A stretch of 45,849 nucleotides of DNA, taken from assembly GCA_903839855.1 (NCBI GenBank), contig CAIMEB010000243.1, forward strand, positions 1-45,849. Direction: 5' to 3'. The notes under the pieces are model-generated. The model did not search any database, was not told the origin of the DNA, and was given only the letters and a program-made list of their open reading frames with translations. The position numbers were made by a program, and so were the translations under genes. Source of the stretch: an uncultured Methylococcaceae bacterium (GTDB lineage: Bacteria; Pseudomonadota; Gammaproteobacteria; Methylococcales; Methylomonadaceae). Position 1 is the stretch's first letter. The number at the start of each line of letters is the position of its first letter. Positions 1 to 45,849 of this stretch are shown here, in pieces.

Positions 1-132
1 ACATTTTCTGAATTTAAGGAAGCTATTGACGATTGTCTCAACAAGGTGAAATCGACTTATAAGGATCAGGTGAAAACGCTTTTGAATCCAAAGTTTCAGC
101 TTTTTACAAAATCCGCATCTATGCCCGCGTGA
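1..132 (+). mobile_element. 3' end of an IS630-like transposase ORF (truncated by window edge)
   Basis: Frame 1 reads TFSEFKEAIDDCLNKVKSTYKDQVKTLLNPKFQLFTKSASMPA*, resembling IS630-family transposase C-termini (FxxFKxAIxxCL...LLxxKFQ.F). Confidence 0.65.
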
Positions 133-216
133 AGTATAATCCGACTAATCAAAAACAATCTGCTATTATTTCGCACCTTTTAATTTATTTGAATACATCT
201 AACAATCAGGAAAACC

Positions 217-534
217 ATGTCAGAATTTAATAATGTCACTATCGTAAAAAAAGCCAATGTTTACTTCGATGGTAAAGTCAGTAGCCGTACTATCCGTTTT
301 GCAGACGGTTCCTTAAAAACACTCGGCTTTATGTTGCCGGGTGAATATCTTTTCAATACAGCGGCACCAGAATTGATGGAAATTATTGAGGGTGATCTTG
401 AGGTTTTGCTGCCAGGCTCTGACCAATGGCAAAAAGTAGTCGGTGGGCAATCATTTGATGTACCGGCTAATGCAGCTTTCACTGTAAGAATAAATACTGC
501 CACAGACTATTGCTGCTCTTTTAGCCACGAATAA
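217..534 (+). CDS. ppnP: Pyrimidine/purine nucleoside phosphorylase PpnP (DUF1255, cupin fold)
   Basis: 105 aa; ANVYFDGKVSSRTI..DGSLKTLGFMLPGEYLFNT..E.MEIIEGDLEVLLPG..W typical of the YaiE/PpnP family. Confidence 0.93.
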   Translation: MSEFNNVTIVKKANVYFDGKVSSRTIRFADGSLKTLGFMLPGEYLFNTAAPELMEIIEGDLEVLLPGSDQWQKVVGGQSFDVPANAAFTVRINTATDYCCSFSHE

Positions 535-535
535 A

Positions 536-1009
536 ATGAAAAGAGTCGCCATCTTTGTCGATGTGCAAAACATTTATTACACCACTAAGCAATGTTATCA
601 ACGACACTTTAACTACAGTGCATTCTGGACTCAGGCAACAGCCAATAGAAGGGTTGTTGGTGCCTTTGCTTATGCCATTGACAAGGGTGACAAGAAACAG
701 CAAGGGTTTCAGAATATACTTCGGCAAATAGGTTTTGAGGTTAAACTTAAACCCTATATTCAACGTAGTGATGGTTCAGCGAAAGGTGATTGGGATGTAG
801 GCATTACTTTGGATGTTATCGAATATTCGATCAAATCGGACATCATTATCCTTTTATCAGGGGATGGTGATTTCGATTTACTGCTTAATAAAGTTAACCA
901 AACTTACCCAGTTTGTACAGAGGTTTATGGCGTGCTATCACTTACAGCCCCTTCACTGATTAACTCAGCGAGTCGCTTTATAGAAATTGATAGCAAGCTG
1001 TTGCTCTAA
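536..1009 (+). CDS. NYN domain protein (LabA/DUF88-like PIN-fold putative RNase)
   Basis: RVAIFVDVQNIYY..., KGDWDVGITLDVIEY, LLSGDGDFDLLLNKV motifs. Confidence 0.88.
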   Translation: MKRVAIFVDVQNIYYTTKQCYQRHFNYSAFWTQATANRRVVGAFAYAIDKGDKKQQGFQNILRQIGFEVKLKPYIQRSDGSAKGDWDVGITLDVIEYSIKSDIIILLSGDGDFDLLLNKVNQTYPVCTEVYGVLSLTAPSLINSASRFIEIDSKLLL

Positions 1010-1191
1010 ACAATAGCTGACGCATAAAGAAACATAACTCATTATTTCTTGATAATACTTTAGAAATAAGGTCAGGATGAATAGCCGGAAATAAGCGATA
1101 AAAAAACTAAATTTTGGGGTAAACTCTGGTTAATGATGAATGCTATTTGTTTGCTTCCTCAAAGAGAGGGTAGGGGAGAATACCTACTTCA

Positions 1192-2796
1192 CTAAAGATC
1201 TTTAACCATTGCCAAAGCAAGGGATTCAGCGACTTTAATACCATCTACAGCAGCAGAGAGTATGCCGCCCGCATAACCTGCACCCTCTCCAGCAGGATAC
1301 AAGCCTCGGGTATTGATACTTTGAAAGGATTCATCACGCTTGATACGAATCGGCGATGAAGTACGTGTTTCAACCCCTGTTAATACCGCGTCCGCCATTG
1401 CAAAGCCTTTTATTTTTTTATCAAATGCAGGTAATGCTTCTCTTATGGCTGTAATCGCATACTCCGGTAATGCCGTACTTAAATCACCTAAATGTACTCC
1501 AGGGGTATAAGAAGGTTCGACAGAACCTAAAACACTAGACGGTCTATTCGCCAAGAAATCCCCCACCAACTGACCCGGTGCCTGATACGTTTCACCCCCT
1601 AATTTAAAAGCACCTTGTTCTAATTGACGTTGAAACTCAATCCCTGCCAAGGGATGCCCTGGATAATCATCTGGCGTAATCCCCACTACAATACCGCTAT
1701 TCGCGTTACGTTCGTTACGTGAATATTGACTCATCCCATTCGTCACCACATGACCGACTTCTGAAGTTGCCGCAACCACAGTACCCCCAGGGCACATACA
1801 AAAACTATAAACCGCTCGACCATTTTTACAATGATGAACCAGTTTATAATCCGCTGCACCCAATAGCGGATGCCCCGCGCTCTTACCAAACCGACATTGA
1901 TCAATCAATGATTGAGGATGTTCTATTCGAAAACCAATTGAAAAAGGTTTCGCTTCAATATAGACCCCACGGTCGTACAGCATCTTAAAAGTGTCCCTAG
2001 CACTGTGACCGACAGCCAATACCACATAGCGGCTGTTTAAGGTTTCACCATTAGCCAAGGTGACACCTGTCACTCGTCTTTGTTCGATGTTAAGTAAATC
2101 AACTCGACTTTGGAAACGAATCTCCCCATCTAAAGATTCTATCGTAGCTCTAATGTGCTCAACCATAGAAACCAGTCTAAAAGTACCGATATGGGGTTTA
2201 CTGACCCTCAAGATTTCTTCAGGCGCACCGGCTTTTACAAACTCAGTGAGTACTTTTCGACCATAATGATTAGGATCTTTGATCTGTGTATATAACTTAC
2301 CATCTGAAAAAGTACCCGCCCCGCCTTCACCAAACTGCACATTCGATTCTGGATTAAAAATACTCTTACGCCACAAACCGAAGGTATCTTTAGTACGCTC
2401 GCGTACTTCTTTACCACGTTCTAAAATGATGGGCTTAAAACCCATTTGCGCAAGAATTAAACCAACAAATAACCCACAAGGCCCTGTGCCAATCACAATC
2501 GGTCTGTCCGTCAAATTTGCGGGTGCTTGGGTAACAAAACGATACGTTGTATCGGGTGTTAAGGAGATATGCGGGTCTTCACTTTTACGTGCTAATAATG
2601 CAGCTTCATTTTTAAGCTCAACGTCTAAGGTATAAACCAAACTAATATCATTACGCTTTCTGGCATCATGCCCTTGACGAAATACGGTATAACTCAACAA
2701 TTGCTCGGCAGAAATTTCCAGTCGCTTAAGAATGGCTGTTTTAATAGCGCTTTCCGGATGATCTAAGGGGAGTTTAAGTTCATTAATTCTTAGCAT
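1192..2796 (-). CDS. FAD-dependent dehydrogenase (COG2509-like NAD(P)/FAD oxidoreductase)
   Basis: 534 aa; RPIVIGTGPCGLFVGLILAQMGFKPIILERG; SDGKLYTQIKD; GLYPAGEGAGYAGGILSAAVDG. Confidence 0.9.
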   Translation of the reverse strand: MLRINELKLPLDHPESAIKTAILKRLEISAEQLLSYTVFRQGHDARKRNDISLVYTLDVELKNEAALLARKSEDPHISLTPDTTYRFVTQAPANLTDRPIVIGTGPCGLFVGLILAQMGFKPIILERGKEVRERTKDTFGLWRKSIFNPESNVQFGEGGAGTFSDGKLYTQIKDPNHYGRKVLTEFVKAGAPEEILRVSKPHIGTFRLVSMVEHIRATIESLDGEIRFQSRVDLLNIEQRRVTGVTLANGETLNSRYVVLAVGHSARDTFKMLYDRGVYIEAKPFSIGFRIEHPQSLIDQCRFGKSAGHPLLGAADYKLVHHCKNGRAVYSFCMCPGGTVVAATSEVGHVVTNGMSQYSRNERNANSGIVVGITPDDYPGHPLAGIEFQRQLEQGAFKLGGETYQAPGQLVGDFLANRPSSVLGSVEPSYTPGVHLGDLSTALPEYAITAIREALPAFDKKIKGFAMADAVLTGVETRTSSPIRIKRDESFQSINTRGLYPAGEGAGYAGGILSAAVDGIKVAESLALAMVKDL

Positions 2797-3004
2797 GTTT
2801 AATTTTTAAAGTGTTATCTGCAAAACAAAAAAGCATATCTTTTTTATGCTAGCTATTTTACATGACAGAGCTGTTTCTGGATTCATTAGATTTTCAGTAC
2901 TAGATTTAAGTTTTGTGAATATAATTAGCAGACTTAGTAAAAGATTCGCCTAGAATAATAACAACACTTGGCGCGTTCCATAACAATACGTGAGGGAAAA
3001 ACCT

Positions 3005-3427
3005 ATGAAAAACAAAAAACTACTTGCCCTAATCTCTATAATTTCATTATTAATGACTGCATCTACGAATGCTGCAGAACATCACAGTGGTCATGGTGGT
3101 GGTATGGGTGGCGGTGGCGGCACTACCAGTTCTTGTGGTAAACCCAATCTGGGTAAGTTTTTACCCCCTCATTTAAGTACAGTCGTTCCCGAAGCGGAGT
3201 TTTCATTTTTAGTTTTTAATATCAATAATCCCGGGCAGGTCTTTGCGACTGTAAAAAACATACCCGTTGAGCTAACTTCAGAATTCAGAGACCCTTATTA
3301 TATATTTAAAGGAAAACTCCCCGCTTCACTGGTTAACACACCCGCACGGATTAATATCAAAGTAAAAGCCAAATCTACCCATTGTGAAGCAGAAAATGGC
3401 TGGTTATTAACCATTGCCGATAAATAA
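3005..3427 (+). CDS. Secreted Gly/His-rich small protein of unknown function
   Basis: ORF called from GTG 2990; ATG at 3005 has AGGG Shine-Dalgarno-like sequence just upstream. Signal peptide MKNKKLLALISIISLLMTASTNAA then EHHSGHGGGMGGGGG. Confidence 0.7.
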   Translation: MKNKKLLALISIISLLMTASTNAAEHHSGHGGGMGGGGGTTSSCGKPNLGKFLPPHLSTVVPEAEFSFLVFNINNPGQVFATVKNIPVELTSEFRDPYYIFKGKLPASLVNTPARINIKVKAKSTHCEAENGWLLTIADK

Positions 3428-3508
3428 TTAGACGCATACTAACGCATAGCTTATCAACTGCGTTACAATTCAACTATTGTCGCAGTTGATAACACCTCAA
3501 AACTCACT

Positions 3509-4303
3509 ATGTCAGAAAACAACCCCATTAAAAAATGCTCTGCATACTGCTTGGCATTGCGCTTTGATATTAATGAATTAGCCGCTGTGCTTTCAGAATC
3601 AACACTTATTAGAATTATCAAAGGTGCTTTACTCATTGAAGATGAAGAGTCCTGGTCTATCGTGTTCTCTTATGGTGCGGTCGTTCATTGGAATGTCAGT
3701 ACCGAACAACAAGCTAAATTACACCTCTTGTTATTGAATTATGCTGAAAATCCGCTAACCACTATAGAAGAAGATTATTTTACCTTTACGCTCAATTGCT
3801 CCAGCACGCGCATTATTGAAGATCATATTGAAATAGAGTCCTCAGATCCTATTTTAATTTTTGCCTTATCTCAAGGGATGGCTCAATCAATTAAATTAGC
3901 ATCATTTGAAACCAATGCCATAACAACCATTAATAACACCAGTTACATTCCTAGATCGTTAGCCGAAAATGGCAGTATTAAATTAAGTCGTTATAATATA
4001 GCCAAGATTCGCGGACAATTATTTTTAACCAAAAGTGATATTATCTTGAACTACGACTTGCTTGATACCCCAGAATTCTTTTGGGAGTACCCTGAATATG
4101 AAGCCTTTTATAGCATAACAGCAAAGTATTTAGAGATAGCCCCCCGCACCCAAGTATTATCCAAAAAATTGGAAACCATTCATGAGTTATTTGAAATGTT
4201 GGCGGATGAACAAAAACATAGGCACTCAACCATACTCGAATGGATTATCATCTGGCTTATTTCCTTTGAGATAGGTATGACAATATTCGATAAACTTTTT
4301 TAA
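3509..4303 (+). CDS. RMD1/YagE family protein (DUF155)
   Basis: 264 aa; CSAYCLALRFDINELAAVL, EDEESWSIVFSYGAVVHWN, C-terminal TM helix; RMD1/Sif2/RMND1-like layout. Confidence 0.82.
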   Translation: MSENNPIKKCSAYCLALRFDINELAAVLSESTLIRIIKGALLIEDEESWSIVFSYGAVVHWNVSTEQQAKLHLLLLNYAENPLTTIEEDYFTFTLNCSSTRIIEDHIEIESSDPILIFALSQGMAQSIKLASFETNAITTINNTSYIPRSLAENGSIKLSRYNIAKIRGQLFLTKSDIILNYDLLDTPEFFWEYPEYEAFYSITAKYLEIAPRTQVLSKKLETIHELFEMLADEQKHRHSTILEWIIIWLISFEIGMTIFDKLF

Positions 4304-4336
4304 GAAAGTCATCTTTATCTTACTCAACACGTTTTA

Positions 4337-5179
4337 ATGCTTAGTTATCGACACTCATTTCACGCTGGCAATTTTGCTGATGTTTTAAAACATACTGTTC
4401 TAATCAAAATCCTTGAGCATCTGGTAAAAAAAGAGAAGCCGTTCTGTTGTATTGATACGCATGCAGGGCCTGGTGATTATCAACTGGGCAGTGATTATGC
4501 TTTAAAAAATAAAGAATTTGAAAACGGTATAGGTAGACTGTGGCAGTGTTCTAATTTATCTGAGCCTATTGCCGCATATATTAATATCGTTAAGCGCTTT
4601 AACTCAACTGAACAGCTTACCCATTATCCCGGCTCGCCCTTAATAATCCAACCATTTTTGCGGACTCATGATCGCTTGTTATTACATGAATTACACTCAA
4701 CAGAAATCCAGTCATTAACGACGGCTGTTAAAAAAGACAGGCGTATCAAGGTGTTTCATGAGGATGGTTTGAAGCATAGCTTAGGCCTATTACCTCCCAA
4801 AGAACACCGAGGGCTGATATTAATAGATCCTTCTTATGAAATTAAAAATGACTATCAATTAGTCATTGAATCCTTAATACAAATGGTTAAGCGTTTTGCT
4901 ATAGGGACTTATGCGCTGTGGTATCCCGTCGTGGATCGTAAACGTAATAAACACCTCGAACAAGCTATCAAAAACAGTGGTCTAAGAAACGTACAGTTAT
5001 TTGAATTGGGTATCACTACTGACACTGAAGAACATGGTATGACCGCCAGTGGGATGATTGTTATTAATCCGCCGTGGACGCTAGCCAACGATATGCAACA
5101 AACATTGCCTTGGCTAGCGGATAAACTGGGCATTGAGGGTTTAGGGCATTATCGAATTGAAATACTCGTTAACGAATAA
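4337..5179 (+). CDS. rlmJ: 23S rRNA (adenine2030-N6)-methyltransferase RlmJ
   Basis: MLSYRHSFHAGNFADVLKH, DTHAGPGDYQL, YPGSPLI, LILIDPSYE, MTASGMIVINPPW. Confidence 0.96.
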   Translation: MLSYRHSFHAGNFADVLKHTVLIKILEHLVKKEKPFCCIDTHAGPGDYQLGSDYALKNKEFENGIGRLWQCSNLSEPIAAYINIVKRFNSTEQLTHYPGSPLIIQPFLRTHDRLLLHELHSTEIQSLTTAVKKDRRIKVFHEDGLKHSLGLLPPKEHRGLILIDPSYEIKNDYQLVIESLIQMVKRFAIGTYALWYPVVDRKRNKHLEQAIKNSGLRNVQLFELGITTDTEEHGMTASGMIVINPPWTLANDMQQTLPWLADKLGIEGLGHYRIEILVNE

Positions 5180-5214
5180 CTCTAAATCGGGTACATCTAC
5201 TTTATCATTTATAC

Positions 5215-7062
5215 GTGATCTTTAAATTTCTCGCTTTTATACTGGTTGGTGCCATTGGAACTATCGTACATTATTCGATACTGTACGGTCTTGTTGAGTT
5301 TTATGCTGTTAATCCTGTTGGGGGGTCTGGTTGGGGTGCCTTGGCAGGATTATTGATTAATTATGTTTTAAACTATTCACTCACGTTTAAAAGCCAACAA
5401 CCCCATGCTCAGACTTTACCCAAGTTTGCACTGATTGCCTCCTTGGGCTTTTGTTTAAATCTGGGCTTAATGGCACTATTTACACCTAAACTTTATTATC
5501 TTTTCGCGCAGATTATCACCACGGGTATCGTTTTAGTCTGGAATTTTTTTGCCAATCACTTCTGGACTTTTAAAATGGACTCCTTGGAACAAACGATTGA
5601 CACACAGCTAGACATACAGCCAGTGGGTGATCTACAAAATGAGGTCAAAAGAGGGTGGATACTCAGCACACTTTTAGTGATCCGACTGCTGACTCTAGGT
5701 TTTTATCCACTCTATGATCCGTCTGAATCCCGATATGCAGAAATGGGTCGTAAGATGTTAGAAACGGGTAATTGGGTAACGCCTTTAATTGATTATGGGC
5801 GACCCTTTTGGGGGAAACCACCGCTTACCGTTTGGTTAACGGCCTCTAGCTTAGGCTTGGGGGGCATTAATGAATTCTTTGCTCGCTTGCCCTCGCTCTT
5901 ATTAAGCGTCTGCATCCTGTGGATTATTTACCATCTGGTCAACAGACAACGTGACCGCACAACCTCCTCTAGCACCGTTATTATTTTAGCCAGTACGGTA
6001 CTCTTTTTTGTCATGTCAGGTACGGTGGCAATGGATGTGTGCATGAACCTAGGGGTCACACTAGCGCTTGCCTCATTCTGGTTAGCGTTACGTGATGAAT
6101 CTAGCCACATCTTTTGGTCGTATATTTTCTTTATTGGCTTAAGCATTGGGCTGTTAGCCAAAGGCCCCATCGCTATCGTACTTTCAGGTATCAGTATAGG
6201 CTTATGGACACTTCTTACCAACCAGTGGATACGGGTTTGGCAGCGCATACCTTGGGTTAAGGGTACACTACTTATGCTGGCTATCAGTTCCCCCTGGTAT
6301 ATAATCGCTGAACATAACACACCGGGATTCTTAGAATACTTTTTTATTGGAGAACACTGGAAACGCTTTACTGAAAGCGGTTGGAAAGGTGATCTTTATG
6401 GTAATGGCCATGCCCAACCTCATGGCAAAATATGGCTTTATTGGCTAGGTGGCGCCTTCCCTTGGTCTTTAATTTTTATAGGCATTATTGTTAATGCGTT
6501 AGTCAAGAAAAAATCAGTCGAATTAATCAAGTCAAACGACGGTTGGCGACTCTATTGTCTATTGTGGATGTTAGCACCACTGATGTTTTTTACCCTGTCA
6601 GCGAATATTATCTGGACTTACACCTTAACCGGTTTAACGGGGTTTGCTTTATTGCTGGCTGACTGGCTTACTATCCGTGTTGTTTACCGAAGAATGTTAG
6701 TACTGTGTGTCCCTCTTATTTTTGCAGGTTTAGTACTTTACTATCATTATCCGAATGTGGATTTTTTTAAATCACAACAACAACTCATCGCAAACTATCA
6801 AAAAGCCGCCCAAGCGGATGAACGCTTACTTTATTTCAACAGAAGACCTTATTCTGCCCAGTTTTATTTAGAGGGACAGGCAATAGACTTAGAAACAACT
6901 GAAGACTTGCAAGCAAGCTTAACCGAGTCAAATCATGATTTTTATGCCATAAAAAAAGATTTAGTGAATAGTCTTCCTGAAGCTATCAAATTACGCCTTG
7001 ATCTAGTAAAAAGCTTTAGACAATTCTCTCTTTTTCATGCCCATGCCTTATACAAAAAATGA
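5215..7062 (+). CDS. GtrA-like domain fused to ArnT/GT39-GT83-like glycosyltransferase
   Basis: GTG start. N-terminal about 120 aa GtrA-like (FLAFILVGAIGTIVHYSILY...FWTFKM); remainder PMT/ArnT-like (PLYDPSESRYAEMGRKMLETGNWVTPLIDYGRPFWGKPPLTVWLTA). Confidence 0.9.
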   Translation: MIFKFLAFILVGAIGTIVHYSILYGLVEFYAVNPVGGSGWGALAGLLINYVLNYSLTFKSQQPHAQTLPKFALIASLGFCLNLGLMALFTPKLYYLFAQIITTGIVLVWNFFANHFWTFKMDSLEQTIDTQLDIQPVGDLQNEVKRGWILSTLLVIRLLTLGFYPLYDPSESRYAEMGRKMLETGNWVTPLIDYGRPFWGKPPLTVWLTASSLGLGGINEFFARLPSLLLSVCILWIIYHLVNRQRDRTTSSSTVIILASTVLFFVMSGTVAMDVCMNLGVTLALASFWLALRDESSHIFWSYIFFIGLSIGLLAKGPIAIVLSGISIGLWTLLTNQWIRVWQRIPWVKGTLLMLAISSPWYIIAEHNTPGFLEYFFIGEHWKRFTESGWKGDLYGNGHAQPHGKIWLYWLGGAFPWSLIFIGIIVNALVKKKSVELIKSNDGWRLYCLLWMLAPLMFFTLSANIIWTYTLTGLTGFALLLADWLTIRVVYRRMLVLCVPLIFAGLVLYYHYPNVDFFKSQQQLIANYQKAAQADERLLYFNRRPYSAQFYLEGQAIDLETTEDLQASLTESNHDFYAIKKDLVNSLPEAIKLRLDLVKSFRQFSLFHAHALYKK

Positions 7063-7883
7063 TCAATCGTGCGCCCATTGAGCTAATCATTAACGCTGAT
7101 GACTATAGCTACTATCCTTGTGTGAGTGAAGGAATCTTAGAGGCTGCTAAATCCGGCGCGATTACTGCAACGGGTATTCTAGCCAATAGCCCTGACTTAA
7201 CGACCCAACTTGAATGGCTTAAGTCATTTGAAAACCTGGACTTGGGTGTGCATCTAAATCTGACCTCAAGACATCCTTTAACAGCCCCGATAACGGATAA
7301 ACTATCTGCTTGGGACGGTTGTTTTCCTAGCACTTATATTATGAGTTGTTTGCTGTTAACCAAGAAAATAACTCTTCAGGATATTCGACTGGAATGGTCT
7401 GCCCAGATAGAGGCTTGCCAAGGACATAAGCTGGTATTTTTAAACTCGCATGAGCACATTCACATGCTTCCGTTGTTATTTCCCTTGACCTTAGAATTAG
7501 CGCACGCTTATAACATTCCTAATGTTCGTTTAACTCAAGCTGACTGGGTTAGCCCCTTTAATCACTCAACACTCATCCGAAATACTCTTATTCAGAGTAT
7601 GTATGCGTTTAATCAATCGCGTATTAAACAAGTTACCCCTTTATTTTTAGGATTGAGCCGTAGCGGCAAGCTTGACTATGATTATTTGACTCGAATTTTT
7701 AGAAGACTTAAACCGGAGTATCGTTACGAGTTGATGTGCCATCCCGGACACCTTGATCCTACCCAAATTTCAGATCCAAAGCTGTTATGTTACCATGACT
7801 GGACATCAGAACTTGAGCTGTTACAAAACCCTAACGTGCATGATTTGTATCAGCAATTTAATATACGCTTAAGTCGTTATTGA
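7059..7883 (+). CDS. YdjC/ChbG/HpnK/NaxD family carbohydrate deacetylase
   Basis: LIINADDYSYYP, GVHLNLTS, NSHEHIHMLP, CHPGH motifs; ATGA overlap with upstream CDS. Confidence 0.9.
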   Translation: MINRAPIELIINADDYSYYPCVSEGILEAAKSGAITATGILANSPDLTTQLEWLKSFENLDLGVHLNLTSRHPLTAPITDKLSAWDGCFPSTYIMSCLLLTKKITLQDIRLEWSAQIEACQGHKLVFLNSHEHIHMLPLLFPLTLELAHAYNIPNVRLTQADWVSPFNHSTLIRNTLIQSMYAFNQSRIKQVTPLFLGLSRSGKLDYDYLTRIFRRLKPEYRYELMCHPGHLDPTQISDPKLLCYHDWTSELELLQNPNVHDLYQQFNIRLSRY

Positions 7884-8106
7884 AACATTTGACGGATTAT
7901 TGCTTATAATTAAAGGAAACTATTAATTTTTTGGGTTCAAGGGGAACAGTTTGGTTGTAAAGTGTTTTTGATGTACGAGGATTAGTTATGGTTAAAGCAG
8001 TTAAACTATTAGCGTGTTTATCCGTTAAAATACAGCAGACAATATGTAGGTATTGATTTAAATTAATATGTTTTTACGTTGATTAAAAAGAGATTATAAA
8101 ACGCCT

Positions 8107-9414
8107 GTGACGCCACTATTTCCTATTCCAAAAAATCATGCACAGCGCTTTGTACTTCACAACGAGGTACATGCACGAGCGCCTTTTATTCTGAATTTAC
8201 CCGTTAGAGCCAGTCATCTTGCTTTATTATTAACGAACGAAGAAAAACTCTCGGAACGTCAGCATTTAATAACACTCTGTGAGCGATTTAGTGTTGTTCC
8301 ACCAGAAAAAGAAGCGGATCATTTCGCTGCGTCGTTTAATTCGTTTCAAATCCGTTGGGAGCAACACGGTGAGTTTAGTACTTACAGTTTTTATGTTCAT
8401 GATGCGCCGACCGATATTTTTTCAGATGCGGCTTTAAAAAAAGTACCTGTTGATTGGTTGTCGCAATTACCCGGGCAAACCATTGTTGCGTCTCATGCGG
8501 CTATCGTTTTGGCCGAGGATATTAATTATAAGGAAACTACAGACGATTTATCTACGCTGTCCGACTACTTTGCAGGTAATCAAGTGATTGGCTCCAAGGT
8601 AACAGGGGGAGCTGCCTCAGTATTTACAGATTTTAGGATTCATGTTGATGGCTTTAGCCGATTTCTGATTGTCAATAATGCCCTAAGATCAGAACAGGCA
8701 GGTCGTCTAGTCCAGCGATTATTTGATATAGAAGTGTATCGGGTTATGGCTTTAATGGCTTTCCCTATTGCACGTAAACTTTATCCAGCTTTAAATAAAT
8801 CGGATCGGCAGTTATACGCCATTACTAATGCGATGACGTTGCCTGATAATAATGATGCTGCATTATTGGATGAGTTAACGACATTGGCGGCGGAAGTCGA
8901 AAATTATATTTCCAGTAATCATTTTCGTTTTGCAGCGGCAAGTGCGTATTATCAACTGGTTGATCAACGTCTCAATGATTTACGAGAAGTTCGGATTCAA
9001 GGTATTCAGACCTTGGGTGAATTTTTAAAACGCAGATTAGAGCCGGCTATTAATACCTGTGAGTCGATTTCTCATCGATTTACCTCTCTTTCTAAAAGAG
9101 TCAGTAATGCCAGTCAATTATTGCGAACTCGTGTTGATATTATTATTGAACGGCAGAACCAGGGCTTGCTGACCTCAATGGCCTTACGCGCAAAAATGCA
9201 ATTGCGTATGCAACAAATGGTTGAAGGTATTTCAATGGTTGCCATTACTTATTACGCAGCAAGTATTATCGGCAAGATAGCTGAGGCTCTGCATGTACTT
9301 GGTTGGAAAGCGAATTCAGAGCTTATTGAGGGCGTATCCATTCCGTTTATTTTTATCATTATCTATTTTAGTACGCAGCGTATCCATAAAATAATTGCCA
9401 GTACGACCGAATAA
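8107..9414 (+). CDS. DUF3422 family membrane protein
   Basis: GTG start; LHNEVHARAPF N-terminus, R-rich RVQRLFDIEVYRVMALMAFPIAR, two C-terminal TM segments. Confidence 0.88.
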   Translation: MTPLFPIPKNHAQRFVLHNEVHARAPFILNLPVRASHLALLLTNEEKLSERQHLITLCERFSVVPPEKEADHFAASFNSFQIRWEQHGEFSTYSFYVHDAPTDIFSDAALKKVPVDWLSQLPGQTIVASHAAIVLAEDINYKETTDDLSTLSDYFAGNQVIGSKVTGGAASVFTDFRIHVDGFSRFLIVNNALRSEQAGRLVQRLFDIEVYRVMALMAFPIARKLYPALNKSDRQLYAITNAMTLPDNNDAALLDELTTLAAEVENYISSNHFRFAAASAYYQLVDQRLNDLREVRIQGIQTLGEFLKRRLEPAINTCESISHRFTSLSKRVSNASQLLRTRVDIIIERQNQGLLTSMALRAKMQLRMQQMVEGISMVAITYYAASIIGKIAEALHVLGWKANSELIEGVSIPFIFIIIYFSTQRIHKIIASTTE

Positions 9415-9489
9415 TGATGACACCTGATGGTCTTTGTTTTTACTCGAATTATCAAATTAAAATTAACTAAAGAAAATAAAAGAAATTAA

Positions 9490-9834
9490 ATGAACACTGA
9501 TAGTCAAAAAATTGAAATAGCTAAAACTTTCGAACAACTTCATGGGGCATCTTTTGCTTTATGGTCTGATGATAAAGAATATGACTCAGAGAATGAGCGT
9601 TATTTAGCAGTGTACGAAAATATTATTATGGGTGTTTATGGTGATTGTTATGGTGTGAATGCTGAATATGATGAGGAGGGTGAGCTAATTGTCGAAGCGA
9701 CTGAGTTCGAGGTGGAAGTTGCCCGTTTTGAATCATCCAGTGAGCTGAGTGAGATATTTTCTTTTGAAATAACGACTGAGCCAACCGGTATTGGCAAGTA
9801 CATTGAAGAGCAGGGGAGAGACGGTGCTTGGTAG
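9490..9834 (+). CDS. Hypothetical acidic protein
   Basis: 114 aa ORF with no antisense competitor of quality; no family recognised. Confidence 0.6.
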   Translation: MNTDSQKIEIAKTFEQLHGASFALWSDDKEYDSENERYLAVYENIIMGVYGDCYGVNAEYDEEGELIVEATEFEVEVARFESSSELSEIFSFEITTEPTGIGKYIEEQGRDGAW

Positions 9835-9905
9835 CTTGTAAATAGCATCAAAGTTAGGTCTGATGCTACAATTGCCATCCAATTATTTTATTTTTTAGGA
9901 AGAAC

Positions 9906-10196
9906 ATGAGCAAAATTACTATCGAACACAATCCGAGTGAAGAACGTTTAATAGAACTGGGTGTATCCAACTGGGAAATATGGGAAAAAGAAATCTCTAA
10001 GTTTCCAATCGATTTTGATGAAACTGAAAGTGCTTACGTGCTGGAAGGTGAAATTTTAGTGACGCCTGCTGGTGGTGAGACAGTGCGTATTTTACCAGGA
10101 GATTTAGTTTCTTTTCATGCAGGCTTAGACAGCCAATGGGAAGTGGTTAAACCATTACGTAAACATTATAGCTACGATTTTCCTAACGGGGTCTAA
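9906..10196 (+). CDS. Cupin domain protein
   Basis: AGGAAGAAC upstream; YVLEGEILVTPAGGETVRILPGDLVSFHAGLDSQWEVVKPLRKHYSY. Confidence 0.88.
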   Translation: MSKITIEHNPSEERLIELGVSNWEIWEKEISKFPIDFDETESAYVLEGEILVTPAGGETVRILPGDLVSFHAGLDSQWEVVKPLRKHYSYDFPNGV

Positions 10197-10205
10197 ACAT
10201 TATAT

Positions 10206-10241
10206 TTCATCTGACAGCTACAAAACTAACTGTCAGATGAA
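10206..10241. terminator. Bidirectional hairpin between convergent genes
   Basis: TTCATCTGACAG - 12 nt loop - CTGTCAGATGAA, perfect 12-bp stem. Confidence 0.75.
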
Positions 10242-10257
10242 GTTTGGCTATCTGAAT

Positions 10258-11103
10258 TTATTTAGGTTCAGATAGTTTAAGTGATTTGCCTGATCCATTT
10301 TTTGTTACTGGCGTTGGGCTGCCGACTTTTTTATCAGCGGAAGAGCTTTCATCATTTAAGTCGGGATCATTCTCATCAGAGGATTTTCCATCATGAATGA
10401 GGTATTCTCTATTTTGTTTATAAGAGTCCCTTATAAAGTCGTAACGATCTACCGAGCCTTCGTCGACAATTTTTTCAGTGGTCATTAACTCAGCGCGTTT
10501 ATCAGTTATATCAAGGACTCTCGATCCAGCAGTTGCAGCGTTTACAACAGGGCCACCAAATATAGAAACATACGTAATAGGATTGAACAGGGTATCACCG
10601 ATAAGTCCTACCGTATCTCTAGGAGAGCTAGGACCAAAAATAGGCAATACTAAGTAATTGCCTGATGGAACACCCCAATAGCCAAGTGTTTGCCCAAAGT
10701 CCTCTTTGTGCTTTGGAAGATCAAGCATGTCAGCAACATCAACAAACCCGGCGACACCTGCCGTCGTGTTAATTAAAAAACGACTACCGTCCATGCCCCC
10801 CTGAGACACTTTAAATTGCAGTAAATCATTAATAGTAACACCTACGTCATTAATATTACTAAAGAAGTTGGTAACTCCTGTATTAACAAATTCTGGTGTA
10901 ATCCACTGATAGCCCTGGGCTAAAGGCTTTATAATAGCTTTATCCAGATTGTCGTTAAACAATTGACTGTCGTGGTTCCAGGCTGACCAAGGGTCGCCTG
11001 AGTCGGGAGCTTTTGTTTGTGTTGTAGAACAACCGAGTAGAGTTATTGATAACACCAGGCAATGGATTAGAGTTTTATTAAGTCTAGGGCTTTGCATGCT
11101 CAT
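10258..11103 (-). CDS. mlaA: MlaA/VacJ family outer-membrane lipoprotein
   Basis: Lipobox LLGCS; DPWSAWNHDSQLFNDNLDKAIIKPLAQGYQWITP; EDFGQTLGYWGVPSGNYLVLPIFGPSSPRDTVG. Confidence 0.95.
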   Translation of the reverse strand: MSMQSPRLNKTLIHCLVLSITLLGCSTTQTKAPDSGDPWSAWNHDSQLFNDNLDKAIIKPLAQGYQWITPEFVNTGVTNFFSNINDVGVTINDLLQFKVSQGGMDGSRFLINTTAGVAGFVDVADMLDLPKHKEDFGQTLGYWGVPSGNYLVLPIFGPSSPRDTVGLIGDTLFNPITYVSIFGGPVVNAATAGSRVLDITDKRAELMTTEKIVDEGSVDRYDFIRDSYKQNREYLIHDGKSSDENDPDLNDESSSADKKVGSPTPVTKNGSGKSLKLSEPK

Positions 11104-11323
11104 AATTAATTTTATCCTGGATTATTGTTATTGTTTAATATTCATTTATGGACTCATACTCAGCTTAGAGGCTGAATAAGTTTTTTATATTCTTAATCAA
11201 TATCAGCCTGTTCAAGCTATTATCAGATTTTTTTTGATGATGTTCAAGAAATTGTCACGTCATTAGATTCAATTTCACCCTGTATATTCTACAACGGGTT
11301 GTTTTGTATTTGTAATTATTAAT

Positions 11324-12496
11324 TTAAGAGTGATGGTGGTGTGTTTTGCCGGCTTTAGCTTTGGTGATAACCTTAGCTTTTTTATTCTTCACGGGTTGAT
11401 TAGATTTGATTTTATTTGTAGATTTATGTTTAACTGCGACTATCACTTTTGCATGTGCTTTTGCTTTTACATGCGATTTGTTCTTAACTAAAACATGCGT
11501 GTTTTTAGTTGGGTGATGATGAGCTATAGGTGAACGATTATGTAATTTAGTGGGTTTAACATAACTAGCCGCTTCATTAACAGTATCGTCATTTGAAGCG
11601 ATGGCGGTTGGAGCGGTATTTCCGCAACCTAGTTGATAGGGTGGAAGACCTGATGAATCGTTTGACATAGTACTAATGTTTTCAGTAGGACGATCATCAT
11701 ATTGATTGGCAAAGCCGTTATTCATCATATTAACCATTAGCTTATAACGTTCTGAGCTGGTTATGCCACCCAAGACTACTCCAATGAGGTGTTTGCCGTT
11801 TTGGGTCGCCGATGAGATCAGGTTATAGCCAGAACCGCAGGTAAATCCTGTTTTCATGCCTTCAGCGCCCGGATAACTAGCGGTAAACTTATTAATGCCG
11901 TGCAATTCCCGGCCTTTGAAATTAAAGCTATGCCAGGAAAAGTAAGGATAATAATTTGGAAAATTACGTTGTGTTTTCCAGGCAAGCATAGCCATATCAC
12001 GAGAAGTGGTGACTTGCCATGGATGTGGAAGCCCTGTTGCATTCATAAAGTGAGTATCGTACATACCTAAGGAATGTGCCATGGTAGACATTTTGACAGC
12101 AAAATTTTCTTCTGTTCCACCTAAATGCTCAGCCAAAACAACGGCTGCATCATTTGCTGATCTCGTAATAAGCGCTAAGATGGCATCTTGAACAGATAGT
12201 GTTTCCCCTTGCCGAAGTCCCAGTTTGCTATTAGGTTGTAACGCTGCATGACGCGAGGTAACTAAGGTATCAGTAAGACCGATTTGTCCCGATTTTAAGG
12301 CATCAAATGTCATATAGAGTGTCATTACCTTGGTCAGCGAAGCAGGAAACCACGAATGGGAGGCATTTATTTCGTGTAATACACTACCGTTTTCGGCATC
12401 TATAATTATCTCTGCATGTTGTCCATAACTTAACTCTGACACCAGTAATAACAAAGTGGATATCAAAATCAATAGAATAGTCTTCGCTGTATTCAT
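11324..12496 (-). CDS. D-alanyl-D-alanine carboxypeptidase (PBP5/6 family, S11) with Lys/His-rich C-terminal tail
   Basis: SWFPASLTKVMTLYMTFDAL (SxxK), TRSANDAAVVLAEH (SxN), MKTGFTCGSGYN (KTG); tail ends KTHHHHS. Confidence 0.92.
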   Translation of the reverse strand: MNTAKTILLILISTLLLLVSELSYGQHAEIIIDAENGSVLHEINASHSWFPASLTKVMTLYMTFDALKSGQIGLTDTLVTSRHAALQPNSKLGLRQGETLSVQDAILALITRSANDAAVVLAEHLGGTEENFAVKMSTMAHSLGMYDTHFMNATGLPHPWQVTTSRDMAMLAWKTQRNFPNYYPYFSWHSFNFKGRELHGINKFTASYPGAEGMKTGFTCGSGYNLISSATQNGKHLIGVVLGGITSSERYKLMVNMMNNGFANQYDDRPTENISTMSNDSSGLPPYQLGCGNTAPTAIASNDDTVNEAASYVKPTKLHNRSPIAHHHPTKNTHVLVKNKSHVKAKAHAKVIVAVKHKSTNKIKSNQPVKNKKAKVITKAKAGKTHHHHS

Positions 12497-12694
12497 TTAA
12501 ATAGGGTTTTCGTAAGTTAAGAAAAGTGGCTAAATTGGTACTAATTGTACAAAACTGATCATTTTATCAAATGATACGCAGGTATTAAACGCTATTTTAA
12601 TGCCAAAATTAGATAATGGGCAGTAAGCATTCACCTCCATTTTTGAAAAAACGGGTGGAGAGGGGGATTTATCTTTGAATAAAACCTCCTTATT

Positions 12695-12713
12695 CCCTCT
12701 TTTTTAAAGAGGG
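12695..12713. terminator. Hairpin downstream of the GH17-like gene
   Basis: CCCTCTTT TTT AAAGAGGG, perfect 8-bp stem. Confidence 0.5.
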
Positions 12714-12736
12714 TGGCTGAATACCTACGGTGAGTA

Positions 12737-13729
12737 TTATCGAGCTATATTTAATTGATTAACGCAGGCGTAGGGTGGAGTTCCTTGGCAAAGTCCCCAT
12801 GAGTTTCCAAATGGACCTTCTTCAGCGGGTTTCCAGTTTTCAGAAAAGGCTTCAAATACAGTACCAGACCATTTCTTTTTAGCAAGTTGCTTAAAGGTTG
12901 ATTCTATAACTAATTTTTGATTACTTTTGCTGGCGATACCACAGCGTTCTCCAGTTTTAAGATTAGTAGATGAACTGTTCTCCGGGCCATTGGGCCAACC
13001 AAATTCAGTCATTATCACTTCTTTATCTGGATAAATGCGATGCAGATCTTCAAGTCTGGCAATATGGAAGTCAGCGGCCTTATTTGCCGGGATACAGCTA
13101 TAAATACCGGAGTATTCGTTTTCCCACCAAGGAAAAATATTAGTCCCTATCCAATCAACCTTAGAAGCAAAACTGGTTTGCTGACACTCTAAAGAGCGAT
13201 TACACCATTCCCACCAGGTATCAATGGTAGTGATTGGTTGAGTGACGCCAGCTTTGTGAAGACTATCGATGCAGCGGGAAATTTCACCATCATAAATATT
13301 ACCATGTCTAGTTCTTACTTCTGATCCGCAACTGAGTCGTATGATAGTTTTGGGAAATGCTTTCGCAACTTCAATACCTTTTTCAATAGACTGAGAATTA
13401 ATGTTGATATCATCATCCAGCCAGAGGATGGCGATGACTTTAATGTGTCGTGCCTCAGCGGCGGTAAAAATAGCATCGAGTCCGTTCAATACACCATAGG
13501 TCATAATACAGCGAAAAGGCGTTTTCTTGATCAGTTGATCCAAGAGGGTATCGATCAATTCCTTTGATGGATGGGCGCCAAAATTAGGTGTCAACGTCCC
13601 AACATAGGTACTAAAAGCCGCGCATTGCAAGGTGTTTTGCGGTGTTACTTTAACTCGTTTTACTGCATAGGCATTTTGCCCAAAAACTAACACAGTTAAT
13701 AGAGTTAAAAATAAAGAAAAATGCTTCAT
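12737..13729 (-). CDS. Secreted GH17-like glycoside hydrolase (beta-1,3-glucanase type)
   Basis: ORF track starts at 13783; likely start at M19 (MKHFSLFLTLLTVLVFGQNAYA signal peptide). VIMTEFGWPNG matches the GH17 nucleophile region. Confidence 0.82.
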   Translation of the reverse strand: MKHFSLFLTLLTVLVFGQNAYAVKRVKVTPQNTLQCAAFSTYVGTLTPNFGAHPSKELIDTLLDQLIKKTPFRCIMTYGVLNGLDAIFTAAEARHIKVIAILWLDDDININSQSIEKGIEVAKAFPKTIIRLSCGSEVRTRHGNIYDGEISRCIDSLHKAGVTQPITTIDTWWEWCNRSLECQQTSFASKVDWIGTNIFPWWENEYSGIYSCIPANKAADFHIARLEDLHRIYPDKEVIMTEFGWPNGPENSSSTNLKTGERCGIASKSNQKLVIESTFKQLAKKKWSGTVFEAFSENWKPAEEGPFGNSWGLCQGTPPYACVNQLNIAR

Positions 13730-14056
13730 GAAGTCCTCATTAATTAATCCAATAATATCCAGATGTAGGCCATTTCGATCCACTATGATAGGCGAATTTA
13801 CTTAAATTAGTGTGATTAATTAAATCACCAATCATCAAGTTGCACTAAAAATCAGTAAAGCAAGTAGATAAATTTCTCTATCCGAATAATAAAACATCTG
13901 ATATTTTATAATATCGAGTAGAACATTAAAAAACTAAAATTGTTTGTCAGATGAACTTGATAAGAGTTGGGTAACGACGGCGCTCCCCAACTGTACAAAT
14001 AATAGCTACAGCTAAGGATGATTTAACTGATTTGATTCATTTTTCAACAAGAACCT

Positions 14057-14452
14057 TTATCTAGATAAAACATCTTTTCGAGTACTTTCTGCAAGGGTTT
14101 CTACTTCTGTTATAAGATCTTTGGGTACATTTAACTCTTTTAGAGTGGCGCTTAAATGTTCCATAACTGCATTAAAGTGATCATTACCAAGCCCCATTTT
14201 AACCAGTCGAGTATGCGCATTACGTAAATCAGTTCCTGTATAAGTGTTAGGACCGCCAAATGCCAAAGTAAAAAACGCTTTTTGTTTAGCCACCTGTTTT
14301 TCCATATCGATACCATCAAAAAAACGGTTGATACGATAATCAGCCAGTACTTTTCGATAAAATACCTCAACGGCGGTATCCACGGCAACTGCGCCACCAA
14401 TTCTTTCATAAAGGGTCAGTTCTTTATCTGAAGTTATTTCTGTTGAACTCAT
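14057..14452 (-). CDS. Group 1 truncated hemoglobin
   Basis: TLYERIGGAVAVDTAVEVFYRKVLADYRINRFFDGIDMEKQVAKQKAFFTLAFGGPNTYTGTDLRNAH. Confidence 0.95.
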   Translation of the reverse strand: MSSTEITSDKELTLYERIGGAVAVDTAVEVFYRKVLADYRINRFFDGIDMEKQVAKQKAFFTLAFGGPNTYTGTDLRNAHTRLVKMGLGNDHFNAVMEHLSATLKELNVPKDLITEVETLAESTRKDVLSR

Positions 14453-14695
14453 TTTAATTCCCAGTGTTATTTTAATTTATTATTCTAATTCTATTAATTG
14501 AGCTTGCTCATGCTCGAAGAAAGTTTATAGTATGATGGACAGTTATACAACTTTTACAATTAAAACCAGCAATTCCCTATTCAAGACACTGAAATATAGT
14601 CAGCGAATTAGTTAAACGTTAGATTAGACAAACTCCTAGTAATTGCCGGAAAACAAACTTAAAATAGTCAATTGTTAATTTTATAATAATAACCC

Positions 14696-15037
14696 ATGAG
14701 TAACTTACCTAATTGCCCAAAGTGTGACTCCGAATATACCTATAAAGACGGAACCCTGAATATTTGTCCTGAGTGTGCTCACGAATGGCAAGCAGACACA
14801 GAAACAGAAAACCTTAACGATGTTAAAATCGTCAAAGATGCTAACGGAAACGAATTACAGGATGGTGACACCATTACTGTCATTAAAGATCTTAAAGTAA
14901 AAGGTACTTCACTCGTTGTTAAAGTGGGCACTAAAGTTAAAGGCATACGTTTGGTAGACGGTGATCATGACATTGATTGTAAAATTGATGGCATAGGCCC
15001 GATGAAACTCAAGTCAGAGTTTGTAAAGAAAGTCTAA
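14696..15037 (+). CDS. yjdM: PhnA/YjdM family zinc-ribbon protein
   Basis: [53 protein letters not shown]. Confidence 0.94.
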
Positions 15038-15064
15038 TTATTTTAACCTTTTAAAATCAATACT

Positions 15065-16729
15065 ATGGCGCAATATATATATTCAATGAATAGGGTCGGA
15101 AAGATTGTTCCACCCAAGAAATACATTCTTAAAGATATCTCTCTGTCTTTTTTTCCCGGTGCAAAAATTGGTGTACTTGGTTTAAACGGCTCGGGAAAAT
15201 CAACATTACTCAGAATTATGGCGGGCATCGATAAGGAAATCGAAGGTGAAGCGATTCCTCAAAAAGGCATTAACATTGGTTATTTGCCACAAGAACCTCA
15301 ATTAGACTCCACCAAGACTGTACGGGGTAATGTTGAAGAAGCGGTTGCAGATATTAAAGCTTCCTTGGCTCAGTTAGATGCTGTTTATGCAGCTTATGCC
15401 GATCCCGATGCTGATTTTGATAAATTAGCCGCCGACCAGGCACGCCTGGAAGATATCATTAATGCCTGTGACGGTCACAACCTTGAGAGACGGCTTGAAG
15501 TGGCAGCGGATGCTTTACGTCTACCCGATTGGGATGCGGACGTCACTAAGTTATCAGGTGGTGAAAAACGCCGAGTTGCGTTATGTCGTTTATTACTCTC
15601 TAATCCAGACATGCTGTTATTAGACGAACCCACTAACCATTTAGATGCAGAGTCGGTTGCCTGGTTAGAACGTTTCCTACATGATTATACCGGTACCGTA
15701 GTGGCTGTGACTCATGATCGTTATTTCCTGGATAATGTGGCGGGTTGGATCTTGGAACTGGACAGAGGCTCAGGAATTCCCTGGGAAGGCAACTACTCCA
15801 GTTGGTTAGAACAAAAGAGTAACCGCTTATTGCAAGAAGAGAAGCAAGAATCTTCTCGTCAAAAAGCCATGAAAGACGAGTTAGAGTGGGTACGCTCTAA
15901 CCCTAAAGGTCGTCATGCTAAGAGTAAGGCCCGTCTGGCCCGATTTGAAGAGCTGTCATCATCCGACGTACAAAAACGTAACGAAACTCAGGAAATTTAT
16001 ATTCCACCGGGGCCACGTTTAGGTGATATAGTCATTGAAGCTGACAACATCAGCAAAGCTTTTGGTGAGAAACTATTAGTCAACGGCTTTAGCTTCAAAT
16101 TACCACCCGGCGGTATCGTCGGTATTATCGGTCCTAACGGAGCCGGTAAAACAACTCTGTTCCGTATGATGGCAGGCTTTGAACAACCCGACTCGGGCAG
16201 TGTGACATTGGGTCAAACGGTGCAATTGGCTTATGTTGATCAGTTACGTGATAACCTCGATCCTAAGAAAACAGTTTTTGATGAAATTTCTGATGGCTTG
16301 GACATCATTACTGTTGGGAAATATGAAACGCCATCACGCGCTTATGTCGGTCGCTTTAACTTTAAAGGCGCTGATCAAGGTAAACGGATTGGTGATTTGT
16401 CTGGGGGTGAGCGTAACCGGGTACATTTGGCTAAATTGCTTAAAACCGGTGGCAATGTATTATTATTAGACGAACCTACTAACGATTTAGATGTTGAAAC
16501 CTTACGTGCCCTAGAAGAGGCTCTACTCGCATTCCCAGGTTGTGCCGTGGTTATTTCGCATGATCGCTGGTTTCTGGATAGGATTGCTACACACATGCTG
16601 GCATTTGAAGGTGATAGCCAGGTGGTTTGGTTTGAAGGCAACTATGAAGATTATGAAGCTGACCGTCATCGCCGCTTAGGCAGTGATGCGGATAACCCTA
16701 AGCGCTTAAAATATAAGAAACTGTCTTAA
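15065..16729 (+). CDS. ettA: Energy-dependent translational throttle protein EttA (ABC-F)
   Basis: Two Walker A/signature sets; [47 protein letters not shown]. Confidence 0.97.
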
Positions 16730-16739
16730 TTAAAAAAAT

Positions 16740-16763
16740 AAAGTCCGCAAGGATACGGACTTT
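16740..16763 (+). terminator. Rho-independent-type hairpin after ettA
   Basis: AAAGTCCG CAAGGATA CGGACTTT. Confidence 0.7.
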
Positions 16764-16896
16764 GTCTTGACATCTTCGCACTAAAGAGGCGGCGTGTTTC
16801 GGACGACATGGATAAAGTGCGGGTTTATTATGATGACTTCCTATAGCTGTAATACATTCCGAAATGCGCGAAATATCAAGTTCAATTAGGTGAATT

Positions 16897-17193
16897 ATGA
16901 ATATTTGGGCGCTTAAAAAAGATATTCCACTTAAGTTTTTATTGTTGGAATTAGTAAATCGTTATGGTGAAAAGGTAGTGGCATTGAATAATACCGAACA
17001 GAATTTTCAAGCTATCGATATACATTTACCCAATGAACCTAAACTTTCGGCGTATATCTATACCTTCGGTCAGACCCAAGGCTTGTATGGCATTGATCTT
17101 AGATATCCCATCACGACCAATAATATTGTCGGCGAAAATGAAAATTTAACCCTGGAACAAACCATCGGGATTGTTGTTACTCATCTGTTTTAA
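16897..17193 (+). CDS. Hypothetical protein
   Basis: 98 aa ORF, plausible coding composition, GGTGA upstream; no family recognised. Confidence 0.6.
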   Translation: MNIWALKKDIPLKFLLLELVNRYGEKVVALNNTEQNFQAIDIHLPNEPKLSAYIYTFGQTQGLYGIDLRYPITTNNIVGENENLTLEQTIGIVVTHLF

Positions 17194-17430
17194 ATCAAAA
17201 AACTGAATACTATTGTGATAGAGCGATGCGCTTCATTATCGTTCAGCACATCCGGGGGTATTTTATTTTTTGTGAGTTACAAAAGCCGCTAACATATTGG
17301 TGCTTAAATAATTTAAATTGACGCTGGTTGTAATGGTGTTATTATTCTCAATAAAACCTAGTAGAATGCTTTGTTTTTAAGATGCCGATTTATTACTGCC
17401 AATTGTTAATTTATTAATAAGGATTAAGCC

Positions 17431-17895
17431 ATGTTAGAAATAAACCAACAAGCCCCTTCGTTTAGTTCTCGCAACCAGTTGAATAACGTTGTTAATTTAT
17501 CAGACTTTACGAGTAAACAGAACGTTGTTTTATATTTTTACCCCAAGGATGACACCCCGGGTTGTACTATCGAAGCCAATGATTTTACCCGTCTAGCAGA
17601 CGAATTTAGTCAACTCGATACGGTGGTTATAGGGGTGAGCAAAGATACCTGTGAAAGCCATGTCGATTTTATAAACAAGTTTGGTTTAAAGGTCGTGTTA
17701 CTGGCGGACACGAGTGGTGAACTTTGTGAAAGTTATGGTGTTTGGAGGGAAAGAGACAAGAATGGCGTGAAGAGTATGGCTATTTTTCGTTCTACTTTTA
17801 TTATTAACAAGGAAGGGACGTTAGTTGATGTTGAATACGGTGTAAACCATGAAGGTCATGCGGCAGCTGTTTTGGAAAAAGTAAAAAGTCTTTAA
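17431..17895 (+). CDS. bcp: Thioredoxin-dependent peroxiredoxin (BCP/PrxQ)
   Basis: YFYPKDDTPGCTIEANDFTRL; GVSKDTCESHVDFINKFGL. Confidence 0.93.
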   Translation: MLEINQQAPSFSSRNQLNNVVNLSDFTSKQNVVLYFYPKDDTPGCTIEANDFTRLADEFSQLDTVVIGVSKDTCESHVDFINKFGLKVVLLADTSGELCESYGVWRERDKNGVKSMAIFRSTFIINKEGTLVDVEYGVNHEGHAAAVLEKVKSL

Positions 17896-17913
17896 TCCGT
17901 TGAAGTCAATCAG

Positions 17914-18693
17914 GTGATCAAGATGGTTCCAGAACAAACATTAGATTTAACAGGTAAAGTCGCCCTGGTAAGCGGTGCGGGTGTGGGGATTGGTAGAGCT
18001 GTTGCTTTGGCATTAGGTCAGGCGGGTGCTTTTGTCGGTATACATTACCATTCCAGTCGGGTAGGAGCTGAACAGCTTCATGATGAATTTGCTATCAAGG
18101 GCATTAAGTCGATATTGTTATCCGCAGACCTTACTCAAGAAGACGAAGCCAACGAGCTGGTTGATAAACTGGTTGCCAAGGCTGGGCATCTGGATATTTT
18201 AGTCAATAATGGTGGTGGTCTTGTTAAACGCGCCAAGATTGAAGATTGTACGCTGGAGAACTGGAATAAATCCCTTGATCTTAATTTGACCAGTGCTTTT
18301 TTGTTAACCCGACGAGCCATACCTCATTTACGTGCGACAGGAAGTGGACGCATTGTTAATATATTATCGCTTTCGGTACAAACTGGTGGCGCTAATGGCG
18401 GCGGTTCTTACGCGGCTGCAAAAGGGGGACTTATGGTCTTTACACATACGTTGGCCAAAGAACTGGCTCCTCATGTTAGAACTAATTCAGTGATGCCTGG
18501 TACAGTTGAAACACAACATCATGAGATTCATTCGACTGAAGAGATGATGGAAAACTACCGTAAGCAAACGCCGTTAGGCCGTAATACCTTTGCTGAAGAA
18601 GTTGCCAGTTCCGTACTTTTCCTAGCAAGTGATATGTCATCTCATATTAATGGCGCGTTAATTGATATTAGTGGGGGTCGGTTCTTACGGTAA
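17914..18693 (+). CDS. SDR family oxidoreductase
   Basis: LTGKVALVSGAGVGIGRAVALALG; NNGG; SYAAAKGGL; C-terminal NGALIDISGGRFLR. Alternative ATG at 17923. Confidence 0.92.
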   Translation: MIKMVPEQTLDLTGKVALVSGAGVGIGRAVALALGQAGAFVGIHYHSSRVGAEQLHDEFAIKGIKSILLSADLTQEDEANELVDKLVAKAGHLDILVNNGGGLVKRAKIEDCTLENWNKSLDLNLTSAFLLTRRAIPHLRATGSGRIVNILSLSVQTGGANGGGSYAAAKGGLMVFTHTLAKELAPHVRTNSVMPGTVETQHHEIHSTEEMMENYRKQTPLGRNTFAEEVASSVLFLASDMSSHINGALIDISGGRFLR

Positions 18694-18719
18694 GCTGGGT
18701 TTGCCAAAACGTTGACCGC

Positions 18720-18875
18720 ACCAGGACTGAAAACAGTCCAGGTAAAGATAAATCGTGAGTAGTTGGCTTAATATCAGGCTCCCAGCAATAGGGCTATGCC
18801 TAAGGGGCGTTTAAGTTCTGCACCATAACCACTGCCAAGCGCCAGCGGCATTGCTAGAAAAGGTCTGAGTGCCGC
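18720..18875 (-). pseudogene. Remnant of an RND efflux-pump C-terminal region (MdtB/C-AcrB-like)
   Basis: Minus-strand reading: AALRPFLAMPLALGSGYGAELKRPLGIALLLG, then after a frame change LILSQLLTIYLYLDCF; matches the RND pattern PLALGxGxGAELRRPLGIxIVGGLxxSQLLTLYxTPVxYLYLD. Confidence 0.65.
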
Positions 18876-18917
18876 TGAAAAGTTCCAGCAACGTTGTAAA
18901 AAAGCCGGCTTATTTTG

Positions 18918-19125
18918 GATGAAATAAAGAAGTACTTGGGAGATAACCAACACAAAGTACCCAAAGATGGCTTAACTGAAAACGCTATTCGTGCATTTGT
19001 CGTCGGTCGAAGAGCCTGGCTATTCTCTGATACGACCAGGTGCACCACAAGCCATCGTGATTCTTCTGGGTAGGGGAAGTATGCGTTTTATTGAGCGCTT
19101 ACGCCGAATATTTACCAGTTCATAA
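18918..19125 (+). pseudogene. Degenerate IS66-family transposase fragment
   Basis: Plus-strand reading from 18918: DEIKKYLGDNQHKVPKDGLTENAIRAFVVGRRAWLFSDTTRCTTSHRDSSG*, and in another frame IERLRRIFTSS*; matches the IS66 AENAIRPFVIGRKNWLF and YLRxxFTELP motifs. Confidence 0.75.
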
Positions 19126-19870
19126 ATAAAGAAGCCATAATTAAATGATGCATAGTATCAGGTGTCGTATAAATACGGGTTAGATATTGGTTTAGATACC
19201 CCCCCTCGACCCGAAAGTTTTTATTAAATGACCAGCCCAGTCCGGCAAAGAAGCGATTTTGATCAAACCCGGCTTGACCACCAGTGGGTGTTGAATTGAC
19301 CCTGACAAAGGCTTCATCCCAAGTAATCAAACTTAACCGTGGTTCAACTTCCAGAGGGTGCATAAAACGAATCATCTGCCGTGGACGCACGCGAACTTCA
19401 TTATTATTGTAAGGTATAAAATTACTTTCAATGATCGTTCGAAAAGTAACCGTTCCGATATCAGTGGGTAAAACATAGCGAAATGCAGGCCAAATATCCT
19501 GCTGTGCTTTATAAGGTGCTACAACACCAGAAGCACTTATCTGTTGGGTCGGCAAATAAGTATAGCCCGCCCAAAAGGTTGCGCGATCAGTGAATGAGTA
19601 ACCTATCGCAGCACGCGCCATACCCTGATACCAATGATTCCAGTCATGATCCCAACGAGATTGCCCCTCTAACCAGAAACGCACTTTATCTAACTTTGGA
19701 TCAACCGCTTTCAGACTACCTTCACCAACGACTTGTGCCCAACTTCCCACATCCTGAACTAAATTATCTTGTACAACAGGTGCCGTAGCCGCCATCGTGG
19801 TGTTATTTGAGCTGAACTCAGCAAGCGCTGTTAAAGCTATAGCCAGCGTTTTGATTGTGTTGTTTTTCAT
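19112..19870 (-). CDS. DUF2490 domain outer-membrane-like protein
   Basis: Signal peptide; WLEGQSRWDHDWNHWYQGMARAAIGYSFTDRATFWAGYTYLPTQ...RPRQMIRFMHPL. Confidence 0.85.
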   Translation of the reverse strand: MKNNTIKTLAIALTALAEFSSNNTTMAATAPVVQDNLVQDVGSWAQVVGEGSLKAVDPKLDKVRFWLEGQSRWDHDWNHWYQGMARAAIGYSFTDRATFWAGYTYLPTQQISASGVVAPYKAQQDIWPAFRYVLPTDIGTVTFRTIIESNFIPYNNNEVRVRPRQMIRFMHPLEVEPRLSLITWDEAFVRVNSTPTGGQAGFDQNRFFAGLGWSFNKNFRVEGGYLNQYLTRIYTTPDTMHHLIMASLFMNW

Positions 19871-20171
19871 CAGGAAAACCTTATTGTTGTAGCTGTGAAT
19901 GAATCTTATTAAGCTATTTTTATGCCATATTTAAAAATCATTACAATTCAAGAAGTAAAAATTATAGGGCATTAAATTGAACACTTAACGCACGCTTAAA
20001 AGGTTCTAAAAAACCAATTTCCAGTCTTTATTTCAACCGATGGTTCATTTGATGCAACAGATTAATTGATTCAGATAACAAATCGTAATTGGGGTTTTTA
20101 ACCCTAAATAAAATCGCGAATTATATTAGTAGTTTTGTGAAAGAACGCCACTTTCGGGTCTTAAAAACTCA

Positions 20172-21080
20172 TCACTTGGTAGATTTCTTTGCTTCTTTTT
20201 TTGCCGCCTTTTCAGCTCGAATAATAGCCAGCTCAACTAACTCTTCTTCCATCATTGCTGGGGTTTCAAGCGTCAGTCGTCCTATCATGCCGGCACGCAA
20301 TTCTGCTAATAGAATTTTTGAGACTCGATCAGCATCCACATGACCTCCGCCTTTTAGGCAACCCCGACTTTTACCAATCGCGGCTATTAAAGCTTGTTCT
20401 GATGCAGGTAATTCTTGTAGTTGATAACGTGCTTTTACTTGTTCAGGATACTGTTGCAATAAAAACTCCGCTGCAAAATAGGCAATTTGCTCATGATCAA
20501 TCGCTGTATCTTTAATGGCACCCGTCGTAGCAAGCCGAAATCCACTGTTTTTATTATCTACATTCGCCCATAATACCCCCGGCGTATCCATTAAGACAAT
20601 ACCATTATCAATTGCTATTCGTTGCTGCATTTTTGTAATAGCAGGTTCATTGCCTGTTTTAGCGATCATTCTACCGGCTAATATATTAATCAATGTTGAT
20701 TTGCCCACATTAGGTATACCCACAATAAGAGCATTGATCAATCGCCCTCCAAGAGCTTTATCAGGCAACATCTTATGACACAAATCCGCAAGTTGGCGTA
20801 TTTTGTCAGGATGCTCAGCGGTTACTGCCAGGGTTTTAACTCCCTGCTCTTGCTCCAAATAGGTTTGCCATTGTTGGGTTTTTTCTGGATCAGCCAGATC
20901 GCTCTTACTGAGTATTTTAATACAGGGCTTATCACCTCTAAGAGTCGCTAACATGGGATTTTGACTACTGAAGGGAATACGTGCATCAAGCACTTCAATC
21001 ACCACATCAATTTGATGCAACGTTTGTTTAATCTCTTTGCTGGCCTTGTGCATGTGACCGGGGTACCACTGAATAAGCAT
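20172..21080 (-). CDS. Ribosome biogenesis GTPase YlqF/RbgA family
   Basis: IQWYPGHMHKASKEI; circularly permuted GTPase motifs (SKSDLAD, GIPNVGKSTLIN, DTPGVLW). Confidence 0.94.
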   Translation of the reverse strand: MLIQWYPGHMHKASKEIKQTLHQIDVVIEVLDARIPFSSQNPMLATLRGDKPCIKILSKSDLADPEKTQQWQTYLEQEQGVKTLAVTAEHPDKIRQLADLCHKMLPDKALGGRLINALIVGIPNVGKSTLINILAGRMIAKTGNEPAITKMQQRIAIDNGIVLMDTPGVLWANVDNKNSGFRLATTGAIKDTAIDHEQIAYFAAEFLLQQYPEQVKARYQLQELPASEQALIAAIGKSRGCLKGGGHVDADRVSKILLAELRAGMIGRLTLETPAMMEEELVELAIIRAEKAAKKEAKKSTK

Positions 21081-21187
21081 AATTTAATAATTGAGTAAGT
21101 AAAAATAACAAGTATGCGTAAAATACGCTGAGGTTTTAACAGACACCTTAGCAGATTGGCACCTTTTAAAGTAGAGAATTTAATATA

Positions 21188-21793
21188 ATGAAAGAGATAT
21201 TAGTATCAAGTAGTTTCTATGCTTATCTATCCAGACTTCGCTGGATTAAACGTTGGGGACTTAAACGTAATGCCCATGAAGAAAATGTCATGGAACACAG
21301 TTGGGAGGTTTCCGTGATTGCTCATACCCTTGCGCTTATCAAAAACCGCTATTACAACGGCACGGTCGATGCCAATGCCATTGCAACTGCTGCTCTTTAT
21401 CATGATATTACCGAAGTGATCACGGGTGATCTACCCACCCCCATTAAATATCATTCCTCAGCCATTAAAGAAGCCTATAAACAAATTGAACATCAAGCAG
21501 AATTAGAATTACTGGCTCTGCTTCCCCAAGAATTACAAACTGATTTTGCAGCTTTAATCAACCATGAGCAACTGCCCGAAGAGCATGTCAAAATTATCAA
21601 AGCGGCAGACAAAATATCCGCGTATTTGAAATGCCAAGCTGAACTAAAAGCCGGTAATACTGAATTCGAAATTGCTGCGGAACAAATCGCCTTAGCTATC
21701 GGTGAGTCAAATCAATCTGAAGTGATATTCTTCATGCAAGCCTTTGTGCCCAGTTGTGGCTTAACCCTGGATGGTCTAATGAAAATCAATTAA
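21188..21793 (+). CDS. yfbR: 5'-deoxynucleotidase YfbR (HD domain)
   Basis: SRLRWIKRWGLKRNAHEENVMEHSWEVSVIAHTLALI; LYHDITEVITGDLPTPIKYH. Confidence 0.96.
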   Translation: MKEILVSSSFYAYLSRLRWIKRWGLKRNAHEENVMEHSWEVSVIAHTLALIKNRYYNGTVDANAIATAALYHDITEVITGDLPTPIKYHSSAIKEAYKQIEHQAELELLALLPQELQTDFAALINHEQLPEEHVKIIKAADKISAYLKCQAELKAGNTEFEIAAEQIALAIGESNQSEVIFFMQAFVPSCGLTLDGLMKIN

Positions 21794-23214
21794 GGCATCA
21801 AACTTAATCCATATAAACTCAAGTTATCTAACAGGGCATTCTGCTCAGGATGTGTTTCACGTAGGGCTTTTATGCGCGCTTGATAGGCTTCAAAAGTAAT
21901 GCTTCCACCGTCTTGCTGACCTGTTAAGCGGTTTTTACAAAAATCAGTCCAACGCACTTGTTCTACCTGAGTTAAGGTTTCGGGGTAGTTTCGGGCTTTG
22001 TATCTAAATAACATTTCAGGCAAACGCTTATCCGTGAATCTAAATGTCGCTTTGGTTAGTTTAGCCGATGGTGTCATTCTAATTTTAGCAAATGCGTGCT
22101 TATCAGTGTCAGAAAAAAATCCACCGCTATAAAGGGTTAAATCAGGATCAGAACTGGATTCACCATATTCCTTATTTAAAAAAACTTCAGCGACCTTTTT
22201 ATCTAAATGAATGAAAGCTTTAATTTGTTCGTTATGAGAAAGACACTTTGCCACATCAAGAGCTAAACGTTGCTGATCTTCTTGCCTAAGCACATTCAAT
22301 GGTGCTAAGACTGGACATTTATTAATATGTACTGTCTTTAGGGGTATTCTTTTTATTCCATCAGGCAACTTTTCCGTGCGGGTAAAAATACGTTGCTGAA
22401 TCTCTGGTACGGATAACGTTAATAAAGCTTCTGGATCAACTGATAAATCATAAACAAGCACCCCGTTAGTATTGGTGGGATGTTTACACACAGGTACGAC
22501 TATAGCTAATGAGCTTTTAGCCGTACCGTATTGACCTGAAATATGTACGAGCGGTTTAAAACTACCCAGTTGCAGTAATTCAAGTACCTTGGTTTTATGG
22601 CGATGCGCCATTAAATACTGAAGCAGTTTAGGTTGGGCTTGTTTAATTAATTTGGCAACATTGATAGTTGCAACCACATCCGATAACGCATCATGAGCTG
22701 ATTCATGGGCGATATTATTCACAATGGTGAGTTGATCCAGCCTGATATTAGCGATACCCTGTTCATCAACGGGCCAATGTATACCCTCCGGTCGTAGCGC
22801 CCTTGCTGCCCTGACGACATCAATAATATCCCAACGAGAATTTCCATTTTGCCATTCTCTGGCATAAGGATCATAAAAGTTTCGGTATAAACAATGACGA
22901 GTTATTTCATCATCAAAACGCAAGGTGTTATAACCTAATGTACAGGTATGAGGTTGAGCCATCTGCTTATTTATCTGGGCGATGAATTCGGCTTCACAGA
23001 CCCCTTTTTGATAAGCAAGCTGCGGACTAATACCGGTGATTAAACAGGCATCTGGATTAGGTAAGTAATCGGATGTCGGTTTGCAGAAGATAACCAACGG
23101 CTCGTCAATAATATTAAAATTCTCATCCGTCCTAAGTCCTGCAAATTGAACAGGGCGATCACGTTGAGGATCAATGCCGAAGGTTTCGTAATCGTGCCAA
23201 TAATATGTTTGCAT
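21790..23214 (-). CDS. sbcB: Exodeoxyribonuclease I
   Basis: YYWHDYETFGIDPQRDRPVQFAGLRTDENFNII; GYNTLRFDDEITRHCLYRNFYDPYAREW. Confidence 0.97.
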   Translation of the reverse strand: MQTYYWHDYETFGIDPQRDRPVQFAGLRTDENFNIIDEPLVIFCKPTSDYLPNPDACLITGISPQLAYQKGVCEAEFIAQINKQMAQPHTCTLGYNTLRFDDEITRHCLYRNFYDPYAREWQNGNSRWDIIDVVRAARALRPEGIHWPVDEQGIANIRLDQLTIVNNIAHESAHDALSDVVATINVAKLIKQAQPKLLQYLMAHRHKTKVLELLQLGSFKPLVHISGQYGTAKSSLAIVVPVCKHPTNTNGVLVYDLSVDPEALLTLSVPEIQQRIFTRTEKLPDGIKRIPLKTVHINKCPVLAPLNVLRQEDQQRLALDVAKCLSHNEQIKAFIHLDKKVAEVFLNKEYGESSSDPDLTLYSGGFFSDTDKHAFAKIRMTPSAKLTKATFRFTDKRLPEMLFRYKARNYPETLTQVEQVRWTDFCKNRLTGQQDGGSITFEAYQARIKALRETHPEQNALLDNLSLYGLSLMP

Positions 23215-23230
23215 TCAGTCTTAACGCAAC

Positions 23231-23422
23231 TTACCCTTGATTTAACTGTGCTTCAGCATCCATCTTTTTTCTTTTGTCGCATTTCTCAACGCAGACACAT
23301 TCCGCTTTACTCATACCACCACCACAAGAGCCTTTAATGGCGCGTCTGCCAAAGATGACACCGATTGCCATAATAGCAATAACGACTAACATCACTACAA
23401 ACGTAATTAAAAAATAAGTCAT
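23231..23422 (-). CDS. nqrM: Na+-NQR maturation protein NqrM (DUF539)
   Basis: MxIGVIFGRRAIKGSCGGGMSKAECVCVEKCDKRKK Cys-rich motif. Confidence 0.93.
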   Translation of the reverse strand: MTYFLITFVVMLVVIAIMAIGVIFGRRAIKGSCGGGMSKAECVCVEKCDKRKKMDAEAQLNQG

Positions 23423-23479
23423 GATTTTATCCTCAATAGTCGGTATCTGTGAGTATTATTTCAAATCACTGATAACAAA

Positions 23480-23513
23480 AAAACGAAGAATAGACTGAGC
23501 TATTCCTCGTTTT
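23480..23513. terminator. Hairpin between nqrF and nqrM
   Basis: AAAACGAAGAATAG ACTGAG CTATTCCTCGTTTT with A/T tracts both sides. Confidence 0.7.
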
Positions 23514-23529
23514 ATTTTTTCTTAAATTA

Positions 23530-23558
23530 CCTCTTAAACAAGCTATTTGTTTAAGAGG
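23530..23558 (-). terminator. Second hairpin immediately after nqrF
   Basis: CCTCTTAAACA AGCTATT TGTTTAAGAGG perfect stem. Confidence 0.55.
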
Positions 23559-23574
23559 TAGGCTTCAGATTTCA

Positions 23575-24795
23575 TTAACCGCCGAAATCGTCCAACATGA
23601 TGTTTTCTGGCTCTACACCATTTGCTAACAACATGTTAATAACCGATGTATTCATGATTGGAGGTCCACACATGTAGAATTCACAATCTTCTGGGGCTGG
23701 ATGGTTTTTAATAAACTCTTCAAACAATACATTGTGAATGAAGCCTTTATAACCGTCCCAATTATCATCCGGTAATGGATCTGATAAGGCTACATGCCAT
23801 TCAAAGTTATCGTTCTCTTTAGCTAACATATCGAAATCTTCTACATAGAACATTTCACGTTTACTACGAGCACCGTACCAGAAAGTCATTTTACGTTTAG
23901 ATTTCAATCGACGTAATTGGTCAAAGATATGTGAACGCATCGGTGCCATACCCGCACCACCGCCCACGAATACCATTTCTGCATCCGTCTCTTTAGCATA
24001 AAACTCACCGTAAGGTCCAGATACGATACATTTATCGCCGGGTTTTAAATTAAAGATAAATGAAGACATAATGCCTGGCGGAACAGTATCTGGAGCACCT
24101 GGAGGCGGTGTCGCAATACGTACGTTAAGCATAATTTCTTTTTCTTCAGGATAACTCGCCATTGAGTAAGCACGCAAAGCAGGTTCTTTAACGTCTGATA
24201 CATAACGCCATAAGTTAAATTTATCCCAATCTTCGTGAAAACGTTCTTCAATGTTAAAGTCACTGTATTTAGCAACGTGTGCAGGACATTCAATCTGAAT
24301 ATAACCACCGGCACGGTAGTTAATTTCTTCACCCGCAGGCAATTCAAGTACCAACTCTTTAATAAAAGTAGCTACGTTATGATTTGACTTAACGGTACAT
24401 TCCCATTTCTTAACACCAAACACATCGTCTTCGACTTCAATGTTCATATTGTGTTTGACAGACACCTGACATGAAAGACGCTCACCATGAGCTGCTTCAC
24501 GTTTAGTGATATGGCTTAATTCAGTCGGTAATATTTCTCCACCACCTGAATGTATTTTTACTTTACATTGCCCACAAGTACCACCGCCACCACAAGCAGA
24601 TGATACAAACAAACCATTATCAGCCAAGGCAGTTAATAATTTAGATCCTACAGGCACATGAATTTTCTTTTCATCATTGATCAGGATCTCAACATCGCCT
24701 TCAGCGACCAATTTGCTCTTCGCACCGATGATAACGAATACCAGCGCGATCACAAAAGCCGTGAAAATAATGATCCCTAATAGAATTTCCAGCAT
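23575..24795 (-). CDS. nqrF: Na+-translocating NADH:quinone reductase subunit F
   Basis: 2Fe-2S motif [20 protein letters not shown] domains [21 protein letters not shown]. Confidence 0.97.
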
Positions 24796-24807
24796 TACCT
24801 TACCTTC

Positions 24808-25416
24808 TTAAAGTTGGATTCCAGAGAAAGCCATGAAGCCAAGTGACATCAGACCCGCAGTAATAAAAGTAATGCCCAAACCTTGTAAACCGGCTGGAAT
24901 ATCACTGTATTTAAGTTTTTCGCGAACACCTGCCATGACTGTAATAGCCAATGCCCAGCCCAAGCCACTGCCTACGCCGTAAGTAACACTTTCACCGAAA
25001 TTATAATCACGCTCAATCATAAACAAACTACCACCTAGAATAGCGCAGTTTACTGTGATTAAGGGTAAAAACACACCTAAAGCATGATACAAAGCAGGAA
25101 AGAATTTATCTAAAATCATTTCCAGAATTTGTACCAAAGCAGCGATCATACCGATACAACTTAATAAGGCCAAAAAGCTTAAATCAACCCCTGTTATACC
25201 TATCCAAGACAATGCGTCTTCTTTTAATAATGCATGGTAAACAATATTGTTAGCCGGTACAGTAATGGCTTGTACCACCATCACAGCAACCCCTAAACCC
25301 ATAGCAGTAGAAATCTTCTTTGATACCGCGATGAAAGTACACATGCCCAAAAAGAAAGACAAGGCAAGGTTTTCAATAAAGACAGCCTTTACAAATAAAC
25401 TGATATAAGCTTCCAT
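24808..25416 (-). CDS. nqrE: Na+-NQR subunit E
   Basis: [34 protein letters not shown]. Confidence 0.97.
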
Positions 25417-26096
25417 TAGTGATGCCCTCCTTCACCATGAGCAATCGACAAAATCTTAAATTCTACTTTTTCAGCTTGACTGGGTTTCCATTGACGAACA
25501 CCCCAAATAATCAGGCCAATAATAAAGAAGGCACTAGGAGGCAATAACATCAGACCGTTTGGATCATACCATCCGCCATCTTTAGTTAATTTAAAGACTT
25601 CAATGCCCAATAATTTACCAGACCCTAAAGTTTCCCTAAAGAAAGCCACGATAATCAATATCAAGCTATAGCCTAAACCATTACCGATACCGTCCATGAA
25701 ACTTTCCAAAGGTGGATTTTTCATCGCATAACCTTCAGCACGACCCATAACGATACAGTTAGTAATAATCAAACCAACGAATACTGATAACTGTTTACTC
25801 ACATCATAAGCAAACGCTTTTAAGATTTGATCCACCACAATTACCAATGAAGCAATAATAGTCATTTGCACAATAATACGAATACTGCTTGGAATATGGT
25901 TTCTAATCGCACTAATGGCCGCACTTGAAAACGCTGTAACCAAAGTCAAAGCCAACGCCATAATCAGCGAAGTAGACATTTGTGATGTTACCGCTAATGC
26001 AGAACAAATACCCAATACTTGTAGCGTGATTGGATTATCATTAACCAATGGTGTGGTTAATACTTTTTTTGTTTCATCATTTAAAATTGCACTCAT
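25416..26096 (-). CDS. nqrD: Na+-NQR subunit D
   Basis: [48 protein letters not shown]. Confidence 0.97.
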
Positions 26097-27019
26097 GATT
26101 TCACCCCTTTAACCGTTCTTACTTTTTTCAAATACGGTGCAAAGCCTTCATTACTGGTCCAATATCTAACCAGATTAGTCACACCGGTACTGGTTAAGGT
26201 CGCACCTGCAAGACCATCAACCTGGTATTGAGAACCAGGTTTAGTAGTATCGACTGACCCTTTAATCAAACTTAACGCTGGCTCACCAATATCCGCCTCA
26301 CCAATCATACCTTTATCTAAAGCAGGCTGATCAGTTTCAGCATAGACCTTTTTACCTTTCCATAAAGCACGCCAGTTTGGATTAACAACTTCACCACCTA
26401 GCCCCGGCGTTTCTTGTTGATCATAAAAGTTGATACTTTGAACCGTTTGACCATCTGCCTCTAAAGATAAAAAGCCGTATAAAGTTGACCATAAGCCATA
26501 ACCGTTAATTGGCAGAATAATTGATTTAACTTCTCCGCCTTCTTTTACTAAAAATACTTTAGCGTATTTAGCTTTGACACGGATATGTGCAATATCTTTA
26601 TCTTTTGGGATTAAAATACTTTGAGCTGGATCTTTAGCTGCTTTACGTTGATCATATTCGTCAGCATTAATACCATCGACATAATCCCCGGTTTCTAAAT
26701 CAACCAGTTTAGATTCAATCTTTTCAGAAAATGCCGCATTAATATCTGCACCTTCTTCCAATAAGCCCGCAACGTCCAGAATATTCTTCTTCATGTCGGC
26801 CGCTTTATTATCTACTTGTAACGGTTTTAAAGCGACCGCTGCAAACGATACTAATACCGCACACACAAGACATAAAGACACTGCAATAGCAATTGTTTTT
26901 TCTAAGCTATCATTTCCAAGAGCCAGTACCTTATCTTTATAAATAATGAACTTACGATACTGTTCGTATTGCTCTAATGTAGCATTCAATTTTTCTATGT
27001 GTTTACATTTATTAGGCAT
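26093..27019 (-). CDS. nqrC: Na+-NQR subunit C
   Basis: [54 protein letters not shown] flavinylation region. Confidence 0.95.
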
Positions 27020-28213
27020 TACGCTTCACCCTTCTTCTGATATTAGCCTGAATGACAAAATAATCAATCGTAGGCGCAAACATGTTTGAAAATAGAATTG
27101 CCAACATAATACCTTCAGGGAACGCTGGGTTAACCACTCGAATTAACACGGTCATCCCCCCTACTAAAGCACCAAATACCCAACGACCTGTATTAGTCAT
27201 TGCAGCACTCACTGGATCAGTAGCCATATAAACCATACCAAAGGCAAAGCCGCCAACGGTTAAATGCCAGTACCAAGGCAATGCAAACATAGGATTGGTA
27301 TCGCTACCAATGAAATTAAATAACGTTGATAGAACCACCATGCCAGCAAAAACGCCACCCATAATGCGATAAGACGCAACCCGGGTATACAACAGGAACG
27401 CAGCACCAATCAAAATCGCTAACGTTGAAGTTTCACCCAAACAACCCGGCTCAAAACCAAAGAAGGTTTGTATCCAACTGTAATTAGCGGCATGAACTGC
27501 ATCCAGACCACCGTTTGCAGCCAATCCTAAGGGAGTAGCTCTAGTATAGCCATCCACCGCAACCCAAATTGAATCACCCGTCATTGACGCTGGATAAGCA
27601 AAATATAAAAATGCTCGTCCAGTTAAAGCAGGGTTCAAGAAGTTTTTACCTGTACCACCAAATACTTCTTTGCCGATAACAACGCCAAAAGAAATACCTA
27701 AAGCTACCTGCCACAAAGGCATATCAGGTGGCATAATCAAAGCATACAGCATTGATGAAACCAGAAAGCCTTCATTGACTTCATGACCGCGAACAGTTGC
27801 AAACACTACTTCCCAAATACCACCAATAGCCAAGGTAGTGATATAAATAGGTAAGAAATATAAAGCACCGTGAACCAGGTTAGAAAATGGATTAAGCGTG
27901 TTATATCCGAAAATCATCATCGGAATACTGCGCCAATTTCCTATTTTCTCTAAGCCCATTGATTCCATGGCTAAGTTGGCTTGATAACCAGTGTTATACA
28001 TAGCCATCAGCACACAAAACAAGGTGGCGATTACTACAAAAGTCATCGTTCGTTTCAGGTCATTACCATCACGAACATGCGTTGTACCGCGTGTTACATC
28101 AGCAGGCGTATAAATGAAAGTATCCACCATCTCATAAAGACCGTAATACTTGGCAAACCGACCGCCTTTTGTAAAATGCGGCTCAATACTATCTAATATT
28201 TCTCTAGCCGACA

Positions 28214-28214
<1 letters not shown>
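27012..28214 (-). CDS. nqrB: Na+-NQR subunit B
   Basis: GGRFAKYYGLYEMVDTFIYTP; GGTGKNFLNPALTGRAFLYFAYPASMTGD; MVYMATDPVSAAMTNTGRW. Confidence 0.97.
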
Positions 28215-29665
<1,451 letters not shown>

Positions 29666-29830
29666 TCATAAAATCAATGTTTTCTCAATGCTGGATTTAG
29701 TTATCAATTTTTATCATTACTGACCATAAAGAAAGATAATGACATCTACCAATAGGTCTCTACACATTTCATAATAATCATACAATAACAGGACAAGAAG
29801 ATTAACTTGATTACAAGCTTTATGCAGTCA

Positions 29831-30730
29831 TTAGCGATTAACGATTTCAGTCAATGCTGTTGCAAGGTCTGTGTATTTAAAACTAAAACCTTGGGCTTGT
29901 AAACGCTCGGGCAAAACTCGCTGACTACCCAATATCAGGCCAGACATTTCACCCATTAATAGTCTTAATAGATTAGCCGGGACAGGCAATAAAGCAGGTC
30001 TCTTTAGTGTTTTTGCCAATACCTTAGTAAACGTTGCATTCGTGACAGGATAAGGTGCGGTCGCATTATAAGCACCGGACATTGAGTGATCGGTAATCAT
30101 CCTTTCAGCAATTGAAATCCAATCGTGCAGATGTATCCAGGACATCCATTGTGTTCCATCACCTAAGCGCCCACCCAGACCCAACTGGAAAGGCAATAAC
30201 ATTCGCTTTAATAATCCACCCTCACCCAGTACCAGACCTGTTCTTATTAAACAGACTCTAACCCCCAGTTGCTCGGCATTCTTTGCTGCCAGCTCCCAGT
30301 CTGCACAAAGCTGTTGCGAAAAATCAGCTTTAACCACTGACAGCTCAGTCATAACGGTATCGCCTTGATCACCATAGTAGCCAATAGCAGAACCACTTAT
30401 TAACAGATCTGGTTTAACCGCCATTCGTGCTATATAAGCAACTAATTGTTCAGTCAGATTAATCCGACTATCACGTATCAATTGTTTCCGTGCGTCTGTC
30501 CAGCGGGCATCAAAAATAGGCGCACCTGCTAGATTAATAATAACCTGAAAATGATCATTCGGTGTTAACTCACTTAAAGAACCCAATACATGAACACTCT
30601 CTAAGCCCAACTTTCCAACTGTTTCAGGATGACGCGCTAAAAGCGTCACCTTATAATTTTGACTCACTAAGCGTTTTGATAATGCGCTACCAATAAATCC
30701 AGTACCACCCGTAATTAATATTTTAGTCAT
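29831..30730 (-). CDS. TIGR01777-type epimerase (YfcH family NAD-dependent)
   Basis: MTKILITGGTGFIGSALSKRLV; SGSAIGYYGDQGD; LPVPANLLRLLMGEMSGLILGSQRVLPERLQAQGFSFKY. ORF track starts at 30778, but internal Met at 30730 begins the Rossmann motif. Confidence 0.93.
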   Translation of the reverse strand: MTKILITGGTGFIGSALSKRLVSQNYKVTLLARHPETVGKLGLESVHVLGSLSELTPNDHFQVIINLAGAPIFDARWTDARKQLIRDSRINLTEQLVAYIARMAVKPDLLISGSAIGYYGDQGDTVMTELSVVKADFSQQLCADWELAAKNAEQLGVRVCLIRTGLVLGEGGLLKRMLLPFQLGLGGRLGDGTQWMSWIHLHDWISIAERMITDHSMSGAYNATAPYPVTNATFTKVLAKTLKRPALLPVPANLLRLLMGEMSGLILGSQRVLPERLQAQGFSFKYTDLATALTEIVNR

Positions 30731-30850
30731 AAGAGCCCCACTTATTTCATTAAAACTTATTGTACATGTTTTGTTCAACTATAGTTTGACAAAGTGACAT
30801 ATGAAGGGTAAGTTATCAACTAAGTTATTACTCAATGTCCTCCTCTATAG

Positions 30851-30885
30851 GCCCTCCCTGATTGTTTAAGGGAGGGTCTTTTTTT
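30851..30885 (+). terminator. Intrinsic terminator-like hairpin plus T-run in a divergent intergenic region
   Basis: GCCCTCCCT GATTGTTTA AGGGAGGGT CTTTTTTT. Confidence 0.75.
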
Positions 30886-30914
30886 ATAACATCTATTTAG
30901 CGTAGTTAATTGAT

Positions 30915-31334
30915 ATGAGATTTATAAAAGTAGAAAACTTAAAATACCTGCTGGAAATTAACTTCTACACATCTGTTATTTTACTCTTGGCAGGCAGTTT
31001 CCTATCAGTATCGGATAATTATTCACTGTTTGAGTTTAAGGAAGATCTTTATGGCGCCTTGAATAACAATTTACGTATGATAATGGTCTACTTAGGTATG
31101 ACTGAGCTGGTTATTTTAATATACTGCTTCATTAAAAAAAACTTTCGGTCTATGATATTCGTAGGGTTCTTTTTAATTCTCATGGTTGGATCTATGGAGT
31201 TTTATGGTGAAATAAATACCATTGAAATCGATAGTAATTTCCCGGTTTTCTTTTTCTATACGGGTATATCACACGTCTTATTCGGAGTGATTGAAGATAT
31301 AGTAAAAAACAGTCCTCTAAAAAATACTCAGTAA
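30915..31334 (+). CDS. Hypothetical multi-TM membrane protein
   Basis: 139 aa with about four hydrophobic segments; no family recognised. Confidence 0.6.
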   Translation: MRFIKVENLKYLLEINFYTSVILLLAGSFLSVSDNYSLFEFKEDLYGALNNNLRMIMVYLGMTELVILIYCFIKKNFRSMIFVGFFLILMVGSMEFYGEINTIEIDSNFPVFFFYTGISHVLFGVIEDIVKNSPLKNTQ

Positions 31335-31454
31335 CTCAAAAAATAATCAAACAAGGCCTTTTAATACGACTACCTTGAGAATAAATTCTCTGCACCAGCT
31401 GAAGATATTCGACGAAAATATCTCTTAATTTCATGAAAAATAGGCAATTTTTAT

Positions 31455-31707
31455 ATGATTGATGGTTTTTTTATTTCAGCTTGCACTGGAATAACAAACG
31501 ACTTAACAGCGGTTAGAGATTTCGAAGTTAACAGATACCTGGGTAAATGGTATGAAGTTGCCAGACTTGATCGCTACTTTGAATTAGGCTTTATGGATAT
31601 TATAACGCATTAAGCAATTGCCTAAAAACATTCAGGATACGTTAATTGCAAAGCCAAAAGACTTGGGCTTTACGACCGATAAACTCATCTTTGTCACGCA
31701 AAATTAA
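31455..31707 (+). pseudogene. Disrupted bacterial lipocalin (Blc-like)
   Basis: N-terminal piece CTGITNDLTAVRDFEVNRYLGKWYEVARLDRYFELGFMDIITH*; then in another frame KQLPKNIQDTLIAKPKDLGFTTDKLIFVTQN*, the lipocalin C-terminus. The middle is missing. Confidence 0.85.
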
Positions 31708-31746
31708 CGGACAAGCACTTTTGACAGTCATATTATACTCCACCCT

Positions 31747-32109
31747 TTAACCTGAAATAATAATATTAAACTGTGTCATTAAATTGGCAATATCCTTTCT
31801 GTCAATCACTTGAACAGATAAGCACAAATCAGCAGCGTTTAAGCCCCTATCCATTAAAGATTCTCGTTCGGTATATATATCATCAACATCATACAACGCT
31901 AACGCTTTAAAAATAGTCGCCGTGTCTTTCATATTGCTTTTTTCTGGATGCTGACCCTTCTTTAAATAAAACACCCCATCATCCAGTAATAACACGCCTA
32001 CTTTCTGATCAAAGGCTGCAGTCGTTAAAATAATATCCAACGTTTCTTGCAGATAAATCCCACTGTGAGCGGGTTTACGTAGAACAAACAAATAATGTTT
32101 CATCGCCAC
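31747..32109 (-). CDS. tusC: DsrF/TusC family sulfur-relay protein
   Basis: KHYLFVLRKPAHSGIYLQETLDIILTTAAFDQKVGVLLLDDGVFYL; ORF order TusD-TusC. Confidence 0.85.
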   Translation of the reverse strand: MAMKHYLFVLRKPAHSGIYLQETLDIILTTAAFDQKVGVLLLDDGVFYLKKGQHPEKSNMKDTATIFKALALYDVDDIYTERESLMDRGLNAADLCLSVQVIDRKDIANLMTQFNIIISG

Positions 32110-32499
32110 TTAACCAAAAGTAATCAGCCGATCAGCAATTAGGGTCGCCTCAACCCATTGTCCTAATCCGGAAATTCTAAAGCCCTCCGCCAGATCATCC
32201 TCTTGCTTCCCTTGTCTTTGGGCTTCATCTAAACATAACAAACCACGCCTTTGAGCAGCAGAAATACACACCACTAAATCAATCTGATGATGCTTAGCTA
32301 ACTCAGTCCATCGCTGAGTCAATTGAAGTTCATCGTCGGGTGGCGTTGCATGTTTAAATGCGTGTAAAATCCCGTCATGATAAAAAAACACTCTAAAAAT
32401 CTCATGACCTAAAGCCAAAGCGGCATTAATAAACTGATAGGCTGTTTGTCCGGCACTAGAGTGATAAGGGCTCGCATTAATTTGAATGGCATATTTCAT
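32110..32499 (-). CDS. tusD: DsrE/TusD family sulfur-relay protein
   Basis: YAIQINASPYHSSAGQTAYQFINAALALGHEIFRVFFYHDGI; LVVCISAAQRRG with conserved Cys. Confidence 0.88.
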   Translation of the reverse strand: MKYAIQINASPYHSSAGQTAYQFINAALALGHEIFRVFFYHDGILHAFKHATPPDDELQLTQRWTELAKHHQIDLVVCISAAQRRGLLCLDEAQRQGKQEDDLAEGFRISGLGQWVEATLIADRLITFG

Positions 32500-32621
32500 T
32501 TTAACTGTATTTCTTAAGTTATATTTAATTGAGATGTTTTATAATGTTAAAACCATATTCTATTACGATTGAATAGCTCTCTGCTGATTTAGTTACTCTA
32601 TTATTGTAACCTTGAGACACC

Positions 32622-34190
32622 ATGTTTAAACCCTCTACAATTACCCTGGCTCTAAGCCTTATGCTATTCTCAACATCTCAGCAGGCTGAAGATCAGCGCG
32701 TCATTGTCACCAACAAAGGCTTGCCATCCACTCAGCAGATAATACCCCATGACCCAAGTGTTGGAAATAACAAAGACTTAAGCAGCTCGACACAGCAACC
32801 TGGAGCCATTAAAAAAATTGAATTGCCTGATATGGGTGATTCTTCTGGTATCCTGATTTCACCTGCTGAAGAAAAAGAATTTGGTGAAGAATTTTTTAGA
32901 AGCTTGCATGCCCAAATTACCATTAATCAGGATGCAGAGATTCAAGAATATATTCAATCAATTGGTCAAAAACTAGCCGCTAATAGTGACGCACCCAGTC
33001 ATCCCTTCCATTTTTTTGTAGTTATGGAAAATGACATCAACGCTTTTGCGGGACCAGGTGGTTATATTGGGGTTAACTCCGGCCTGATTACGATGACCGA
33101 AGCTGAAAGTGAATTAGCTTCAGTTATCGCGCACGAAATTTCACACGTTACTCAACGGCATTTATTTCGTGCCGCTGAGGCGGCTGGTCGATTAACTATC
33201 CCAAGTGCAGCAGGCATGTTAGCCGCTATTTTATTAGGCTCTCAATCACCTCAGATGGGTCAGGCGGCTATTATGGCGATTATGGGGGGTAGTATTCAAT
33301 TTCAAATTAATTTTACCCGCGAAAATGAAGAAGAAGCTGACCGTGTAGGTATGCAAACGTTAGCCGCTTCTAGCTATGACCCTCGGAGTATGCCAACCTT
33401 CTTTGAACGCTTACAACAGGCAACCCGTTTTTATGGACAGGGTGTCCCTGAATTTTTAAGAACGCATCCAGTCACAGAGTCGCGTATTTCTGATACCCGT
33501 GGACGTGCGGAAACCTATCCGTATAAACAGTATCCAGACTCACAGGGTTATCTGCTGACCAAAGCAAAAATCCGGGTCTTGTCAGATGCTAATACCGGTG
33601 CGGCTGCTGAATATTTTCAGGCTCGACTCAATCAAGGAACCCCGGAACAACGTGCTGTTGCTCGTTACGGTATGGGTTTACTTGCTCTAAAATCTGAAAA
33701 ATTTAAAGAAGCTGAAACTCTTTTTCTGGCATTGGCGCACGATTACCCAGAACAACACCAATATGCAACCGCCTTCGCTCGAACCGCTTTTGATTCTCAC
33801 AATTATGCAGTCGCAGCTAACCGTTATCAAAAACTGGTCGAACAATTTCCTGATAATGATGCTATTAAGCTTGAATATATAACGACCTTATTAAAAACTG
33901 ACAAACCGGATTTGGCTCGAAGCAATTTGTTATCGTTAAACCCCCAAATGCACCGATTACCAACTTATTGGGAGTTACTAGCCCAAGCTTACAGCGATTT
34001 ACATCAACCCGTTGAATCACATCGCTTTCTTGCCGAGTATTATTATGCTATGGGGCAAACGCAGGACGCCATTTTGCAAATAAGATTAGCACAGGCATCT
34101 AAAGGGCTTAACTTCCAATTGTCTTCAATTTTAAACGAGCGTCTAAACTTTTTCTATAGTCAAGAACAAGAGGCTAAACGCAATCGTTAA
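32622..34190 (+). CDS. bepA: M48 family periplasmic metalloprotease/chaperone BepA-like
   Basis: SVIAHEISHVTQRH HExxH motif; NEEEADRVGMQTL; C-terminal TPR-like region. Confidence 0.94.
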   Translation: MFKPSTITLALSLMLFSTSQQAEDQRVIVTNKGLPSTQQIIPHDPSVGNNKDLSSSTQQPGAIKKIELPDMGDSSGILISPAEEKEFGEEFFRSLHAQITINQDAEIQEYIQSIGQKLAANSDAPSHPFHFFVVMENDINAFAGPGGYIGVNSGLITMTEAESELASVIAHEISHVTQRHLFRAAEAAGRLTIPSAAGMLAAILLGSQSPQMGQAAIMAIMGGSIQFQINFTRENEEEADRVGMQTLAASSYDPRSMPTFFERLQQATRFYGQGVPEFLRTHPVTESRISDTRGRAETYPYKQYPDSQGYLLTKAKIRVLSDANTGAAAEYFQARLNQGTPEQRAVARYGMGLLALKSEKFKEAETLFLALAHDYPEQHQYATAFARTAFDSHNYAVAANRYQKLVEQFPDNDAIKLEYITTLLKTDKPDLARSNLLSLNPQMHRLPTYWELLAQAYSDLHQPVESHRFLAEYYYAMGQTQDAILQIRLAQASKGLNFQLSSILNERLNFFYSQEQEAKRNR

Positions 34191-34327
34191 TTTTTTAAAC
34201 TTAATGTAATATGTAATACGTATTTTATGCCTATAATTTTTATAGTTGTTACAAATATATAATAACAGATTGTTTTATTTAACTATTTAATCTTCTTTTA
34301 ATTCTTTAGTGAAAATTTAATATTTTT

Positions 34328-34357
34328 TTAGACGTTGGTGATTTTTAGGCTTATAAT
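34328..34357 (+). promoter_or_regulatory. Sigma70-like promoter for the candidate RNA
   Basis: TATAAT exact -10 at 34352-34357; weak -35 TTAGAC at 34328-34333 with 18-nt spacing. Confidence 0.4.
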
Positions 34358-34363
34358 GCGTCA

Positions 34364-34546
34364 GCTTCTGGAGCTAGGGCTAGGTCAAAGTTAAGGGGTT
34401 GACCTAAAGAGGGGGAAGACCGCCGCAAGGCATATAATAACAATAATTAAAATATAACACCGCTTGAGTTAAGTTGTACAAATGACAACTAAAATATAAC
34501 AATAATAACAATACTCAACACGCCCGCTTTATGCGGGCTTTTTATT
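34364..34546 (+). ncRNA. Candidate structured non-coding RNA
   Basis: Hairpins TAGGTCAA/TTGACCTA (34381-34406), GCC-GCAA-GGC (34422-34431), AGTTGT/ACAACT (34472-34490) nested in TTGAGT/ACTCAA (34464-34518), then a terminator. No plausible ORF. Confidence 0.5.
34521..34546 (+). terminator. Intrinsic terminator
   Basis: CGCCCGC TTTAT GCGGGC TTTTTATT. Confidence 0.75.
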
Positions 34547-34593
34547 GCCTGATTATTTTACACGCAGCCTGCTTTTTTCCTCTAAAACGAGTA

Positions 34594-36072
34594 CTATGTA
34601 ACAAAAAGATGATATTTTCGTCCTTCAAACAGAAGAGCAATCAGGAGATACAAAATCATCAATTCAACAGACAATAGCCCAGGTGCTTGCCAAGCAGTTC
34701 CAACCGGCAAGATAATTTTGAGAAAATACAAGGTCACACCCAGTAGAATATAAGCCAGTATACGTTTAACTTCATAAGCTACGGGATAATAATGCCTACC
34801 CAGCAAATAAGACAATATAGCCATGCTGACATAACAAGCCAGGGTGGCCCATGCAGAACCCACATAACCCAATATTGGAATCCACCATACATTGAGTACG
34901 ATTGTTAATAACGCACCCAATAAAGAAACAAAAGCGCCCAACAAGGTATGATCCGTCAATTTATACCAGATTGATAGGTTAACGTAGATACCCAAAAACA
35001 GATTAGCCAATAACAAAATTGGCACAACCTCTAGTCCAACCCGATATTCTGCACCGACAAAATACTTAAAAAAGTCTATAAAGAGCGTAACTAATAAGAA
35101 GATAAAGACACAAAAGATAACAAAAAACTTAAGGACTTTAGCGTAAATAGGTCGCGCATTGCTGTTGGCAGCATAAGAAAAGAAAAAAGGTTCAGCCGCA
35201 TATTTAAACGCCTGAATAAATAATGACATTAAAACTGATAATTTATAGCAAGCACTATAAACCCCCAACATTTTCAGATTGGTTTGCACATCATAAGGTA
35301 ATAGATATTTCAGCAAGACTCTATCTAACATTTCGTTAATAATTCCGGCAAAACCAATTACCACCATCGGTAACGAATAACGAATCATTTTAACGAATAG
35401 CTGGCGATCAAATCCCCAGGCCAAGCCTTTTAATTGTGCAGAAAGTAATACAAATTTGCAGATACTAGCCAGCAAATTAACGACAAAAATATAGCCAATA
35501 CCCATTTCCGGATAATAGAGCTTATTTACCCAAGACTCAGGGTTTTCGGCTAAAGCTTTGGGGCAGTAAACAATAAAGAATAAACTCAGCAGCACAGTTA
35601 TCAATATCTCTGCAATCTTGATAGCCGCAAAACGAAACGCTTTAGCCTCTGCCCTTAAACGCGCAAAAGGAATAGAGGCGACTGCATCCAGCGTTAAAAT
35701 AAACGTAAAGCACAATATATACTCAGGATGAGTAGAATAATTCAGTGCTGTAGAAAGCCACGGATTAATAAAATAAATGATTAGTAAAAACAGTAGATTA
35801 ACAAATGAGACAAAGATGAGTGCCGTTGAATAAGCAACATCCCGTCCGCTATGATTCTTATCGCGAAATCGAAAATATCCTGTTTCAAAGCCCAAAAGCA
35901 GTACGACTGAAAAGAAACCTGCATAAGCATAAAACTCAGAAACAACACCGTATTCCTCTGCAGAGAAATAATAAGTGTATAAGGGGACTAACAAATAATT
36001 TAGAAATCGGCCAAAAATACTACTAAGCCCATAAATTGCAGTTTGTGAGACGAGCTTTTTTATAATTCCCAT
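34594..36072 (-). CDS. Polysaccharide flippase (Wzx/MATE-like)
   Basis: 492 aa, about 12-14 hydrophobic segments; IKKLVSQTAIYGLSSIFGRFLNYLLVPLYTYYFSAEEYGVVSEFYAYAGFF. Confidence 0.88.
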   Translation of the reverse strand: MGIIKKLVSQTAIYGLSSIFGRFLNYLLVPLYTYYFSAEEYGVVSEFYAYAGFFSVVLLLGFETGYFRFRDKNHSGRDVAYSTALIFVSFVNLLFLLIIYFINPWLSTALNYSTHPEYILCFTFILTLDAVASIPFARLRAEAKAFRFAAIKIAEILITVLLSLFFIVYCPKALAENPESWVNKLYYPEMGIGYIFVVNLLASICKFVLLSAQLKGLAWGFDRQLFVKMIRYSLPMVVIGFAGIINEMLDRVLLKYLLPYDVQTNLKMLGVYSACYKLSVLMSLFIQAFKYAAEPFFFSYAANSNARPIYAKVLKFFVIFCVFIFLLVTLFIDFFKYFVGAEYRVGLEVVPILLLANLFLGIYVNLSIWYKLTDHTLLGAFVSLLGALLTIVLNVWWIPILGYVGSAWATLACYVSMAILSYLLGRHYYPVAYEVKRILAYILLGVTLYFLKIILPVGTAWQAPGLLSVELMILYLLIALLFEGRKYHLFVT

Positions 36073-36109
36073 AATAGACGGTTATAGCGCATTTAATCAG
36101 TTAACGGCT

Positions 36110-36943
36110 TTAACCTAATAACTCCCAAACTGGTTTAATATTATCTGGCAAAGGTGCCAAGCGTCCTAATTCTACATAAGGATTGCTTGCATTATGAAAA
36201 TCTGAACCCACCGAACCGGTTAACTCAAAACGTATTGCATAATCTGCTGCCAAGCGGATTTCATCTGAATTCATTCGACTAGTAACCACTTCAATGCTTT
36301 GTCCTCCAGCCAATTTAAATTCATTGAGTAATCGCTTCATCCAATTAGCCGTCAGCTTATAGCGCAAGGGATGAGCCAAGACTGCGATTCCGCCTGCTTC
36401 AGTAATCCAACTGACAGCCAATTTAAGATCTGCCCAAGGCGTAGATACATAGGCGGGCTTACCTTTGGCTAAATATCGATCAAAGGCTTCTTGCTGGGTA
36501 GACACATGATTTTGCGATAATAGAAAATCTGCAAAGTGTGTTCTTGTAATCATACCTTCCCCTGCTGCTTTTTTAACAGCGTCAAATGCTCCCGGAATGT
36601 GTTTCTTCTCTAGTTTTAAAGCCATCTGTTCAGCACGCGCTAAACGCATCGATTGTAAGTTATGTGTTGCTTCTGCCAAGGGTGGATAATTCGGATTTAT
36701 GCCTAAACCAACAATATGGAAACACTGATTCTGCCAATTCGTTGATAGCTCAATACCCGCAATAAAATTAATACCTATTGCATCTGCACACAACCTGGCC
36801 TCAATCAAACCAGCGGTCGTATCGTGATCAGTCAATGAAAGGTAGGTGACGCCTTGCTGATGAGCACGATGCACTAGCTCTGTTGGCGATAAGGCGCCGT
36901 CAGAAGCGGTGGAATGGCAATGTAAATCGTAAAGTTGGGTCAT
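36110..36943 (-). CDS. PHP-domain phosphoesterase (YciV/RNase AM-like)
   Basis: YDLHCHSTASDGALSPTELVHRAHQQGVTYLSLTDHDTTAGL; VLAHPLRYKLT; VGSDFHNAS. Confidence 0.93.
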   Translation of the reverse strand: MTQLYDLHCHSTASDGALSPTELVHRAHQQGVTYLSLTDHDTTAGLIEARLCADAIGINFIAGIELSTNWQNQCFHIVGLGINPNYPPLAEATHNLQSMRLARAEQMALKLEKKHIPGAFDAVKKAAGEGMITRTHFADFLLSQNHVSTQQEAFDRYLAKGKPAYVSTPWADLKLAVSWITEAGGIAVLAHPLRYKLTANWMKRLLNEFKLAGGQSIEVVTSRMNSDEIRLAADYAIRFELTGSVGSDFHNASNPYVELGRLAPLPDNIKPVWELLG

Positions 36944-36997
36944 ATTAAGAATGATAAAGGCAAAAAATAAAAGGCAAACGAGATTATTTACATCATT

Positions 36998-38788
36998 TTA
37001 TTGATATTCGCCATAGAGTTTTGCGTACAAACCTTTATTTTGAATTAATGTTTCGTGTCTCCCTTGTTCACAAATAACACCCTGCTCAAACACATAAACA
37101 TGATCTGCCTGTTTAACTGCACTTAAGCGGTGGGCAATGATAATCGTGGTACGATCTTTTAAAAAGTTAGCCATTGCCTGATGTAATTTATACTCCGTTT
37201 CACTATCCAGTGCCGAAGTCGCCTCATCCAAGATCACTACTTTAGGATCAGCAATTACCATCCGGGCAATCGCCATCCGTTGTCTCTGGCCTCCTGAAAG
37301 CCGCATCCCTAATCGCCCTACTACCGTATCCAGGCCCTGCTCTAAGTCTTTAACGGCATCCATTAATTGCGCTATCGCCAGGGCTTTCCATAATACTTCA
37401 TCACTCACTGATTTGCCCAACGTCAAGTTAGCTCGAATCGTATCATTAAATAGCACAGGATGCTGTAGTACCGTCACTACATTTTCTCTGACGACCTCCA
37501 AACCTATTTGCTCAATGGGCACATTATCAAAGCTTATTTGCCCTTGACTAGGCAAATAAAGTCCTATCAACGTTTGTATCAGGGTAGACTTACCTCCGCC
37601 ACTTGCCCCGACTAAAGCTACCTTCTCACCCGCCTTAATCTTTAACTGAATACCATTAAGAATAGTTTCTTCGCCATAACTAAAGTGTAAATTATCGACA
37701 CGAATAGCAACCGTTTTTTTATTCAGAAACGGATTTTTAAGATGCGGATAATAGGGTTCCTGTTTTAAGGCATTTAAACGGTTGATACGGACTAGCGCCG
37801 CTTTAGCTGCATAAAAAGCATATTGTATTCCTAGAATTTCTTGTACAGGTGCCATCATAAACCAAAGATAACCGAATACGGCAAGCATTTCACCAATACT
37901 CAGATCAGAATAAAACACCATCAACATAGCGCAAGCACGAAATATATCAAAGCCAAACAGAAAAACTAAAAAACTCAACCGTGAAGCGGCATCACTTTTC
38001 CACGCATAAGCCGCTGAAAATTCATTAACGGATCGGGCTGACTCAATCAACTGTTGACAATAATGCTGTTCTCGGTTACTGGCGCGAATTTGATGAATTG
38101 CTTCTAATGTTTCGGTCAGTGATTGCTGAAATATCTCATAAGCAGAATTTTCTTTAGACTTAAGATCTTTAACTCGTGAGCCAACTACCCGCGTAAAATA
38201 AATAACAACTGGATTTAAAAGCATAATAAACAAACCCAGTTGCCAGTGCATCCAAAGCAGAATTACAGCGGTTCCTATAATTGTTAATACTCCGACTAGC
38301 AGTTTACTGACCGTTGTACCAATAAAAGTATCGATCGTATCCAGATCTTTTACTAAATGACTAACCACTGTTCCTGTGCCTAGGCTTTCGTATTCAGCCA
38401 TAGAGATAGTCTGTAAATGACTGATCATATTCCTGCGAATACGAAAAATAATATCTTTAGAAATACAGGAAAAGTGTCGAGCCTGAATAATGTTAAAAAT
38501 ACTGGCGATTACTCTAAGTAATAAACTGAGTACCAGGATAACTGTGATATAAAGAATAGGTAGATGCCATTCAGAGGGAAACAAAGGATTGATCAGTTTA
38601 ATTACCCAGCCCGGCTTGTTAAGTAGAACCTCATCAACCAGCAACGGCATAAGTAAGGGCACAGGAACACTGACAATGGTAGCTAAAATCGCTATAATAT
38701 GGGAAAGAATCAGTGCTTTTTTATGCTCTAATGCAATCTTATAAATCGCATACCATGTATAGGTTTGTTGTTTCTGTTTAAATTGCAC
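36998..38788 (-). CDS. ABC transporter, fused permease/ATP-binding
   Basis: N-terminal six-TM domain; VALVGASGGGKST, LSGGQRQRMAIARM, VVILDEATSALD. Confidence 0.95.
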   Translation of the reverse strand: MQFKQKQQTYTWYAIYKIALEHKKALILSHIIAILATIVSVPVPLLMPLLVDEVLLNKPGWVIKLINPLFPSEWHLPILYITVILVLSLLLRVIASIFNIIQARHFSCISKDIIFRIRRNMISHLQTISMAEYESLGTGTVVSHLVKDLDTIDTFIGTTVSKLLVGVLTIIGTAVILLWMHWQLGLFIMLLNPVVIYFTRVVGSRVKDLKSKENSAYEIFQQSLTETLEAIHQIRASNREQHYCQQLIESARSVNEFSAAYAWKSDAASRLSFLVFLFGFDIFRACAMLMVFYSDLSIGEMLAVFGYLWFMMAPVQEILGIQYAFYAAKAALVRINRLNALKQEPYYPHLKNPFLNKKTVAIRVDNLHFSYGEETILNGIQLKIKAGEKVALVGASGGGKSTLIQTLIGLYLPSQGQISFDNVPIEQIGLEVVRENVVTVLQHPVLFNDTIRANLTLGKSVSDEVLWKALAIAQLMDAVKDLEQGLDTVVGRLGMRLSGGQRQRMAIARMVIADPKVVILDEATSALDSETEYKLHQAMANFLKDRTTIIIAHRLSAVKQADHVYVFEQGVICEQGRHETLIQNKGLYAKLYGEYQ

Positions 38789-39158
38789 GTTGGAGAAGAG
38801 AAAAAGTTAATTGACTGACAAAGGATGATTGTAACATCTTGTCTTCATAATATTAAATCTCCGATTACTGTGAAAGATACCACAAATGGCGAGAAAAATT
38901 CTGACCCTAATGCACGAACCCCCACGTTTATTGAAAAACTTCTGACCTTGAGCATCTACAGGTCTTTTTACCAATCCTTGGGCTACCCACTTTTACATTC
39001 CTGTTCTAAAGAGACTGGGTTTTTCAGACAAAATGGATAAATATTTAAAACCAAGTAAACTGGAAAATGAAGTATGTCGAAATAACCCGATACCTATCGG
39101 CGTAATTCTGGTAGTATCTTAGGCAATCGCTAAAAAGCAGCCCTACGGAATCCGATTT

Positions 39159-39752
39159 ATGTCGTCTCTAGTTGAGGATACCCCAGGGTTCACTCTGGTG
39201 GAATTGTTGATTACCGTCATTATTGCAGGCATTCTTTTGGGTCTGGCAGTACCTGGTTTTTCTGATCTTGTCGTGAAGTATCGTTTAATTACCGTGACGA
39301 ATGATTTTGTAACCGCCTTGAACTTTGCACGAAGCGAATCCATTAAACGGAGTCAACAAGTGGTTGTCAGAAAAGTCAGTACTCAGTGGGAAGGGGGTTG
39401 GCAAGTTTTTGTTGATATTGATCGTTCGACGACCGCCAGACAAAATGTAATGGATGCAACTGATATTCTCCTGAGAGTTGATCCTGCTTTGCCAATCGCC
39501 CTTACCTTAAGGGGGAATAGTAGTTTTCTTAACTTTATTCGCTTTCAACCTGACGGGGGCAGCAGTAGTTTTGGGAGTTTTGTGCTCTGTGATAACCGGG
39601 AGGGTAAAAATATACCACAAGCCAATACAGCTAAATTGATCACGGTGAATGCAGCCGGACGGTTACATTTGGGGCTTGATGCCAATAAAAATGGAATTCC
39701 CGAAAAAGATGATGGAACAGAAATTGTCTCCTGTACGGTCTCGCCGTTTTAG
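39159..39752 (+). CDS. fimT: Minor pilin, FimT/GspH family
   Basis: GFTLVELLITVIIAGILLGLAVPGF; first gene of minor pilin cluster. Confidence 0.9.
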   Translation: MSSLVEDTPGFTLVELLITVIIAGILLGLAVPGFSDLVVKYRLITVTNDFVTALNFARSESIKRSQQVVVRKVSTQWEGGWQVFVDIDRSTTARQNVMDATDILLRVDPALPIALTLRGNSSFLNFIRFQPDGGSSSFGSFVLCDNREGKNIPQANTAKLITVNAAGRLHLGLDANKNGIPEKDDGTEIVSCTVSPF

Positions 39753-39759
39753 CTTGATA

Positions 39760-40236
39760 ATGGCGACTGAGGCGGGTGGTTTTACTTTAATAGAAGTATT
39801 AGTCGCATTGGTGGTGTTAGCGGTTGGTTTACTTGGGCTGGCCGCGTTACAGGTGATGAGTCTTAAATACAACCAAACCGCTTATAACCGTAATCAGGCG
39901 ACCGTAATTGCTTATGACCTGGCTGATAGAATGCGGGCGAATGCGTCTGTGAGCGGAAATTATTTGACGACGACTTTGGCTGAAACTGCGGCTACCTGCA
40001 AATCAGGAAGTACACCCTGTACACAGTGTATTGATCCAACCAATCGGTGCTCACCAACACAATTAGCGGTTAAAGACCTTTATGAATGGCATAGCTTATT
40101 AGTCAATCAACTTCCTAATGGAACGGGTTCTGTCACACAGTCTGGAGCAGTCTACACAATTACTGTTAACTGGGATGATAATCGGGATGGAGTAATTGAT
40201 AACCGTGACCCGACGTTTGCGGTGAGCTTTCAATGA
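39760..40236 (+). CDS. pilV: Minor pilin PilV
   Basis: Likely start ATG 39760 (MATEAGGFTLIEVLVALVVLAVGLLGLAALQVMSLKYNQTAYNRNQATVIAYDLADRMRAN); the ORF-track start 39649 overlaps fimT. Confidence 0.92.
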   Translation: MATEAGGFTLIEVLVALVVLAVGLLGLAALQVMSLKYNQTAYNRNQATVIAYDLADRMRANASVSGNYLTTTLAETAATCKSGSTPCTQCIDPTNRCSPTQLAVKDLYEWHSLLVNQLPNGTGSVTQSGAVYTITVNWDDNRDGVIDNRDPTFAVSFQ

Positions 40237-40937
40237 GCTTCAGGCGAGGGAACCGTAACGTTTTTTCTCGACAACAGGGATTTTCTTTAATAGAGATTAT
40301 GATTGCCTTACTGATCAGTGTATTTTTATTGCTGGGGGTTATTCAAACATTTATCAACGCGCAAACCACTTACCGTTTGCAGGAAAGCATGTCCAGAATG
40401 CAAGAAAGTGGTTCTCTGGCGTTGGAGATTATTGGCCGGGATTTAAGAGTAACGGGCTATTGGGGCTGTATGAAAGGTTCGACTGGAGATTTATTCGGGA
40501 CTGATGCGACAATTACTTTAAAAGCGGCTTTTGTCAGTAGCCCAACCGGTGGCTGTGGTGGTGTGATTGATAAAACCATGGCGTATTACCTCGCAAAAAC
40601 ATCAACTATCGTTTATGTCATTGTTAACGGGGTGTTACGGAAAAACACGAACAATCAAAATAATGACTTGATTGAAGGCGTTGAAGCGATACAGTTTTTG
40701 TATGGTGAAGACACCAATGGAGATCATGCTGTAAATGACTATGTGTTAGCCAATCAAGTACTTAATTGGGAGCATGTAATCAGTGTGCGGGTGTTTATAC
40801 TCATCACCAGTCTTGAAGATAATCTCACAGCTCAACCAGTTTTATACTTCTTTAATTCCATAACAACACTGCCGACAGATCGTCACTTAAGGCGGGTTTT
40901 TAGTGCAACCTTTGCACTCCGAAATCGTCTGCCTTAA
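40233..40937 (+). CDS. pilW: Minor pilin PilW
   Basis: QQGFSLIEIMIALLISVFLLLGVIQTFINAQTTYRLQESMSRMQESGSLALEIIGRDLRVTGYWGC. Confidence 0.93.
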   Translation: MSFRRGNRNVFSRQQGFSLIEIMIALLISVFLLLGVIQTFINAQTTYRLQESMSRMQESGSLALEIIGRDLRVTGYWGCMKGSTGDLFGTDATITLKAAFVSSPTGGCGGVIDKTMAYYLAKTSTIVYVIVNGVLRKNTNNQNNDLIEGVEAIQFLYGEDTNGDHAVNDYVLANQVLNWEHVISVRVFILITSLEDNLTAQPVLYFFNSITTLPTDRHLRRVFSATFALRNRLP

Positions 40938-40945
40938 GGTATAAA

Positions 40946-41473
40946 ATGCATCAGTCAAAACAATACGGGGTGATATTAATTATTAGTTTGGTAATGTTGT
41001 TATTACTAACCTTGATTGCGGTGTCCGGTATGCAAACAACGACTTTAGAAGAAAAGATAGCGGGTAATAAGCGAAATAGAAACCTTGCCTTTCAGGCAGC
41101 AGAATCATCCTTACGTGAAGCTGAACAATGGATTCAAGGATCAGATACGGCATTTAATCCTTTAAAGTTAAGTAATGGCCCATTTCAGGGAACGGATTGT
41201 TCTAATGGCTTATGCCCAACCACAAATCCTGCCATTTGGGCGGCGGCTGATTTTAATTGGAATCTTAAAGGACGTAGCTATGCGGGTGTTTTACAGTCTA
41301 TTAATCAGCAACCTCGGTATGTCATTGAGTTATTGGAGCAAAAAGTGAACGTGGATTCCAATCGAATGAGTGCTTTGTTTAGGATAACGGCAATGGCTTG
41401 GGGAAGTGATCCAAGTGTGGTTGTTCAATTGCAGAGTCTTTATAATCTGAAGGTTAATTCTTTTGTCTATTAG
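40946..41473 (+). CDS. pilX: Minor pilin PilX
   Basis: GVILIISLVMLLLLTLIAVSGMQTTTLEEKIAGNKRNRNLAFQAAESSLREAE. Confidence 0.93.
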   Translation: MHQSKQYGVILIISLVMLLLLTLIAVSGMQTTTLEEKIAGNKRNRNLAFQAAESSLREAEQWIQGSDTAFNPLKLSNGPFQGTDCSNGLCPTTNPAIWAAADFNWNLKGRSYAGVLQSINQQPRYVIELLEQKVNVDSNRMSALFRITAMAWGSDPSVVVQLQSLYNLKVNSFVY

Positions 41474-43607
41474 CGGGTTGATAAAGTGCTGTCTATTCAC
41501 CTTTAGTTTATTTGTTAGTTTGGGTTGCTTTTCAGCGACGATGTTTACCCCTGCGTCTCAGCCAACGGGTTGGTTATCCCGACCGAGTTTAAGTAATAAC
41601 CATCTGTTGTCGAACGCTGAAGTCATCTATCAATTAAATTATGATAAAAACAGTTGGCGGGGCGATATCTTGGCGAAATATATCAATAATCAGGCTGTCG
41701 TGGCGAGTAATGGACCTTGGAACCCGAATACGGCGGGTCTTTTATTGGATGCAGTCAATTATGACACGGGTCGAAAGATAATCACTCGTAATGGCAGCGT
41801 TAATATAGCTTTTAGATGGGCTAATTTATCGACAACCCAACAAGCAAGTATGGGAGATGCGACCACAGGGCCTAAACGGCTTAACTTTGTTCGGGGTGAT
41901 CGCAGTAATGAAGAGCCGTCAGGAGCACTTTATCGAACCCGGGACAGTGTATTAGGTGATATTCTGCATTCGCCCTTAGTGGTCTGGAAACAGGATCTCT
42001 CAACACAACGTCTTTATGTGGGCGCCAATGATGGCATGTTACATGTGTTTAATGCGGCTAATGGGCAAGAGGTCTTTGCGTATATTCCTTCGATGTTAAT
42101 CACTAACTTAAAGAATCTAAGCACCAAACCCTATGTTCATACCTATTTTGTTGATGGGGGAATCGCTTTGGCTAATGTTGATATTTCGGGTGTTATTAAA
42201 ACTATTTTAGTTGGTAGCTTAGGGGCAGGGGGCAAGGGGCTTTATGCCTTGGATGTAACGAATACTACAGCAGTTGATGAGGCGTCAGCGGCCAGTAAAA
42301 TTAAATGGGAAATTACCAACGCTTCAACAGGGTATACGGCGCTGGGCTATACGTATGGCTCCCCTCGTATGGGTAGACTGAATGATGGAACGGCTGTGGC
42401 GATAGTGGGTAATGGTTATTTGAACACCAGTAATGGTCACGCTATTTTGTATCTGATTAATCTGGATACAGGGGGTTTAATCAAAGCCATTGATACGGGC
42501 TCTGGTACGGTATCCAGCCCGAATGGTTTATCAACGCCAACGCTTTTTGATAGTAATGGCGATGGAAAAGTCGATCTGGTTTATGCGGGTGATCTTGATG
42601 GTCATTTGTGGAAATTCAACTTGAGCGGGACGACGCCAAGTCTTTATGCGGTTATTGATAATTCAGGTGGAACCAAGGCATTATTGACGACCTCTCCTTT
42701 ACAAGCTATCACCACAGCACCGGTAGTCATGACACATTCCAGTGGCGTGGGCAGTATGGTCGTCTTTGCAACGGGGCGTTTTTTAACCAGTTCGGATATA
42801 ATAGATACCACACAACATGCCGTTTATGGGGTATGGGATGGCGCTCCAGCTCTCAACACAACCCAGTTAACGCAAACACTGACTGCGGTAACCGACAGTT
42901 TGGGTAAAACTCGCATAGTGACGGCGAATGTGCCCAATTGGACGAGTGGCACTGGTCACCATAATAGCTGGAAAGTCTTGTTACCCGCCGGAGAACAAGT
43001 GACCGGCGAGTTTCCCTTTGAAAGCAATGGCCGCTTTTATTTTATGGCTAGCAACCCAACGACTGTTAATGCCGTACTTCCTAATGGGGCGAGTTGGCTT
43101 TATGAGTTGCAAATGCATTCAGGTGGGTCGCCTGATGCTCTCGTCTTCGATCGTAATAATGATGGTCTCTTTAATACCCTGGATTTGGCAACGGCTTGTA
43201 CACCGACTGCCTTGGTGAGTTGCATTCCGGTGGCAAAGTTAATGGGTGCGGGTGTTTTCTCACAAGCTACGGCGGTTGAAGCCAATGGTTTTGATACCTT
43301 ATTGTTTACTAATCATCCTGATACTGCTTTTGGTGCAGGGTATACCGTTAAGAGTGTCGTTTCTACCGTTAATGGGCGTATAAAAACAACGGTCACCACT
43401 TACAGTAACAATGCCACTTATACCCGTGTCGAAGAGACGTTAAGTAATGGCTTAAAAACTATTACCCAGACTTATCGTAATGGGGTTACGGTTGTGACCA
43501 GCGTGAGTGCCGGGAATGATAGTCAATCAGTGATTACCAGTAGTCCTGGGGAAACTTCTTCGCTAGATAGGTTTGGGCGTCAATCATGGTGGGAGATTTT
43601 TCAATAA
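41463..43607 (+). CDS. pilY1: Short PilY1-like type IV pilus tip/biogenesis protein
   Basis: TTG start, signal peptide; RTRDSVLGDILHSPLVVWK, YVGANDGMLHVFNAANGQEVFAYIPSML, LFDSNGDGKVDLVYAGDLDGHLWKF. Confidence 0.93.
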   Translation: MSISGLIKCCLFTFSLFVSLGCFSATMFTPASQPTGWLSRPSLSNNHLLSNAEVIYQLNYDKNSWRGDILAKYINNQAVVASNGPWNPNTAGLLLDAVNYDTGRKIITRNGSVNIAFRWANLSTTQQASMGDATTGPKRLNFVRGDRSNEEPSGALYRTRDSVLGDILHSPLVVWKQDLSTQRLYVGANDGMLHVFNAANGQEVFAYIPSMLITNLKNLSTKPYVHTYFVDGGIALANVDISGVIKTILVGSLGAGGKGLYALDVTNTTAVDEASAASKIKWEITNASTGYTALGYTYGSPRMGRLNDGTAVAIVGNGYLNTSNGHAILYLINLDTGGLIKAIDTGSGTVSSPNGLSTPTLFDSNGDGKVDLVYAGDLDGHLWKFNLSGTTPSLYAVIDNSGGTKALLTTSPLQAITTAPVVMTHSSGVGSMVVFATGRFLTSSDIIDTTQHAVYGVWDGAPALNTTQLTQTLTAVTDSLGKTRIVTANVPNWTSGTGHHNSWKVLLPAGEQVTGEFPFESNGRFYFMASNPTTVNAVLPNGASWLYELQMHSGGSPDALVFDRNNDGLFNTLDLATACTPTALVSCIPVAKLMGAGVFSQATAVEANGFDTLLFTNHPDTAFGAGYTVKSVVSTVNGRIKTTVTTYSNNATYTRVEETLSNGLKTITQTYRNGVTVVTSVSAGNDSQSVITSSPGETSSLDRFGRQSWWEIFQ

Positions 43608-44057
43608 ATGGGTTTTTGCATCAAGAAACAGCTTGCCTTCACCTTAATTGAATTGATGATAGCAGTGGTTATTGTCAGTCTATTAGCGGGTATTGCTTAT
43701 CCCAGTTATCAAGAAATAGTGATGAAGTCTCGACGAACCGATGCAAAAGGGGCGCTAATCGGGTTAGAAAATGCTATGGAAAGACATTTTACTGAAAGTA
43801 ATAGTTATTTAGGGGCTGGTACAGTAAGCGGTAATACCGGAGCACCCTCAGTATTCTTTGCAACCAGTCCGACGCAGGGAAGTGTGGTGTATTATCAATT
43901 AACAATTAGTGAAGCAAGTAGCACGGCTTATTCGTTAGCGGCAACACCGACTGGACTTCAGGCTAAAGATAAATGCGGTATTTTAACGTTAACGAGTACT
44001 GGGGTTAAAGATATTGTGGGTGAGGCGGCTGGTGTTAACGTGGGTAGTTGTTGGTGA
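43608..44057 (+). CDS. pilE: Type IV pilin PilE-like
   Basis: AFTLIELMIAVVIVSLLAGIAYPSYQEIVMKSRRTDAKGALIGLENAMERHFTE. Confidence 0.92.
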   Translation: MGFCIKKQLAFTLIELMIAVVIVSLLAGIAYPSYQEIVMKSRRTDAKGALIGLENAMERHFTESNSYLGAGTVSGNTGAPSVFFATSPTQGSVVYYQLTISEASSTAYSLAATPTGLQAKDKCGILTLTSTGVKDIVGEAAGVNVGSCW

Positions 44058-44268
44058 CTACAGACTGAACTGAATTTTATCCCTGGAAGGCCGCTATATG
44101 TCCTCGTTTCTGGCATTAATACAACTTTGAATAAATATTGTAGAGAAGCCTGTTTTTCAAGTCATTTCGATTTTCTATTAACAAAGGTTTATAGGATAAT
44201 AGCCACTTGTTAAATCAAACTATCAAGCAAAATAAAGTAGCTTGTACAAATATTACGAGTGAGGATTC

Positions 44269-45435
44269 ATGAAGATAGCAGTCGCGGGTACGGGTTATGT
44301 GGGACTTTCAATGGCAGTGTTGTTATCTCAGCACAATGAAGTGGTTGCTCTTGATATCGTTCCAGAAAAAGTGGCTCTGTTAAATCAGAGGCAATCGCCT
44401 ATAGAAGATACCGAAATTGAGGACTATCTAAGTCACAAGGTTCTTAATTTTAGAGCGACACTGGATAAGCACGAAGCCTATATCAATGCAGATTTTGTCA
44501 TCATAGCAACACCAACGGATTATGATCCTGAGACCAGTTATTTCAATACCCGCTCAATTGAAGCAGTGATACAGGATGTTTTGAGTATTAATCCGGCGGC
44601 TGCGATGATCATTAAGTCAACAGTACCGGTCGGTTATACAGCGAAGACGAAAGCCGAATTTAATTGTGATAATCTTATTTTTTCACCCGAATTTCTTCGT
44701 GAAGGTCGGGCGCTTTATGACAATCTACATCCTTCACGTATTGTAGTGGGCGAGAAGTCCGAACGAGCACAAACGTTTGCTAATTTACTTCAACAAGGTG
44801 CTGTCAAACAAAGCATAGATGTTTTATTAACGGGTTCAACAGAAGCAGAAGCAATCAAGTTGTTTGCTAATACTTATCTGGCGATGCGGGTGGCTTATTT
44901 TAATGAGTTGGATACCTATGCGGCTACGCATGGCCTGGATACCAAGGAAATTATCCAGGGGGTCAGCCTGGATCCACGTATCGGTGATTTTTATAATAAT
45001 CCATCCTTTGGTTATGGCGGGTATTGTTTACCTAAAGATACTAAACAATTACTGGCTAATTATCAAAATGTACCCCAGAACTTAATGCACGCAATTGTTG
45101 AAGCCAATTCAACCCGCAAGGATTTTATTGCTGATAGTATTCTTAAGCTTAAACCTAAAGTAGTGGGCATTCATCGCCTCATCATGAAAGCAGGCTCGGA
45201 TAATTTTAGAGCCTCCAGTATTCAAGGGATTATGAAACGGATCAAGGCAAAAGGCGTTGAAGTTATTGTCTACGAGCCAGTGATTGAAGAAGCAAGGTTT
45301 TTTGGTTCTAGAGTTATTAATGATATTGTTCAATTTAAACATGAAGCCGATGTCATTGTTGCTAACCGGATTACCGATGATCTTGAAGATGTTGTACACA
45401 AAGTCTATAGTCGTGATTTATACGGCAAAGATTAA
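44269..45435 (+). CDS. ugd: UDP-glucose 6-dehydrogenase (short form)
   Basis: [68 protein letters not shown]. Confidence 0.96.
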
Positions 45436-45469
45436 TCGGTTTTGATTGTTCGTATCAAGGAATTATTAC

Positions 45470-45675
45470 TTAGCGCCCAAGCCCATCAAGGTTTCCGGCG
45501 CTTTTTGCGAATACCTCATGGCTGTTTGCAGAGCAGGTATTAGGTTTAATGGCAGTAAAGTAATATAAGGTTTTACGGACACTGGCCTCCTGTGCTTCTT
45601 TTGGTTTGATAACCGCCTCGGCGATAGTTTTAGTTTCGGTTAAGGCTTCCTGTTTATTACGACAATAAAGTTATA
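45470..45675 (-). pseudogene. Possible C-terminal gene fragment
   Basis: Minus-strand open stretch RNKQEALTETKTIAEAVIKPKEAQEASVRKTLYYFTAIKPNTCSANSHEVFAKSAGNLDGLGR* with no start codon; stop in frame upstream. Confidence 0.3.
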
Positions 45676-45780
45676 GCCTGTGATTTAAAGATTACTTTTA
45701 GGAAACAGAATATACTCGGCGCGGTCACAGATGCGGAAAATGAAAGAGGTATAATGCTCCAATTTACCTAAAAATATGAC

Positions 45781-45849
45781 ATGCTTAAAATCAAATTCAC
45801 AGAGGCCGAAGTTGAACAGTTATACCAACAATTCATGGAACATCCTTCT
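45781..45849 (+). mobile_element. 5' end of an IS630-like transposase ORF (truncated by window edge)
   Basis: MLKIKFTEAEVEQLYQQFMEHPS... resembles IS630-family N-termini (I.FTEAEIxxLxxxxxxHPxPxVQRK). Confidence 0.5.

Follow-up and report, generated by a model that had tools for sequence, protein, structure and literature searches.

We show here that a single polypeptide from a methanotroph genome joins a predicted flippase of the GtrA family to an ArnT-like GT-C transferase, and that its gene overlaps the gene for a YdjC-family deacetylase. The window, by which we mean the whole stretch of DNA that was analysed (45,849 nucleotides, contig G000:C243), belongs to a Methylobacter-like Methylococcales MAG, with uncultured Methylococcaceae and Methylobacter MAGs as nearest relatives. 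In our reading, to which we assign a probability of about 0.58, the fused gene and ydjC would make up one half of a polyprenyl-phosphate aminosugar pathway, the half that deacetylates and transfers, and the sugar would go to part of the LPS, with the core or a lipid A phosphate as the most likely acceptor. The features of the region are the following.

5215-7062, plus strand: open reading frame of the fused GtrA and ArnT-like transferase, GTG start, 615 amino acids
5215-5604, plus strand: GtrA domain spanning residues 1-130 with four membrane helices, a probable polyprenyl-phosphate-sugar flippase (PF04138, 4e-21; AlphaFold2 helices)
5569-5622, plus strand: low-confidence linker between flippase and transferase, residues 119-136, 18 residues (AlphaFold2 pLDDT below 50)
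5650-6744, plus strand: ArnT-like GT-C (PMT) membrane domain, residues 146-510 (PF02366, PF13231; 5ezm/5f15 by sequence and fold)
5716-5730, plus strand: motif D168-P-S-E171-S, with R173 next to it, in the first periplasmic loop; S170 aligns with ArnT D55 (alignment to CmArnT, 34 homologues)
5812-5817, plus strand: G200-K201 (WGKPP), aligned with ArnT E84-K85, E replaced by G (alignment, 34 homologues)
6745-7059, plus strand: alpha/beta domain at the C terminus of the transferase, residues 511-615 (AlphaFold2 secondary structure)
7059-7883, plus strand: YdjC/ChbG/NaxD-family N-deacetylase, 274 amino acids, start overlapping the upstream stop (ATGA) (PF04794, 1.7e-48; Foldseek 2i5i, 7vi8, 8jqf)
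7884-7891, no strand: break of the ancestral operon (blastn of L053/L054/L055 against the window and contig C230)

The fused protein and the deacetylase

The GTG start of the fused gene is credible, because the homologues align from the identical start position. Residues 8-119 match the GtrA profile PF04138 with 75.8 bits (cut-off 26.1) and cover profile positions 2-117 of 117. The AlphaFold2 model (mean pLDDT 87, pTM 0.76) has helices at residues 2-30, 34-56, 64-89 and 95-130, and both the gathering score and the four membrane helices place this half in the GtrA/DPMS family. Residues 119-136 are the only stretch of the model with a pLDDT below 50, and behind this disordered linker lies the GT-C body. 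The initial annotation had described exactly such a frame, a GtrA-like four-helix domain of about 120 residues joined to an ArnT/PMT-type transferase, and the Pfam profiles (PF04138, PF02366), the AlphaFold2 model and Foldseek agree with it. In Listeria GtcA the residues R95 and N132 are essential (PMC7389260). Placed by spacing, they would fall on K70, which is an arginine in the free GtrA of Polaromonas, and on N110 of the GtrA half.

Residues 167-376 match the PMT profile PF02366 (81.9 bits, cut-off 22.7), and the best solved-structure match of the GT-C body in the Foldseek search is CmArnT with undecaprenyl phosphate (5f15; E 9.8e-17, TM 0.67 by target), so that the model has the ArnT fold. 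Eight key residues are quoted for ArnT (D55, R58, E84, K85, D158, K203, R270 and Y345; PMC8306577). Six of them are kept at the aligned positions: R58 as R173, K85 as K201, D158 as D274, K203 as K316, R270 as R384 and Y345 as Y469. The positions of D55 and E84, in contrast, hold S/T and G/A in all 34 family members. D168, E171 and R173 are invariant in 34 homologues; so is the lysine at position 201, preceded in 34/34 by G or A. The C-terminal domain (residues 511-615) is poorly conserved in the family alignment A1. The NCBIfam cut-off for the ArnT equivalog is missed (130.7 vs 567 bits), and because of this score and the family-wide replacement of D55 and E84 we do not class the enzyme as an ArnT; for the same reasons the identity of the acceptor is not transferable from ArnT or FlmK. 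ArnT (GT83, 5ezm/5f15) is the best match in fold and sequence, but the extra N-terminal GtrA domain and the altered residues set the protein apart, and by sequence it is ArnT-like rather than an ArnT. Of the proposed likeness to ArnT and FlmK, fold and most key residues hold up while membership of the ArnT family proper does not. A second ArnT-like protein (L093:5511-7280, G000:C250), with the ArnT-like motifs SPDEGR and YLDKP, is encoded beside an asparagine-synthase-like gene.

The downstream frame matches the YdjC profile PF04794 with 166.3 bits (cut-off 29.7), and its model (pLDDT 91) resembles ChbG-family structures. The motifs NADD, HLNLT, SHxHxHM (SHEHIHM in the window) and CHPG are all present, and D14, D15, H65, H131, H133, H135 and H228 are invariant in 20 deacetylase homologues. 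Profile, fold and metal-site motifs therefore all identify a YdjC-family enzyme with its catalytic residues in place, and the reported overlap of the fused-gene stop with a ChbG/HpnK/NaxD-type deacetylase is borne out by the reading frames. The NCBIfam cut-offs for ChbG (102.8 vs 227 bits) and HpnK (76.8 vs 232.6 bits) are both missed. By these cut-offs the protein would be neither enzyme, chitin and hopanoid roles are rejected on this ground, and a NaxD-type activity is a prediction only. Directly before SHxHxH, the residue N129 (window 7443-7445) is an asparagine in 20/20 deacetylases of the clade, where ChbG has an aspartate (IDSH).

Linkage, the GT2 partner and the broken operon

In our census of 301 Methylococcales genomes, a full or near-full fused gene occurs in 24, which belong to five genera of one family. 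It stands immediately next to ydjC in 22 of these 24; in G206 one PAP2-superfamily phosphatase gene (L137:6907-7734) lies between the two, and G169 has the fused gene without ydjC. Over the whole census 23 genomes have both genes, one only the fused gene, 21 only ydjC and 256 neither (Fisher p 3e-21, a value that is descriptive only, because shared ancestry inflates such counts). The two genes are thus linked in relatives as they are in the window. A search of 368 other genomes drawn broadly across the class found no fused gene. A contig labelled Geobacter from a lake metagenome (L066) does have it and may be misbinned.

In the relatives a GT2 gene (about 320 codons) follows directly after ydjC, giving the order gtrA·transferase / ydjC / GT2, and all three form one gene run in 19 of the 24 census genomes and in two further MAGs. 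The profile of this GT2 family matches GtrB sll0501 (1e-124) and ArnC (5e-72), two synthases of polyprenyl-phosphate sugars. The initial annotation had noted that an FlmF-like GT2 is absent from the window, and this is correct: the intact gene sits on another contig of the same genome (G000:C230:8758-9720), with 93% identity to the post-ydjC GT2 of the closest relative. Two further genes were seen at this end of the operon in single relatives. In G115 a PIG-L gene (GlcNAc de-N-acetylase family; L134:5223-6272) directly follows the GT2 gene, a second deacetylase type in the operon, and elsewhere a small gene of 138 codons (MSLVYLLDTNTISEP, PIN-like by eye; L056:6818-7234) lies between ydjC and GT2.

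According to blastn, homology to the relatives ends at window position 7890, which lies 7 bp beyond the ydjC stop, and resumes at G000:C230:8699. The operon is thus cut within the ydjC-GT2 spacer, either by a real rearrangement or by an assembly error or chimera; a search for a repeat at the break found none. That the junction of ydjC with DUF3422 could be the ancestral arrangement was considered and is rejected, since four relatives have DUF3422 in another place, next to the homologues of window 14696-16729 and divergently oriented. The junction is therefore a rearrangement or an assembly chimera. The DUF3422 block itself (window 7884-14636) is inverted relative to the relatives and adjoins ydjC in this genome only.

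Probable fusion, fission and exchange of the transferase

Unfused relatives from Comamonadaceae and others (L077-L091) have separate gtrA, GT2 and transferase genes and lack ydjC. In a transferase tree from a quick search, the fused genes and several split ones form one group with 99% SH-aLRT support, and a tree obtained in the same quick manner nests the free GtrA genes of genus g24 among the fused ones. Some of the split members retain remnants of a former GtrA end directly ahead of the transferase (WTFQM in L065, FWTFRMEH in L073, NRLWMFRAD in L069), at the place where the fused proteins read WTFKM. Because of this grouping and the leftover residues, the data suggest a single fusion at the root of the Methylococcales group that was followed by repeated secondary splits and losses. 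Among these events we are least sure of how Methylumidiphilus lost GtrA, since L068, L071 and L072 show a weak trace.

The transferase itself seems to be exchangeable. In G018 and G034 (L096:8747-9589, L097:8499-9341) its middle part is lost while GtrA, ydjC and GT2 remain whole; PMT_B, a PMT_2-family GT-C enzyme, is co-directional with the GtrA remnant gene, ydjC and GT2. In genus g24 the operon reads PMT_B-gtrA-ydjC-GT2, and an ArnT-like gene was found in two genomes (G159, G226), away from the operon. These arrangements suggest at least two events in which the transferase half was removed or relocated, GtrA, YdjC and GT2 staying behind and then standing beside PMT_B as a second GT-C enzyme. 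Because two lineages keep GtrA, ydjC and GT2 without it, the ArnT-like half appears to be dispensable to the rest. PMT_B occurs in 19 of the 301 genomes, 17 times together with ydjC, and it is present in 8/10 genomes that have ydjC without the ArnT-like half vs 9/34 that have both (p 0.007, uncorrected for ancestry). By sequence, no solved structural relative of PMT_B was found. The Methylumidiphilus loci contain transferase, ydjC and GT2 without GtrA in the locus and have a GT87 enzyme in front. In G160 a DUF6056 polytopic membrane protein (L157:5880-7301), possibly an unrecognised GT-C enzyme, takes the transferase position before ydjC. Taken together, these loci suggest a fixed set of donor-making genes that is combined with varying acceptor enzymes. 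More tentatively, one may think of GT2, YdjC and GtrA as a portable core that would supply GT-C enzymes, themselves interchangeable, with a single flipped aminosugar lipid. The fusion would then allow a direct hand-over in one lineage group, while elsewhere, with the transferase half removed or relocated, the distantly related PMT_B would act instead. Where both enzymes coexist, as the fused gene and PMT_B do in the window's genome, one donor might serve two acceptors.

The proposed pathway and its relation to known systems

In the pathway that we favour, the GT2 would place a sugar of the GlcNAc or GalNAc type on undecaprenyl phosphate at the cytoplasmic leaflet, and YdjC would strip off the acetyl group in the cytoplasm and so leave an aminosugar lipid with a positive charge. 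The GtrA half would move this lipid outward across the inner membrane, where the ArnT-like half could transfer the sugar in the periplasm to the LPS component. Sugar, step order, flipping by GtrA and acceptor are what we infer. The initial annotation had proposed deacetylation of a lipid-linked sugar, its flipping and its attachment to an envelope lipid. The fused protein, the linked YdjC and the GT2 partner in relatives and on contig C230 support this scheme, but the transferase is not an ArnT by its residues and score. Besides this, the missed ChbG and HpnK cut-offs, the two lineages that do without the ArnT-like half and a GT2 that is no longer adjacent in this genome count against the pathway. 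On circumstantial grounds, lipid A or the LPS core is the likeliest acceptor, and a plausible one, because of the ArnT-like fold and because LptF/LptG genes neighbour the module or a transferase homologue in seven loci (L060, L064, L070, L086, L087, L088, L144). These loci are, however, a minority and some of them hold unfused or distant homologues, which counts against the favoured reading.

The same donor pathway might end on an acceptor other than lipid A, with the fused transferase (and PMT_B) decorating O-antigen, exopolysaccharide, an S-layer glycan, a phospholipid or a protein, as in GtrABC-type systems. The unfused relatives, with gtrA, GT2 and PMT but no ydjC, look like Gtr three-component systems (PMC11127046, PMC7389260), enzymes as different as PMT_B, GT87 and possibly the DUF6056 protein take the transferase slot of the operon, and D55 and E84 of ArnT are not conserved. 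We nevertheless regard such an acceptor as less likely, given the LptF/LptG neighbours, ArnT as the best fold match and a deacetylase that is a feature common to the known lipid A aminosugar pathways. Deeper in the pathway, the GtrA half could serve as an anchor, either to bring in the GT2 or to hold the donor in place for the transferase, while another protein flips. Flipping by GtrA-type proteins, which are proposed flippases, has not been directly demonstrated (PMC11127046); the published evidence is genetic, views differ on what the GtrA protein Rv3789 does (PMC7389260), and Methylumidiphilus has the other three genes without GtrA in the locus. But GtcA, a GtrA protein, is required for LTA glycosylation (PMC7389260), and the lineages without the transferase half keep an intact GtrA beside ydjC and GT2, which fits a separate transport role and makes a mere anchor quite unlikely. 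That YdjC acts on a substrate unrelated to the transferase, such as chitin disaccharide (ChbG) or hopanoid GlcNAc (HpnK), with the overlap being that of an ordinary operon, is highly improbable: these two are the top-scoring curated models, but their scores are far under the cut-offs, and across at least seven genera ydjC is linked near-perfectly to GtrA, transferase and GT2 and not to hopanoid or chitin genes.

If the pathway works as we propose, lipid-linked aminosugar modification of the envelope, known mainly from pathogens, would extend to methanotrophs, where the pressure would not be host immunity. The variants of the operon illustrate how such systems swap acceptor enzymes. In addition, the fusion and its natural fission and deletion variants make up a protein set for separating flipping from transfer in a family whose flippase role is assumed. 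In the literature that our search covered, we found no report of a GtrA-ArnT fusion and no paper that joins GtrA, YdjC and a glycosyltransferase.

In Francisella, galactosamine reaches lipid A after NaxD has deacetylated Und-P-GalNAc. The FlmF2, NaxD and FlmK proteins are the same three enzyme types as those described here (polyprenyl-phosphate-sugar GT2, YdjC-family deacetylase, ArnT-like transferase), a likeness drawn at the level of enzyme type, and the difference is that GtrA is fused to the transferase here. The Bordetella lgm locus consists of GT2, deacetylase and ArnT, and we know of no fusion in lgmABC(D). Likened by description, it is a single locus whose three genes lgmA-C are required for GlcN on lipid A, lgmD being reported as not essential (PMC4993483). 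The gpgSDF operon of Pseudomonas also combines a glycosyltransferase, an N-deacetylase and a predicted flippase and produces a cationic aminosugar lipid, GlcN-phosphatidylglycerol (PMC12713373). It differs in its GT4, its COG3233 deacetylase and its YbhN-type flippase, with neither a polyprenyl carrier nor a GT-C transferase. Closest in composition are the GtrA/GtrB/Gtr three-component systems with a GtrB-type GT2, GtrA and a GT-C transferase, which are exactly the three genes of the unfused relatives. GT2, flippase and GT-C stand together in the relatives, and the genome of the window has its GT2 on the other contig. Here a deacetylase is added, GtrA and the GT-C enzyme form one chain and the gene order is changed. 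The whole is therefore best called a Gtr-type three-component system with an added deacetylase and with its flippase joined to the transferase; the kind of system is known, and the fused arrangement is new.
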